Positions 1-64,000 of a stretch of DNA of 64,000 nucleotides are shown here, in pieces. The stretch covers positions 1 through 64,000 of the forward strand of contig PZPB01000007.1 in assembly GCA_003045865.1 (NCBI GenBank), read 5' to 3'. The DNA comes from Bacteroidota bacterium (GTDB lineage: Bacteria > Bacteroidota > Bacteroidia > Flavobacteriales > Schleiferiaceae). The position numbers and the translations under genes are program-made. The notes under the pieces are model-generated. The model saw only the letters and a list, made by a program, of their open reading frames with translations. It made no database searches and was not told where the DNA came from. Within the stretch, counting starts at the first letter, position 1. Each line of letters starts with the position of its first letter.

Positions 1-1490
1 ATACTTGAGTTTCCGATAAACTGAGTCAGGTAATATTCGCCTGGTCGGTTAATAATAATATTTGGATCTGGTACACCAGATAACCAACCAGCTACTCCTG
101 CCTGAGTTCTGTCACCAAAATCAGAACCAAATTCGTTTTGATCGAAATTAACCCCTTTAGTTGGGCTTATCTTCCAAACTACCTTCGATACCGTATCACA
201 ATTTTGAAACTGTAGCCTACCTCCCTTAGATAGGTGTAAAAGCTTTATAGAGTCTCCTGAACAAGTATCAGAAATTAAAAAATCCGCTATAGCGGGCTCA
301 GAAATTTTTATTCCCCCGACATTACCAGGGATGGAGTCGCATGGATTAACAATAACTAAACTAGCCGAAAAAGTATTTGGCTCATTAAGCACGGAGGTAA
401 ATCCGCAACTAGATTGATAAAATGTCTGAAAAATAGTATCAGGAGGAGGATGGGGGTAAATTCGTGTTAAACTATCATTACTGAAGGTTACTTTGTAGAT
501 CGTGCCAGGCGGATTGTTTACCACATTACTAATGGCAAAGGCATAAGTCAAACCGTTACCACTGTTAGGAACACAACCCTGTGTAGATCCGTAAGAAGAA
601 ATACCACCTTGAGGCACATTGCCGAAAAAAACTTTAATCTGATCTTGACTCTGACACCCAGCTGCATTTATGAAGTTAAAAGTAACCGTATAAAGGCCCT
701 CCTGATAGGTATGCAGTTTTGAGTTATTAAGATCAAAGGTTGTCGCGCTATCAATTGGTGATCCATCTCCATAGTCAATATAAACCTTTTGATAACTTGA
801 TAAAAGGTCGTTACTATAAAACCTAAACTGGCCATTGGTAGGAAAACATTTTGTGTAAACGTTTTCACCTTGAAATATTTTTATATTAGAAATGTTTGTG
901 ACTGCATTTCCAGGTGGAGCGCCATTTACAACAAATGATTTTGAAACAGATTTAGTACAACTCCCACTCGTCACCGTGTACGTTATTGTATGCGTTCCAG
1001 GGCCAGCAATTCCCGGCCTAAAAGTATTTCCGCTAACCCCAGGTCCACTAAAAACACCACCACTAGGTGAAAAACCATTAAGGGTGAAGTTCGGGCCATT
1101 CTCGCAGAATACGGTTTGGGAGGGATTGAAGCTAACAGATCCAATGTTAAAAACCCGCACTGTAAAATTAAAGGTTTCAACTATAACACCACCATTATAC
1201 ACCTCGGCCTTTGATGGATAATTCCCTGTTGAACTATAGCTAATATTGAAATTACCAAGCCCAATTCGGGCGTTTGGTGTGCCACCAGGCAAAGACCAAA
1301 CTACACTAGTTTGAGGGCCTGTATAACTAGATTGAAAATTAACTTGGTTACCATTTATTAAGCACACGTCTATTTGATTAGAACCACTCAAAGATGGTGT
1401 ACTACTAACCGAAAGCTGGCCCAAAGTCACCAACGGTAGCAGTACCATTAAAAGAAAAACCGAAGTTAATTTTTGTAAAGTATTAGTCAT
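1..1490 (-). CDS. Large secreted/surface protein with PKD/Ig-like domains (3'-truncated by window edge)
   Basis: Not in ORF track. Reverse complement from ATG at 1490 reads open to base 1: MTNTLQKLTSVFLLMVLLPLVTLGQ (signal peptide) ... VYIDYGDGSPIDSATTFDLNNSKLHTYQEGLYTVTFNF (PKD-like repeat). Confidence 0.85.
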   Translation of the reverse strand, partial: MTNTLQKLTSVFLLMVLLPLVTLGQLSVSSTPSLSGSNQIDVCLINGNQVNFQSSYTGPQTSVVWSLPGGTPNARIGLGNFNISYSSTGNYPSKAEVYNGGVIVETFNFTVRVFNIGSVSFNPSQTVFCENGPNFTLNGFSPSGGVFSGPGVSGNTFRPGIAGPGTHTITYTVTSGSCTKSVSKSFVVNGAPPGNAVTNISNIKIFQGENVYTKCFPTNGQFRFYSNDLLSSYQKVYIDYGDGSPIDSATTFDLNNSKLHTYQEGLYTVTFNFINAAGCQSQDQIKVFFGNVPQGGISSYGSTQGCVPNSGNGLTYAFAISNVVNNPPGTIYKVTFSNDSLTRIYPHPPPDTIFQTFYQSSCGFTSVLNEPNTFSASLVIVNPCDSIPGNVGGIKISEPAIADFLISDTCSGDSIKLLHLSKGGRLQFQNCDTVSKVVWKISPTKGVNFDQNEFGSDFGDRTQAGVAGWLSGVPDPNIIINRPGEYYLTQFIGNSS

Positions 1491-1843
1491 TTGGCCAAGC
1501 GAATCACACCAAATGTAAGTATACTTTAAAGAATTACAGGAGGTGCATTATAAATTTAGAGTCAACCATTAATTTTAAGACATTAATTTTAAGATTTTCA
1601 TATCCTTTTTAGCTTCTTCATCTTATCATGCCAATAATAAACAAGGAGTAATTATATTTAAATTTATACTTATAACTAGCTAATAAGTATAGAATTTAAC
1701 GGCCAGCTATTGAAAGTTATGTTCGCTTTAGTGAATCCCCATTAAAATAGCCATTTTCTCTAAACAATCCGTTGATTTTCACGTCTTTATTATAGACCTT
1801 GAACCACAAGGGCCAGACCTAAATCTGTTCTAAAAATCCCCGA

Positions 1844-2530
1844 ATGTTGAATTATGTGTATATGCTAGCTATAGCCCTCTTGGCGCTGCTAAGCACTGAA
1901 CACAGGCCCAAAAAAACTTCGGGAGGCGAGCAAATTATTGCCACCACAAGCAAAACCAAAATGACCGTACACTTTAAGAATGTAGAAAATGAAAAGATTA
2001 AAAATAGCTTCTTAGAAGTGATGCGGCGCTACACGGAGCTTCACAATTCTGAAGTTACCTTAGTGCAAGGACCGCTAAAGTCTTCTACAATGCAGGCGCA
2101 GCCCGTGATAAAACTGGCCCATCTTTTTAGCGAGACCCAAAAATACCACGTGAAACTAGCGCATTTAGTGCGCGATAGTAAGGAGCTAAAAGTAGCCGAC
2201 CTCCCTGCGGAAGTGCTTACTGGCTGGTTTGCCCATGAACTAGGGCATTTGGTAGATTACCGTCCCTACAATAATTTTCAAATGATACTCTTCGGCTTAA
2301 AATATGTGTTTTTAAAAAGCTTTAAAAAAGAAGCGGAACACGCGGCCGATTATATTGCGATACGTCATGGTTTTCGCAGCGAAATAATTGCCACCAAACG
2401 TTTTATTTTAGAAAACGACCTGCTGGAGGAAAGCTATAAAGCGAAAATCCGTCGCTACTGTATGCCCATTGAAGAAGCAGAAGTGTGGGAACACGAACAT
2501 GTGCCTGGCACACCAGAAGCGGAGATTTAA
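1844..2530 (+). CDS. Putative zinc metalloprotease-like protein (HELGH motif)
   Basis: GWFAHELGHLVDY (HExxH) followed by EAEHAADYIAIRHG, gluzincin-like third-ligand arrangement. Confidence 0.6.
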   Translation: MLNYVYMLAIALLALLSTEHRPKKTSGGEQIIATTSKTKMTVHFKNVENEKIKNSFLEVMRRYTELHNSEVTLVQGPLKSSTMQAQPVIKLAHLFSETQKYHVKLAHLVRDSKELKVADLPAEVLTGWFAHELGHLVDYRPYNNFQMILFGLKYVFLKSFKKEAEHAADYIAIRHGFRSEIIATKRFILENDLLEESYKAKIRRYCMPIEEAEVWEHEHVPGTPEAEI

Positions 2531-2737
2531 AACAACCGCCTCTTCTTAGTACTTGAGATAAGCAACATTTGAATAGATCCCTTCCACCGACAATTAAAAT
2601 CCTCGGTTTTCAAGAAAATGAAAAGTCAAATTAGAAGACTAAGGAAGATTTCCATTCATTCTATGCTGGACAAATTAATGGTTAACAGACTTATCTCGCG
2701 TAAAAAGCCATCTCCCGTAAGGGTAAACACGCCTAAT

Positions 2738-4264
2738 TTAGGCCGACTGAATAAATTCTAAAAAGCCTTGCATGCTCTCCTCATCCATCACCTTGGGTGT
2801 TTTTATTTGTCCGCCTTTTTTCTTGCCTTGTGCGATGTAATCGTGGTAGGTCTCCTTACTAATGGCTTTTACATCTATGCCCTTTAAGGCTTTACTGCGC
2901 GCTACCCCGTAATTTTTATTAGCCTCTTTTAGGGATGCATCGAGCTTTTTGCAAAAGACCGATTCATCAATTTCCATTTCGGAAACCACCACCCACTGGT
3001 GGATATAATCGCCCTCTTGATTTTTTAGAGCGGCCACCGCATATTCGTTCACACTAATATCCATGGCTTCGGAAACTTCCAAAATTGCCGCGTCCATTTT
3101 TTCCTCCGACAATTGCGAACCCACTACATTGAGGAAGAATTTCGTACGACCAGTGATTACAATTTCGTGGGGATCCAAGCTATTGAACTTGATTACATCA
3201 CCAATTTGGTAGCGCCAAGCACCCGCGCAAGAGCTGATTATCAAAACATACTCTTGGTCTTTTTCTACCTCAGCAATAGTGTGAATCTCAGGGTCTTCTA
3301 AAAGACCACCTTGATCATTCACCCCTCTTTCATCGAAAGGAATAAACTCGTAAAAATAGCCGTGTTCCAAGGCCAGTCGCATGTCTAGAGTATTAGGACG
3401 AGCGGTATAGGAAAAGAAGCCCTCGGAGGCCAAATAGGTATCAATAATGGTAATCGGTTTCCCCGAGATAGCCTCAAAATCTTTGCGATAGGTCTCAAAG
3501 GCCACTCCGCCACTGGCAAAAACGCTAAGGTTGGGCCAAATTTCGTGGATGTTTTTCAGTGCATTGTACTCAATTACTTTTTGCAACATTAGCAGCACCC
3601 ACGAAGGGATTCCCGCAATAACGCCAATATTCCAATGGGGCGCTTCTTCGGCAATGCGCTGCACACGCTCATCCCAATCGGTAATAGCGGCAATTTCATT
3701 ACCTGGCCGATAAAAAATGTCGAACCAACCTGGGAAATTGCTCACGTTTATACCGCTGATCTCTCCTTCTAAATGGCCGTTTTCATTTTTACTAAGGTTG
3801 GCGCTGCTGCTAAGCATCAAGACTTCGCTTTCAAAGAGCTCCTCGGGAAAATCGAAGGATGGCACTGCTTTTATTAGCGAAGTACCTACCTCTTTCATGC
3901 TTTGCAGAAACTCCTCGGTAATGGGAATGCGCTTGCTACTTTTGCCAGTAGTGCCACTACTGAGCGCGAAAAAATCTGGCTGCCCGGGCCAAGTAATATC
4001 GGGGTGTTCTTGCTGTTTTTGCCACCAAGCTTCTGCCATCTGATGGTAATCGAAAATTGGCACCTCTTTCTGAAAAGCTTTAATCACATCCTCTTCTTCC
4101 AGCATTTTTGCAAAACCATAATACTTTCCAAAAGCGATATCTTGGGCTTGACTTAATAAACTGCGCAGCTGCTTTTCCTGCTGCTCCACAGGATTGTGTG
4201 TTTCAAAGCTTAGGGCTTGATTTAATTTTATTCCTCCTTTTACGAGGCTTCCAAATAATGACAT
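2738..4264 (-). CDS. GH3 auxin-responsive promoter family protein (acyl-adenylase-like)
   Basis: 508 aa; FALSSGTTGKSSKRIPIT motif and overall GH3 family resemblance. Confidence 0.85.
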   Translation of the reverse strand: MSLFGSLVKGGIKLNQALSFETHNPVEQQEKQLRSLLSQAQDIAFGKYYGFAKMLEEEDVIKAFQKEVPIFDYHQMAEAWWQKQQEHPDITWPGQPDFFALSSGTTGKSSKRIPITEEFLQSMKEVGTSLIKAVPSFDFPEELFESEVLMLSSSANLSKNENGHLEGEISGINVSNFPGWFDIFYRPGNEIAAITDWDERVQRIAEEAPHWNIGVIAGIPSWVLLMLQKVIEYNALKNIHEIWPNLSVFASGGVAFETYRKDFEAISGKPITIIDTYLASEGFFSYTARPNTLDMRLALEHGYFYEFIPFDERGVNDQGGLLEDPEIHTIAEVEKDQEYVLIISSCAGAWRYQIGDVIKFNSLDPHEIVITGRTKFFLNVVGSQLSEEKMDAAILEVSEAMDISVNEYAVAALKNQEGDYIHQWVVVSEMEIDESVFCKKLDASLKEANKNYGVARSKALKGIDVKAISKETYHDYIAQGKKKGGQIKTPKVMDEESMQGFLEFIQSA

Positions 4265-4358
4265 GTGATTGTGTTAAGGTGTTATTAAGAGGAACGGATG
4301 TTCTAGCTGTAAGTTCGAAATACTGCTAGGTGCCTGTGTTTAAGTGGTCAATCTCGGC

Positions 4359-5252
4359 CTAATAATTTAAATACCACTCAAAATGATCTTGCAATATTTT
4401 TTGCTTTTCCGTTCTAAGCAATTCCAAGAAAGCCTTGCTTACCGGAGATAGTTTTTTGCCTTTCAGCCAAATCAAGCGCCACTGTGTTTTTAAGGGCAAG
4501 CCTTCTTCTTCGTAAATATGCATTTGCCCATCGAGCAACTCGCTTTTAATACCAATTAAGGGCATAATTGAATATCCTAAACCCGCAATTACCGCCTGCT
4601 TTACCGCCTCATTAGAAGTGAGTTCCATGCGCTTGCGCTGATTGCCTTCGCGATTATAAAAATACTGCTCCATAGCGGCCCGCGTGGCCGAACCTTCCTC
4701 GCGATAAATCAAAGGCTGGCTCTCTTCCCGTTGCGCGTGATTGCCCACCAAGTAGAGCTTGTTATCAATCAGCAACTCTTCTTCAATGTTTAACTTTTCG
4801 GGGATTACAGACACCAAAGCAAAATCCGTTTCATTCTGTTTCAAGCTTTCAATCACTTTGCTTTTATTGGTCACATCTAACACCAAGTCAATACCCGTAT
4901 TCTTCTTTAAGAAATCCGTTAAAAAGTAGGGAATTACGTACTTGCCAGTAGATGCGCAAGAAATAGTCAGCTTTCCCGTCATAATGCCCTCATAGGCTTG
5001 GGTTTTATAACTGATATTAGACATCTCCTCCACTACCCGTCGCGCCGTCACCGCAATTTCTTCACCAAATTCGGTCACATACAACTGCCTTCCTATCACT
5101 TCTGTGAGAGGAATATCAAATTGATCTTGTAGTTTTTTTAACTGAATGGACACGGCAGGCTGCGTCATAAAGAGCTCTTCCGAGGCTTTGGTAACGCTGC
5201 GCGTCTGCACTACTTTTAAAAATACCTGCAGCTGATGAATGGTTAAATTCAT
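4359..5252 (-). CDS. LysR family transcriptional regulator, divergent from the dab operon
   Basis: N-terminal HTH MNLTIHQLQVFLKVVQTRSVTKASEELFMTQPAVSIQLKKLQ; LysR substrate-binding C-terminus. Confidence 0.9.
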   Translation of the reverse strand: MNLTIHQLQVFLKVVQTRSVTKASEELFMTQPAVSIQLKKLQDQFDIPLTEVIGRQLYVTEFGEEIAVTARRVVEEMSNISYKTQAYEGIMTGKLTISCASTGKYVIPYFLTDFLKKNTGIDLVLDVTNKSKVIESLKQNETDFALVSVIPEKLNIEEELLIDNKLYLVGNHAQREESQPLIYREEGSATRAAMEQYFYNREGNQRKRMELTSNEAVKQAVIAGLGYSIMPLIGIKSELLDGQMHIYEEEGLPLKTQWRLIWLKGKKLSPVSKAFLELLRTEKQKILQDHFEWYLNY

Positions 5253-5298
5253 AAATATAGTTTATGGATACAATAATAAACATAAATATAAATTTATG
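5250..5298. promoter_or_regulatory. Duplicated palindrome, candidate LysR operator (CATAAA-TATAG-TTTATG and CATAAAT-ATAA-ATTTATG)
   Basis: Perfect inverted repeats at 5250-5266 and 5281-5298, centres about 31-32 bp apart, between divergent lysR and dabB. Confidence 0.6.
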
Positions 5299-5342
5299 GA
5301 TGTGTTTTCGAAACTTTGCCGCGCTTTAAATCAACTAATAGC

Positions 5343-7010
5343 ATGACACAAAACATACTTGTTTTACTTGTTCTTTTCTCTCCGCTAATTTTTGTCCTAA
5401 CCGCATTTAGTTCTTGGTTTCAACCGGGCAAGCGCCCCCTGTTCATTAAAAAACTAAGCGTTAGCGCTAGCCTTATTAGCCTTGCAATTGCCGCATTTGG
5501 CACGGTGGCCCTTCTGCAATATGGAGAAATGGAAACTCCTACTTACGGTATTAACGGCCTTGGATTCAGTCTGCGTTTAGACTCCTTAAGCCTTTTAATG
5601 TTTAGCATGATTGCACTACTCAGTTTTATTGTAGTGCGCTTTAGCCTCAATTACCTCGATGGTGATGCTCGTCAAGGGGTTTTTATAGGACGACTAGCCG
5701 CTACCATAGCTGCCGTGCAACTTCTGGTGCTGGCGGGAAACCTCGCCCTTTTATTTATAGCTTGGGTTTTAACCAGTATGACTTTACACCGCCTCCTCGT
5801 TTTTTACCGTGAAAGACCAGGCGCCAGAGTTGCCGCCAGAAAAAAGTTTATCGTAGCGCGCTTAGGTGACCTCAGCTTATTAGGCGCCATTGTACTGCTG
5901 TTTGAGCAATTTCATAGCGGAAATTTAGAGCTTATTTTTCAAGGCATTAAAAACGCACAAGAGTCGGGACTTCCCCTGGCTAGCATAGGAACAGCAGGTA
6001 TATTTTTAGCCTTGGCTGCTTTATTAAAGTCGGCACAATTTCCCACCCACGGCTGGTTGGTTGAAGTGATGGAAACCCCCACGCCCGTATCCGCTTTACT
6101 TCATGCGGGTTTACTTAACGCTGGTCCTTTCTTAATTATCCGCATGGCCTTTGTTATGGAAGCAAGCACTACTGGCTCTATGTTGCTTATCGCAATCGGT
6201 GGTTTCACCGCACTTTTTGCTTCGGTGGTATTCTTAACTCAAACTTCCGTAAAAACGGCCTTAGGTTATTCTAGCGCTGCCCACATGGGTTTTAGCTTAA
6301 TGGTTTGCGGCTTAGGCGTATTTCCTGCGGCCATGCTGCATATGGTGGCCCACTCTTTTTATAAGGCCCACTCCTTTTTAGCCACAGGCAGTGTCATCGA
6401 CTCTATGCGATCCGCTAAATTTACGGGAACCATCCGCTCGGGAAACCCCCTTCGTATTGTACTGGGAATTTTACTGGGCTTTGGTGTGTATATCGCATTT
6501 GCCCTTGCTTGGGGTGTCGACCCACAAACAGAACTACCTCTACTGGCCATTGGTGCTATCATAAGCTTAGGCTTGGCTCGTCTTTTTACCAGCGCTCTCG
6601 ACTCCAATGGTAGCCCGAAATTATTTCTCCGCGCCAGCCTACTTTCTGTTATGGTGGCGGCCTCATTCTTTATTTTAGAAGCGGGAGCCCATTTATTACT
6701 GGCTTCGCAATTGCCCCAACTAGCCCTACCTAGTCTTAGCGAAATTATATTAATCAGCATCCTACTCAGCGCCTTCGCTACGGTGATATTCATCCAAATT
6801 ATGTCACCCTTTTTAGCCGATAAGCCCGCTTACCGTGCTTTGGCTATTCACTTGAGAAACGGCTTGTATATGAATACGCTTTTCGATCGTTTGGTGCGCG
6901 GGCTTTATACCCAAGGTGCGCATGGTCAAGCCAAGATGCATAACAGCAATGGCTCTTTTACTAATGAAGAAAGTACAAGAAACCCGCTTTTTGCTAAGCG
7001 CTCAGCATAA
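5343..7010 (+). CDS. dabB: NuoL/DabB-like proton-conducting membrane subunit of inorganic carbon transporter
   Basis: Multi-TM proton-conducting family (SAQFPTHGWLVEVMETPTPVSALLHAGLLNAGPFLI); immediately upstream of dabA. ATG at 5343 preferred over TTG at 5316. Confidence 0.85.
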   Translation: MTQNILVLLVLFSPLIFVLTAFSSWFQPGKRPLFIKKLSVSASLISLAIAAFGTVALLQYGEMETPTYGINGLGFSLRLDSLSLLMFSMIALLSFIVVRFSLNYLDGDARQGVFIGRLAATIAAVQLLVLAGNLALLFIAWVLTSMTLHRLLVFYRERPGARVAARKKFIVARLGDLSLLGAIVLLFEQFHSGNLELIFQGIKNAQESGLPLASIGTAGIFLALAALLKSAQFPTHGWLVEVMETPTPVSALLHAGLLNAGPFLIIRMAFVMEASTTGSMLLIAIGGFTALFASVVFLTQTSVKTALGYSSAAHMGFSLMVCGLGVFPAAMLHMVAHSFYKAHSFLATGSVIDSMRSAKFTGTIRSGNPLRIVLGILLGFGVYIAFALAWGVDPQTELPLLAIGAIISLGLARLFTSALDSNGSPKLFLRASLLSVMVAASFFILEAGAHLLLASQLPQLALPSLSEIILISILLSAFATVIFIQIMSPFLADKPAYRALAIHLRNGLYMNTLFDRLVRGLYTQGAHGQAKMHNSNGSFTNEESTRNPLFAKRSA

Positions 7011-7041
7011 ATTATAGATTGTCTAAATCTTTAAAAAAAGA

Positions 7042-9552
7042 ATGAAAATGGCTCTAATCAAAACCAGCAACGAGCGTCACCTTGACGAGAATAAAATTGA
7101 GAAAGGGATTCTTCTAGCAAGTATGCGTAAGGCCTGCAAGAAGATTGCCCCCCTTTGGCCTCTCGAAAATTTTGTGGCCGTAAATCCCTATTTAGGTCAT
7201 ACCTCCGAAAAGTTTGAAAACGTTGCCCAAGAGCTAGCCGCTGCCGGTGGTATACAAATGACCTTGCCTATCGCCTTTTATCTGCAAAAGCTAAAAGAAG
7301 GAAAATTAGCAGAGGAAGATCTTGAAGCCTGTCTGCATAAGCATGAGCTAAATACCTCTGTGTCTAAATTTATCCGCAATTTGGAAAATACCACCGAGGC
7401 AGAACAAAGCAATAGCATTTCCACCTTGGCAGATATTGCGAGTACCAGCCATGGTAAAGACTGGAACCGTTTTATGACGGCCCGCATTTCTGTTTGGGCC
7501 GCTTCTTATTTCGATAAAGGTCAAGCCTCTTGGTCGGCGGCCAATAAAAATCTTAGTCCTTTTGCCGCTTGGAAGCAAGAAGCCTCCATAGACCGAAGCC
7601 CGGAATTAAATGGCTTGCAAGGTTTTAGAAATTTTGTGAAGGCATTGCCCGATGATCCCTACGCCGCGACACAAATAGCCTTGAATCGATTAAGGCTTCC
7701 GCACAAAGCACTCAGCTTGTATTTACACCGGGTATTATTACGCCTGGGCGGTTGGTCGGCTTACGCTGCGCGCTTAGATTGGGATAATGAACTGTATGGC
7801 GGTAAAGATGGAAAACTATTGGAGTTTTTAGCGGTGCTTGTTTGTTGGGAAGCAGCTCTGCTGCAGAGTATAAATAGCCCCGAACTTAGTGCGAAATGGC
7901 AAGAAGCCATTAATGTCTTTTCTCAAGATGACTTGCAGAAAAACATCCATCAGCAGCTGCAAAGCAAACTGGTTTTACAAGAGGCGTATGACCTTTCCGC
8001 ACAGCAAGATATTGTGCGCAAATTTCAGGATCATAAAGCCGAAGTAAAACAGGATAAGAAGCAGGCAAAAGCCCAAGCCATATTCTGTATAGACGTGCGC
8101 TCGGAAGTATACCGTAGAAATTTAGAGCTGGTAAATAATGACATTGAAACCCTCGGATTTGCCGGTTTCTTTGCCTTCCCCATAAAATATGTTCCCCTCG
8201 GTCATGCCGATGGAGAAGCACAATGTCCGGTGCTGCTAACCACGGGGCCTACCATTAAAGAGAGTCTCGCTTCTGCAGATGAGAATGAAAAAGCCTTGGA
8301 GCATCGCTTACTACATCGTCAAATTCGTCAAGTATGGAAAACCTTCAAATCTGGCGCCATTAGTAATTTTAGCTTCGTAAGTCCAATGGGGCTTTCATAC
8401 TTACCAAAATTGTTTACCGACTCTTTCGGTCTTACTCGCCCAGTGGCCAACCCTAATGATGTGGGCATGAAAAAAGCCAGCATCAAGAAAAAGTCGATTA
8501 GTTTAACAAGCGAAAGCTGGCAAAACGAAACCGCAGGAATTCCTCTAGAGCAACAAATTAGCATGGCAAAAAACGCCTTGAACGCGATGTCTTTAACGGA
8601 AAATTTCGCCCAGTTTGTATTGATCGTAGGCCACGGCTCTAGCATGGTAAACAACCCTCACGCCACAGGTTACGATTGTGGTGCCTGTGGCGGACATACT
8701 GGTGAAGCCAATGCCCGCGTGGCAGCAGCAGTACTAAACAATAGCGCGGTAAGAACAGCTCTGCAAAAGGAGGCTATTCATATCCCCAACAACACCGTTT
8801 TCTTAGCCTGCTTGCACGATACCACTACCGATGAAGTCTTGATTTATAACGAAAATGACGTTTTATCAAGCAGTGAAAAAGCCTTAGCCGAACTAAAGCA
8901 ATCTTTATTATTAGCAGGGAAATCGGCTCGCACTGAACGCTCTTTGCGTTTAAATAGTGATAGTAGCAACACCGATAAAGCTATACTTGGCCGCAGTAAA
9001 GACTGGAGTCAAACTCGTCCCGAATGGGGCTTAGCCGGTTGTTCTGCTTTTATAGTGGCCCCGCGAGAACGTACTAAAGGAATAAACTTAGAAGGCAAAT
9101 CTTTCTTACACTCCTATAATTGGAAAAAAGACGCAGGATTCTCCGTTTTAGAGCTTATCATGACGGCCCCCATGGTCGTAACCAGCTGGATTAACCTACA
9201 ATATTATGGCTCGGCGGTGGACAATAAGCAATATGGCTCTGGTAATAAAACCCTCCACAATGTTACCGCTGGCTTGGGCGTATTAGAAGGCTATTCGGGC
9301 GACTTACGCGTTGGCCTTCCTTTTCAGGCGGTGCACGATGGCGACCAATATCAACACGAACCGCAAAGGTTACAGGTAGTAATTGAGGCGCCCATCGAAG
9401 CGATGAACGATATTTTAAAGAAACATCAACCTGTGCGAGACCTCTGCGATAATGGCTGGATTTACCTTTTAGCCATGGATGCCAACGGACAAGTTTCGCA
9501 TCGCTACACCGGCAATTTAAAATGGGAAAAAATTAAGGCACTGGCTGCGTAG
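7042..9552 (+). CDS. dabA: Inorganic carbon transporter subunit DabA (DUF2309/UPF0753)
   Basis: 836 aa; conserved metal-site motifs AIFCIDVRSE and VGHGSSMVNNPHATGYDCGACGG. Confidence 0.92.
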   Translation: MKMALIKTSNERHLDENKIEKGILLASMRKACKKIAPLWPLENFVAVNPYLGHTSEKFENVAQELAAAGGIQMTLPIAFYLQKLKEGKLAEEDLEACLHKHELNTSVSKFIRNLENTTEAEQSNSISTLADIASTSHGKDWNRFMTARISVWAASYFDKGQASWSAANKNLSPFAAWKQEASIDRSPELNGLQGFRNFVKALPDDPYAATQIALNRLRLPHKALSLYLHRVLLRLGGWSAYAARLDWDNELYGGKDGKLLEFLAVLVCWEAALLQSINSPELSAKWQEAINVFSQDDLQKNIHQQLQSKLVLQEAYDLSAQQDIVRKFQDHKAEVKQDKKQAKAQAIFCIDVRSEVYRRNLELVNNDIETLGFAGFFAFPIKYVPLGHADGEAQCPVLLTTGPTIKESLASADENEKALEHRLLHRQIRQVWKTFKSGAISNFSFVSPMGLSYLPKLFTDSFGLTRPVANPNDVGMKKASIKKKSISLTSESWQNETAGIPLEQQISMAKNALNAMSLTENFAQFVLIVGHGSSMVNNPHATGYDCGACGGHTGEANARVAAAVLNNSAVRTALQKEAIHIPNNTVFLACLHDTTTDEVLIYNENDVLSSSEKALAELKQSLLLAGKSARTERSLRLNSDSSNTDKAILGRSKDWSQTRPEWGLAGCSAFIVAPRERTKGINLEGKSFLHSYNWKKDAGFSVLELIMTAPMVVTSWINLQYYGSAVDNKQYGSGNKTLHNVTAGLGVLEGYSGDLRVGLPFQAVHDGDQYQHEPQRLQVVIEAPIEAMNDILKKHQPVRDLCDNGWIYLLAMDANGQVSHRYTGNLKWEKIKALAA

Positions 9553-9804
9553 ACAGGGTTTTAAAATTTTATTACGAAGAGGCTGCTTGAAAGGACGGCC
9601 TTTTTTGTAGTGTAGCTTTGCTGAGTTTTGTCTTGCTTTTATAGTGAAAGCGGCATTGTCTTGAAAACCCATTTATAAGTCAGCTACTTTTAGGTCAGCT
9701 ACTTGAATTATTACATAAATCAAAGCAACATTTTTAGAGAAACTCAAAGTACTTGGCAACTGCCATAATTTCTTATATTCCACCTTTATAAGATAAGCCC
9801 TTCT

Positions 9805-10296
9805 TTGAACATGAAACTAATACCAGTCCTCCTTAATTCCTCCGAAACCAATTACCGCTCAAAACTTAGTGAGGAGCTGATAATGAACAAAATAGCTGCA
9901 CTTAAAGAACAGGCCTCTTTGCGCTTAAAAGGAAGCATTACAAGTGAGCACAGGTTTTCCGTTTACGATACCTGGAATGTGGTTGCTTGGAATATGCCGG
10001 GCTTTAAAAGAAAAGCAGCTTATATAACGGGTAGCATCACAGCAGAAGATGAAGGGCAGAGAATAAGCCTTAAAGTAAAGCCTAATGCCATATTACCTGT
10101 TTTTGGAATAGTTTCAAGCCTCGCTGGTCTCATTCTTACTTTAATATCTTTTACCAGCGGTCGCGAGTCAGTGTTCCTTTTTAGTATTGGCCTTTGCTTC
10201 TTAGTTCTTGGTTTTATCTACTACTTACTAGGCCGTTTTTTAAGAAGTCGCTTACTAAATAAGCTAATAAAGTATTTAGATTTAAAACTGGATTAA
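9805..10296 (+). CDS. Hypothetical membrane protein
   Basis: 163 aa ORF with two predicted TM segments. Confidence 0.6.
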   Translation: MNMKLIPVLLNSSETNYRSKLSEELIMNKIAALKEQASLRLKGSITSEHRFSVYDTWNVVAWNMPGFKRKAAYITGSITAEDEGQRISLKVKPNAILPVFGIVSSLAGLILTLISFTSGRESVFLFSIGLCFLVLGFIYYLLGRFLRSRLLNKLIKYLDLKLD

Positions 10297-10340
10297 GACT
10301 TTCCAATAATACTGTAAATAGACTCTTTTGCAGAACATAA

Positions 10341-10757
10341 ATGACTAGAGAAAAACAACTTGAATTTTGTTCGGTTTGCTTAAATCGAAAAATGAGTTTA
10401 CAAAAAGGAACTCTCTGCGGCCTAACGAACGACTATGCCAAATTTGTCGAAAGCTGCCCCGATTTTAAAGAGGATTTAGAAGAGATTAATAACAAGCTTA
10501 TTCGTGAATTAGACCGCAGCGGTCACCCTAAAGCTTCAAAATCTATAGATCCAAAGAAGAATAAAGAACAAGGGGCTCTTTTTCTTTTTATTGGCATTAC
10601 GGCTATGCTCTTTAGCTTCGTAAATGCTAGTCATATTGGCTTTTTTGTTATTCCTTTTGGCGCTATATTTTATGGTGCTAGAACTTTAAACAAAGGCTGG
10701 GAGCAAGAAAAAATACTCGCAAAAAAAGAAGCTTTGGATAACAAGAAAGAGAAATAG
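10341..10757 (+). CDS. Hypothetical small membrane protein with N-terminal Cys motif
   Basis: CSVCLNRKMSLQKGTLCGLTNDYAKFVESCPDF followed by TM segments. Confidence 0.6.
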   Translation: MTREKQLEFCSVCLNRKMSLQKGTLCGLTNDYAKFVESCPDFKEDLEEINNKLIRELDRSGHPKASKSIDPKKNKEQGALFLFIGITAMLFSFVNASHIGFFVIPFGAIFYGARTLNKGWEQEKILAKKEALDNKKEK

Positions 10758-10787
10758 TTTTGCTGTGGATGCATAGCTGAGCAAGGG

Positions 10788-12839
10788 CTAAAGTAAACCC
10801 CTCTCCTCCAGTACTGTTCTTAAACTTGCATGATCTTCCCAGAACCGTAGTCTAATCTTCTGCATCAGGTTTTGGTATTCCTCTAAGTTTTGCAAAGAGC
10901 CCATCAATGGATCGTTTTCTATAAGTAAAAACCAATACTGAAAATTTCGTTGCTTGGAGAACTCCTCTAAGGCTTTTAAGGCTAGATCATTTTTTTGCAG
11001 ATAAGCATACTTCACCGCTAAGTTAGCGCTTTTATAAATCGATTCATCCTGCGCACAATAATCACTATAGGATTGGACAAAGCGCATTGCTTCTTCTAGT
11101 TTACCAAGCTTACGATAAACAAACGCAATTTTAGCATCCTCGTGTTCATAGAGTTTCAGGTTTTGTGAGTCCCTAGCAGTCACCAATTTTTTAAAATAGA
11201 AATAGGCGCTATCCCATTTTTCTTGAGCGTAATAAACCTTGGCTAAGTCTTGTAAAATATCTAGTCGCGAGCTGTCTTTTTGCCACTCCTTTTCTAATAG
11301 GTTTTGAGTGCGTAACCAATTGCCATCTTGCGCAAAGCGAATAAATATTTTTAGATGCGGCGCATAATAGTTTTCGGGATAATAAGCTAAAGACCGGTTT
11401 ACAAAATCATAGGCTTCTTTAAAAAAACCGGCCTGCACTAAGGCATTGCTAAGCTGCAAGTAGCTATAACTCGTACTTATGGAATCTTTAGCCAATACCT
11501 CTAGTTGAATACCTTTTAAAGCATATTGTAAATACTTGGCAGTATTGGGTACGCGAAAAGCATAAAAGTCCGAGAGCATTTGTATGGCAGACGAAGAGTT
11601 CGGATTGTATTCTAGCGCCTTCTCTAAATGGGGCAGCGCTAAGCGGTATTCCTTATTTTGTAAATAATACAACCCTTTGGCAATTAGACTAATATCTGAT
11701 TTAGAATCGTATAAAAGCGCCTTATCGGCATAACGGTTTAGCTCCTCCAGATACTGTTTATCTTGTTGAAAGAGATCTAGAAAATAGTACGCAATGGCCG
11801 TGTGGGCATAGGCTAAAGCAAACTGATCATCGTAAACCAAAGCTTGATTAAAAAGAGAAATCGCTTCCTCCAAACCTTCCTGGGTACGGGTATAATAGGG
11901 GTCTAAAGCTTGAAGATATAAATCGTAAGCTTCTATGCTTTGGGTTGGCCGCTTCTCAATTAAATGGCGCTCCACCGGTCTAACAAACGCACTTATAGCA
12001 TTGGCAATTTCATTTGCCACATCATTTTGAATCTCAAAAATATCGTTTACCTCACGCTGATACTGTTGCGCCCATACCTGCCGATCTGCGGAAGCATCTA
12101 TTAACTGAATACTAAGCATCACCCTATCGCCCGCTTTTTGTCCACTTCCTTCTACTAAATAATTCACATTCAGCTCCTGGGCTATCTCAAGGCTAGATTT
12201 GCCCGAATTGCGGTACTTCTCCGCAGAAGTGCGACTAATAACGCGCAGATCTTTAATTTTTTGCAAATTACTCAGGGTAGATTCCATCAAACCATTCACA
12301 AAGTAAAGGTTAGTGGAATCGCTGCTTTCATTTTTAAAAGGCAAGACCGCTATCGACTTTTCTAAGGCCTGATCCAAGCTAGTGGAGCGAGGATAAAAAA
12401 CTAGGCTGGCAATTACTGCCAAGATAATAATAGAGCCGACTAAAAGCCACTGTCGAAGTTTTTTAGGCGTTTCTTCCAAAGGCTTTTCCTCTTCCTGTGT
12501 CGCTATTTTTCCTAGTTCACCGGGAGGGAAACCATACTCTTCACGAAAACATTTGATAAAGTAAGAGACACTGCCAAAGCCCACTTGATAGGAAACTTCC
12601 GAAACGGTTAAGGAAGAATCTTGCAGCACTTCCTTCGCTTTTTTTAATCTCACTTTGCGAATAAACTGACTAGCGGAAAGATTCGTTTCATTTTTAATTT
12701 TTCGCAATAGGCTAGAGCGACTCATGTTCATGCGCTCTGCAAGTTCAGAAACCCCAAAGTTTTCATCGGAAGCATTTTCCAGCACCAAGCTTTCCGCCTG
12801 GTCTATAAACTTCTTCTGCATGTTTGGAGCTGCTGCCAT
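10788..12839 (-). CDS. AraC-type HTH transmembrane regulator with FlgO/TolB-like and TPR domains
   Basis: N-terminal AraC HTH (FGVSELAERMNMSRSSLLRKIKNETNLSASQFIRKVRLKKA), TM WLLVGSIIILAVIASLVFY, then IAVLPFKNESSDSTNLYFVNGLMESTLSNL..., then TPRs. Confidence 0.85.
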   Translation of the reverse strand: MAAAPNMQKKFIDQAESLVLENASDENFGVSELAERMNMSRSSLLRKIKNETNLSASQFIRKVRLKKAKEVLQDSSLTVSEVSYQVGFGSVSYFIKCFREEYGFPPGELGKIATQEEEKPLEETPKKLRQWLLVGSIIILAVIASLVFYPRSTSLDQALEKSIAVLPFKNESSDSTNLYFVNGLMESTLSNLQKIKDLRVISRTSAEKYRNSGKSSLEIAQELNVNYLVEGSGQKAGDRVMLSIQLIDASADRQVWAQQYQREVNDIFEIQNDVANEIANAISAFVRPVERHLIEKRPTQSIEAYDLYLQALDPYYTRTQEGLEEAISLFNQALVYDDQFALAYAHTAIAYYFLDLFQQDKQYLEELNRYADKALLYDSKSDISLIAKGLYYLQNKEYRLALPHLEKALEYNPNSSSAIQMLSDFYAFRVPNTAKYLQYALKGIQLEVLAKDSISTSYSYLQLSNALVQAGFFKEAYDFVNRSLAYYPENYYAPHLKIFIRFAQDGNWLRTQNLLEKEWQKDSSRLDILQDLAKVYYAQEKWDSAYFYFKKLVTARDSQNLKLYEHEDAKIAFVYRKLGKLEEAMRFVQSYSDYCAQDESIYKSANLAVKYAYLQKNDLALKALEEFSKQRNFQYWFLLIENDPLMGSLQNLEEYQNLMQKIRLRFWEDHASLRTVLEERGLL

Positions 12840-13054
12840 TTTGATTTTATGATTTCAAAATTAGAATTATTAGCTCTAGCAGAAGACAAATTATCGCTTT
12901 AAAAAATAGGTTCCTCCCACAATTGCCGCATAATTTATACTCATGCGCCATAATTTTTATCCGCTTAACAAAGCTTACAAATACTGCATCATGCCTTATA
13001 TGCCTTGCCTAGCAAGCTAAACGACTTTTGCTGCAACAATTAAAAATAAGAATT

Positions 13055-13624
13055 ATGAAAACGTTCGCTATGAACAAAGTGCAAACCGTCTTTAGCCTTC
13101 TATTTATCGCTTCGATGCTTGCCGCTTGCTCACAAAAAGGAAAAAGTGAAACTGATTCCAGCCTAGTAAAGCCTTCCGTAGATATACATACCGCAGTATT
13201 ATATGGTAACCTCGCGGCGGTAAAAGAACACATCGCCTATGGTACAGATCTTAACCAAAAAGAACCCTTGGGGGGCTCTACCGCTTTAATTAGCGCCGCC
13301 ACTTTTAACAAAATAGCAATCGCCCAAGCCTTAATCGATGCCGGTGCCGACCTCAGCATTCAAAACAATGATGGTACTTCTGCGCTGCATGCCGCCGCTT
13401 TTTTTGGCCGCGTGGAAATAGTGCAATTGTTAATCGACGCGAAAGCTGATAAATCTTTAAAGAATAACTTCGGTGCCACCGCCCGAGAGTCAATTAGTGG
13501 TCCCTTCGCCGAAATGAAACCCATTTACGAAATGATGCAGCAACAACTTGGACCATTGGGATTGGAACTCAATTTTGCAGAGCTCGAAAAAAGCCGTCCC
13601 GTAATCGCCATAATGCTTCAATAA
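13055..13624 (+). CDS. Ankyrin repeat lipoprotein
   Basis: Signal MKTFAMNKVQTVFSLLFIASMLAAC (lipobox) then ankyrin repeats (NDGTSALHAAAFFGRVEIVQLLIDAKADKSLKNNFG). Track start is 13028. Confidence 0.82.
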   Translation: MKTFAMNKVQTVFSLLFIASMLAACSQKGKSETDSSLVKPSVDIHTAVLYGNLAAVKEHIAYGTDLNQKEPLGGSTALISAATFNKIAIAQALIDAGADLSIQNNDGTSALHAAAFFGRVEIVQLLIDAKADKSLKNNFGATARESISGPFAEMKPIYEMMQQQLGPLGLELNFAELEKSRPVIAIMLQ

Positions 13625-13626
13625 TT

Positions 13627-14739
13627 ATGGAAAACACCACATCCGAAAGACGCTACGATATAGACTGGCTAAGGGTAATTGCCATCGCTTTGCTATTGGT
13701 TTATCACATCGCTATTATTTTTCAGCCTTGGGCTATGTTCTTTGGCTTTATCCGCAGCAATGAGCATTTGGTAAACCTTTGGAAACCCATGACCATGCTT
13801 AATGTATGGCGTATTCCCCTGCTTTTTTATGTATCAGGAATGGGGGTTTATTTCGCAATGCGCAAACGAAACATTAAGTCGCTACTTTTAGAACGTGCGC
13901 GAAGAATAGGCCTACCTTATATATTTGGTATTCTTGCTATAGTACCGCTGCACGTAATCGTTTTCCAAGACTATTATGGTCAAGCGCTAGTATATTCGCC
14001 GCACCAAGGCCATTTATGGTTTTTGGGGAACCTGGTGGTATACATTTCCATCTTATTTCCCCTCTTTTTTCATCTCCTTAAAAAGGGTGAAAGCAAATTT
14101 AAAATGGCTCTTCACCGCCTCATGCAGTCGCCCTTAGGCCCTGTGTCGGTGTCTATCTTTTTTGTGCTAGAAGTACTTATTGTTAAACCGCAAATATTTG
14201 CCCTGTACTCTCAAACCCTGCATGGCTATGCACATGGTTTTCTCGCTTTCTTTTTTGGTTTTCTGTTTGTGTATATCGGTCAAACTTTTTGGTCTACCAT
14301 GCTTAAATGGAAGTGGTTATATCTTGGCCTAGCCTTTTCAATGTACCTCATTAGACTTGGGTTTTTCGCAAGCGATTCACCCCTTTATCTTATGGCAATT
14401 GAATCTAACTTCTGGATTTTCGCCCTTTTCGGCCTAGCTTATCGCTATTTAAACAAGCCTAGTGCTACGCTTAATTACCTCAGCAAAGCGGTGTATCCAG
14501 TTTACATCATCCATATGTTTGTTCTCTATTTCGGCGCCAGTATTATTCTGCCGCTGGCACTTCCTATCTTCTTAAAGTTTGTACTTATAGTGACTTTCAC
14601 CTTAGTAACCTGCCTGCTTATTTATGAATTTGTTCTCAAGCGACTGCGTTTTCTCAGCATCCCATTTGGTATCAACTGGAGCCCTAAAGCGAGGGTTTCC
14701 GCACAGGAAAAAACTCTAGCAGGAAAGGGTAATATGTGA
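13627..14739 (+). CDS. Acyltransferase 3 family membrane protein (OpgC-like)
   Basis: RRYDIDWLRVIAIALLLVYHIAIIFQPW; about 10 TM segments. Confidence 0.88.
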   Translation: MENTTSERRYDIDWLRVIAIALLLVYHIAIIFQPWAMFFGFIRSNEHLVNLWKPMTMLNVWRIPLLFYVSGMGVYFAMRKRNIKSLLLERARRIGLPYIFGILAIVPLHVIVFQDYYGQALVYSPHQGHLWFLGNLVVYISILFPLFFHLLKKGESKFKMALHRLMQSPLGPVSVSIFFVLEVLIVKPQIFALYSQTLHGYAHGFLAFFFGFLFVYIGQTFWSTMLKWKWLYLGLAFSMYLIRLGFFASDSPLYLMAIESNFWIFALFGLAYRYLNKPSATLNYLSKAVYPVYIIHMFVLYFGASIILPLALPIFLKFVLIVTFTLVTCLLIYEFVLKRLRFLSIPFGINWSPKARVSAQEKTLAGKGNM

Positions 14740-14748
14740 TTTTTTTGG

Positions 14749-14833
14749 GCCTGCCCCTTCGGGTCGGGCTATTCGCTGCAAGTCCTCGCTCGTGCCTCGC
14801 TGTGGGCTTTTCGCTACTATCCCTCAGGCAGGC
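14749..14833. repeat. REP-like GC-rich element bounded by GCCTGCC/GGCAGGC inverted repeats
   Basis: gcctgccccttcgggtcgggctattcgctgcaagtcctcgctcgtgcctcgctgtgggcttttcgctactatccctcaggcaggc; perfect 7-bp terminal inverted repeat; resembles dispersed elements of Bacteroidota genomes. Confidence 0.6.
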
Positions 14834-14962
14834 ACTCTCGATACAGTGAAAGCTCCAGAGCTTTAAGCGAGAGAGAAGATATTCAGTATTTCGGTCTATA
14901 TTTTATTTGCAAATAAGGCAGCTTTGCTGGGCAAATTTTACCTTCGCTGCAAAGCTTAAATT

Positions 14963-15622
14963 ATGCCCTTTCCCCTTGCTACGGCGCCTCTTTTCAATTT
15001 TGATATTACAGCCGACAATAGCTTGGTTCTCGATTTATCCGCCCAAAATATAGCTTTGGAAAGTGTTCATTCCTCTGCCACTTTAGCGGATTATATCGAG
15101 CAATTATTAGAGGAAAAAGGTAAATCCTACGCCATTGGTGGTTATGCAGAAAAGCGCGTGGTTTATCAACGTTTCAGCCATTTTAACGCATCTGCAGAAA
15201 GCGAAAGAAACATCCATTTGGGTTTAGATATTTGGGCACCTGCCCTTACCGCTATTTACGCCCCCGCTAATGCGGTGCTACATAGTTTTGCTTACAATGA
15301 TAATGCGGGCGATTATGGCGCGACTATCATTTTGACACATCAAGAGGCTGGACAAAATTATCACACCTTACACGGACATTTAAGTCTGAAGTCTATCGAA
15401 AACCTAAGCATTGGACAAACATTTTCCGCAGGCGAACATTTCGCCGAACTAGGTGCCGAAGCCGAAAACGGCGGCTGGCCGCCACATCTACATTTTCAAC
15501 TGATAAAAGATCTGGGAGCCTATAAGGGCGATTACCCCGGCGTAGTAAAGGAAAGTGAAAAGGATTTTTACCTCCGCAATTGCCCTGACCCGAATGTGTA
15601 TTTGGGGATTGCAGAGATTTAA
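14963..15622 (+). CDS. M23 family peptidase
   Basis: HLGLDIWAP...LHGHLS...GGWPPHLHFQL metal-binding motifs. Confidence 0.88.
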   Translation: MPFPLATAPLFNFDITADNSLVLDLSAQNIALESVHSSATLADYIEQLLEEKGKSYAIGGYAEKRVVYQRFSHFNASAESERNIHLGLDIWAPALTAIYAPANAVLHSFAYNDNAGDYGATIILTHQEAGQNYHTLHGHLSLKSIENLSIGQTFSAGEHFAELGAEAENGGWPPHLHFQLIKDLGAYKGDYPGVVKESEKDFYLRNCPDPNVYLGIAEI

Positions 15623-15773
15623 AACGTGAGTTCGAGAAAAAATTAGGCCTCAGGCCCCAGTTTACAGATTCTAATTTTAACAGTGTACACATCCGTACAT
15701 TGCAAAAGCCAATCTCAAATCTGATATCTCACAGCAAAGCGGTCGCATATCTAATTACAAAGCAGTCGTAAAA

Positions 15774-15900
15774 ATCGAGATGTCGCACCTACGGCGCTTG
15801 ACTTTTCGTTATTATTTTTTCTATCGAGATGTCGGCCCGCTGGGCCTTTGGAATTTAGGAATAATATCGCCTTCCTTTCTTAATAGCTTTATTCCTAAAT
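15774..15900. repeat. Dispersed-type intergenic repeat: two ATCGAGATGTCG units plus a 12-bp inverted repeat
   Basis: atcgagatgtcgcacctacggcgctt (15774-) and atcgagatgtcggcccgctgggcctt (15823-); ATTTAGGAATAA 15853-15864 / TTATTCCTAAAT 15889-15900. Confidence 0.55.
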
Positions 15901-16162
15901 CTAAATTGCGCGGCAATTAATGCCGGAAAACACCCGTCAGTTGTAAAAGTTAGCAGCCGAGAGGTTTCAGGAGCTTCATTCATTGGGTTTTACGTATTGT
16001 CATTTCAAAAGATTAAACCAAAATCAATTGCTGAAACCAATCTAATTTCTCAAATCTGACATCTCAAATCCATCAAAAAAAAATCTCAAAATTTGAAGCT
16101 ATTACTAATACTCCTAGCAAAAACCCTTCTCAATACTCACTACTAATATCTCACTACTATCC

Positions 16163-17242
16163 CTAATCTATCACCCTCTTCTCGATATAATCGGAGTTAA
16201 ACAGGGTTAATGCGCCCATGTATTTTAAATGAAAAGGAATAAAATCACCCACTTTATAGCCGTGTTTATTGTCTTTAATATCAATAACCAACATATCGCT
16301 GCTGGCCCCTACAAAATCGATTTGATACTCGGGAAAGGGAATCAAGTAATCGGAGGAAATATCCAAACTACCGACATCCAAGATGGCACGATGAGAAGTT
16401 TTGCCGTAGAGACTTTCGTCGATATGAAAGGTTTCCCCTTGAGGGTTCGCTTCTAATTCGCCAATAGGGAGCATGGGCTTTTCGGTAATTTCAATAATCT
16501 GAGTGTAGAGGGTAATTACATCTTGCTCCATTTCTTTGAAACCCTCATTGTTAATTAGATCTGTGCCAAAATACAAGGTTTCCCCTACTCTAAAATGATT
16601 AATACCTTGTGGTAGTTGACGCATCTGCAAAAGCGGAATTACCACGGATGTGCCGCCCGTAACCCAGGGTATTTTGCGATTAAATTTCGCTTCGATTAGC
16701 TGTTTGTAAAGGGAAAGTTGGATTAGTTTATCCTGACTGGGCATAACCCCGTGTAAACAATTTAAATTGGAGCCAATGCCGCGCACTTCAATATTGGGCA
16801 AGCGGAAAACAGAGGAGTAAAAGTCCATTAAATGTTCGCCCATTACCCCTTCGCGCAAGTCGCCCAGCTCGATCATAATTATGACCTTGTGGGTTTTGCC
16901 TTGCCTACCTGCTTCTTCGCTGATCGCTTTTATCGTTTCAAATTCTGAGTTAAAGCTGGTGTCGGCGTAACGAACTAGGTCGGGAATAGCCTTTTTTGCC
17001 GGTGGTTTAATATAAACAGTTTCTACATCACTTGGTGCTAAAGCCTTTATTTTCTTTAGGTTAGAGATACGTGCATCGCAAATTTCTTTAATACCCAAGT
17101 CTATTACCTCTTTCAATAATCTTTCTTCGCCACAAAGCAATTTAGTAACTATGGCCCAGGCGATGTTTTCATTACCAAATAGCTGTTTCAGATATTGGTA
17201 ATTATGCCTAAGCATGGTTCTGTTAAAAGTTAAATATGCCAT
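16163..17242 (-). CDS. Alanine/ornithine racemase-like PLP-dependent (fold III) enzyme
   Basis: YLTFNRTMLRHNYQYLKQLFGNENIAWAIVTKLLCG, similar to Orr/AR-like fold-III PLP enzymes. Confidence 0.8.
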   Translation of the reverse strand: MAYLTFNRTMLRHNYQYLKQLFGNENIAWAIVTKLLCGEERLLKEVIDLGIKEICDARISNLKKIKALAPSDVETVYIKPPAKKAIPDLVRYADTSFNSEFETIKAISEEAGRQGKTHKVIIMIELGDLREGVMGEHLMDFYSSVFRLPNIEVRGIGSNLNCLHGVMPSQDKLIQLSLYKQLIEAKFNRKIPWVTGGTSVVIPLLQMRQLPQGINHFRVGETLYFGTDLINNEGFKEMEQDVITLYTQIIEITEKPMLPIGELEANPQGETFHIDESLYGKTSHRAILDVGSLDISSDYLIPFPEYQIDFVGASSDMLVIDIKDNKHGYKVGDFIPFHLKYMGALTLFNSDYIEKRVID

Positions 17243-17243
17243 T

Positions 17244-18392
17244 TTAAGAGCGTATAATACGCGGAATATCCAAGGGAAGTCGCGTTAATAATTCATAATT
17301 CATTTGATCGCTATACTCACTAAAAGAACTAACCGAGATGGATAAATCCCCTTGGGTCCCAATTAATACTACCTCATCGCCTGCTTGCACAGATTCGATA
17401 TGGGTGATATCAAGCATCATTACATTCATATTTACCACGCCAACTACACCCACTCTTTCACCGTGGATTAAGGCGCGACCAGAGTTGCTTAAACTGCGAC
17501 TAAAGCCGTGTGAATATCCTACTGGAACGGCGGCAATTTGCATATCATAAGCGGCCATATAACTACTGCCATAACCTATGTATTCTCCCTTTTTTACCTC
17601 CTTCACATTCATCACCGTGCTTTTCCAACTTAAGAGGCGGTGCAAAGGATCGGGTTTTTGACTAAGGCTATGTTCTACTGCTAAATAGGTTTCGGCCGAA
17701 GGCCAAAATCCGTATTGTAAAATTCCAATTCGCACTAAATCTTGCTGCGACTGTGGAAATCGTAAAAAGGCGGCACTGCAAGCACTGTGGTTTTTCTTCG
17801 CCACGATACCCGCCGCTTGGAAGGTTTTTTTTGCCGCATCAAATCGTTGCATTTGTTCTAAAACCCGAGGATGGTTTCCGATAGTTTCCGCTCCTGCATA
17901 GTGGGTGCAAAAACCCATTACTTCTAAAAAGTCTTTTTTCGAGTTGATTAGCCTAAAAACGGTTTCCCAAGATAGCTCTTCTAAACCCGAACGGTTCATA
18001 CCAGTCTCAATTTCTAAATGAATTAGGGCCTTCTTGCCTATTTTCTTAGCTTTTTCTATCGCTTTTACTAAGCGATTAACTTCAAAAATATAAAAGCTCA
18101 CCTCGCTCTCTATCGCCCATTCTAGTTGACTTTCGCTTATCATGCCCATTATCATAATCTCGGCATAAGGCGCTACTTTTTTTACCCGAAAAGCTTCGTG
18201 AGCATCAAAAACGGAAAAGTGTTTAGCACCGTTGCGCTGTGCCATGGGAACGTATTCTTCAATGCCATGTCCGTAGGCATTTCCCTTAACCACATGCGAT
18301 AAAGTTGTGCCTGGATTTAAGCGGCTATTTATATAGTCTACATTATTTCGAAAGGCGGTTTCACTAATTTCTATGAAGCTAGTATTATCCAT
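17244..18392 (-). CDS. Alanine racemase family protein
   Basis: LSHVVKGNAYGHG (PLP Lys), ETGMNRSGLEE, IGYGSSY, PVGYSHGFSRSLSNSGRALIHGERVGVVGVVNMN. Confidence 0.85.
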   Translation of the reverse strand: MDNTSFIEISETAFRNNVDYINSRLNPGTTLSHVVKGNAYGHGIEEYVPMAQRNGAKHFSVFDAHEAFRVKKVAPYAEIMIMGMISESQLEWAIESEVSFYIFEVNRLVKAIEKAKKIGKKALIHLEIETGMNRSGLEELSWETVFRLINSKKDFLEVMGFCTHYAGAETIGNHPRVLEQMQRFDAAKKTFQAAGIVAKKNHSACSAAFLRFPQSQQDLVRIGILQYGFWPSAETYLAVEHSLSQKPDPLHRLLSWKSTVMNVKEVKKGEYIGYGSSYMAAYDMQIAAVPVGYSHGFSRSLSNSGRALIHGERVGVVGVVNMNVMMLDITHIESVQAGDEVVLIGTQGDLSISVSSFSEYSDQMNYELLTRLPLDIPRIIRS

Positions 18393-19509
18393 GTAAATAA
18401 TTAAGGATTAAAGTCTTAAATAGTTTAATGGTCGGTTCCAAAATGGCATCAGGGAAATCATAATCGGGATGGTGCAAAACCAAGTGCTCCTTCCCCGCTC
18501 CAATGCCAAATAATGCCCCTTCTTTATCTTTTAGAAAAAGTCCAAAATCTTCACCCCAACGAAAAGCTTCTTTTAATTGATGATGCTTTAATCCCTGCGC
18601 ATCTGCGCAAGCGACCAACAGCTGGCAGGCTTGCGCTGAATTATTATTGGGCCAAAATTCTTGTAGGCTTTCCTGCTCCATTTGTAAATTATCTGCTTCG
18701 GCCCAAAGTCTTAATTGCTGCTGCATTTTCGCTTCAAGCGCCTCTAAAATATCGCCACGCCAGGCGCGAATGGTATAATGTAATTCGCCTTCACCAGGAC
18801 TAATTCCATAGGCTACTTCGCCCAGATTGGCGTGCACTAAAGTGATCTGGCTGAAGTCCTCTTCTTCCCAAATAGGATGCGCCAATTGTTCTAAGTTTTG
18901 CATGGCTTTCGCCAGAAGGGCTTGCGGACTTACTGCTTTCTCGGGTTCTGCCGCATGCGAAGAATGACCTTTAAAACGGAAAATTAAACTGCGCACTCCA
19001 GCGGTGAAATTACCCGGTCGCCAATACAATTCACCTAAATTGAAACCAGGAATATTGTGAAAAGCATAAGCCCGATCGTAATGAATGGCCTTAAATTTTG
19101 GATCGTTTAAAACGGATGCTGCGCCCTTACCGTCTTCCTCCGAAGGTTGAAAAAGGAGGTGTAAATTTCCCTTCTTTGGCGGATGTTCTGCGAAATAATA
19201 GACCAATGCCATTAGCATGGTAGTATGGCCATCGTGACCACATTTATGCGAAACCCCCGAGTTTTGAGATGCATATTTTAAACTAGTAGACTCCTTAATG
19301 GGTAAGGCGTCAATATCGGCCCGAATTAATAGAGATAGTCCAGCCACCTCACTTTTAAAGCTTATTACTAAGCCCGTGTTAGCCACCTTAGTATAAGGTA
19401 CTTCTAATTTTTCGAGGTGGCCTATTAAGAATTTTTGGGTTTGATATTCGGCCCCGGAAAGTTCTGGGTTTTGATGGAGATACTGTCTGAATGCAAGTAA
19501 ATCGAGCAT
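18385..19509 (-). CDS. M20 family amidohydrolase (N-acyl amino acid amidohydrolase-like)
   Basis: HQNPELSGAEYQTQKFL, HKCGHDGHTTML, LLFQPSEEDGKGA. Confidence 0.88.
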   Translation of the reverse strand: MLDLLAFRQYLHQNPELSGAEYQTQKFLIGHLEKLEVPYTKVANTGLVISFKSEVAGLSLLIRADIDALPIKESTSLKYASQNSGVSHKCGHDGHTTMLMALVYYFAEHPPKKGNLHLLFQPSEEDGKGAASVLNDPKFKAIHYDRAYAFHNIPGFNLGELYWRPGNFTAGVRSLIFRFKGHSSHAAEPEKAVSPQALLAKAMQNLEQLAHPIWEEEDFSQITLVHANLGEVAYGISPGEGELHYTIRAWRGDILEALEAKMQQQLRLWAEADNLQMEQESLQEFWPNNNSAQACQLLVACADAQGLKHHQLKEAFRWGEDFGLFLKDKEGALFGIGAGKEHLVLHHPDYDFPDAILEPTIKLFKTLILNYLHG

Positions 19510-19511
19510 TT

Positions 19512-19952
19512 TTAAGATTTAGTGTAACGCATCTCTAAATATTTATTGGTAAACCCAAGGCGTTCATATAATCGCTTAGCGGGATTGTCTGCTTCTACGT
19601 GAAGCGCCACATTTCCTTCGGCGTTTTCTATGGCCATTTGCATTAAACTTTGCCCTAAACCTTGTCCGCGTAAATCTGAATTTACTGCGATATACACCAA
19701 TATATTTTCGGGAATGTAACCTGACATACCGGTATTATTAATAATCACTGCACCGTGCATGGCATTGGTATCGTCGTAGGCAATTGCTACAAACCCTCCC
19801 TTTTCGGGGTGAAATACATAGTCTAAACAGGCCATTATTTCCTCTAAAGGATCACCGTATTTTTCGAGATGTTTGAAAAGAAAAGCGGCTATTTTCTCTT
19901 GGGGAAAATCGGAGTGTGGGCCGGCTGAGCCTTCTATAATAATGTAATTCAT
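19512..19952 (-). CDS. GNAT family N-acetyltransferase
   Basis: NSDLRGQGLGQSLMQMAIE ... AKRLYERLGFTNKYLEMRY. Confidence 0.85.
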   Translation of the reverse strand: MNYIIIEGSAGPHSDFPQEKIAAFLFKHLEKYGDPLEEIMACLDYVFHPEKGGFVAIAYDDTNAMHGAVIINNTGMSGYIPENILVYIAVNSDLRGQGLGQSLMQMAIENAEGNVALHVEADNPAKRLYERLGFTNKYLEMRYTKS

Positions 19953-21388
19953 GCTTTTGTATATTTAGCAATTAAGAGATAACTAATTAGTGAAGCACTA
20001 ATTCCAAAGAGATTAGCATCTAAACCAAGCGGTAGCTCCAGTAATTCTTGGTTTTTAAATAGCTCTAAAATTAAAGTGGTAGAACCGCCTATTAATATGG
20101 ACCACCAGGCCGCCAAACTGTTTCGGTTTTTAAAAAACAAGGCAACGATTAGTGGCACAAATAGGCCAGATACCATAAAGGAATAGGAGACTAGCATTAG
20201 GCCTAAAACTTCCGTCATTTGGCTGGCTAACGCTAAGGCTAAGATGCCAATAAATAAAGTAGTAAGGTGTGAATATCGCAATAACTTCTCCTGCGGAATA
20301 TGAAAGCGTTTGCTAATGATATCACTCAATAAATTACCAGAAGCGGCCATAAGGCAACTATCGGCAGTGCTCATTATCGCAGAGAAATAAGCCGACATCA
20401 TCAAGCCCATTAAGCCTACCGGTAATATGCTTCTTAGTAAAATAGGTAGTCCCATTTCGGGGTCGAAATTTCCTGCGGTAGTATCGATCGCTAAATCGTT
20501 AAAAAGTCCTTGGTCTAAGGCCACCTTAGCAAAGAGTCCTAAAAGAACTCCCATAAAAGCCATGATAGGCCACTCTAATAAACCTGCAATAAACCACGCT
20601 TTTTTTGCAGTTTTCTCATCGCGACAAGCGTAAATACGTTGATAAAGAGTCATACCGATAAACCAGATAGGAATAATGGTAATGGCCCAATTGATAATTT
20701 GTACTGGCTCTATGGCGCCTAAACTTAAAAAGGAAGACGGTACCGTGGCTACAATGGCATCATAACCACCCACCGCAAAATAGGACATGGGAATGCCTAT
20801 AAAAATTAAACCGCCCATTAATATAATCCACTGTACAGTATCGGTATAAATAACTGCTTTCAGTCCCCCGAAAACAGTGTAAATAACCGCAGTAAATCCC
20901 ATTATAAATACGGCTGTGTTGATGTCTAAACTAGGAAAAGTAGCAGTGGCTAATTTAGCGCCCGCTAAAATCTGTGCCCCAGTAAACCCAATATAACCGA
21001 TTGTGCTAACTATAGCGGCTAAAAAGGCAACTTTGGGATTGAAAAGGTGATAAAAAATCTCTGGAAAGGTAAAAAGCTTGTGCTTGCTTCCTAGTTTAAA
21101 AACTTTTGGAATTAAAAAGTAAGCTGATAACCAGGCGCCAATTAAACCGGTAAATAGCATCCAACTGCCTGATATTCCGATAGCGAAACCTAATCCGCCG
21201 AGACCAATGCTAAATCCGCCCCCAACATCTGTAGCCACTACACTCAGTCCAATGTGGCCGCTACTCATTTTCCTACCGCCTACGTAATAATCATCAATAT
21301 CTTTGTTGCTTCGCATAAAGTAGAAACCTACCCCAAGCATGGCGACTAAATAAAAAATAAATATGAGGAGATCTATGAGATTCGGCAA
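19949..21388 (-). CDS. Sodium:solute symporter family transporter (probable TTG start)
   Basis: 479 aa, multi-TM, SSS signature-like segments (DDYYVGGRKMSSGHIGLSVVATDVGGG); start codon at 21386-21388 is TTG on the - strand. Confidence 0.88.
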   Translation of the reverse strand: MPNLIDLLIFIFYLVAMLGVGFYFMRSNKDIDDYYVGGRKMSSGHIGLSVVATDVGGGFSIGLGGLGFAIGISGSWMLFTGLIGAWLSAYFLIPKVFKLGSKHKLFTFPEIFYHLFNPKVAFLAAIVSTIGYIGFTGAQILAGAKLATATFPSLDINTAVFIMGFTAVIYTVFGGLKAVIYTDTVQWIILMGGLIFIGIPMSYFAVGGYDAIVATVPSSFLSLGAIEPVQIINWAITIIPIWFIGMTLYQRIYACRDEKTAKKAWFIAGLLEWPIMAFMGVLLGLFAKVALDQGLFNDLAIDTTAGNFDPEMGLPILLRSILPVGLMGLMMSAYFSAIMSTADSCLMAASGNLLSDIISKRFHIPQEKLLRYSHLTTLFIGILALALASQMTEVLGLMLVSYSFMVSGLFVPLIVALFFKNRNSLAAWWSILIGGSTTLILELFKNQELLELPLGLDANLFGISASLISYLLIAKYTKA

Positions 21389-21401
21389 AACGCTAGCAAA
21401 G

Positions 21402-22316
21402 ATGCAAAAACTCTTTAAAATAGGGCTTTTTTTGGGCCTCTTATTCCTATCGGTTGCCTGTCAACCTAAAGTAAATATCGCTTTTGATGGCTATTTAGAA
21501 CCCTATATCGGTGATACTATTCCTTACAGTTTAGCTAGTCATGAAGAGCCCTCTAATAAGGTTTTGATATTCTTACCCCCTAGTTTAGACACGGTAAGTT
21601 TTGAGGAAACAGATTTATACAAAAACATCTATCGTAATGGTTATGATATCTTGTGTATTTACAAGGCTCCTGCTAAAGGAGTCCTGTTTTATCCGCGTAA
21701 AAATTTAGACTTTAAAGGACAGCATGTTCAAAATGCAAATAACCTTATTCAACATTTAAAGAATAGTAAAAAGATAAACCCCAAAGCTAATTTTAGTGTG
21801 ATGGGTTTGGGTATGGGATCTTATATGGTACCCTTAATTTCAGCTACCCAAAATGCCGATACTTCCATTTTTATTAATGGCAGTCCTTTTAGTACCTTTT
21901 TAACCTATGAACGTATTTGCGACGGAGAAATACCCTTAACCGAAGCACGAGCTGGTTATATTAAACAAAAGTTCGATATCGATTCTTTAAGTACGTTTAA
22001 GGTAAAGGTAGATGCCGTTAAAACCGATCATCCCGAAATGTTCACCTTAGGCAAGTACACCAATATGTTTTGGTTGAGCTACCATGCCAATTTCTTTATC
22101 GAAGAATACCAAAACTTAGCAGGTAAGGCGGTTTGGGTTTTTTATGATGATTATCCCCTTAATAATGTTTCCGATCTGAGCTATTTAAAGGTTTTAGAAA
22201 GTACACGCCGCAATGCCACGGTAGATTTTATCAACTTACCGGGCAGTGGTTACTTTAAAGGAGAAGAATGGGAATCGCTGGAAGAATCTTTACTAAAGTT
22301 CTTTCCTAGCAATTAA
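21402..22316 (+). CDS. Lipoprotein, alpha/beta-hydrolase-like
   Basis: MQKLFKIGLFLGLLFLSVACQPK lipobox; start 21402 preferred over 21363. Confidence 0.6.
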   Translation: MQKLFKIGLFLGLLFLSVACQPKVNIAFDGYLEPYIGDTIPYSLASHEEPSNKVLIFLPPSLDTVSFEETDLYKNIYRNGYDILCIYKAPAKGVLFYPRKNLDFKGQHVQNANNLIQHLKNSKKINPKANFSVMGLGMGSYMVPLISATQNADTSIFINGSPFSTFLTYERICDGEIPLTEARAGYIKQKFDIDSLSTFKVKVDAVKTDHPEMFTLGKYTNMFWLSYHANFFIEEYQNLAGKAVWVFYDDYPLNNVSDLSYLKVLESTRRNATVDFINLPGSGYFKGEEWESLEESLLKFFPSN

Positions 22317-22734
22317 TCTTATTAACGCGGTTTTGATGTCTGCCTCCTTCAAATTTGGCCGATAAAAAGGCAGCTACAATGTCCATCGCTTGATTGGTAC
22401 TAACAAAACGTGCCGGTAAAGCGAGGATATTAGCATCATTATGTTGACGAGCTAGAGAGGCTAACTCAGGGGTCCAGCAAAGCGCAGAACGAATACCAGC
22501 ATACTTATTAACAGTCATATTTATGCCATTACCGCTTCCGCAGATAACGATTCCTAAGTCAGCACTGCCATCTAATACTGCTTTAGCTACAGGATGACCA
22601 AAATCTGGATAATCTACACTACCATGATCGTTGGTACCGAAATTGTTAAATAGGATGCCCTCGGCACCAAATTTATCCATAATAGCCTTCTTTAAATCAG
22701 GACTAGCATGATCTCCACCTATTGCAATAATCAT
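22306..22734 (-). CDS. rpiB: Ribose 5-phosphate isomerase B
   Basis: IAIGGDHASPDLKKAI, GSADLGIVICGSGNGINMTVNKYAGIRSALCW, HNDANILALPARF. Confidence 0.92.
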   Translation of the reverse strand: MIIAIGGDHASPDLKKAIMDKFGAEGILFNNFGTNDHGSVDYPDFGHPVAKAVLDGSADLGIVICGSGNGINMTVNKYAGIRSALCWTPELASLARQHNDANILALPARFVSTNQAMDIVAAFLSAKFEGGRHQNRVNKINC

Positions 22735-23190
22735 CTGTTAATAAGTATTTCTAAGTTTAATATTCCTTTGTATTTCAATCTTTTACTATTAACAAGCATC
22801 GCCTTAAAAACTAATACCTTTGTTAATATATCCTCACAAATTTCTCTTGTGTACTAACAAGTTAATCTGCTTTCATTAAAATTTTGAAACAAGCTCTATC
22901 ACTTGTTAAAAATTGCTGCTCACTTTTTCACCATCCAAGACGGCTTTATGAACCGCTTTGCTCCAATAATTTTTTCAAAAGTAAGTTGTTATTTCACATT
23001 CCTAACAATTGTTAATAGCATTATCTTTAAAGCAGGAAATGAAGTAGTTAATAGCGAATGTATTGAAGATATCTTGTTAATAATTGTGGATAGAAAATAA
23101 AAGCAAGAACTTCGCCTAAAAGTTATCAGCCTTACTAACAGCCCATCATAAACATCATATTTTATTTAAAATAAAGAATACTATATATAT
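22735..23190. other. Candidate replication origin or complex regulatory region (AT-rich intergenic, GTTAATA cluster, near-DnaA box)
   Basis: GTTAATA/TATTAAC at 22737, 22787, 22822, 23011, 23047, 23076; TAACAATTGTTA palindrome 23003-23014; TGTGGATAG at 23085-23093 (8/9 to DnaA box TGTGGATAA). Confidence 0.35.
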
Positions 23191-24765
23191 ATGTTATTAA
23201 GAAATCTGGTCTTCCTTGCTGTTTTTTGTTTTCCACTACTTTCGTTTTCTCAAACCGACAGTGGCAATGCAGAACTTAAAGTTTATTACTTCGAAAACGG
23301 CGTCAAAAGTAGCGAGGGACCTCTCGAAAATGGCAAGCCAAACGGCTATTGGCGAAGCTATTACCGCAGCGGAGTGCTCAAGGCAGAAGGTAATCGCAAG
23401 AACTTTCTTCTCGATGGTTTGTGGATTTTCTACAATCGAGAGGCATTGCCAACAGTGGATATCGAATACAAAGATGGCTTAAAGAATGGTTTAAGGCGAA
23501 CTTATGAAGAAGGAAAAATTGTTAAAGAAGAGCCTTTTGTTAACGATCAATTGCAGGGCTTTACCCGCTTCCTATTTCCCAATGGAAAAGTAGCCAAGGA
23601 AATTCCATTTGAAGAAGGAAAGGAAAATGGCACGGGCTTCGAATATGCAGACGATGACGGGCGAATTATTACCGTTTACATCTACAAAAACGGCAGCTTA
23701 ATGCGCAAGCAAAATATCAATCGTTGGGATCAGCAAAAGCAAAAACAAGGTTTATGGGTCAGCTTTCATAAAAATCGACAAGTTCAGGTGGAAGGACCTT
23801 ATCGCAACGATTTAAAAAATGGCTACTGGAAATTTTACCAGATTAATGGTAACCTTATTCGCATCGAAAAATGGATTAACGGGGAGCTGCAAGATGGCGC
23901 TGAAGAAGTGGCTAAAGTGGAGATAAAACGAGTGATCAATCCTCAAACAGGAAAAGTTAGTTCAAAAGGGGCTTATCAAAATGGAAAAGCCACTGGTGTT
24001 CATCGGCAGTACGATGAAAATGGAGAAGTTAGTAGTAGTATTTTATATGATCAAGGCATTAAATTGGCCGAGGGTATCGTAGATGAGCAAGGAAGAAAAC
24101 AAGGTCCTTGGAAGTTTTTTTATACAGATGGTTCACTTAAATCAGAAGGAAGCTATAAGGACGATTTAAAGGTAAACTCTTGGCGTTATTTCTTTGAGGA
24201 TGGTAAGTTGGAGCAAGAAGGAAAATACAATGCAGGAGCGGCCACGGGAGAGTGGAATTGGTATTTCACAAATGGCGAGTTACGACGCACTGAAGAGTTT
24301 TACAATGGCTTAGAAGAAGGTATGTCAATAGAGTACAACGATACGGGTGCGGTATTAGCTCAGGGTGAATATGTAGAGGGATTTAAAGAGGGAAATTGGA
24401 CTTTAAACATCAATGATCACCGTGAAGATGGAGCTTATTTCGAGGGTTTAAAAACAGGTCCATGGCGCCATTATTATCTCAGTAATAACAAGCTTAGCTT
24501 TGAAGGTAGTTATGAAAATGGTAAAGAAAATGGTGAGCATATTTACTATTATGGCAATGAAAATGTAAAACGACGTGGTCAATTTTCCTTTGGAGAAAGG
24601 GACGGTATTTGGGAGTTTTTTAATGAAGATGGTTCTCGCATTTTAACCATAGAATATGTTAATGGCGAGGAAGTTAAATATAATGGTAAGAAAATAAATT
24701 ACGGTAGACGCTATGAAAAAGCAATGGAGGCCGAACAAAAGCTAAACGCGCCAGAAGAAAATTAA
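23191..24765 (+). CDS. MORN-variant repeat protein (YwqK-like)
   Basis: Signal peptide then many 'NGKPNGYWRSYYRSGVLKAEG'-type repeats. Confidence 0.85.
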   Translation: MLLRNLVFLAVFCFPLLSFSQTDSGNAELKVYYFENGVKSSEGPLENGKPNGYWRSYYRSGVLKAEGNRKNFLLDGLWIFYNREALPTVDIEYKDGLKNGLRRTYEEGKIVKEEPFVNDQLQGFTRFLFPNGKVAKEIPFEEGKENGTGFEYADDDGRIITVYIYKNGSLMRKQNINRWDQQKQKQGLWVSFHKNRQVQVEGPYRNDLKNGYWKFYQINGNLIRIEKWINGELQDGAEEVAKVEIKRVINPQTGKVSSKGAYQNGKATGVHRQYDENGEVSSSILYDQGIKLAEGIVDEQGRKQGPWKFFYTDGSLKSEGSYKDDLKVNSWRYFFEDGKLEQEGKYNAGAATGEWNWYFTNGELRRTEEFYNGLEEGMSIEYNDTGAVLAQGEYVEGFKEGNWTLNINDHREDGAYFEGLKTGPWRHYYLSNNKLSFEGSYENGKENGEHIYYYGNENVKRRGQFSFGERDGIWEFFNEDGSRILTIEYVNGEEVKYNGKKINYGRRYEKAMEAEQKLNAPEEN

Positions 24766-24766
24766 A

Positions 24767-25333
24767 ATGAAAGACGTTTTCCCCCGCCCGGTCGGTGAAT
24801 GGTTAGAATTAGACAGAGAGGTTAAATATTCTAATCCCTGGATAGAATTGAGGCATAGTAATGTGGCTTTTCCCAATGGCGGGAAAGGCATCTATGGCAA
24901 GGTGCATTTTAAAAATTTGGCAATTGGAATTTTAGCCTTAACTGCAAAAGAAGAAATTTACTTAGTAGGACAAGAACGCTTTCCTTTCGAAGGTGCTTAT
25001 AGCTGGGAAATTATTGAAGGAGGAGGTCCCTTGGACGAGGATCCACTGGAAAGTGCTAAGAGAGAATTAAAGGAAGAAACGGGCTTGGTAGCTGAAAAAT
25101 GGACCTTAATTCAGGAAATGCATCTTTCAAATTCCGTATCTGACGAAAAGTCGATGGTTTATTTAGCGACTGATTTAGAGCAATTTGAAGCCGAACCAGA
25201 AGAATCCGAAAAACTACAGGTAAAAAAAATACCATTTGCAGAAGCTCTACAAATGGTACTTAATGGTGATATAAAGGATAGTATAAGTGTAGCTGCTATT
25301 TTGCGCTACGAACTCCTTAAAAGGGGGCTTTAA
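24767..25333 (+). CDS. NUDIX hydrolase
   Basis: Nudix box-like GGGPLDEDPLESAKRELKEETGL. Confidence 0.9.
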   Translation: MKDVFPRPVGEWLELDREVKYSNPWIELRHSNVAFPNGGKGIYGKVHFKNLAIGILALTAKEEIYLVGQERFPFEGAYSWEIIEGGGPLDEDPLESAKRELKEETGLVAEKWTLIQEMHLSNSVSDEKSMVYLATDLEQFEAEPEESEKLQVKKIPFAEALQMVLNGDIKDSISVAAILRYELLKRGL

Positions 25334-25851
25334 GCTTTACTGATAGTAAATCCAACGGAAGTTTCCTCCCATATTAATTGGAAGCTTCCTTCTTTACTAA
25401 GATGGATATTTAACTTTTCGTGCTTTTCTGCCTTCTTGCTGTCTACTTCAAATCGTAGAATGTCTTTATTTTCATCGTAGTTATACGCACCCCACTGCTC
25501 CCAAATACTATTAATGATAATGGTCCATTTACCTTCGTTAGGAACGGTGAATAGACTGTATTTTCCAGCTTTAACAAGCTGACCGTTTAGTTTTACATCT
25601 TTATTAAATTCGATTACTGTTGCTTCATTAGCGCCAGTTCTCCAAACTTTTCCATAAGGCACTAAGTTTCCAAAAATTTCGCGGCCCTTCATGGACGTTT
25701 CACCATATTGAATTTTCACTTCAACATTATCAACGTTTTCTGTTTTTTCGATTAACGGGCTGGCTCTTTTTTCTTGAGCCATAAGACTTTGGTTAAAGCT
25801 AAATGCCAAAAGTAAAATAAGTAGTTTTTTCATGTTTCCGATATTTTTCAC
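25330..25851 (-). CDS. DUF2911 domain-containing protein
   Basis: VKIQYGETSMKGREIFGNLVPYGKVWRTGANEATVIEFNKDVKLNGQLVKAGKYSLFTVP. Confidence 0.88.
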   Translation of the reverse strand: MKNIGNMKKLLILLLAFSFNQSLMAQEKRASPLIEKTENVDNVEVKIQYGETSMKGREIFGNLVPYGKVWRTGANEATVIEFNKDVKLNGQLVKAGKYSLFTVPNEGKWTIIINSIWEQWGAYNYDENKDILRFEVDSKKAEKHEKLNIHLSKEGSFQLIWEETSVGFTISKA

Positions 25852-26164
25852 AAAGTAAGCTTATTTTAAGAGTACCCAGAAAACTTCACCTAGCTAAAAG
25901 TTCGTACTTATAATCCAAAGCCTCAGCGTCGTTTTAATAAGGATTATAAGTCTCTTATTTTAAGTGTAACTGAGGTTTACAACCTATTAACTTTGTAATA
26001 TCGAATGGGATTGAGAAATCAGCGGCAAAATCTTTTAGGTCTTAAAAAAGTTAGGGCAAGCGATTGGTCTCATAGATCGCTATAAGTAGGAGGTTAGTAC
26101 TATGATGCAGAAAAGAGTTGCTATAATTTTAGCACTACCAATCTTCGGTATAATGAGGTAAGAT

Positions 26165-26560
26165 GATAAACTATTTTTAAGAGCAGATAAAGCTCAATGA
26201 TCCAGCATAATTAGAGACCTTTTAAATAGTGCTTTTAAGTTTTCTGATGTCAATAGCATTATTTACGTTTACAATGGAATAAGCGAAAATGGAAATTATG
26301 GCCTCTTACATATTCAGGATAAAGGAATTGGAATGACGCCGCAACAGATAGCAAGAGTACTTAGTAGCGACAACCAATCATCAATGCCGGTTCCAATAAT
26401 GAAATTGGGACTGGTATCGGTATGTTGATAGTCCAAGATTTTATCAAGAAAAATAAGGATTACTGAGAAGTAAAGGGCAACATAGTAAAGAGGACTATAG
26501 GAAAGGGCTCTACCTTTATATTGCACTTCCTTTTGATAAGTGGAAGGACTTAAAGCATTA
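26165..26560 (+). pseudogene. Degenerate histidine kinase HATPase domain
   Basis: DKLFLRADKAQ*SSIIRDLLNSAFKFSD...LLHIQDKGIGMTPQQIARVLSSDNQSSMP[frameshift]GSNNEIGTGIGMLIVQDFIKKNKDY*EVKGNIVKRTIGKGSTFILHFLL: N, G1, G2 and terminal motifs with two stops and one frameshift. Confidence 0.85.
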
Positions 26561-27355
26561 CCAATAAGCTCTGGTATTTTTAGATTTAGCTCTTAATTTT
26601 ATATACTTAAAGATTAAGAGTGCTATTACCGCAACGCTACTGCTACTAATAAGAGGTTGCGGAATTTCCTCCATAAAGGCATGGCGATAGTAGATACCGA
26701 AAGTGGCCCAAGCAATCGCAAGCGCATAAAACAGATCTACGTTATATTGCAAAAATGCTAAGGCTAATAAGCCTGCAATTAAAATTAAAATGGCTGTATA
26801 AAATTCTGCTGGTAATCCCCAACCGCTAAAATTGTAATGCATTAATACAGCGGCGGTATTGGCAATAGTGGCAACACTTAGCCATCCTAAGTAAAGACTA
26901 AAAGGAAGATGCATAAAGAAGCGTTCGCTGTGTTTGGTTTGTCTAACACCTATGCCTAAATTCCGATAGATTTGGATGAGACTGAATAGCAAGCCAATCA
27001 TGATAAATAAGGCCAGCAGGGGTAAAAGATAATGCCAGGCGAAAAGCCAAGCGACGTTTAAAACACTACTAATACCAAACCATAATCCGATTAGAGATTG
27101 TCCAAGCAAGGCACGCTGATCTTTTTTTAATAAAGCAAAAATTTGATAAACGATGGAACCAAAAAGGCTTAAGTAAATGATACCCCAAATTGCAAAAGTG
27201 AAACCGACAGGTACAAATAGGTTGGGATAGAGGTCGGAGATAGCCCCAGTTGTCATACCGTTTAAGGGTAAAGAAACTGCTAAATAATTAAACACAATCA
27301 TGGCTGCTAAGGCCAAGGTATTTAGCGTAGTGAGTAAGTAATATTTACGTTCCAT
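26558..27355 (-). CDS. TspO/MBR-like tryptophan-rich membrane protein
   Basis: Multi-TM; PVGFTFAIWGIIYLSLF and NVAWLFAWHY similar to TspO-like proteins. Confidence 0.55.
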   Translation of the reverse strand: MERKYYLLTTLNTLALAAMIVFNYLAVSLPLNGMTTGAISDLYPNLFVPVGFTFAIWGIIYLSLFGSIVYQIFALLKKDQRALLGQSLIGLWFGISSVLNVAWLFAWHYLLPLLALFIMIGLLFSLIQIYRNLGIGVRQTKHSERFFMHLPFSLYLGWLSVATIANTAAVLMHYNFSGWGLPAEFYTAILILIAGLLALAFLQYNVDLFYALAIAWATFGIYYRHAFMEEIPQPLISSSSVAVIALLIFKYIKLRAKSKNTRAYW

Positions 27356-27400
27356 AGTTAGCTAACCTTTAAAAAGGCTATTAGTTTAACGCACCTTAAT

Positions 27401-28147
27401 TTAACGGAATGCGCTTTCTAAAACATTACCAACCCAATAGGAAAGCGCGGCGGCGGCCGTACCTAAAAATAGAGTTTCTAGAACACTTCGTAAAGTTGAA
27501 ATTTGGTTAATGAGAGCTTTTAGATAACCGATGATTATAAACACGATTCCAGTTAAGATAGAGGAAATGAGAAATAAATTAGTATCCGAGGGAATAAGCT
27601 CAAAATAAGATATCACATAGCTGATTAAGGGAATGAAGCCGAAAATTATAAAGCTTAAAAAGGTCACACCACCCATAGTAAAAGGCGATTTATTTTCCTC
27701 ACTCATATCCAATTCTTCTTTCATCATAACGTCCACCCAGCGATCTTTGTCTTCTGTAATTTTATCTACCACTTGCTCAAGTAATTCTCCACTAAAGCCT
27801 TTAGCACGGTAAATATCGCGTACTTCTTCTTTTTCCTTAGCAGGTAAATTATCTACCTCCCAGTACTCTATCCTTTTGTGTTTATTATAGTTTTCTTTTT
27901 CACTCTTGGTAGATAAGTAGCTACCTACACTCATTGAAAAACCATCAGCAATAAGGTTTGCAAAACCGAGAATGATGACTACATCACTGCTAAAATTAGC
28001 TCCTGCCGAACCAGCAACAACTGCAAAAGTGGTTACACTGCCATCAATGCCACCGTAAACAAATTCACCCAAATATTCTTGAAAACGATTTACCCATGGA
28101 TGTTTACTACCGTGGATTCGATCTTCTTTTAAGACTTTAGAACTCAT
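27401..28147 (-). CDS. VIT1/CCC1 family transporter
   Basis: [55 protein letters not shown]. Confidence 0.9.
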
Positions 28148-28155
28148 ATAAGTGG

Positions 28156-28163
28156 TAATTTTG
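28156..28163 (+). promoter_or_regulatory. Bacteroidota-type -7 element TAATTTTG upstream of DUF2490 gene
   Basis: Match to TAnnTTTG 17 bp before the start codon at 28180. Confidence 0.4.
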
Positions 28164-28179
28164 CATTCAAAGATACTCT

Positions 28180-28944
28180 ATGCCACTAACAAGGCTTTAC
28201 CAAAAACCAGTCTCTCTCTTTCTTTTTGTATTATTTATAAGCACTTTAAGTAGTTCCCTTCTGGCGCAGGCTAAAACAGTGGTAGACCCTTCGTATTGGT
28301 TGGTGGCGCATACAGAGTTTAAATTTACAAATAGATGGTCCTCTTTTGTGGAGCTGGAAGAACGCCGTTTTATATCTCCCGAAAGGGCTTTACAAAGATC
28401 TTTGCCTTTGCTAGGACTGAAATATAAAGCCAGTGACAGGTTTAGTTTTGAAGTAGATTATTTAAACTTTAAGATTTTTTTGCCTCAAATTGCCAATACC
28501 GATATTAATGCTCACGTTTTAGAACAGCGCTTTAGTTTTGCTGCTAGTTTTACCTTTGGGAAGAGGCGCAGATTCAGCCTTCGCTTAAAAGATGAATACC
28601 GACTTTTTGATATAACACCGGATGATGGTAAACTGGAGTTTAAACGCGCGATTAATCGCCTGCGAATTAGGTTGGCGCATCAGCTACCGCTCAAGGCAGA
28701 TTGGACACTAAACTCATCGGCTGAGCTGTTATTAAATTATGCGGCTAAGACAAGCATCAAGACTTTTGATCAAAGTCGCTTTTACTTGGGTTTTAAGTAT
28801 CAATTAAGCCCTTCTCACAGCTTAGAAGTAGGTTATCTTAATTGGTATCAAGAAAGCCGTACTATGGCGCTGTTTTTTAACAGACATATAGTACGGCTTG
28901 GATGGGTTTATACTTTAGATTTTAGACCTACAAATCAAACTTAA
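28180..28944 (+). CDS. DUF2490 domain-containing protein (outer membrane beta-barrel-like)
   Basis: Signal peptide; SYWLVAHTEFKFTNRWSSFVELEERRFISP...; amphipathic strands. Confidence 0.8.
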   Translation: MPLTRLYQKPVSLFLFVLFISTLSSSLLAQAKTVVDPSYWLVAHTEFKFTNRWSSFVELEERRFISPERALQRSLPLLGLKYKASDRFSFEVDYLNFKIFLPQIANTDINAHVLEQRFSFAASFTFGKRRRFSLRLKDEYRLFDITPDDGKLEFKRAINRLRIRLAHQLPLKADWTLNSSAELLLNYAAKTSIKTFDQSRFYLGFKYQLSPSHSLEVGYLNWYQESRTMALFFNRHIVRLGWVYTLDFRPTNQT

Positions 28945-30469
28945 TACCTTGGGCTAAAGGTAATTCGGTAGAATAGTTAATAGTATTGGTTTGGCGACGC
29001 ATATAAGCTTTCCAAGCATCAGAACCACTTTCGCGGCCACCACCAGTTTCTTTTTCACCACCAAAGGCACCACCAATTTCGGCACCGCTAGTACCAATAT
29101 TTACATTAGCAATACCACAATCACTACCCGCCACAGAAAGGAATAATTCGCTTTCACGCATATTGGTCGTCATAATTGCCGAAGACAATCCTTGGGGTAC
29201 ATCGTTTTGTAAAGCAATAGCTTCTTCTAAAGTGCTGTATTTCATCAAGTATAAAATAGGCGCGAAGGTTTCATGCTGCACAATAGCATAATGGTTTTCT
29301 ACTTCGGCAATACATGGTTTTACATAACAACCACTTTTGTATTCATCGCCGGTTAAAACGCCACCTTCTACTAGCATTGAACCACCTTCTTTTTCGATAG
29401 CCTCCAGTGAATTTAAATAGGCATCTACCGCCAGGGTATCGATTAAGGGCCCAACATGATTATTGGTATCTAATGGATTTCCAATGCGCAAGTGAGCGTA
29501 GGCTGCTTTGAGTTTTTCTTTAACCTGCTCGTACATATTTTCTTGGATAATTAATCGACGGGTAGATGTACAACGTTGTCCACAAGTACCTACTGCGCCA
29601 AACACTGCTCCTACTAAAGTAGATTCTAAGTCGGCATTTTCGGTAATGATAATAGCATTATTACCACCTAATTCGAGGATTGATTTTCCAAAACGACCAG
29701 CGACAGCTTTACCAACTTCACGTCCCATACGAGTGGAGCCCGTGGCAGAAATTAGGGGAACTCTAGTATCATTGGTCATCCACTCGCCGGTAGATACGCC
29801 ACCATTAATAATACAGCTAATACCTTCTGGTAGATTGTTTTCAGCTAATACTTCGGCAAAAATGTTCTGACAAGCAATACCACAAAGGGCTACTTTTTCG
29901 GATGGTTTCCATACGGTAACATTACCACAAACCCAGGCTAGGGCGGTGTTCCAGCACCAAACAGCAACCGGGAAGTTAAAGGCCGAAATAATTCCTACCG
30001 TACCAAGCGGATGCCATTGTTCGTACATACGGTGCAAGGGACGCTCGGAGTGCATGGTTAAACCGTAAAGTTGACGACTTAATCCTACGGCAAAGTCGCA
30101 GATGTCAATCATTTCTTGTACTTCACCCCAACCTTCTTGGAGAGATTTACCCATTTCTAAGGAAACGAGTTTACCCAAAGAGTCTTTTTTCTCGCGCAAT
30201 TTTAAGCCAAATTGACGCACAATTTCACCCCTTTGCGGAGCAGTAACCATACGCCATTCTTTAAAGGCTTCTTGGCTGCTTTTTATAATTTGATCGTAGT
30301 CTGCCGCTGAGGTTTCACTAACCTTGGCTAATAGTTGCCCATCTACGGGAGTGTAAGATGAAATAAGATTATCGCCAATAGCGAGCGATTTTTGCCCAGT
30401 AGAGCTGCCGCTATTAACATCCTTAATCCCTAAATCTTTTAAAATTTCTTCTATTTCTGAGAGGTTCAT
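28928..30469 (-). CDS. Aldehyde dehydrogenase, ALDH7 (L-aminoadipate-semialdehyde dehydrogenase-like)
   Basis: ISAFNFPVAVWCWNTALAWVCGNVTVWKPSEK, LELGGNNAIII, FGAVGTCGQRCTSTRRL. Confidence 0.9.
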   Translation of the reverse strand: MNLSEIEEILKDLGIKDVNSGSSTGQKSLAIGDNLISSYTPVDGQLLAKVSETSAADYDQIIKSSQEAFKEWRMVTAPQRGEIVRQFGLKLREKKDSLGKLVSLEMGKSLQEGWGEVQEMIDICDFAVGLSRQLYGLTMHSERPLHRMYEQWHPLGTVGIISAFNFPVAVWCWNTALAWVCGNVTVWKPSEKVALCGIACQNIFAEVLAENNLPEGISCIINGGVSTGEWMTNDTRVPLISATGSTRMGREVGKAVAGRFGKSILELGGNNAIIITENADLESTLVGAVFGAVGTCGQRCTSTRRLIIQENMYEQVKEKLKAAYAHLRIGNPLDTNNHVGPLIDTLAVDAYLNSLEAIEKEGGSMLVEGGVLTGDEYKSGCYVKPCIAEVENHYAIVQHETFAPILYLMKYSTLEEAIALQNDVPQGLSSAIMTTNMRESELFLSVAGSDCGIANVNIGTSGAEIGGAFGGEKETGGGRESGSDAWKAYMRRQTNTINYSTELPLAQGIKFDL

Positions 30470-30549
30470 AAATGTAAATTTGTGGCACGAAATTAAGTTT
30501 TTATATAGGGATAGACGCTGATTTACCCGAGATTTTAGTCTTAAAGAAT

Positions 30550-30918
30550 ATGTACGAATTAGTAGCGCTTAAAGAACTATCAAGCAATGAAAGCGGTAGC
30601 ACCCACGAATTTGCAGCGATTCAGAGTGAAGGATATTTATTAGCTAGGCGTAAAGCAGGTACACTAAGCGGAAACCATTACCATAAAGGTGAATCGCTGG
30701 CCAAGAATCCGGAGAGCTTAGTATTGGTGCAGGGAAGGGTAAAGCTAAGTGTGAAATCGCTTGAAACTGGCGACAATGAGGAACGAGTGATTGATTCGCC
30801 CATTATTATCCGCATAAAGCCCAAGGTAATTCACACTTTGGAGGCTTTAACGGATATAATATTTATCGAGTTTAATTCTTTAGAAGAGCATAAATCAGAT
30901 ACTTATTATCCAGCTTAA
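30550..30918 (+). CDS. Cupin-like hypothetical protein
   Basis: GTLSGNHYHKGESLAKNPESLVLVQGRVKLSVKSLETGDNEE, cupin-like sequence. Confidence 0.55.
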   Translation: MYELVALKELSSNESGSTHEFAAIQSEGYLLARRKAGTLSGNHYHKGESLAKNPESLVLVQGRVKLSVKSLETGDNEERVIDSPIIIRIKPKVIHTLEALTDIIFIEFNSLEEHKSDTYYPA

Positions 30919-32495
30919 TGGTTTAAAACCATGTCTTTAGGATAAGAAACCTCATAACGGAGTTTTTTAGTTACTTCTGTTTTAGCAGGAATATTTAGTT
31001 TCCAACGTATCTCGCCCTGAGCTAATTGCGAAATTTTTAGTTTTCCCATTTCCATTTCTACTTTAATATCCTCATGTTGAGCGACGGGAATTTGATCGAT
31101 TAAAACCAGCTCGATAGCGCTTGCTTTTTTATTGAAGACCTTCAGCTCGTAAGCGTAGGTAGCGGTTTTTTTAGATCCTAAAAAGCTATTGCCGCTTTCT
31201 TCTTTTAGTCTCTCTCTTTGTACTACTATGTCGGCATCTTTACCCAAAGATAACTCTAAACTATCGCTACCAGAATTGGCGTTCAGGTAACTTTTACCCA
31301 CGTAATTACCTTGATTATAAAGCGATATTTCACCGTTTTCTAATTGGTATTCGGTCCAATCGTAAATTTTCGCAATAAGGTAAGCGGCGGGATCTAATTT
31401 GGGAATACTTTGATATTCATAAAGAGCGGGAATTTCTAGATCACGTAAAAGGTTAGTTTCTTGTTTACCATTAGCGATACTTACTTTCTCAGCGATAATG
31501 AAACTACGGCTCATGAGATTTGTACTGATAGAGTTGGCGCTATTGGCGCTAAAGACTACTTCTTTTGCCATGTCTAAGGATTCAACTGTACTACTTTTAT
31601 ACCTCATTTGTGGGGCATCGGCTCGAGAACCGCGAATATTTTGGGCCTGTATAGGATAGAGAAAGTCTGGATAAAGAGTAGGAATTTGACCATTAGCTAG
31701 CATAGAACCGGTGTTTAGCTCCAGGTTTACCTTGGTCCAATCTTCTCCGGTGTTTTGGTAGATGAGTGCTTTATGGGATAGCTGTACGGGCTTGTTTAAA
31801 CTAGTTACTTTAAGAGCGTAATTACTGGTCCATCCGGCCTGGTTGTTTTGATAAATGAGACTGAGGTTCACACGTTGTGCTTTGGGACTCATCAGCACGG
31901 CGCTAATGGTAATATTATTGAGACCTAAGGCCTCAATTTTTTGCAGCAGTTCTTTTTGTAATTGTTGTAGCTCTTTTTGCAGGCTAGCGCGACTTTGGTC
32001 TAACTTACTAATGGCACGAGCATTAACGCTACGTTCCTGCTTTACATATTGGCTAATTTCTTTCAGTTGAATAAGGTTATATCCTTCTGTTCCGCCAATA
32101 TTGCTATTACTTTCTAAATATTTTAGCTCTAGAACTAAGCCTTCTTTCTCGTCGATTAAACTTTGCTGGCGTTTTTTATTTTCCTCAATGGCTTCTTTAA
32201 GGGCATTTAAAGAAGAGTCTTGCTGAATCGAATCGTCATTTAACCTTTGATGGCTAACACTAATAAGACTAAGGGAAGCAAGCCCTTTTATTTGAATACT
32301 CTTCGGATCTAAATTTCCGCTTAAGCCTTTAAAGTTAATAGTGTTGCTGCCAGCTTTTAAGTTTAAACTAGCATCTCTTTGAATTTGGGCCCCTTGCTTG
32401 TAAACTTTTACGTGGGTAATAGGATAAGAATCGGCACCATTTTGAGCAATAAGGCTGCCGCTTAAGAGGAGGGTAAAAAGAAAAGTTCGCATCAA
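30915..32495 (-). CDS. DUF4139 / mucoidy inhibitor MuiA family protein
   Basis: ITHVKVYKQGAQIQRDASLNLKAGSNTINFKGLSGNLDPKSIQIKG; C-terminal DUF4139. Confidence 0.88.
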   Translation of the reverse strand: MMRTFLFTLLLSGSLIAQNGADSYPITHVKVYKQGAQIQRDASLNLKAGSNTINFKGLSGNLDPKSIQIKGLASLSLISVSHQRLNDDSIQQDSSLNALKEAIEENKKRQQSLIDEKEGLVLELKYLESNSNIGGTEGYNLIQLKEISQYVKQERSVNARAISKLDQSRASLQKELQQLQKELLQKIEALGLNNITISAVLMSPKAQRVNLSLIYQNNQAGWTSNYALKVTSLNKPVQLSHKALIYQNTGEDWTKVNLELNTGSMLANGQIPTLYPDFLYPIQAQNIRGSRADAPQMRYKSSTVESLDMAKEVVFSANSANSISTNLMSRSFIIAEKVSIANGKQETNLLRDLEIPALYEYQSIPKLDPAAYLIAKIYDWTEYQLENGEISLYNQGNYVGKSYLNANSGSDSLELSLGKDADIVVQRERLKEESGNSFLGSKKTATYAYELKVFNKKASAIELVLIDQIPVAQHEDIKVEMEMGKLKISQLAQGEIRWKLNIPAKTEVTKKLRYEVSYPKDMVLNH

Positions 32496-32544
32496 ATTTT
32501 AAATTGAAACGAACTTAACTTATTTTAATTATCAAGACACCTTA

Positions 32545-34452
32545 TTAGGCCGGTTTAACTTGCAATTTAGTTTTAGAGCGATTACCAACTGTCCATAAAA
32601 CAATGGTTAGGGTCAAAATAAAGAGCTGTCCTAAAAGCGTTTCATAGGTAGGATAAATCCCTAGGGCATCAATGCGGAAATCAATTGGCAAAACAGTGAT
32701 GTTGATATTGCCAGCTTCTTGTATGGCGCTTAATCCTTTTCCCGTTAATACCACTGCAAGGAATGAGATAACCATAGCGGAATACTTAAACAGTTTAGCA
32801 ATAGGTAGCTTTTTAGAATATTTAAGCAGTAAAACGGAGATGATTCCTAATAAAACAAAGGCGAACACAATACCGCCACCAAAGGCGCTTTGCTGAGCTT
32901 CACCTACTTCTAAGCTTAAAGCAGAAAGGAATAATACCGATTCAAAGGCTTCTCTAAAAACAACCAGAAAGGATAAAAAGGCAAGACCAATCATACTTTC
33001 TTTACGGGCAATATTTTGGATTTTACTCTTTACATAAGCTTGCCATTTACCCGCTTCCGATTTACTATGCATCCAAAAACCAACGTAGAGTAAAACACCC
33101 ACAGCAAAGAGGGCTACTACTCCTTCCATTAGTTCACGGTCGGCGCCAGAAAAGGTAAAAAGTTTACCCGCAGCCATCCACATTAAAACACCCGCTATGA
33201 TGGCGCTAATCCAACCTACGTGCACATATAAATTAACCTTGGGGATGTTAATAGCACGTAAAACACTAAGAATAGTAACTACTACTAAAAAGGCTTCTAG
33301 GCCCTCTCTAAGAATAATGGAGAAAGACAGTAAGAAAGCTAACCAGGCAGAGAATGTTTTTTCTTTTAAAAGGACTTTCGCTTCATTAATCATGCTAATG
33401 CCTTTTTTAATTTGATCCGAAACTAAAGCAGGGTCTTTTCCGGTTTCAATGGAGCTACGCACCTTTCCTAACTCTCCCTCTAATTGCGCGGCGAAGGTGG
33501 CATCGCTAGCGCGTAATTGAATTTCAACGGGCTCTACTCCTTCTAAATAGGCGGTTAACGCAAGGGTACGCGCACCACTAATATCGCCATCTGCGTAAGC
33601 GGTATTGGCCTCATTTAGGTAGTTAATGGCTTGCTCGAGGTAGCTACCTTTATTTAGTTCGGCTATTTCTTTGGGAAAAAGGCGCAGAGCAGCAATAGCT
33701 TGAGATTCTTCGGTAAGTCCTAAGGAAGCGCGTAATTCGATATTGTTTTGAGAAGCTAACTCTTCTAAACCAACGGTAATATTAAGATCTAGATCTTCGG
33801 CTTTTACCTTACTACTGCTATGGGGAAGACTTAACACATAAAAAGCTAGATCCCAAATTTCGTCATCGCTTAATTCATCAAAGGCACGCATTGAAGTATT
33901 ATTGACCCCTAAACGAATAGTATTATAGGCCTGAAAGGGAGAAAGGCCGTTCGCTTTTTCAGGGTTATGGAAATTAGTAGGTGCTGGCTCTAAGCCATTT
34001 GCAAGACTGCCATTACCCATACCATTTTCACCATGGCAACTTTTACAGTGTAAAGCGTAGAGTTGACGGCCATTGGTTAAGAGGGGCCATCTTTTGGGAG
34101 CAATTTCGAGGGAATAACTCGAAATAATTTTCTGTTTAATGGAGTTCGAAACAGAGCTAACCTTCTCTTGACTCGCTTTATCCTTGATTAATGTTTGCAG
34201 TAATTGAATGTCAGACTTAACCGAGGCGGGGGCATTTTCGCCAAGCGTGCTAATGGTGCTGGCGAATTCTGACATCTCGCTGTATTCCGCGCTACTTATA
34301 ACTTGTCCCTGATTGACAGCCATGGAATAATCCACCGCTATATAGTCTAAAAGGTGAACCATCATTCGCGCATTACTGTTCTTCTCATTTGCTTTTAAAA
34401 CTACACTGAGTAATAAAAGCGTTCCTGCTACAAAGTATCTCAAAACCCTCAT
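32545..34452 (-). CDS. Cytochrome c / FTR1 family iron permease fusion
   Basis: LHCKSCHGENGMGNGSL haem c motif; C-terminal FTR1 REGLEAFLVV and REAFESVLFLS (REXXE) motifs. Confidence 0.9.
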   Translation of the reverse strand: MRVLRYFVAGTLLLLSVVLKANEKNSNARMMVHLLDYIAVDYSMAVNQGQVISSAEYSEMSEFASTISTLGENAPASVKSDIQLLQTLIKDKASQEKVSSVSNSIKQKIISSYSLEIAPKRWPLLTNGRQLYALHCKSCHGENGMGNGSLANGLEPAPTNFHNPEKANGLSPFQAYNTIRLGVNNTSMRAFDELSDDEIWDLAFYVLSLPHSSSKVKAEDLDLNITVGLEELASQNNIELRASLGLTEESQAIAALRLFPKEIAELNKGSYLEQAINYLNEANTAYADGDISGARTLALTAYLEGVEPVEIQLRASDATFAAQLEGELGKVRSSIETGKDPALVSDQIKKGISMINEAKVLLKEKTFSAWLAFLLSFSIILREGLEAFLVVVTILSVLRAINIPKVNLYVHVGWISAIIAGVLMWMAAGKLFTFSGADRELMEGVVALFAVGVLLYVGFWMHSKSEAGKWQAYVKSKIQNIARKESMIGLAFLSFLVVFREAFESVLFLSALSLEVGEAQQSAFGGGIVFAFVLLGIISVLLLKYSKKLPIAKLFKYSAMVISFLAVVLTGKGLSAIQEAGNINITVLPIDFRIDALGIYPTYETLLGQLFILTLTIVLWTVGNRSKTKLQVKPA

Positions 34453-34650
34453 ATCTTATTTAGACCAATTAAAAATAGAAGGCAAAAATACTAAGGAGAA
34501 ATCTTTTAAAAGAAGATATTTATCAGTTTTTCCAAAACTTTGAAAGAGTCTGTCTATACAATGTGGCTAAGAGTTACGCGAGATGCATTTTCTTTAGTGC
34601 AGACGCAGTATAAATGGGGCTTTCGAAGAATGGAAATAGTAATTACTGAA

Positions 34651-34687
34651 GCAAAAAAAAGCAGCACTATTTAATAGTACTGCTTTT
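34651..34687 (-). terminator. Intrinsic terminator downstream of tRNA-Cys
   Basis: Minus-strand RNA AAAAGCAGUACUAUUAAAUAGUGCUGCUUUUUUUU: 10-bp stem with one G-U pair plus U-tract. Confidence 0.8.
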
Positions 34688-34689
34688 AG

Positions 34690-34760
34690 AGGTTCCGAGC
34701 GGATTCGAACCGCTGTAGACGGTTTTGCAGACCGCTGCCTAGCCACTCGGCCACGGAACC
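34690..34760 (-). tRNA. tRNA-Cys (GCA)
   Basis: Reverse complement GGTTCCGTGGCCGAGTGGCTAGGCAGCGGTCTGCAAAACCGTCTACAGCGGTTCGAATCCGCTCGGAACCT; cloverleaf, GCA anticodon, U73. Confidence 0.95.
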
Positions 34761-34794
34761 ATTAATTGGGCTGCGAAGATAAAAAATCTAATCG

Positions 34795-35160
34795 CTATTT
34801 GTTCTTCCTTTTGCGCTTTAATTCAATACTCACCTTTTTTACGTCTCCATTAATCGGTGGATTGAGCTTGGACAGTTTAATTTTCAGTTTTTTAACCTTC
34901 GGCATTTCTTCAAAAATACTGTCGCTAATGCGTTTGGCAACCGTTTCAATAAGCTTAGCTCGGTTAGAAACGTGCTCTTGTACGATGCGATTTATGCTTA
35001 CATAATCCATGGTATCATGTAGGTTATCACTTTCGTAAGATGCGCGAACATCACCCCATACATATACAGCAACTTCGTATTCGGTGCCAATTTTTCCTTC
35101 TTCATCTAGGCATCCATGATAGCCGTAAAGCCGGATGCCCTCAACCGCAATTTTGTCCAT
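34795..35160 (-). CDS. folB: Dihydroneopterin aldolase
   Basis: MDKIAVEGIRLYGYHGCLDEEGKIGTEYEVAVYVWGD; start at 35160 overlaps the gltX stop (TAATG). Confidence 0.9.
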   Translation of the reverse strand: MDKIAVEGIRLYGYHGCLDEEGKIGTEYEVAVYVWGDVRASYESDNLHDTMDYVSINRIVQEHVSNRAKLIETVAKRISDSIFEEMPKVKKLKIKLSKLNPPINGDVKKVSIELKRKRKNK

Positions 35161-36698
35161 TAGGCAGGAAGTTTTTCTAAGGCAGCGTCTATTCGGGCTA
35201 GACTTTCTTCTTTCCCCAAAATGGCGCAAATTTCAAACATAGAAGGTCCCATCCCTGCACCAGTAACCGCTAAACGAAAAGCGGGTCCGACCTTACCAAA
35301 ACCTAGTTCTTTCGATTCTAGATAGGATTTAAAAGCTGTTTCTACCTTGTCAATGCCGAATTCGGTTAAAGAAGCAAAGATTTCTCTAAGATCTACCAGG
35401 TAGCTGCGGCTCTCAGTGTTCCATTTTTTGCTTAAAGTCTTTTCATCATAGTGCGTAGGGGCATAAAAGAATAAAGCGCTTTCGGCCCATAAGTCTTTTA
35501 AGAAATACGCGCGGTCTTTTAATAGAACAGCAATGGCGGTAGCCTTAGTAAGATCGATGGTAATATTATTTTCACTGGCTTGCGCTTGTAGGCTGGCTCC
35601 TAAAGTAGCGTCATCGAGCATGCGTAGATATTGTTGATTAAACCATTTGGTTTTATCATGGTCATAGCGAGCGCCTGCTTTATTTACTTTTTCTAGTGAG
35701 AAGGCTTCGGCTAATTCGTCCAGGCTAAAAATCTCTTGCTCTGTTCCGGGGTTCCATCCTAAAAAGGCCAACATATTTACAAAAGCCTCGGGGAAATATC
35801 CTTTCTCTCGGTAGCCGCTAAAAATGTCACCGTTTTCTTCATTGTGCCATTCTAATGGAAATACTGGAAATCCTAAGCGATCGCCATCACGTTTACTTAA
35901 TTTACCATTGCCATCCGGCTTTAATAAAAGCGGTAAGTGAGCGAATTTAGGCATGGTATCTTCCCAACCTAAGTAACGATAAAGTAAAAGATGTAAGGGG
36001 GCGGAAGGCAACCATTCTTCACCGCGAATTACATGGGTGATTTTCATAAGATGGTCATCCACAATATTAGCCATGTGATAAGTAGGCATACCGTCTGATT
36101 TGAAGAGAACTTTGTCGTCCATATTATTGGTATTAACCTTTACCCAGCCTCTAACAATATCTTCAAATTTAACTTCTTCATTACGAGGTAGTTTAATACG
36201 AACCACATAAGGTTCGCCAGCCGCGAGTAGTTTTTCAACCTCTTCTCCCGAAAGGGTGAGCGAGTTACGCATGCTGTTACGCGTTACGTAATTGTATTGC
36301 CAGTTAGGAGAACCAGCTTGTTTAGCCAATTCACGCACGGCTTCAAGTTGTTCGCTTGTATCAAAAGCATAGTAGGCATGACCGCTGGCAAGTAATTGCT
36401 CGACGTACTTTTTATAAAGGCCGCTTTCTTTGCGTTCCGACTGGCGGTAGGGGCCGCAGTCGCCACCAATGCCTTGACCCTCATCGGGAAGAATGCCACA
36501 CCATTTTAAAGAATCTATAATGTATTTTTCAGCACCGGGAACAAAGCGTGTTTGATCGGTGTCTTCCACACGGAGAATAAATTCACCCTTGTGTTTTTTA
36601 GCAAATAAATAGTTGTATAATGCCGTTCTTACACCACCCATATGAAGGGGTCCTGTTGGACTTGGGGCGAAGCGAACACGTACTGTATTTGATTCCAT
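35160..36698 (-). CDS. gltX: Glutamate-tRNA ligase
   Basis: VRVRFAPSPTGPLHMGGVRTALYNYLFA...; KLSKRDGDR (KMSKS-like). Confidence 0.95.
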   Translation of the reverse strand: MESNTVRVRFAPSPTGPLHMGGVRTALYNYLFAKKHKGEFILRVEDTDQTRFVPGAEKYIIDSLKWCGILPDEGQGIGGDCGPYRQSERKESGLYKKYVEQLLASGHAYYAFDTSEQLEAVRELAKQAGSPNWQYNYVTRNSMRNSLTLSGEEVEKLLAAGEPYVVRIKLPRNEEVKFEDIVRGWVKVNTNNMDDKVLFKSDGMPTYHMANIVDDHLMKITHVIRGEEWLPSAPLHLLLYRYLGWEDTMPKFAHLPLLLKPDGNGKLSKRDGDRLGFPVFPLEWHNEENGDIFSGYREKGYFPEAFVNMLAFLGWNPGTEQEIFSLDELAEAFSLEKVNKAGARYDHDKTKWFNQQYLRMLDDATLGASLQAQASENNITIDLTKATAIAVLLKDRAYFLKDLWAESALFFYAPTHYDEKTLSKKWNTESRSYLVDLREIFASLTEFGIDKVETAFKSYLESKELGFGKVGPAFRLAVTGAGMGPSMFEICAILGKEESLARIDAALEKLPA

Positions 36699-36719
36699 AA
36701 AAGCTCTTTTAAAAGGCGG

Positions 36720-36753
36720 CAAAGGTAATTATATAAAAGGCTTATTACCTTTG
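36720..36753. promoter_or_regulatory. Divergent TACCTTTG elements for gltX (-) and DUF4175 gene (+)
   Basis: CAAAGGTA at 36720-36727 (minus-strand TACCTTTG) and TACCTTTG at 36746-36753; both match TAnnTTTG. Confidence 0.5.
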
Positions 36754-36772
36754 AATTTATGCTTAATGATAT

Positions 36773-39700
36773 ATGAAAAATTTTGAAGGCCTAAAACAGA
36801 ATCTAGAATCCTATCTACGGAAGTGGTACTTGCTGCGTATGCTAAGAGGTTTAGCCTTATTCTTAGGCTTTTTCTTTTGCTACTTTCTTCTGGTTACATT
36901 CACAGAGTATTTTTTTTATCTTACTGAGGGACAGCGGAAAACAATTTTTTTCACGGGGGTCCTTTTGGTGATAATAGGTTCTTCATATTATTTTATTTAT
37001 CCGCTTTTGCAGATTCTTAAACTGGCAAGGCGATCGACCTATAGTGAAGTTGCAGGGATGATTGGGCAGAAGATTAGTGGAGTGGATGATAAGATTCTCA
37101 ATACCCTACAGTTGGGAGAAAACCTTGGTGATAAGCAAAGTGATTTAATTAAAGCTGCAATTGAGCAGAAGTCTGAGGAATTGAGTTTTTATAATTTTAG
37201 AGAGACGCTTTCTTGGAAAAGTTTGTCTCGTGTGGCTGTGTTTCTTAGCCTGCCACTTTCGCTCATTGTTATTCTTGCCTTAAGTACTCAAGGTAGATTG
37301 GTTCTGGGAAGTAGTGAGCGATTATTACGATATAATGTTGACTTTACCCCTCCAGCACCCTTCCAATTTGTTCCGGAGAAGAATGAGTATTGGGTAGAAT
37401 ATGGAGAAGACTTGGATTTACGTGTCGACATTTCGGGACCAAAACAACCGTCTGAGTTAAGAGCTTTTTTGAACGATAGTGAATATCGACTTGGAAAAAT
37501 GGATGACACTTGGCAGTTAACGCTTGAGAATGTTACTGAGGATTATAACTTGCAGTATGAGGCAATGGGCTATCGGAGTAGAACTATTAGTATTAGGACT
37601 TATAAAAGTCCGCGCATCGGTCTCTTGGAACTCACTGTTACTCCACCCTCTTACACGGGTTTGCAGGAAAAGATTTTGCCTTACAGCCAAAATATTAAGG
37701 CTTTGCGAGGCTCTAATATTAGCCTGCGGTTTCAATTGGAAAATACAGACAATGCGGTTTTCCTTAGTGAGGGGGATAGCATAAGTATAGAGGAAAGTAG
37801 CCTGACCTTTAAGCTAGACAAAAGCTTGCTTTATAGCATTTCATTGGAGAATGGCTTCAATAAAGCCTTGTTCTTCGTTAACTCAAAACTAGAAGCGATT
37901 CCTGATAAGGCCCCTGAGATTCATGCTGTTTATCGTTTTACGGACCTTGATTCAAATAGAGTTGCGGTAACAATTAGGGCTAAGGACGATTTTGGTTTGT
38001 CGAACTTACGAAGGGTTGAAAAATTAGGGGAAGAGGAAACAGAATTTAGTATAGAAGCGAATGATCTTGGTTTTTATGAAGAGATCATAAGCTTGGATGA
38101 GTTTGAGGGTGGTAAGAGTTTCTCAATGTATTATCGGATATCGGATAATAATACAATGTATGGTCCATCATGGGCTCGTTCTGAAAGCTTTAGTCTAAAA
38201 CTTTTGACTAGTCAGGAGAAGAAAGCTAAACAGGCAAAAAGTGAGGCTTCTATGATGGAGTCTTTCGAAGAACTTAAGAAAAGCAGGGAGGAATTAAACC
38301 AGAGTTTGAAGGATTTAGAGATGAAAAAGTCTAACAAGCAAGACTGGCGTGAAGAAGAAAAGTTAAAGGATTTGCTAAAGGAATTAGAAGCTAAGCAAAA
38401 GGAGAGTAAAGAGAAGCGCAAGGATTTGGAGAAGTTAGTGGAAAAGGACTTGGCTAAAAAGGAGGAATTAAAGGAGCAGTTGAAGATTTTAAGTGAGACT
38501 GAAAGAAAAATAGAAGAGTTACGGAAGGAGATAGAATCGCTATTATCGAAGAATGAGAAGGAGGAATTGCAGCAAAAGTTAAAGGAACTACAGCAGGAAA
38601 ATAAGGAACAGCTCCGCAGGGAACAGCGCTTAGAAGATTTGCTTAAGGACCTCTTGTTTCAAAGGGATATATTAAGGACAATTGAGGATTATAAGGAGCT
38701 ATCAGAAGAGCTTAAAAATGACAATCCAAAAAGTGACAAAGACATAGAAGATTATAAAGAAAAGGCTGCGGCTTTGGAGGAGAAGCTAAAAGGGCATACC
38801 GAAGATTCGAAAGAATTAGCGGATTTAGTGGAAAGCGAAGAGTTTAAAAAGGAAAGTGAAGAGATAAAGAATAATTTGGATGATGCAGCTAATTCTGAGG
38901 ATAAGAAGGACGCGAGCAAGTCGAAGGAGAGTAAGGACAAGGCTGGGGATAATGCTTCGGAAATGAGTGAATCTTTATCGGCTATGATGGATGGTATGCA
39001 GGCAAAAGCTTTAACAATGAATATGCAAGCTTTGCGCAGGATATTAGAGAATTTAGAGCGCTTTAGTCAGGATGTGGAAGCGTATAAAGAGGGTGTTTCT
39101 TCTTTAGAAAAGAACGATCCAGCTTTTCGCTCTTTGTTGAAGAAAGGAAGTGTTTTGGCATCCAATAGTAAGGTGATAAATGATAGCCTCGTTGCTTTAA
39201 GCGAAAAGGCTCCGGAAATTAAGGATAAGGTTTTTAAACACCTCAATGAAATGCAGTATCAACTTGGTTCGGCGCAGGGGCATTTGCAGGAGGTAGAGTT
39301 AATGAAATCATCCAGTGCCGGTCAGTTTAGTATGATGGCAGCAAATGATCTGGCCTTACTCTTAGATGATGCCATGCAGAACATGATGTCTATGATGGCC
39401 AGTAAGAAGAAGGGTGAGCAAAACTGCGAAAAACCAGGCGGTGGTAAACCCAAACCAGGTAGCATGAGTGAGAAGCTTGGCAAGATGGGCAAGATGATAG
39501 AGAAGTTGGAAAAAGGCTCCCAGCCGGGTTCTAAAGGTGAAGGCCCAGCCGGGAAAAGCATTGGTCAGGTATTAAGTGAACAAGAGTCTTTAAGGGAGGC
39601 TCTGCAGGAAATGGATAAAGAGGGAGGAAAGGAAAACGGCAATGGCAAACCCTTGGATCAGGAACTGGATGAGATGGAGGATCTACTTTTAGAAAAGAAC

Positions 39701-39928
39701 CTCTCGGAATATCTAGAACGCTTTAAGAGAGTTGAAACTCGTTTATTAGAAAGTGAAAAGGCGAACATGGAGCGTAAGCAAAAGGAAGAGCGGATGAGTA
39801 AATCGGCGGATGAATTGGGAATGCGAGATGTGGAGAAGGATGATTTAACTGACAAGAAAAATATTCAACAAAAGGACATTTTACGATTAAGCCCACTTTT
39901 AATTAATCCCTTTTATCAGGATCGGTGA
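36773..39928 (+). CDS. DUF4175 family membrane protein with long charged coiled coil
   Basis: Two N-terminal TM segments, Lys/Glu-rich coiled coil; DUF4175 resemblance. Confidence 0.85.
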   Translation: MKNFEGLKQNLESYLRKWYLLRMLRGLALFLGFFFCYFLLVTFTEYFFYLTEGQRKTIFFTGVLLVIIGSSYYFIYPLLQILKLARRSTYSEVAGMIGQKISGVDDKILNTLQLGENLGDKQSDLIKAAIEQKSEELSFYNFRETLSWKSLSRVAVFLSLPLSLIVILALSTQGRLVLGSSERLLRYNVDFTPPAPFQFVPEKNEYWVEYGEDLDLRVDISGPKQPSELRAFLNDSEYRLGKMDDTWQLTLENVTEDYNLQYEAMGYRSRTISIRTYKSPRIGLLELTVTPPSYTGLQEKILPYSQNIKALRGSNISLRFQLENTDNAVFLSEGDSISIEESSLTFKLDKSLLYSISLENGFNKALFFVNSKLEAIPDKAPEIHAVYRFTDLDSNRVAVTIRAKDDFGLSNLRRVEKLGEEETEFSIEANDLGFYEEIISLDEFEGGKSFSMYYRISDNNTMYGPSWARSESFSLKLLTSQEKKAKQAKSEASMMESFEELKKSREELNQSLKDLEMKKSNKQDWREEEKLKDLLKELEAKQKESKEKRKDLEKLVEKDLAKKEELKEQLKILSETERKIEELRKEIESLLSKNEKEELQQKLKELQQENKEQLRREQRLEDLLKDLLFQRDILRTIEDYKELSEELKNDNPKSDKDIEDYKEKAAALEEKLKGHTEDSKELADLVESEEFKKESEEIKNNLDDAANSEDKKDASKSKESKDKAGDNASEMSESLSAMMDGMQAKALTMNMQALRRILENLERFSQDVEAYKEGVSSLEKNDPAFRSLLKKGSVLASNSKVINDSLVALSEKAPEIKDKVFKHLNEMQYQLGSAQGHLQEVELMKSSSAGQFSMMAANDLALLLDDAMQNMMSMMASKKKGEQNCEKPGGGKPKPGSMSEKLGKMGKMIEKLEKGSQPGSKGEGPAGKSIGQVLSEQESLREALQEMDKEGGKENGNGKPLDQELDEMEDLLLEKNLSEYLERFKRVETRLLESEKANMERKQKEERMSKSADELGMRDVEKDDLTDKKNIQQKDILRLSPLLINPFYQDR

Positions 39929-40365
39929 GAACAAGTATTCAATTTTTAGGGGAGCAACCTTCGGAAGTACAAAATTTTCAGGAAGAGCTTAAAAAATGGC
40001 TAATTTCGATCGCTTCTGAGCGAGGATTTCAAATTCGTCGACTCGTTTACCATTTCTTAAACAATGAGGCCAGTAGGAGGCTTAATTTTGATTTTTTATC
40101 TCACGATTACCCCACAGACATCATTACAATGGATCATACCCACGAGAGAGGACTAGAAGTGGAGTTGTTTTTAGGTCATCAGATAATCGCTGAAAATGCA
40201 AAGTCTTTTTCAGTTGCTTTCGCGGATGAATTGGATCGAGTAATGGTGCATGGCCTTTTGCATTGTATTGGCTTTGATGATAAGACAGAAACAGAATTTG
40301 ATAGGATGAAAGCGGAGGAGAATATTTGTTTAATTTCGCGGCCCAAATCTTTGTTAGAAAGGTAA
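39925..40365 (+). CDS. ybeY: rRNA maturation RNase YbeY (GTG start)
   Basis: HDYPTDIITMDHT...DRVMVHGLLHCIGFDDKTETE; GTG start overlaps upstream TGA. Confidence 0.9.
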   Translation: MRTSIQFLGEQPSEVQNFQEELKKWLISIASERGFQIRRLVYHFLNNEASRRLNFDFLSHDYPTDIITMDHTHERGLEVELFLGHQIIAENAKSFSVAFADELDRVMVHGLLHCIGFDDKTETEFDRMKAEENICLISRPKSLLER

Positions 40366-40377
40366 TTAGCATTTAAG

Positions 40378-42246
40378 ATGGATAAGAATTACGAAGTTAT
40401 TGTAGTAGGTGGTGGTCACGCTGGCGCAGAAGCAGCGGCAGCAGCGTCAAAGATGGGTGCTAAAACACTATTAGTGACAATGAACTTGCAGACTATAGGA
40501 CAAATGTCCTGTAATCCTGCAATGGGTGGAATAGCTAAAGGCCAAATAGTTAGGGAGATAGACGCCTTAGGAGGCTTAAGTGGTATTATAACGGATAAGA
40601 CGGCGATACAGTTTAGAATGCTTAATCGCAGCAAAGGACCAGCAATGTGGTCGCCAAGAGTTCAAAGTGATCGTTGGCGTTTTGCAGAAGAATGGCGTTT
40701 GGCTTTGGAATCGATTCCTACCTTAGACTTCTTTCAGGATATGGTTGTGGACCTTATTTCTGAAGGTAGCGAGATTAAGGGTGTGGTTACGGGCATAGGA
40801 ACACGATTTTATGCTCCAAAGGTTATTTTAACCAATGGAACTTTTCTGAACGGATTAATTCACATCGGGGAAAAACAGTTTGGTGGTGGACGGGCTGGCG
40901 AACGAGCATCAGTAGGCTTAACAAAAGTACTAGAGGGCTTTGGTTTCGAAGCAGGCAGAATGAAGACAGGAACTCCACCGCGTGTAGACGGCCGCAGCTT
41001 GGATTATACCAAAATGGAGGAGCAAAAGGGGGATGAGCAGCCGGAGAAGTTTAGCTTTAGCAGTGAAACAAAAGCTTTGGTTAAGCAACGTAGTTGTTTT
41101 ATAACCTATACCAGTCCAGAAGTGCACGAGGCGCTCAAGGAGGGTTTTGATCGTAGCCCGATGTTTAATGGCGCCATAGAAAGTAAGGGACCCCGATATT
41201 GTCCAAGCATAGAGGATAAGATAAATCGCTTTGCGGATAAGGATAGGCACCAGATTTTTGTAGAACCGGAAGGTTGGAATACGGTTGAGGTATATGTAAA
41301 TGGCTTTAGTACATCCTTACCAGAAGATGTGCAAGAAAAGGCATTGCGAAAGATAGCAGGTTTTGAAAAAGCAAAAATATTCCGGCCTGGATACGCAATC
41401 GAGTATGATTTCTTTCAGCCTACTCAATTAAAGAAGACTCTCGAAACTAGATTAATGAATGGCTTGTATTTCGCTGGTCAGATTAATGGAACTACGGGTT
41501 ATGAGGAAGCTGCGTGCCAGGGTTTAATGGCGGCAATTAACGCTGTTAGAAGTCTGAGGGTTGATGAAGAATTTGTGCTAGGCCGCAATGAGGCTTATAT
41601 AGGTGTTCTCATAGATGACTTGGTTAGTAAAGGCACAGAGGAGCCTTACCGTATGTTTACCAGCAGAGCGGAACACAGGATTTTGCTAAGGCAGGATAAT
41701 GCGGATAGTAGATTAAGTGAGAAGGGCTATGAGATTGGTCTTTTATCGAAAGAAAGATTAGAAGAGTTTCACGTGAAACAATCGCGTCAGAAGCTTTTGA
41801 TGAAATACATCAAAGGCCTATCGGTTAAGATGGAAGAGGTAAACCCTATATTAGAAGCAAAGGGGCTAAGCCCGATAGATCAAACGGTAAAGTTTGATAG
41901 AGTATTAAGCAGACCGCAATTGGGTTTCTCCGATTTTAGAACGCTGGACTCTTTGTCTACCATGCTTAATAATGAGGGAATACTGCAAGAAGACATTGAT
42001 TCAGTTGAGATAGCTTTAAAATACAGCGGCTATATTGATAAGGAAATCGACAACGCTAATAAGCTTGATAGATTAGAAAATTTAAAGATTCCGGCGGACT
42101 TCGATTACAGTTTATTAAAGAGTATGAGTTATGAAGCTAGGGAAAAGTTAACCAAGTTAAAACCGGTCACTATAAAGGAAGCAAAGGCGGTAAGTGGAGT
42201 TTCTCCTTCGGATATCAGTGTTTTGCTAGTTTATATGGGCCGTTAG
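40378..42246 (+). CDS. mnmG: tRNA uridine-5-carboxymethylaminomethyl modification protein MnmG (GidA)
   Basis: YEVIVVGGGHAGAEAAAAASKMGAKTLLVTMN...; GQINGTTGYEEAACQGLMAAINA. Confidence 0.97.
   Translation: MDKNYEVIVVGGGHAGAEAAAAASKMGAKTLLVTMNLQTIGQMSCNPAMGGIAKGQIVREIDALGGLSGIITDKTAIQFRMLNRSKGPAMWSPRVQSDRWRFAEEWRLALESIPTLDFFQDMVVDLISEGSEIKGVVTGIGTRFYAPKVILTNGTFLNGLIHIGEKQFGGGRAGERASVGLTKVLEGFGFEAGRMKTGTPPRVDGRSLDYTKMEEQKGDEQPEKFSFSSETKALVKQRSCFITYTSPEVHEALKEGFDRSPMFNGAIESKGPRYCPSIEDKINRFADKDRHQIFVEPEGWNTVEVYVNGFSTSLPEDVQEKALRKIAGFEKAKIFRPGYAIEYDFFQPTQLKKTLETRLMNGLYFAGQINGTTGYEEAACQGLMAAINAVRSLRVDEEFVLGRNEAYIGVLIDDLVSKGTEEPYRMFTSRAEHRILLRQDNADSRLSEKGYEIGLLSKERLEEFHVKQSRQKLLMKYIKGLSVKMEEVNPILEAKGLSPIDQTVKFDRVLSRPQLGFSDFRTLDSLSTMLNNEGILQEDIDSVEIALKYSGYIDKEIDNANKLDRLENLKIPADFDYSLLKSMSYEAREKLTKLKPVTIKEAKAVSGVSPSDISVLLVYMGR
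41765..41780. promoter_or_regulatory. parS-like centromere site AGTTTCACGTGAAACA (inside mnmG)
   Basis: 15/16 match to TGTTNCACGTGAAACA (N allowed); 14-bp perfect palindrome GTTTCACGTGAAAC. Confidence 0.8.
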
Positions 42247-42260
42247 TTTCACGTGAAACA
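42245..42260. promoter_or_regulatory. parS-like centromere site AGTTTCACGTGAAACA (mnmG/methyltransferase junction)
   Basis: Identical 16-mer to 41765-41780, between the mnmG stop and the next ATG. Confidence 0.8.
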
Positions 42261-43141
42261 TGAAGAAAATAGAAGAGTGTCCGCTATGCGGAAAAAGTGA
42301 TTTTGTAAGTGTTCGTAAGGCGCCTTATTATAGAGGTAAACAAGAGATATTCAATATCGATTCGTGCACAAGTTGTGGTTTTTGGTTTACTAATCCCCAG
42401 CCAGAAGGCGCCGGTTTGGCGGCTTATTATGAAAGTGACGATTATGTAAGCCACACCGATGGTACAGGTAGTTTGCTTGATATAGTTTATAATTGGGTAA
42501 GAAATCATGCCTTAAACAAGAAGCTTTCTTTGGTTGAATCCGCAGTGAGAAATAAAAACACCTTACTTGATTATGGAGCAGGGACAGGGGCTTTCTTAGC
42601 AAGAGCGAAAGAGAAGTCTTGGAGCGTTACAGGAATCGAGCCTTCTGAAGTGGCGAGGAAAAACGCTAGTTTAAAAGGGGTAGAGCTTTTGAGCGTAGAA
42701 AATCGAGACCTGGTAAAAGATGGCTCTTGCAGTGCTATTAGTTTGTGGCATGTATTAGAACACCTGCCCGATCTAAAGGAAAGTATGCGTTATTTTAATA
42801 CTAAGCTTGAAGCGGACGGTGTTTTGTTTATTGCTGTCCCAAATCATCAATCGCATGATGCGGAGTATTATAAGGATAAATGGGCGGCTTTAGATGTGCC
42901 TTTACATTTATGGCACTTTTCTAAATCAGACATTGGTAATTTAGCTTCTGCCACAGGCTTTAGTTTGGAGAAGGTTTACAACATGCCTTTCGATAGCTAT
43001 TATGTGTCACTGTTGAGTGAAAAAATTTCCAAATCAAGTATGGGCCCACTAAAGGCAATGTATAGAGGCTTGGTTTCTAACCTAAGGGGAGGAAGCTCAA
43101 AAAACATGAGTTCTTTAATCTACCAACTTAGAAAGAACTAA
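42260..43141 (+). CDS. Class I SAM-dependent methyltransferase with N-terminal zinc motif
   Basis: CPLCGKSDF...CTSCGFWFTNPQP; LLDYGAGTGAFLARAKEKSWSVTGIEPS. Confidence 0.88.
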   Translation: MKKIEECPLCGKSDFVSVRKAPYYRGKQEIFNIDSCTSCGFWFTNPQPEGAGLAAYYESDDYVSHTDGTGSLLDIVYNWVRNHALNKKLSLVESAVRNKNTLLDYGAGTGAFLARAKEKSWSVTGIEPSEVARKNASLKGVELLSVENRDLVKDGSCSAISLWHVLEHLPDLKESMRYFNTKLEADGVLFIAVPNHQSHDAEYYKDKWAALDVPLHLWHFSKSDIGNLASATGFSLEKVYNMPFDSYYVSLLSEKISKSSMGPLKAMYRGLVSNLRGGSSKNMSSLIYQLRKN

Positions 43142-44271
43142 GCTTTCATTCTTAGAAGATTGCTAAACTTAAACGATACATCAGACATGATAAGCTTCAC
43201 ATTGCCGTTTCTTTGGAGGTCACTATTAGCTTTGCTTAAAACCTCGTAAGCTTCCTTGCTATTTTGAAAGTGTAAAACGGAAGCAAAGCCCGCTAATTTA
43301 AATCCAATTTGAGTAAACAAAGGGTGGCTAGCTGATTCTTGCTTGGTGGCAGCTTTAAGACTAAGTTCAATGGTGTCCATAAAAAACTGTAAGGCCTCCC
43401 TTTGTTGGTCCCGTCCTAGTTTCGCGAACTCATCTACAAAAGTGAAAATTTCTCTTGTTTTAGCACTATAACATCCGCGCATCCAGTTTTGAAAAAGCTG
43501 AGCATATACCACATAGCTTTGGTTGTTTTTGCTGATTTGTAGTCCTTCTAAAATGGAACCATTAGCTAATGATGCACTTATTTTAGAGGTTTCATTATCA
43601 ACACCTTGAGAGATAAGAAACTGTTCAATATCATCGTTTTTTAAGGGAGGAACAAAGACCTTTTGGCAGCGACTAGTTATGGTTTGTAACAGGTTTTCGG
43701 GCTTTTCGCTTACCAAGAAAATCATACTGTTATCACTTGGTTCTTCTAAGGTTTTTAGAAATTTATTAGAAGCTGAAATATTTAAGTACTCCGGTAGATA
43801 GAGAATAACAAATTTTTTACCCCCGCCATAAGACTTATAATTCAGTTTGTCATTTATTCGGCGAACCTCGTGTACATTAATTAAGGCGGACTTACCGTTA
43901 AGTCCAGCATAATCTAGCCAGTCATTTAGTCCAAAGAAATTTCGTTCTTTAATAAAATCCAGCCATTCTCGCATAAAATAGTCGGCATTTAAACCTTTAG
44001 GCGCCTTTTCCTTATTGGCGAAGGGGAAAGAATAGTGTAGATCTGGATAACTGTTTTGACTTAATTGGATGCAGTGGGAGCAATGGCCACAGCTGTCGTT
44101 TTCAGTTGGGTTTTTACAAGCCAAAAATTGGCAGTAGGCCTTTACCAAGGGAAAGATTAGAGCAGCAGAGCTTCCATGAAAAAGTAAGGCATGGCCGTTT
44201 CTATTGCTATTTGCTGAGCGAATTAGTTGTTCCTTTAATTCTGCTAATGCAGGAATGTCCTTTAAATGCAT
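43138..44271 (-). CDS. holB: DNA polymerase III subunit delta'
   Basis: HALLFHGSSAALIFPLVKAYCQFLACKNPTENDSCGHCSHCIQLSQNSYPDLHY; KFLKTLEEPSDNSMIFL. Confidence 0.85.
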   Translation of the reverse strand: MHLKDIPALAELKEQLIRSANSNRNGHALLFHGSSAALIFPLVKAYCQFLACKNPTENDSCGHCSHCIQLSQNSYPDLHYSFPFANKEKAPKGLNADYFMREWLDFIKERNFFGLNDWLDYAGLNGKSALINVHEVRRINDKLNYKSYGGGKKFVILYLPEYLNISASNKFLKTLEEPSDNSMIFLVSEKPENLLQTITSRCQKVFVPPLKNDDIEQFLISQGVDNETSKISASLANGSILEGLQISKNNQSYVVYAQLFQNWMRGCYSAKTREIFTFVDEFAKLGRDQQREALQFFMDTIELSLKAATKQESASHPLFTQIGFKLAGFASVLHFQNSKEAYEVLSKANSDLQRNGNVKLIMSDVSFKFSNLLRMKA

Positions 44272-44336
44272 ATCTTTTTATAATTGCCTTTCTTGCCAAC
44301 GAGCATTCTCGTATTTTCGCAACAAAATTAAGATAA

Positions 44337-45527
44337 ATGGCAACTATAGATACTTTAGATTTAAAAGGAAAGAGAGTTTTAGTAAGAGTGGACTTTAATG
44401 TTCCCTTAAACGATAAGCAGGAAATTACAGATGATAGCCGCATGCAGGCGCATTTGCCCACCATAGAAACGATTTTCACCAAGGGGGGAGTGCCTATCTT
44501 AATGTCGCATTTAGGAAGGCCTAAGGATGGCCCGGAAGACAAATTCTCCTTAAAATATTTAGTTGCTCATTTAAAAGATATTAGTGGGCGTGAGGTCTTT
44601 TTTATTGATGATTGTATTGGTGAATCGGTTGTAAACGCAACTAAGGATCTTGGAAATAACGCGATCCTATTACTGGAAAACCTCCGTTTTTATAAAGAAG
44701 AAACATCAGGAGATGCCGTGTTCGCATCGAAACTGGCAAATAATGGTGATGTTTATATCAATGATGCTTTTGGAACGGCGCACCGGGCACATGCCTCAAC
44801 CGCTATTATTGCTCAGTATTTCGATACCCAGAAAGCTTTCGGAAGAGTTTTACAAAGTGAAATCGAAAACGTAAATAAAGTATTACTTGGCGGTGGAAAG
44901 CCTACTACGGCTATTGTAGGAGGAGCTAAAGTAAGTTCTAAAATTAGCATTCTGGAGAATTTACTGCAAAGGGTAGATAACCTAATTATTGGTGGTGGAA
45001 TGGCTTATACTTTTATCAAAGCACAAGGAGGTACCATAGGGAATAGTTTGGTGGAAGATGACTATTTAGAGACAGCAAAAGACGTTTTAGCGAAGGCCGC
45101 GGAATTAGGTGTTAAAATTTTCTTACCGGGAGATAGCGTAATAGCGGATGCTTTCAGCAATGATGCGAATACCAAGCTTTGTGATTCGAACGAAATTCCC
45201 GCGGGGTGGATGGGCTTAGATGCTGGACCAGAGGCAATTGCGTCTGTTAAAGAAGTGCTTTTAGCTTCTAAAACAATTCTGTGGAACGGCCCGATGGGTG
45301 TTTTTGAGATGGATAAATTCGCCGAAGGAACCATAGCAGTTGCTAATTTTATTGCGGAGGCAACCACTAAAGGGGCGTTTTCTTTAATCGGTGGCGGCGA
45401 TTCTGTGGCGGCAATAAAGAAATTCGGATTAGCTGAAGAGGTTAGTTATGTAAGTACCGGAGGCGGGGCAATGCTCGAGTTCTTGGAAGGAAAAACTTTA
45501 CCAGGTATAAAGGCGATTATTGGCTAG
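44337..45527 (+). CDS. pgk: Phosphoglycerate kinase
   Basis: KGKRVLVRVDFNVPLNDKQEITDDSRMQAHLPTIE; SHLGRPKDG. Confidence 0.97.
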   Translation: MATIDTLDLKGKRVLVRVDFNVPLNDKQEITDDSRMQAHLPTIETIFTKGGVPILMSHLGRPKDGPEDKFSLKYLVAHLKDISGREVFFIDDCIGESVVNATKDLGNNAILLLENLRFYKEETSGDAVFASKLANNGDVYINDAFGTAHRAHASTAIIAQYFDTQKAFGRVLQSEIENVNKVLLGGGKPTTAIVGGAKVSSKISILENLLQRVDNLIIGGGMAYTFIKAQGGTIGNSLVEDDYLETAKDVLAKAAELGVKIFLPGDSVIADAFSNDANTKLCDSNEIPAGWMGLDAGPEAIASVKEVLLASKTILWNGPMGVFEMDKFAEGTIAVANFIAEATTKGAFSLIGGGDSVAAIKKFGLAEEVSYVSTGGGAMLEFLEGKTLPGIKAIIG

Positions 45528-46045
45528 CCCGCGTCTTTAATCAAATATTGTTTGTCAAGAACTTCATCGAAATTAACTGCTTTTGCGATGCTTTCGCCAT
45601 AGTCGCTAATTAAGCGGAAGTATTTGCTCTCGGCAATGGTCGATTTTTGAAAGATGTGATGATTTTTTTGGGCTCTGTTAAGCACAAAAATAGCCAGGCT
45701 AAGGATGACTAACCACTTCGCACCCCCTAATAAGGCACCGAGAATACGATTGATTCCATTCAATGCGACTAACTTTAAACCACGTGTTAACAAACTGGCG
45801 ATGGCATTAATTAGTAGAATGGTGAAAAAGAAAACGATTACATAACTAATGATGCGTAACTCGAAATCTGCGGTCTGGAAGTAGATTGTAAAGTATTTGA
45901 ATACATATTCTGAAAGTAGATAAGAAACAACAATTCCAATAAACAGACCCGTTAGCGCAGCAATCTCGCGAATAAAGCCGCGAGAAAAACCTTTAATTAT
46001 CCCAAAAACTAAAGGAACCAAAATAATTAGGTCGAGTGTTGACAA
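45524..46045 (-). CDS. CvpA family protein
   Basis: LDLIILVPLVFGIIKGFSRGFIREIAALTGLFIGI; 4 TM. Confidence 0.85.
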   Translation of the reverse strand: MSTLDLIILVPLVFGIIKGFSRGFIREIAALTGLFIGIVVSYLLSEYVFKYFTIYFQTADFELRIISYVIVFFFTILLINAIASLLTRGLKLVALNGINRILGALLGGAKWLVILSLAIFVLNRAQKNHHIFQKSTIAESKYFRLISDYGESIAKAVNFDEVLDKQYLIKDAG

Positions 46046-46085
46046 CTGAAAGTGAAATTATTGGAAGCTAAGTTAAATAAAAATT

Positions 46086-46439
46086 ATGCTAGACAAAGCG
46101 AATAAAAAGGATTGGCAGCGATTAATTGATTTAATCAAAGATAAATTTAGTGATGGTGAGGAGCCAGACCTGGACTCAATACTATTTCTTATCGGAGTGC
46201 GTGAGTTAGGGATCGATAAAAGACGCTTTAAAAAAGATGAAAAGCTTGATCTTTTACATATTGCGATTTGCAGATTATTAGCACCTTATGGATATTATAA
46301 ACTGATTGGTGCCGATGAACAAGGTTGGCCACACTATGAGCTAATAGAAAAATTGCCCGCTCTAAAAGCAGGAGAGCAAAGTATCTTAATGAAAGAAGCT
46401 ATTTTAAGATATTTTGACGAAGAAGAGCTTTGGCCCTAA
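46086..46439 (+). CDS. Conserved hypothetical protein
   Basis: 117 aa ORF, well-formed, no recognised domain. Confidence 0.65.
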   Translation: MLDKANKKDWQRLIDLIKDKFSDGEEPDLDSILFLIGVRELGIDKRRFKKDEKLDLLHIAICRLLAPYGYYKLIGADEQGWPHYELIEKLPALKAGEQSILMKEAILRYFDEEELWP

Positions 46440-46440
46440 T

Positions 46441-46824
46441 TTAGTCGAAGGAACAACCAATTAAAAGGCTGTCGTAAGGCTCTAAATAGACGGTTTTAAC
46501 AACCTGCTGATTCGGTAATAGGCGAATTTCGGTACAACCAATCCAAGTATAATCAGGACGCTCTCCACGGCTTGCGCGGATACTAAGCGTGGCGGCTTCG
46601 TCGTATTTTAGGTTAACCTCGCCATTCTCATTGGTAAAGCCAGATAACCAAACTTTATTACCAGGTACTGGCGCAGCAGCTTCAACGAGAACATTTTGCA
46701 CTCGAGTACTATCGGCATATGTTTTTACTACAATCGTAAATGGGTACTCTGGGTTTAGGTCATCGAACTCACAAGCCCCAACTACTAATCCTAATCCTAG
46801 AAGGAAGACGAAAATCTTTTTCAT
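46441..46824 (-). CDS. Putative lipoprotein (Ig/prealbumin-like), paralogue of next gene
   Basis: MKKIFVFLLGLGLVVGAC lipobox; RVQNVLVEAAAPVPGNKVWLSGFTNENGEVNLKYDEAATLSIRAS. Confidence 0.65.
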   Translation of the reverse strand: MKKIFVFLLGLGLVVGACEFDDLNPEYPFTIVVKTYADSTRVQNVLVEAAAPVPGNKVWLSGFTNENGEVNLKYDEAATLSIRASRGERPDYTWIGCTEIRLLPNQQVVKTVYLEPYDSLLIGCSFD

Positions 46825-46828
46825 AAAC

Positions 46829-47200
46829 CTATTGATCATCGCGACAACCGTTGTCGACGTCGTTGTATAATGTTAATTCTAGATTGATTGTTTTTACACC
46901 TCTCTCTAACTCTGCAAAGGTGCAAGTTTTATAGGGATTTTTGGTGGCAACAATCTCCACAACGGCTTTGTTTTTCAAAGTGATGGACACTTTACCCTGC
47001 TCATCGCTGTAGAGGTAGTAATCTACCGTGGAATTATCAACTGGTGCGTAAATACGCACGAGAGCATTTTGGACAGCCACTGAACCATCTTCCACGGTTA
47101 AGAATAAATCGAGCGAAAAATCTCGATCGTCACTAGAACAGCCTCCAAAAAATAGCACCGAAATGGCACTAAGAGTAAATAGTCTTATTAAATTGCTCAT
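46829..47200 (-). CDS. Putative lipoprotein (Ig/prealbumin-like)
   Basis: MSNLIRLFTLSAISVLFFGGCSSDD; AVQNALVRIYAPVDNSTVDYYLYSDEQGKVSITLKNKAVVEIVA. Confidence 0.65.
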   Translation of the reverse strand: MSNLIRLFTLSAISVLFFGGCSSDDRDFSLDLFLTVEDGSVAVQNALVRIYAPVDNSTVDYYLYSDEQGKVSITLKNKAVVEIVATKNPYKTCTFAELERGVKTINLELTLYNDVDNGCRDDQ

Positions 47201-47279
47201 AATATAAGCCGAATAATTTTCATCTTTGCGGATTCAAATATAGTAATTAACGGAGGCGAATAAGTATTTAGCATAGAGA

Positions 47280-48299
47280 ATGAAAGAACAAATAGATTTA
47301 CTCAGTCAAGAATTGTCCTCGTTTTCCTCTAAAAAGGAAGAGGAAATAGAGTCTTGGCGCGTAAAAATGCTAGGGAAAAAGGGAACGATTACCGCTCTAT
47401 TTAACCAATTCAGAGAAATGTCTCCCGACCTAAAAAGAGAATGGGGTAAGCCCTTAAATGCTCTTAAGGTAGAGGCCCAAGAAAAGATAAATAATTTAAA
47501 GAATAACCTAGAAAGCACTGATAGTGCCGCATCTGGGCTTGACCTAAGCCGTCCAGCGAATTTCTCGAACCTAGGTTCACGCCATCCAGTAAACTTGGTG
47601 AAAAATGAAATTTTGGGTATTTTTAAACGTATTGGCTTTAACTTAAGTGAGGGTCCTGAAGTAGAAGATGATTGGCATAATTTCTCTGCTTTAAACTTTC
47701 CCGAGGAGCACCCTGCTAGAGATATGCAGGATACATTTTTTGTAGGTAAGGAACCAGATTGGGCCTTAAGAACTCATACTTCTAGTGTTCAGGTAAGGGT
47801 AATGGAAAACCAAAAGCCGCCTATTCGAACGATCTCACCCGGAAGAGTATTCAGGAACGAAGCTATTTCGGCCCGTTCACACTGTTTTTTTCACCAAATT
47901 GAAGGTTTGTATATTGATGAGGGTGTGAGCTTCGCAGATCTCAAGCAAACACTGCTATTCTTCGCGCAAGAGTTTTTTGGACCGGACACCAAAATTAGAT
48001 TACGCCCCTCATACTTTCCTTTTACCGAGCCTAGCGCAGAGATGGATGTTTACTGGGGCTTGAATAATGAACGCGATTACCGTATGACCAAAGGAACAGG
48101 TTGGTTAGAAGTACTCGGCTGCGGAATGGTTGATCCTAACGTTTTAGAAAATAATGGAATTGATTCAACTAAATATAGCGGTTATGCATTTGGAATTGGG
48201 GTAGAGCGAATAGCCTTACACCGCTTTCAAATACCAGATATTAGACTATTATTTGAAAATGATTTAAACTTTTTAGACCAGTTTAAAGCGGCATACTAA
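47280..48299 (+). CDS. pheS: Phenylalanine-tRNA ligase alpha subunit
   Basis: GSRHPVNLVKNEILGIFKRIGFNLSEGPEVEDDWHNFSALNFPEEHPARDMQDTFFV. Confidence 0.97.
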   Translation: MKEQIDLLSQELSSFSSKKEEEIESWRVKMLGKKGTITALFNQFREMSPDLKREWGKPLNALKVEAQEKINNLKNNLESTDSAASGLDLSRPANFSNLGSRHPVNLVKNEILGIFKRIGFNLSEGPEVEDDWHNFSALNFPEEHPARDMQDTFFVGKEPDWALRTHTSSVQVRVMENQKPPIRTISPGRVFRNEAISARSHCFFHQIEGLYIDEGVSFADLKQTLLFFAQEFFGPDTKIRLRPSYFPFTEPSAEMDVYWGLNNERDYRMTKGTGWLEVLGCGMVDPNVLENNGIDSTKYSGYAFGIGVERIALHRFQIPDIRLLFENDLNFLDQFKAAY

Positions 48300-48325
48300 T
48301 CACACTATTAAGTGGATCTGACATA

Positions 48326-48369
48326 AAAAAAAGCGGCTACGAGTAATAATACCCGTAGCCGCTTTTTTA
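48326..48369. terminator. Bidirectional intrinsic terminator between pheS and pyk
   Basis: aaaaaaaagcggctacg-agtaataatacc-cgtagccgcttttttat: 10-bp perfect GC-rich stem flanked by A and T tracts. Confidence 0.92.
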
Positions 48370-48384
48370 TGTTGAACAATAGAT

Positions 48385-49815
48385 CTAGTTATCTTCTATC
48401 GCAGTTATCTTCATCATATTTGTCATTCCTTGGTCATCAATTGGCATACTTGCAATTTTCACAATTAAATCGCCACCGCTTACCAGGCCTTTCTCAACCA
48501 CTATATTTTTGATATCCTTGAAGGTTTCATCAGTACTTACCATTTTGTCGTAAAAGAAACCTCTTACGCCCCAAAGCAAGCTCATAGTATTAAGAATATT
48601 TCGGTTAGAGGTGAACATTAAAATAATGCTTTTAGGACGGTGAGCGGCAATTTTAAAGGCAGTATAGCCGCTAAAAGACATGGTAAGAATGGCAGATGCA
48701 CCAATTTGATCAGCTACCTTACTAGCATTATAGCAAACAGAATCGGTAATAAAACGACGGTTACGGTAACGGGGAGGGTTTTCTTTATTTACTCTTACCT
48801 GACCACTTTCTTCCACGTGAGCAATAATTTTAGACATCGCTTCAATTACCGCAACAGGATGCTTTCCTACGGAAGTTTCACCACTAAGCATTACCGCATC
48901 AGCACCATCTAAAACTGAATTAGCAACGTCATTTACTTCTGCGCGAGTAGGAGTAAGTTGCTCAATCATGGTTTCCATCATTTGCGTAGCAATAACCACA
49001 GGTTTAGATTGTAAATGACATTTATTTACGATCATTTTCTGGATAAGCGGTACACCTTGCATGGGCACTTCAACGCCTAAATCGCCACGCGCTACCATAA
49101 TTGCATCGGAAGCTTCAATGATCTCATCAATCTCGACAACCGCTTCGGGCTTTTCAATTTTAGAAATGATGTGACAAAGAGCGTCATTCTTTTGCAAGAT
49201 GTCACGCAATTGGTAAACATCGTTAGGGTTTCTTACGAAAGATAGGGCAACCCATTCCACCGCTAGCTCCATTGCCACTTCTAGGTCGGCTAAATCTTTA
49301 TCGGTTAAACAAGGCAAAGAAATGCGAGTATTAGGTAGGTTAACTCCTTTCTTGGATTTCAAGGGGCCTCCTTGGATAACTTTAGCTTCTACCTTATCGA
49401 TGCCATTACTATGAATTGCTTCAAGTAAAATTTTTCCATCATCAATTAAAATACGGTCACCAATTTTTACATCAGATGCGAATTGCTGATACGTCATAAA
49501 AACCTGTTTAGCGGTACCCAACTCATCTTTATTGGTAAAGGTTAGCACATCTCCTTTCTTCAGGATAGCTCCTTCTTCAACTTTACCAACACGTAACTTC
49601 GGTCCTTGTAAATCCGCAAGAATAGCAACGTTAGTTTCTAATTCCTGATTTAAGCGTTGCACTTTTTTCGCAATTTCTCGGGCGCTGTCGTGGTCGCTAT
49701 GGGAAAAGTTAATGCGGAATACATTTACCCCTGCCTTAACCATCTCAACCATCACCTCATAATCATCTGAAGCGGGCCCTAAAGTGGCAACAATCTTTGC
49801 TTTGTTATTTGTCAT
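48385..49815 (-). CDS. pyk: Pyruvate kinase
   Basis: KAKIVATLGPASDDYEVMVEMVKAGVNVFRINFSHSDHD; DAIMVARGDLGVEVP. Confidence 0.97.
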   Translation of the reverse strand: MTNNKAKIVATLGPASDDYEVMVEMVKAGVNVFRINFSHSDHDSAREIAKKVQRLNQELETNVAILADLQGPKLRVGKVEEGAILKKGDVLTFTNKDELGTAKQVFMTYQQFASDVKIGDRILIDDGKILLEAIHSNGIDKVEAKVIQGGPLKSKKGVNLPNTRISLPCLTDKDLADLEVAMELAVEWVALSFVRNPNDVYQLRDILQKNDALCHIISKIEKPEAVVEIDEIIEASDAIMVARGDLGVEVPMQGVPLIQKMIVNKCHLQSKPVVIATQMMETMIEQLTPTRAEVNDVANSVLDGADAVMLSGETSVGKHPVAVIEAMSKIIAHVEESGQVRVNKENPPRYRNRRFITDSVCYNASKVADQIGASAILTMSFSGYTAFKIAAHRPKSIILMFTSNRNILNTMSLLWGVRGFFYDKMVSTDETFKDIKNIVVEKGLVSGGDLIVKIASMPIDDQGMTNMMKITAIEDN

Positions 49816-49816
49816 C

Positions 49817-50302
49817 TTAATTATTTAATATCTTTTTTAGGCTGCCTATCTGTTTTGCAGACAGCTCTTTAAAAAACCTTATGGGTTTAATGGAGCTTAA
49901 AGCTGCAGCAATTGCTTTTATTTGGTTTATTTCTTCTTCTTCGGCTTCTAACCAGAGAAGATAATTAAAGCCCTCTTTATTGGGTAGGACAAGCCCATTT
50001 ACATTATTCTCATCTTCAAACAGAGAACCGTGTACTTTTTCAATTAGTTCGCCCTTATAGCTGCTATTTTCAACCAAGCGGATTTCCAATTCTAACGCCT
50101 TATTTGAAAAGCCGAAAAGTATAAAATTAAAACTTGCCTTAGTGTTAATTTTACACAGATCTTTTTGCGAGCGCTGAAAATGGAATAAGGGGTGTTTATT
50201 TAACTGGTAAACAAGACTTAAAACTTGTAGATGGGAATAGATACCAAAACCAGCAATTTGATTTTCTGGCCAACTTCCTAAATCAAATTTGTGTCTCGGC
50301 AT
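49817..50302 (-). CDS. IPExxxVDY family-like protein
   Basis: Position between pyk and rnc and overall resemblance (NYLLWLEAEEEEINQIKAIAAALSSIKPIRFFKEL). Confidence 0.6.
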   Translation of the reverse strand: MPRHKFDLGSWPENQIAGFGIYSHLQVLSLVYQLNKHPLFHFQRSQKDLCKINTKASFNFILFGFSNKALELEIRLVENSSYKGELIEKVHGSLFEDENNVNGLVLPNKEGFNYLLWLEAEEEEINQIKAIAAALSSIKPIRFFKELSAKQIGSLKKILNN

Positions 50303-51023
50303 AAGTTAAGTTTAAGACTTTAAAGGCATTTTTTGCGGCCTCTTCCTCAGCTTTTTTCTTAGAAGCTCCCGAACCTTTACCTATCAATTCTTGCTGTTTA
50401 AAACAACCAACATGATAGAGTGGATTATGGCTTTCACCTTCACTGGATATTACAGCAAAACGTATTGGCTGCCGCGCTTTTTGACCCCATTCTAGCACCG
50501 CACTTTTATGACTAGTATAGCGTTCGTCCAAGCCTTTCAAGTCAATTTTACTCAAGATACGCTTTTCTACGAACTGGCAGCATTGTTCGTAGCCAAGATC
50601 TAAATATATGGCTCCAATTAAGGCTTCAAAAGCATCCCCGTAAATTGATTTAGCACGTGTTCCCCTAGAGGGTGTATATTTTAAAAGAGCGTCTAAGCCC
50701 AAAACTAGACCGAGCTCGTTAAGATGCCGCCTACTCACTAGCTTACTGCGTAAATTAGTGAGTTCGCCTTCTTCTTTAAGAGGAAATTTACTATAGATAT
50801 AGTCGGTAATTACCGCCCCTAAAATAGCATCGCCTAAAAACTCAAGTCTTTCATTATTTAGCTTTTGCCCTTTTACTTCCGTAGAAGCGGAGCTATGAAT
50901 AAGCGCAAGTTCGTAGAAACCGATATTCTTGGGCTCAACCTTAATAATGCCTTTAATTTGAAAATAAAAATTCCCGCCTTTTGCAGGGCGGGAATTGAAA
51001 GATTTTAACCAAGTAAAAAACAT
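50283..51023 (-). CDS. rnc: Ribonuclease III
   Basis: NNERLEFLGDAILGAVITDYIYSKFP; DAFEALIGAIYLDLGY; C-terminal dsRBD. Confidence 0.95.
   Translation of the reverse strand: MFFTWLKSFNSRPAKGGNFYFQIKGIIKVEPKNIGFYELALIHSSASTEVKGQKLNNERLEFLGDAILGAVITDYIYSKFPLKEEGELTNLRSKLVSRRHLNELGLVLGLDALLKYTPSRGTRAKSIYGDAFEALIGAIYLDLGYEQCCQFVEKRILSKIDLKGLDERYTSHKSAVLEWGQKARQPIRFAVISSEGESHNPLYHVGCFKQQELIGKGSGASKKKAEEEAAKNAFKVLNLTYAETQI
50961..50996 (-). terminator. Terminator-like hairpin plus U-tract inside the 5' codons of rnc
   Basis: Minus strand AATTCCCGCC-CTGCAAAA-GGCGGGAATT-TTTATTTT: perfect 10-bp stem with T-rich tail, starting 27 nt after the rnc ATG. Confidence 0.7.
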
Positions 51024-51036
51024 CCCGGCAAGATAA

Positions 51037-52287
51037 TTAACTTAACTTACGGAATAGAACAGAGGCATTATGACCGCCAAACCCGAAGGTATTACTTATG
51101 GCAGCTCTAACTTCTCTTTCTTGAGGTTTGTGAAGGGTTAAATTAAACCTTTCATCAATTTCTGGATCAACAGTACCATGATTTATGGTGGGTGGTACAA
51201 CGCTATTTTGAATTGCTAAAATTGCTGCAATAGCTTCAATTGCACCGGCCGCTCCTAATAAATGACCTGTCATCGACTTGGTAGAACTAATATTAAGTTT
51301 GTAAGCATCCTCTTTAAAGACCTCTTTAATAGCCTTTAACTCTGCTACATCACCAAGTGGTGTGGAAGTTCCATGGACATTGATATAATCAATATCGGCC
51401 GGGCTAAGTCCAGATTCTTCTAGCACTTGCTCCATAACACTTTTAGCACCTAGGCCCTCAGGGTGAGGAGCGGTAATGTGGTGGGCATCAGAACTGATAC
51501 CACTACCTACTAGTTCAGCATAAATTTTTGCACCGCGCGCTTTGGCATGCTCGTATTCTTCAAGAACAATACAGCCCGCGCCCTCTCCTAAAACAAATCC
51601 GTCGCGATCTTTATCAAAAGGACGGCTTGCTGTTTCAGGCGAATCGTTGCGTGTGCTCAATGCATGCATGGCATTAAAACCACCCATGCCCGCTTCATTA
51701 ACTGCTGCTTCACTACCACCGGCAAGACAAACATCTATTTTGCCAAGGCGGATATAGTTAAAAGCATCGATTAAAGAATTGGTGGAAGAGGCACATGCCG
51801 AAACGGTAGAATAGTTTGGTCCTCTAAATCCATATTTGATACTGATATGCCCTGGAGCTAAATCAGCAATCATTTTAGGGATAAAGAAAGGATTAAAACG
51901 TGGGGTACCATCGCCTTTCGCAAAGGCCATGCACTCTTCTAAAAAAGTGTCTAAACCACCAATTCCAGAGCCCCAAATCACACCAATGCGATCGGGGTTG
52001 AAATCTAAGGTATCCAGCCCAGCATCTTTTACAGCCTCATCGGCTGTAACCATTGCATACTGACTAAATCGGTCCATTCTTCTCGCCTCACGGCGATCGA
52101 TGAAATCTGTAACGTTGAAATCCTTTAACTCGCAAGCAAATTGCGTTTTAAACTTTTCAGGATCGAAGCGCGTAATACGGGCCGCACCGCTTTTTCCTGC
52201 TAGCAATGCCTGCCAATAGGCTTCCACGTTGTTTCCGATAGGAGTTAAAGCTCCTAGTCCGGTTACTACAACCCTTTTCAGCTCCAT
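51037..52287 (-). CDS. fabF: Beta-ketoacyl-ACP synthase II
   Basis: MELKRVVVTGLGALTPIGNNVEAYWQALLAGKSG; STVSACASSTNS; INVHGTSTPLGD. Confidence 0.97.
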   Translation of the reverse strand: MELKRVVVTGLGALTPIGNNVEAYWQALLAGKSGAARITRFDPEKFKTQFACELKDFNVTDFIDRREARRMDRFSQYAMVTADEAVKDAGLDTLDFNPDRIGVIWGSGIGGLDTFLEECMAFAKGDGTPRFNPFFIPKMIADLAPGHISIKYGFRGPNYSTVSACASSTNSLIDAFNYIRLGKIDVCLAGGSEAAVNEAGMGGFNAMHALSTRNDSPETASRPFDKDRDGFVLGEGAGCIVLEEYEHAKARGAKIYAELVGSGISSDAHHITAPHPEGLGAKSVMEQVLEESGLSPADIDYINVHGTSTPLGDVAELKAIKEVFKEDAYKLNISSTKSMTGHLLGAAGAIEAIAAILAIQNSVVPPTINHGTVDPEIDERFNLTLHKPQEREVRAAISNTFGFGGHNASVLFRKLS

Positions 52288-52293
52288 AGAATT

Positions 52294-52530
52294 TTACTTC
52301 TTAGCTTCTTCGATATAAGCCACAGCTTGGCCTACAGTGGTGATGTTTTCAGCTTGGTCATCGGGAATTTGAATATCAAATTCTTTTTCGAATTCCATAA
52401 TAAGCTCAACGGTGTCTAGAGAATCGGCACCTAGATCGTTCGTAAAGCTAGCTTCGGTAGTAACTTCATTTTCGTCCACTCCTAGCTTGTCTACAATGAT
52501 AGCTTTAACTTTAGAAGCAATGTCTGACAT
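52294..52530 (-). CDS. acpP: Acyl carrier protein
   Basis: [23 protein letters not shown]...[20 protein letters not shown]; start 52530 preferred over 52584. Confidence 0.97.
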
Positions 52531-52641
52531 GATAATATGTTTAATTATAGGCTGCAAAGAAAGGAAATAATTCAAAATGCACACGATTAAAACACAATTG
52601 GTTTACACATAGTTTGTATTTTCGTTTCATCAAAAGTACTC

Positions 52642-53208
52642 ATGAAGAAAATTGTGATCCTAGCTTCGGGCTCAGGAACGAACGCCGAAAACATTGTTCG
52701 CTATTTCGAAGATAGCGACCTAGCAAGAGTCGATGCCATTATTACTAATAACGCTAAAGCGGGTGTAATTGATAAGGCTCGAAAATTGGGAGTAAGCTGT
52801 TTTGTTATTGGAAATCAGATGGTTGCAGAGGGCGACTTGGCTAAAAAATTAACTTCTTTAAAACCAGATCTGATTGTTCTAGCAGGTTATTTAATGCTAA
52901 TTCCACAAGACATTATTAGCACTTTTCCTAAACGCATTATCAACATTCACCCTGCCCTTTTACCCGACTATGGTGGTGCTGGTATGTACGGAAAATACGT
53001 GCATCAAGCCGTGGTAGAGAACGAAGAAGAAGTAAGCGGAATTAGCATTCATTACGTAAGTGAAGCTTACGATGAAGGCGAAATCATCTTTCAAGAGGAA
53101 GTTGAAATCGACTTTGAAGACGAATGGCAAGATGTGGAATACAAGATTAGAGAGCTTGAATACAAACATTATCCAGCGGTAATAGAATACCTTCTGCCAG
53201 ACCTTTAA
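52642..53208 (+). CDS. purN: Phosphoribosylglycinamide formyltransferase
   Basis: KIVILASGSGTNAENIVRYF; IINIHPALLPDYGGAGMYG. Confidence 0.93.
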   Translation: MKKIVILASGSGTNAENIVRYFEDSDLARVDAIITNNAKAGVIDKARKLGVSCFVIGNQMVAEGDLAKKLTSLKPDLIVLAGYLMLIPQDIISTFPKRIINIHPALLPDYGGAGMYGKYVHQAVVENEEEVSGISIHYVSEAYDEGEIIFQEEVEIDFEDEWQDVEYKIRELEYKHYPAVIEYLLPDL

Positions 53209-53681
53209 TGCAAATTTTTATTTATACCGACGGATCTGCGAGGGGAAACCCTGGCCCGGGCGGTTATGGTGTTGTGCTAGAAGCCCAGGGTAAAAGAAAG
53301 GAACTTTCCCAAGGCTTTCGCCTTACCACCAATAATCGTATGGAACTCTTGGCTGTTATTATGGGGCTTAAATCTCTAAAAAGTAATGGACATGAAGTAC
53401 ATATTGTTTCCGACTCAAAGTATGTGGTTGATGCAATCAACAAGGGCTGGCTTTTTTCTTGGATAAAAAAAGGTTTTAAGGATAAGAAAAATGTGGATCT
53501 CTGGAAAATGATTATCCCAGAATTGGAAAAACACAAACCCACTTTTCATTGGGTAAAAGGCCATAACGAACATCCCCAAAATGAACGCTGCGATGCTTTA
53601 GCCGTGGCGGCAAGCAAAGATAAACACGTATTAGTTGATCAAGCCTTTGAGGATGAAAGAAAAGGTAGTAGCTTGTTCTAG
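53208..53681 (+). CDS. rnhA: Ribonuclease HI
   Basis: IFIYTDGSARGNPGPGGYGVVLE; NNRMELLAVIMGL; VKGHNEHPQNERCDALA. Confidence 0.95.
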   Translation: MQIFIYTDGSARGNPGPGGYGVVLEAQGKRKELSQGFRLTTNNRMELLAVIMGLKSLKSNGHEVHIVSDSKYVVDAINKGWLFSWIKKGFKDKKNVDLWKMIIPELEKHKPTFHWVKGHNEHPQNERCDALAVAASKDKHVLVDQAFEDERKGSSLF

Positions 53682-53755
53682 TCTCTTAATTTGACCCAAA
53701 ACAAGATTTATTGACACGAATACCGCGCGGTTGCAATCAATAGTTGAGTAGCGCT

Positions 53756-54622
53756 TTAGAATAAAATATATTCTTCTGGGTCCACCGCAAAACCATCATA
53801 CCACAGTTCAAAATGTAAATGTGGACCAGTGCTAAGCTCCCCTGTATTACCAATAATGGCAATGGGCTCCCCCGCGTTTACTTCTTCACCTTGTGCTTTT
53901 AGCAAAGCAGAATTGTGTTTGTATATGCTAACAAACTTATCGGTATGCTGTATAATTAACACATAGCCAGTTTCTGCCGTCCATTCTGCAAAAATCACGC
54001 GCCCATCCTGAGCAGCTTTTATTACCTCATTTTCTTTGGCAACTACATCTACTCCCAAGTGGTTTTCTTCGGCCGAGAAACTATTGGTAACCAGTCCTTT
54101 TAAAGGCGTAAAAAAGTTGATACTTTCAATATTTAAGCGAGAAGACTGCCCCACGGGAACACTGAAGCGCTCCTCCTCTTCTACCATTTTGCGTAAAATT
54201 GAGTCTTCTTTACTGAGGCTTAGTTTTATCTTCTCTTTGTTTAAACTATCAACCACCAAACTATCGCTTAGGTCCAATGGCGCCTTTCCCTCTATAATGC
54301 CACGTAAATTAAGCATATATAGATCATTGTAAACCAGTTGTTCTTGCAAACTATCCGTTACTGCAGCTAGTTCAATTGCCTGTTTTTTTAGGGCTGTACT
54401 AGAATAACCGGGAATGTATTCACGTAAAGGCGTAAAGGCAATTAAAAGCGTGGTACTAGCAATAAGGAGAATAACTGAAATGCCAGCGAAAACAAAAACA
54501 TTAAGGCGACTAAGCTTAAAGGAAAGCTTCTCCTCAAAAGTGTCGTCGTTCAATATTACCAGGCGATATTTATTTCGCAGTTTGGTAATTACTTTTTTCT
54601 TTTCTTTTTTTTCGAGCGCCAT
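53756..54622 (-). CDS. Membrane-anchored M23 family metallopeptidase
   Basis: N-terminal TM; HLGVDVVAKENEVIKAAQDG...GNTGELSTGPHLHFELWYDG. Confidence 0.92.
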   Translation of the reverse strand: MALEKKEKKKVITKLRNKYRLVILNDDTFEEKLSFKLSRLNVFVFAGISVILLIASTTLLIAFTPLREYIPGYSSTALKKQAIELAAVTDSLQEQLVYNDLYMLNLRGIIEGKAPLDLSDSLVVDSLNKEKIKLSLSKEDSILRKMVEEEERFSVPVGQSSRLNIESINFFTPLKGLVTNSFSAEENHLGVDVVAKENEVIKAAQDGRVIFAEWTAETGYVLIIQHTDKFVSIYKHNSALLKAQGEEVNAGEPIAIIGNTGELSTGPHLHFELWYDGFAVDPEEYILF

Positions 54623-54795
54623 GATCTGGGCAAATATCAGAAAAAGGATGTCATATTCTTTTTTTTCGGCCTAAAAGGCTACAAGCTTTTCTTCTCAAAT
54701 AAAAAGTTCTTGCCCATTGCTTCGTGCTTAGCCTTTTATTACAATATTTTTGCGCATTATATGTTAACACCATTCACCTAGCATAAGGTAAACAC

Positions 54796-57438
54796 GTGAG
54801 AGCTTTTTCGTATCTAATTGTACTTCTTATTTCTATTAGTCTACTGCCGTCTTGTTCTCGGAGTAAAGACACCTTGATCTCTCGTTCTTATCATCGAATG
54901 GTAAGTAAATACAATACTTTGTTTAATGGTGAGCAGGCTTTGCTAAAAGCTGAAGCCACCATGAAGACCCAGAATAAAGACGATTTTGATAAGCTTTTAA
55001 AAATTTACCCTGGTCGCGACGAGCAAGGGGCTAGTGCCGTAAAACCAGAACTAGAAAAGGCCATTGAAAAGGGTACCAAGGTAATTACCGAACACTCGAT
55101 GATGATCGAGAATAAGCAGCGTAACACTTATATAGATGATGCCTACCTTTTAATGGGTAAAGCACGTTTTTACGACCGCGACTATATGCTAGCTTTGGAA
55201 ACTTTTAATTATGCTATTCAAGAATTTCGTGAGCCTTCTGTTCGCATGCAAGCTGAACTCTGGGCGGCAAAAACAGAAACCGCTCTCGGTAATTTTGTTG
55301 CCGCTAAAGAAAGGTTTGAGCGAATCTACAGCGATCGAGTTTTATCGAAATATATAAACGCAGACGTTTACGCATCTTTTGCCGAGTTAGAGATTGACCA
55401 AGATCGTTACCTTAATGCCTATCAGCTTTTAAGCCAGGCGGCCGAAAAAACTAAAGAAAAAGAAGAGGAGCTGCGTTGGCTTTATATCTGCGGGCAATTA
55501 CAATCGTCCTTAGGTAATGACTTTGAAGCGAGTCAGCTCTTTTTAAAAGTGATTAGAAAAGGCCCTCCCTACGAATTACTTTTTAATGCCCAATTGTGGC
55601 GTGCGAGAAGTTACGATGTTGATTTAATGGACCGAAGCACGGCTTACGAAGAGCTGGAGAAAATGCTCAAGGACGAAAAGAATTTCGACAACCGCGATCG
55701 TATTTATTACGTAATGGCGGAAATTGCAAATAAACTGGATGATTGGGATGATCGTGAAACGTTCTTAAAAACATCCGTTAAGGTGAGCACCCTCAATCAG
55801 GTGCAAAAGGCATTGAGTTATTTATGGTTGGCCGAGATCAACTTTAAGGATCGTTCCTACGAAAATGCACAAGCATATTACGATAGCACCTATAAAACTC
55901 TTCCTCCCGATCATATTAAATACCCAAAGGTTGCCCTGATGCGTAAAAGCTTAGGTAAACTCGTTGCTAATTTGCAAACGATCTCTTTACAAGATAGTCT
56001 TCAAGCTTTAGCTTTAAAAAGCCCAGCAGACCAAGAAGCTGTGGCGAAAAGAATAATTGAAGAGATTAAAGAAAAAGAGGAAGAAGCCAAAAGAGCTGAA
56101 AATGAAGCTCTGGATAATTTAGCCTTTAATGCCCTGAATAATACTGATGGTGGCGGACTAAACGGCTTAGCGGGAGTAGGAGCCGCAAACACTGAGTTCT
56201 ATTTTTACAATCCAACCTTACGCTCAAGTGGCGTGGGGATTTTCGTTACGAAATGGGGAAATCGGAAGTTAGAAGATAATTGGCGTCGTGGCAATAAGGC
56301 TTCCGTGCAAGGCGCTATTGCAGATGCGCAAAACCAAAATACCGCGCAATCTGACGGCGATGTAGGTGACGGCGATAAAGAATTAGACCCCAAGTACGAT
56401 CCGCAAACGTATTTGGCCAATATCCCGAATAGTCCAGAGCAACTGGAGGCTTCTCATGTCTTAATCCAAAATGCGCTTTTGGATAATAGCATCATTTATA
56501 AAGAGGAAATTCAAGACCTACTGTCGGCAGCAGAAAGTGTGCTCGAACTACTCAAGCGTTACACTAATTATGCTGCACAGGATCGGGCTTGGTATATTTT
56601 ATATCGCATCTATACGGTTGCCGAAAACACCGCAGAAGCCAATAAGTACCGCGAATTAATTTTAAGCACCTATCCTCAATCGGAATACGCCTATCTAATT
56701 TTAAATGAAGGCAAAGAGGAATTACCTGTAAATGAAAAAGAAGCAAAAGATAAGTACCTCGTAGCTTATTCGGCATACGAAGCTAAGTCATATCGTAAAG
56801 CGCAAGGTTTGGCAGATGCCGGTTTTAAGGAGTATGAAGAAAGCCGTTTTGGTGCTAAGTTTTTACTTTTACGTGCTTACGCAGAAGGGGCCCTACAAAA
56901 GAAAGAAGATTTAATTGCCACTTTAAAGAAGGTCTTAGAGCGATATCCTCGTACCGAGGAATCGGCGGAAGCGAAAAAAATATTAGATGTTATCGATGAT
57001 CAGGCTTCTGGCGAAGAAAATGGCGACGGGAAAACCGGAAAAGACGAAGGGTTTAGCTATAAAACCGATTTTAGCAATCAGCACCGCTATGTGCTTGTGG
57101 TTCCCAACAACGGAGGGGCTGGTGTAAACCAGATAAACATTAAACTTGCGAATTTTAACGGCAAGTATTATCCTAATGATAAGCTGCTGGTTAAAAGTGT
57201 TTTAATGGGCTTAGAGAAGAATGTAGTTATGGTAAGTGGTTTGGCCAATAAAGTGCGCGCTGAACAGTATTACCAGACCCTAAATAATGAGAAGTATTTG
57301 GACAAGGAGTTATTATCAATTGATTTTAAACAATTTGTAATTTCAAATGCTAATTTTGCAGAGTTTTACAAGAGACAGGATGTGGAAGGTTATCTAACCT
57401 TCTTTAATAGCCAATATCTAAAAAAAGCGGAAAAATAA
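54796..57438 (+). CDS. SprE/PorW-like TPR lipoprotein (T9SS/gliding), GTG start
   Basis: Lipobox LLPSC; SRSYHRMVSKYNTLFNGEQALLKAE; TPRs; 880 aa. Confidence 0.82.
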   Translation: MRAFSYLIVLLISISLLPSCSRSKDTLISRSYHRMVSKYNTLFNGEQALLKAEATMKTQNKDDFDKLLKIYPGRDEQGASAVKPELEKAIEKGTKVITEHSMMIENKQRNTYIDDAYLLMGKARFYDRDYMLALETFNYAIQEFREPSVRMQAELWAAKTETALGNFVAAKERFERIYSDRVLSKYINADVYASFAELEIDQDRYLNAYQLLSQAAEKTKEKEEELRWLYICGQLQSSLGNDFEASQLFLKVIRKGPPYELLFNAQLWRARSYDVDLMDRSTAYEELEKMLKDEKNFDNRDRIYYVMAEIANKLDDWDDRETFLKTSVKVSTLNQVQKALSYLWLAEINFKDRSYENAQAYYDSTYKTLPPDHIKYPKVALMRKSLGKLVANLQTISLQDSLQALALKSPADQEAVAKRIIEEIKEKEEEAKRAENEALDNLAFNALNNTDGGGLNGLAGVGAANTEFYFYNPTLRSSGVGIFVTKWGNRKLEDNWRRGNKASVQGAIADAQNQNTAQSDGDVGDGDKELDPKYDPQTYLANIPNSPEQLEASHVLIQNALLDNSIIYKEEIQDLLSAAESVLELLKRYTNYAAQDRAWYILYRIYTVAENTAEANKYRELILSTYPQSEYAYLILNEGKEELPVNEKEAKDKYLVAYSAYEAKSYRKAQGLADAGFKEYEESRFGAKFLLLRAYAEGALQKKEDLIATLKKVLERYPRTEESAEAKKILDVIDDQASGEENGDGKTGKDEGFSYKTDFSNQHRYVLVVPNNGGAGVNQINIKLANFNGKYYPNDKLLVKSVLMGLEKNVVMVSGLANKVRAEQYYQTLNNEKYLDKELLSIDFKQFVISNANFAEFYKRQDVEGYLTFFNSQYLKKAEK

Positions 57439-57854
57439 TGATGAGAAAAACCAAAGATCCCGTAGCCGGGGGAAGTAGTAGTAATAGAATTTTACAAGGT
57501 ACAAGTATAGAAGGTGAGGTGGTTTCTGACGGCGACTTCCGCGTAGACGGCACTATTAAAGGGAATATCGTTATTGCTGGAAAATTAGTAGTAGGCGAAA
57601 AGGGCCACGTTAATGGCGATATCAAATGTGGTTCTGCTACCATTTCTGGAAAGTTAGAAGGTAAACTTGTAGTAGAAGAACTTTTAAGTTTAGAAGATAG
57701 TGCTGTAGTTGAAGGTGATATCTTCACCATGAAATTATCCATCCAACCTGGTGCAGAGTTTAGCGGATCCTGCAAGATGGGTGCCGTGGTGCGCGAAATA
57801 TCTAAAAATGACCCCAAAAAAGCCGACGGAAAAAGAGCAGAAAAAATCTCTTAA
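57438..57854 (+). CDS. Bactofilin family polymer-forming protein
   Basis: ILQGTSIEGEVVSDGDFRVDGTIKGNIVIAGKLVVGEKGHVNGDIKCGSATISGKLEG. Confidence 0.92.
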   Translation: MMRKTKDPVAGGSSSNRILQGTSIEGEVVSDGDFRVDGTIKGNIVIAGKLVVGEKGHVNGDIKCGSATISGKLEGKLVVEELLSLEDSAVVEGDIFTMKLSIQPGAEFSGSCKMGAVVREISKNDPKKADGKRAEKIS

Positions 57855-58041
57855 AAACTACATGCAAGTTACGAGCTCCGTTTTTCAAATGGGTGCTTTA
57901 ATTGCTTTAGGGGCTTATGGTGGCAAGTATCTAGATAAAGAATATAGCTTAGATAAAGCTTGGTTTACCATGTTAGGTACTTTAATAGGATTAGCCGTTG
58001 GCCTCTACATGGTTTTAAAAACCCTCAATTCAAAATCTTAA
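57808..58041 (+). CDS. AtpZ/AtpI family protein
   Basis: Two-TM protein FQMGALIALGAYGGKYLDKEYSLDKAWFTMLGTLIGLAVGLYMVLK; overlaps bactofilin 3' end. Confidence 0.82.
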   Translation: MTPKKPTEKEQKKSLKNYMQVTSSVFQMGALIALGAYGGKYLDKEYSLDKAWFTMLGTLIGLAVGLYMVLKTLNSKS

Positions 58042-58055
58042 TTTGCTCGCTTTTC

Positions 58056-58442
58056 ATGTTGAAAATATTGCTGCGTAGGCCAATCCTTACATTATTTGTT
58101 GCCCTCAGTTTGGCTTTAGCAGCCCACGCCTCTTATTTACATGGGCAAGGTTTTGATTTAAGCACCTTCCGAACTTGGCAAGCTTATCTTCTAAACTTCA
58201 GTCTAGCTTCAATAATCATTATAATTCTTGGTCGCTTACCAGAACGTATGCAGGGTAATCAAGGCTTTGTATTTATGATTGGTAGCGCAATAAAGTTCCT
58301 TTTTTTCTTTATTTTTTTCTATCCATTTTTTAAAGAAGACGGCGAGATTCAGAATATAGAATTTGCTTCGTTTTTCTTGCCTTATTCTATCTCCTTGAGC
58401 ATCAAAACTTTGCTTTTACTAGTAAAGCTTAACAAAGCCTAA
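58056..58442 (+). CDS. Hypothetical four-TM protein in ATP synthase operon (AtpI-like position)
   Basis: MLKILLRRPILTLFVALSLALAAHASYLHGQ...; start 58056 preferred over 57960. Confidence 0.7.
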   Translation: MLKILLRRPILTLFVALSLALAAHASYLHGQGFDLSTFRTWQAYLLNFSLASIIIIILGRLPERMQGNQGFVFMIGSAIKFLFFFIFFYPFFKEDGEIQNIEFASFFLPYSISLSIKTLLLLVKLNKA

Positions 58443-58496
58443 AGGCGATCTCGAAAAAAGAGAGAAAATATATATGTGTCAGAAAGCAATAATGTG

Positions 58497-58504
58497 TACT
58501 TTTG
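58497..58504 (+). promoter_or_regulatory. Bacteroidota -7 element TACTTTTG before atpB
   Basis: Perfect TAnnTTTG 13 bp before the annotated start. Confidence 0.45.
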
Positions 58505-58517
58505 CGCTGATTTTTAA

Positions 58518-59615
58518 ATGACCCCTGAAAGCCGAGTTATGATGACTAAAAGATTCGGATTCTTAGTCCTTATGTTCTCTTTTTTGATGTCCACTTCAAT
58601 GATGGCATCCGATTCTCACAGTGAAAGCGGTGAGCTTTCGATTAAAGAGCAAATTAAAAAGGATATAGATCACCACTTAAAAGACTCGCACAGTTTCCAT
58701 CTGTGGGGCGATCACGACAAAGGAACTGCCGTAGGTTTTCCTTTACCGATTATCCTGTGGGATGGTCAACTTCACTTTTTCTCTTCTTCAGAATTTCATC
58801 ACCATGATAATGGTGTAGTTGAAAGTAAGGGAACCTTTTTTAAGGAGTATCACAGTAAGATTTATATTACCGATGCTGAAGGAAGCATTCATTATGGTGA
58901 AGATCATTTTGTTTCGAATGAGAAGCCAATCGATTTTTCTATCACTAAAAATGTGTTTAGTCTAATCATTATTTCCGCCTTAATTTTCTGGATATTTAGC
59001 ACGGTAGCGAAGAGATACAAAAATGATCCTGTGCCACGCGGCATGGCTAAAATTTTTGAACCTCTTGTAATCTTCGTAAGAGATGAAATTGCTATTCCCA
59101 ATATTGGAGAGAAGCATTACAAAAAGTACATGAATTACCTATTAACGGTATTCTTCTTCATCTGGATGGTTAACTTATTTGGTCAAACGCCATTAGGAAT
59201 TAACATTACCGGTAATATCGCGATTACTTTCGCTTTAGCCTTAATCACCTTCTTAATCACCACTTTTACTGCTAATAAGAACTACTGGGGTCATATCTTT
59301 TGGATGCCAGGGGTACCTTATTTAATGCGCGTGGTTTTAGCCCCGATTGAAGTATTGGGTATGTTTATTAAGCCTTTTGCATTATTGATTCGTCTTTATG
59401 CAAACATCTCTGCTGGTCACGTAGTAATCATGAGTATTATCGGATTGCTATTCGTATTCCAAAACTGGTTCGCTCGCGGAGCTTTCTTAGGCTTAGGCTT
59501 ATTCCTCTCGGTTATAGAATTATTAGTTGCCTTTTTACAGGCGTATATTTTCACCATGTTGTCCGCTCTTTACTTCGGAAGCGCAGTAGAGGAGCATCAT
59601 CATGATGATCATTAA
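58518..59615 (+). CDS. atpB: F0F1 ATP synthase subunit a with periplasmic His-rich N-terminal extension
   Basis: Signal peptide, extension, then subunit-a core (LAPIEVLGMFIKPFALLIRLYANISAGHVVI). Confidence 0.95.
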   Translation: MTPESRVMMTKRFGFLVLMFSFLMSTSMMASDSHSESGELSIKEQIKKDIDHHLKDSHSFHLWGDHDKGTAVGFPLPIILWDGQLHFFSSSEFHHHDNGVVESKGTFFKEYHSKIYITDAEGSIHYGEDHFVSNEKPIDFSITKNVFSLIIISALIFWIFSTVAKRYKNDPVPRGMAKIFEPLVIFVRDEIAIPNIGEKHYKKYMNYLLTVFFFIWMVNLFGQTPLGINITGNIAITFALALITFLITTFTANKNYWGHIFWMPGVPYLMRVVLAPIEVLGMFIKPFALLIRLYANISAGHVVIMSIIGLLFVFQNWFARGAFLGLGLFLSVIELLVAFLQAYIFTMLSALYFGSAVEEHHHDDH

Positions 59616-59646
59616 GATTTTTATTAATGCTTAAATTTCACAAACC

Positions 59647-59838
59647 ATGGAAATTCCAACTATTGTAGGTGCAGGTTTGATCGTAATTGGTGTAGGTATG
59701 GGTATTGGCCGTATCGGTGGTTCCGCAATGGAAGCTATCGCTCGTCAACCAGAAGCATCAGGTAAGATCCAGAGTGCAATGATTATTGCTGCTGCCCTTA
59801 TCGAAGGTATTGGTTTCGCTGCTTTATTTGCTGCGTAA
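59647..59838 (+). CDS. atpE: ATP synthase subunit c
   Basis: 63 aa; GRIGGSAMEAIARQPEASGKIQSAMIIAAALIEGIGFAALF. Confidence 0.96.
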   Translation: MEIPTIVGAGLIVIGVGMGIGRIGGSAMEAIARQPEASGKIQSAMIIAAALIEGIGFAALFAA

Positions 59839-59917
59839 CCTACCAACTACCGAAAACTGTAGGGATTGCCTGCAGTTTTCGGTTAATTTTTTATAAAACG
59901 GATCAAAATAGAAGAAA

Positions 59918-60418
59918 GTGGAAAAGCTTATAAATGATTTTTCGGTAGGGTTGTTCTTTTGGCAAACCTTATTGTTCTTAGCACTATTGTTTCTTTTGCG
60001 TAAATACGCTTGGAAACCAATTATGGAGGCGGTAGATAGCCGTGAGAAAAACATTGAAGATTCCTTAGCTTCAGCTGAAAAGGCACGCGCCGAAATGGAG
60101 CGTCTTCAGTCTGATAACCAAAGAATTTTAGCCGAAGCTCGTGCCGAGCGAGATGGTATTCTTAAGGAGGCTCGCGAGATTAAAGATAAAATGATTTCCG
60201 ACGCGAAAGCAGAGGCATCAGAACAAGCAGCTAAAGTTATTGCCTCTGCCAAAGAGCAAATCAATAATGAAAAGATGGCCGCCATTACCGACCTTCGCAA
60301 TCAAGTGGCAGAAATGTCAATTGAAATCGCAGAGATGGTATTGAAAAGAGAATTGTCTGACAAGGATAAACAGGGGGCTTTTGTTAAAGAGCAACTTGCT
60401 AACTTCAAAATGAACTAA
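59918..60418 (+). CDS. atpF: ATP synthase subunit b (GTG start)
   Basis: One TM then amphipathic helix; operon position. Confidence 0.95.
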   Translation: MEKLINDFSVGLFFWQTLLFLALLFLLRKYAWKPIMEAVDSREKNIEDSLASAEKARAEMERLQSDNQRILAEARAERDGILKEAREIKDKMISDAKAEASEQAAKVIASAKEQINNEKMAAITDLRNQVAEMSIEIAEMVLKRELSDKDKQGAFVKEQLANFKMN

Positions 60419-60419
60419 C

Positions 60420-60977
60420 ATGGTAGTAACCAAGTTAGCCAGAGTATACGCCAAAGCGCTAATTGATTTAGCTAAGGAGCAAAACTCGGTAGACGTAATT
60501 AAGATCGATATGGACTTAATTTCTTCGACCTTAGCCGCCTCGCGCGACCTTAGAGTGATGCTTAAAAGCCCCATCGTTAGAGCAGATAAAAAGAAAGCGA
60601 TTCTTCTAGAAATATTTCAAGGGAAGATTTCTGATTTAAGTGGACGCTTTTTAGGAATAGTTGTAGGACATAGTCGTGAATCGTCTTTAGCAGAAATGTG
60701 CGAAGCATACCAAGTGATGTTTCTCGAGTTTAAAGGCATTGAAAAGGTTACTGTTACTACGGCGTACCAGCTTTCTGAAAAGGAATTGGCCGAGGTTATC
60801 AAAAGAGCCGAAAGCTTAAGTGGTAAAAAAGTACAGTTAGAAGAGAAGATAGACCAGTCTATCATTGGAGGAATGATATTACGCGTAAAAGATCAACGCT
60901 TTAACGGTAGCATCGCTCATCAATTAAAAAGCCTAAAACGCGAGTTCCGGGCCAATCATTATATTAAAGAATTTTAA
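60420..60977 (+). CDS. atpH: ATP synthase subunit delta
   Basis: [19 protein letters not shown]...; [29 protein letters not shown]. Confidence 0.95.
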
Positions 60978-60999
60978 GGAATTTATAACCTCAAGCAAA

Positions 61000-62574
61000 A
61001 TGGCTGAAGTAAAATCCGCTGAAGTATCAGCAATCTTAAGGAATCAACTATCTGGATACAAAACAGAAGCAGATCTCGAAGAAGTAGGTACCATCTTACA
61101 AGTAGGTGACGGTATTGCCCGTGCCTATGGTTTAAATAACGCGCAAGCAGGTGAGCTTGTAGAGTTTGACTCTGGTTTAAGAGGGATTGTATTAAACCTA
61201 GAACAAGACAACGTAGGTATCGTACTTTTAGGTGCTGATGCAAATATTAAAGAGGGTTCAAACGTAAAGCGTACTGGCCAAATCGCCTCGGTTAATGTAG
61301 GTGAAGGAATGGTTGGCCGTGTGGTAGATACCTTAGGTACTCCAATTGATGGTAAAGGACCAATCGAAGGGGAAACTTTCGAAATGCCTTTAGAGCGTAA
61401 AGCTCCCGGTGTAATTTACCGTCAGCCTGTTACCGAGCCCTTGCAAACTGGTATCAAAGCAATTGACGCGATGATTCCTGTAGGTCGTGGTCAGCGTGAG
61501 CTTATTATTGGTGATCGTCAAACTGGTAAATCAACCGTTGCGATTGACACCATTATTAACCAGAAAGAATTTTACGACGCAGGTGAGCCTGTATTCTGTA
61601 TCTATGTAGCGATTGGACAAAAAGGTTCTACCGTTGCAGGTATCGTAAAAACCCTAGAAGAAAAGGGTGCAATGGACTATACTGTGGTTGTTGCAGCTAA
61701 CGCTTCTGACCCAGCACCAATGCAGTTTTATGCTCCATTTACGGGTGCAGCAGTGGGTGAGTACTTCCGCGATACAGGTCGTCCTGCCTTAATTATTTAT
61801 GATGATTTATCGAAGCAGGCGGTAGCTTACCGTGAGGTTTCTCTTTTATTACGTCGTCCTCCAGGTCGCGAAGCTTATCCTGGTGATGTATTCTACCTTC
61901 ACTCACGCTTATTAGAGCGTGCGGCGAAAGTTATCTCTGATGATACGGTAGCACGTAATATGAACGATTTACCTCCTTCATTAAAAGATAAGGTAAAAGG
62001 TGGCGGTTCTTTAACAGCTTTACCAATTATCGAAACACAAGCGGGTGACGTTTCGGCTTATATCCCAACGAACGTAATTTCTATCACAGACGGACAGATT
62101 TTCTTAGAGTCAGATTTATTCAACTCTGGTGTACGCCCTGCAATTAACGTAGGTATCTCGGTTTCACGTGTGGGTGGTAACGCGCAAATTAAGTCTATGA
62201 AAAAGGTATCAGGTACCTTGAAATTAGACCAAGCTCAATACCGTGAACTAGAAGCTTTTGCTAAATTCGGTTCTGACCTTGATGCGGCTACTATGTCGGT
62301 AATTAACAAAGGTCAACGTAACGTAGAAATCTTAAAGCAGGGTGTTAACTCTCCCCTTCCGGTAGAGAAGCAAGCAGCTATTATTTACGTTGGAACCAAA
62401 GCTTTATTAAACAAAGTTCCCGTTAACAAGATTAGAGAGTTCGAGGTAGAATTCTTAGATTATATGGATAACAAGCACCGCGATGTTTTAGATCAACTAA
62501 AAGCCGGTAAGCTTACGCCAGAAATCACTGGAACTATTGAGAAGGTTGCTAAAGAATTAGCAGCAAAATATTAG
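61000..62574 (+). CDS. atpA: ATP synthase subunit alpha
   Basis: [19 protein letters not shown] Walker A; typical length. Confidence 0.98.
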
Positions 62575-62627
62575 AAAGGAATTAGGAAAGAGCTTAAGGC
62601 TCTTTCCCCTTCTTTAAACCTCGTATT

Positions 62628-63497
62628 ATGGCCAATTTAAAAGAATTACGTAATCGCATTACCTCGGTAGGTAGCACCATGCAAATCACTTCTGCAATGA
62701 AGATGGTTTCTGCTGCCAAGCTGAAAAGAGCTCAAGATGCAATTACCCAACTAAGACCATACGCTCAAAAAATTGAGGAAATCTTAGTGAATGTAAGTGC
62801 TACCCTTGATTCTTCTGAAGGTCCTTACAGTCGTCAAACCGAAAATGTAAAGAAAGTACTGATTGTTGCCATTTCTTCTAACCGCGGTTTATGTGGTGCT
62901 TTTAATGCTAATGTCGTAAAACGTGTGATGCTTTATAAAAATGAAACATCTGCACAGGTTGACATCTTTAGCATGGGTAAAAAAGCAGCTGAGATCTTAA
63001 CCAAAAAAGGCGCAGGGAAACCAGTGGGAGATCGCAATACGATTTATGAAGATCTTAGCTTCGCTAATGCTTCTGCTGTAGCAGAAATGTTAATGGAGAA
63101 ATTCTTGTCAGGGGAGTATGACCGTATCGAATTGGTTTATAACCAGTTTGTAAACGCTGCTAACCAGATTGTACAATGCGAGCAATTCTTGCCCATCCGC
63201 GAAAGCAAACTGGAAGAAGGACAACAGGCTTCAGGTGAATATTTGTACGAGCCGGCGAAGGAAGAAATCCTAGAAGATTTAATTCCAAAGTCTTTGAAAA
63301 CTCAAGTTTTTAAAGCGCTTTTGGATAGTCAAGCTTCCGAACATGGTGCGCGTATGACTGCTATGCACAAAGCTACGGACAACGCTGATGAGCTTAGAAA
63401 AGCTCTTAGTTTGGAATACAATAAAGCCCGTCAGGCTGCAATTACAAACGAGATCTTAGAGATCGTAGGTGGAGCTAACGCTTTGGAAAAAGCTTAA
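62628..63497 (+). CDS. atpG: ATP synthase subunit gamma
   Basis: LKELRNRITSVGSTMQITSAMKMVSAAKLKRAQ; ISSNRGLCGAFNANV. Confidence 0.97.
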   Translation: MANLKELRNRITSVGSTMQITSAMKMVSAAKLKRAQDAITQLRPYAQKIEEILVNVSATLDSSEGPYSRQTENVKKVLIVAISSNRGLCGAFNANVVKRVMLYKNETSAQVDIFSMGKKAAEILTKKGAGKPVGDRNTIYEDLSFANASAVAEMLMEKFLSGEYDRIELVYNQFVNAANQIVQCEQFLPIRESKLEEGQQASGEYLYEPAKEEILEDLIPKSLKTQVFKALLDSQASEHGARMTAMHKATDNADELRKALSLEYNKARQAAITNEILEIVGGANALEKA

Positions 63498-63520
63498 AAG
63501 TCTTTTCAAAATATACTCAA

Positions 63521-63549
63521 ACCCTCTACTATTGTAGGGGTTTTTTTGT
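63521..63549 (+). terminator. Intrinsic terminator after atpG
   Basis: accctctac-tatt-gtagggg-ttttttt: stem with one bulged T plus T-tract. Confidence 0.7.
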
Positions 63550-63619
63550 TTCTACCCTTTCTAAAAATTGCGTCGTACCTAGGTTTTGATGGCCTGTTAT
63601 TTGCTACCTTTCCCATGCA

Positions 63620-64000
63620 ATGACCCGATTAAATATAACCCTAAGAGGAAGGATATTTTTTTCGATGCTCCTTATTATTGGGGTATCCTTTTTTTTGACA
63701 GGAACTATATCTTTCTACCATTTTAAGCAGGAAAACGAAAGCTATCACGAAGAGCGCCTAAGACGAAAGGAGTTTGCGATTTTAGAGGCAATCAATTTCT
63801 TTTTAAGGGATCAGGAGATTACAGATAATACCGACTCCATCGTTAAGATGTTCGATAATAAGGTTTGTGAACTCTCCCAAATTAACGGTCTCGATATTAA
63901 TATATATGGACTTAACGGTAATCTTTTAATTGCCAGTACCCCGAGCCTGCACGAGGATAGTATCATTCCCGTTAAAATCGATTACGAGTTAATGGAGCGT
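63620..64000 (+). CDS. Probable sensor histidine kinase N-terminus (truncated by window edge)
   Basis: Not in track; open to window end: MTRLNITLRGRIFFSMLLIIGVSFFLTGTISFYHFKQENESYHEERLRRKEFAILEAINFFL...; TM plus periplasmic sensor-like region. Confidence 0.6.
   Translation, partial: MTRLNITLRGRIFFSMLLIIGVSFFLTGTISFYHFKQENESYHEERLRRKEFAILEAINFFLRDQEITDNTDSIVKMFDNKVCELSQINGLDINIYGLNGNLLIASTPSLHEDSIIPVKIDYELMER

Follow-up and report, generated by a model that had tools for sequence, protein, structure and literature searches.

The 456-bp gap at 22735-23190 of the window (the whole 64-kb stretch of DNA analysed here) is predicted to be the chromosomal replication origin (oriC), and we put the probability of this reading at about 0.95. 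It draws on features directly seen here, namely the GC-skew switch, the clustering of DnaA boxes, conservation, synteny and low stability; DnaA binding, the unwinding site and bidirectional firing are what we infer. The initial annotation had marked the gap as a candidate replication origin, and the skew minimum, the box cluster and the conservation in relatives support it. The gap has 27.6% GC and is flanked on the left by rpiB (ribose-5-phosphate isomerase B; 22306-22734, minus strand; Pfam PF02502, 6.7e-53; NCBIfam rpiB), which usually adjoins the origin on the left, and on the right by the gene of a MORN_2-repeat protein (23191-24765, plus strand; PF07661, 4e-25), the right neighbour in genus and family. 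As in bacterial oriC by the DoriC and Ori-Finder definition, a GC-skew minimum, an intergenic DnaA-box cluster and an AT-rich unwinding region are found in a single copy, with mnmG and parS nearby. However, the box of the gap is TTATYAACA and not TTATCCACA, the region lies beside rpiB, and dnaA is located near the terminus instead of adjoining. When 21300-25400 was compared with Rfam, no RNA family matched.

A cluster of probable variant DnaA boxes

The six copies of GTTAATA/TATTAAC, the palindrome and TGTGGATAG described earlier were all found in the AT-rich gap. The six copies lie at 22737 (+), 22787 (-), 22822 (+), 23011 (+), 23047 (+) and 23076 (+), with TTGTTAATAATTGTGGATAG at 23074 and TGTGGATAG at 23085. 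In 2000 first-order Markov sequences with the gap's own composition, 0.21 copies of GTTAATA and 0.08 of TGTTAATA/TATTAACA were expected, against 6 and 5 in the gap, and neither number was ever reached. All four copies of TTGTTAATA in the window sit inside the gap, which also ranked first among 456-bp stretches of the window for TTATYMACA at no more than one mismatch (9 vs a mean of 0.76). YTATTAACA occurred 75 times in the 3.05-Mb draft genome, 4 of them in the 456-bp gap, and elsewhere at most 2 copies fell within 200 bp; the gap cluster is unique. This cluster of lineage-type boxes was the densest in the 64-kb window and ranked top in the 400-kb regions of two relatives. With the E. coli-type TTATCCACA at no more than one mismatch, the gap was inconspicuous in the window and in the same-genus genomes G003 and G006. 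Since the DnaA-box motif is species-specific, the absence of a TTATCCACA cluster does not disqualify the gap as oriC. Elsewhere in the draft genome, exact boxes form one more inverted pair, which stands alone (TGTTAATAAATTGTTTATTAACA, G000:C51:55160-55182) and could be a DnaA-titration or regulatory site.

At the site aligned with 23075-23083, same-genus relatives have TGTGGATAA (identical to the E. coli box), TGTGAATAA or TGTTAATAA. In an unbiased 9-mer enrichment, the non-coding DNA upstream of rpiB from about 75 other Flavobacteriales was compared with about twice as much control DNA. TTATCAACA ranked first (67 copies in 44 loci vs 7 in the control) and TTATTAACA was among the top 9-mers (68 copies in 40 loci vs 17), while TTATCCACA, nearly absent, and TTATTCACA were found in 4 loci each of the same rpiB set. 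The alternating aligned site and the enrichment together indicate that GTTAATA is most likely the core of a variant DnaA box and that the box of the order is TTATYAACA (reverse TGTTRATAA). Thus, TGTGGATAG, which the initial annotation regarded as the DnaA box, is indeed present, but the GTTAATA repeats are most likely DnaA boxes themselves. In the papers searched, we found neither a proposal of TTATTAACA as the box for this group nor a placement of oriC at rpiB.

The array begins with TTATTAACA at 22736-22744 (minus strand; box scan and draft-genome count), a full match to the variant box. Alignment and box scan both support CTATTAACA at 22786-22794 (plus) and again at 23010-23018 (minus), the box-like ATATTAACA at 22821-22829 (minus), and TTATTAACA at 23075-23083 (minus), where the TGTGGATAA or TGTGAATAA of same-genus relatives lies on the plus strand. 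Next to the latter, CTATCCACA at 23085-23093 (minus; sequence and box scan) is the TGTGGATAG mentioned above. Weaker box-like sites are TTTTTAACA at 22904-22912 (minus; box scan) and TTATGAACC at 22946-22954 (plus; alignment), the latter being TATTAACC at the aligned site in many relatives. The palindrome TAACAATTGTTA at 23003-23014 consists of two half boxes head-to-head and is kept in most family members (sequence and alignment). On the right are two tandem boxes on the plus strand: the degenerate upstream member TTATCAGCC at 23123-23131 (sequence, alignment and 9-mer enrichment), overlapping the conserved AAAAGTTAT at 23118-23126, and TTACTAACA at 23132-23140 (alignment and box scan), which adjoins a trio-like element.

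The trio-like element and DnaA

The end of the gap reads AAAAGTTATCAGCC-TTACTAACA-GC-CCA TCA TAA ACA TCA, followed by AT-rich DNA. A G-C spacer (23141-23142) thus precedes a 3-nt periodic element at 23143-23157 (plus strand), whose opposite strand is 3'-NNT-5'. By nearest-neighbour energies, the least stable 40-bp stretch of the window starts at 23157 and the least stable 60-bp stretch at 23145; the latter (23145-23204) is the probable unwinding element. Triplets were counted by register; an unguided regex gave scattered hits and was dropped. Over five consecutive triplets in 20 relatives, the third base was A in 96 of 100, and the middle base was mostly T (54) or C (36). In an independent set, a box followed by (NNA)5 was observed 50 times on the window's strand and once on the other, compared with 74 in 1.05 Mb of control, representing about 8-fold enrichment and a 50:1 strand bias. 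The typical form in Flavobacteriaceae is TATTAACAC-G-CTA TAA TAA CCA TCA.

The arrangement is similar to the basal unwinding system (BUS) of DnaA-boxes, spacer and DnaA-trios (PMC8287927, PMC10721633) in its tandem boxes, its short G/C spacer and its one-strand 3-nt repeats running into AT-rich DNA, and several relatives have strict CTA/TTA repeats. However, the BUS trios keep the middle A, whereas here the third base is the invariant one (3'-NNT-5') and the central A is frequently replaced by G or T. In the window the copy is degenerate, with a central T in 0 of 5 triplets of the conserved register, and lacks the central A there. Several relatives have three or more 3'-NAN-5' trios in a row within 16 bp, as the BUS rule asks, in the conserved register; in the window, reading the sequence shows them in a different register only (23154-23162). 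TTACTAACA differs from TTATCCACA at 3 positions and from the lineage box TTATYAACA at 1, where the BUS rule allows no more than 2 mismatches to the standard motif. The missing central A would fit a reading that accepts the origin and its DnaA boxes but takes the element for AT-rich DNA with a chance periodicity, DnaA unwinding the origin otherwise. We consider this rather unlikely, as chance periodicity agrees poorly with the near-invariant third base across the 20 relatives and with the enrichment and strand bias of the independent set.

In the mechanism we favour, DnaA would bind the array of about 8-9 boxes of the form TTATYAACA, and a DnaA-ATP filament would grow from the tandem boxes (23123-23140) over the G/C spacer onto one strand of the periodic element (23143-23157). 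The filament would then open the AT-rich DNA at about 23145-23204, where helicases may load, and two forks would depart, one towards rpiB and the other towards mnmG and parS.

The DnaA of the window's genome has DHAT in place of the DHTT of E. coli and B. subtilis, and SLASIG where these have SLPEIG or SLPKIG. DHAT was also present in two Bacteroidales DnaAs, the only other Bacteroidota records found for comparison, both labelled plasmids; no DnaA relatives were found in the viral contigs searched. From the E. coli domain IV structure, we take the T435 position to contribute to box recognition. In B. subtilis DnaA, the middle A of the trio contacts N187 and the first G contacts R202 and E228, while the third base is not captured (PMC10721633). 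At these three positions the DnaA studied here has Q, L and A, respectively. E. coli DnaA also has Q at the N187 position and so that change alone is not diagnostic. As a hypothesis, the variant sequences would be accounted for by these DnaA changes at residues that read box and trio. Tentatively, and with the odds somewhat against it, Bacteroidota DnaA might have shifted both DNA-reading surfaces together: domain IV would read TTATYAACA, with A for C at box position 6 accompanying E. coli T435 to A, and the AAA+ pocket would read 3'-NNT-5' instead of 3'-GAT-5', with B. subtilis N187, R202 and E228 changed to Q, L and A.

Skew, neighbourhood and conservation

The cumulative GC-skew minimum of the window is at 23256, in agreement with the sign change previously noticed near the gap. 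The window's genome is a 169-contig draft, and whole-genome skew was therefore read from complete relatives. In contiguous 400-kb profiles of two complete same-genus genomes, the minimum was at 1839822 (G006) and 2637062 (G003), about 100 bp beyond the gap. Round-the-genome sampling (20 samples of 20 kb each in G003, G006 and the same-family G009) showed that skew was negative before the rpiB gap and positive after it, with the reverse switch about half-way round, indicating one origin at the gap and a terminus opposite. Third-codon-position skew, which takes out much of the gene-orientation effect, agreed in the same three genomes. The polarity from rpiB also agreed in G038, G048 and G053, three complete genomes that belong to other families of the order (10-point samples), and in 20-kb stretches centred on rpiB in these and in G009 the skew minima lay no more than about 420 bp from the centre. 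In G046, a complete genome from another family of the order, the sampled skew had no clear polarity round rpiB; a relocated origin or a rearranged chromosome could explain this. Among 60 named 10-kb loci, skew was negative left of the gap in 54 and positive right of it in 54, and the local minimum fell outside -1300 to +100 bp of rpiB in 28.

Most members of the family have, next to rpiB, a gap of about 350-480 bp (often 453-458 bp) and beyond it a divergent gene. Alignment of the gap revealed discrete conserved blocks, mostly box-like, with the boxes at conserved spacing. Neither of the two observations that had been named as speaking against an origin was made: skew reaches its minimum at the gap both in the window and in complete relatives, and relatives retain the GTTAATA cluster. 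The right neighbour in rpiB-retrieved Flavobacteriaceae is usually a 2.2-kb gene whose translation, judged by eye, we take to be RNase R (rnr). A few relatives have a NUDIX-like gene there, resembling the one that comes after the MORN gene in the window. In several genomes an extra gene lies between rpiB and the gap, with the box and trio-like element past that gene. The element is kept in all these settings and is thus not tied to regulating a given neighbour. A Flavobacterium-like rpiB-origin region was also seen in a public record titled Rhizobium sp. Q54 (L176), which looks mislabelled or contaminated.

The gap lies between divergent genes, and a promoter-like CTTGAC...TATA block in its middle is common to relatives, as would be expected if it were an ordinary divergent promoter region with the GTTAATA repeats as transcription-factor sites for rpiB and/or the MORN gene. 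We regard this as very improbable: the skew minimum is precisely at the gap in several complete genomes, the element is kept where the right neighbour is rnr or NUDIX-like and also where a further gene parts it from rpiB, and ten-odd conservedly spaced box sites, one of them an exact E. coli DnaA box in relatives, would be left unexplained. The promoter-like block itself (CTTGACTTTTT...TATA in relatives) aligns with about 22848-22875, where the window has a degenerate copy (CTTGTG...); transcription may run across the origin.

Distance from dnaA and implications

The origin-linked gene mnmG (gidA; PF01134, 2e-162) is at 40378-42246 on the plus strand. Two motif matches to parS (AGTTTCACGTGAAACA) are found at 41765-41780 and 42245-42260, one inside mnmG and one at its end, 480 bp apart and about 18.6-19.1 kb from the gap, close to the 19 kb initially estimated. 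G003 and G006 carry the pair too, at the same 480-bp distance and about 20 kb from the origin; a third, weaker site precedes the pair by 1.4 kb. The dnaA gene is on another contig of the draft (G000:C147:2058-3485); adjacency to dnaA, frequent for oriC and not required, is therefore not seen at the gap. In all six complete genomes checked, dnaA was terminus-proximal, at 65-96% of the way from the origin (as fractions of the half-chromosome, G006 0.91, G003 0.92, G009 0.78, G038 0.77, G048 0.96 and G053 0.65), and dnaA-based origin calls are thus wrong in these genomes. In Mariniflexile and Algorimicrobium (Flavobacteriaceae), which share the order, Ori-Finder placed oriC in the mnmG region (PMC11278836, PMC12843772), whereas here the skew switches at the rpiB gap, with mnmG about 17 kb away; one of these two reports already noted that the dnaA start of Mariniflexile was at odds with skew. 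An origin beside mnmG, at parS or at dnaA, as the mnmG gene and two parS sites 17-19 kb right of the gap, the use of dnaA as default origin marker and the two Ori-Finder reports (PMC11278836, PMC12843772) might suggest, is the least probable alternative, because the 400-kb profiles of G003 and G006 have their minimum at the gap and not 20 kb rightward, no comparable box cluster is present near mnmG, and dnaA lies far towards the terminus.

The kind of origin is known. For this order, our checks turned up no earlier description of the location rule, the variant box or the trio-like code, though priority is uncertain. Owing to an order-specific variant of the start signal and the distance from dnaA, standard searches would miss this origin. 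Rotating such genomes to the dnaA start can place coordinate 1 near the terminus, as in the G006 record, where dnaA is at base 126, and a correct origin is needed for coverage-peak growth-rate estimates and skew-based finishing. The changes in DnaA, paired with those in its sites, would allow the evolution of DnaA specificity to be tested directly. As predicted here, the origin of a large bacterial order would be tied to one gene neighbourhood, that of rpiB, and the variant box would allow it to be found.
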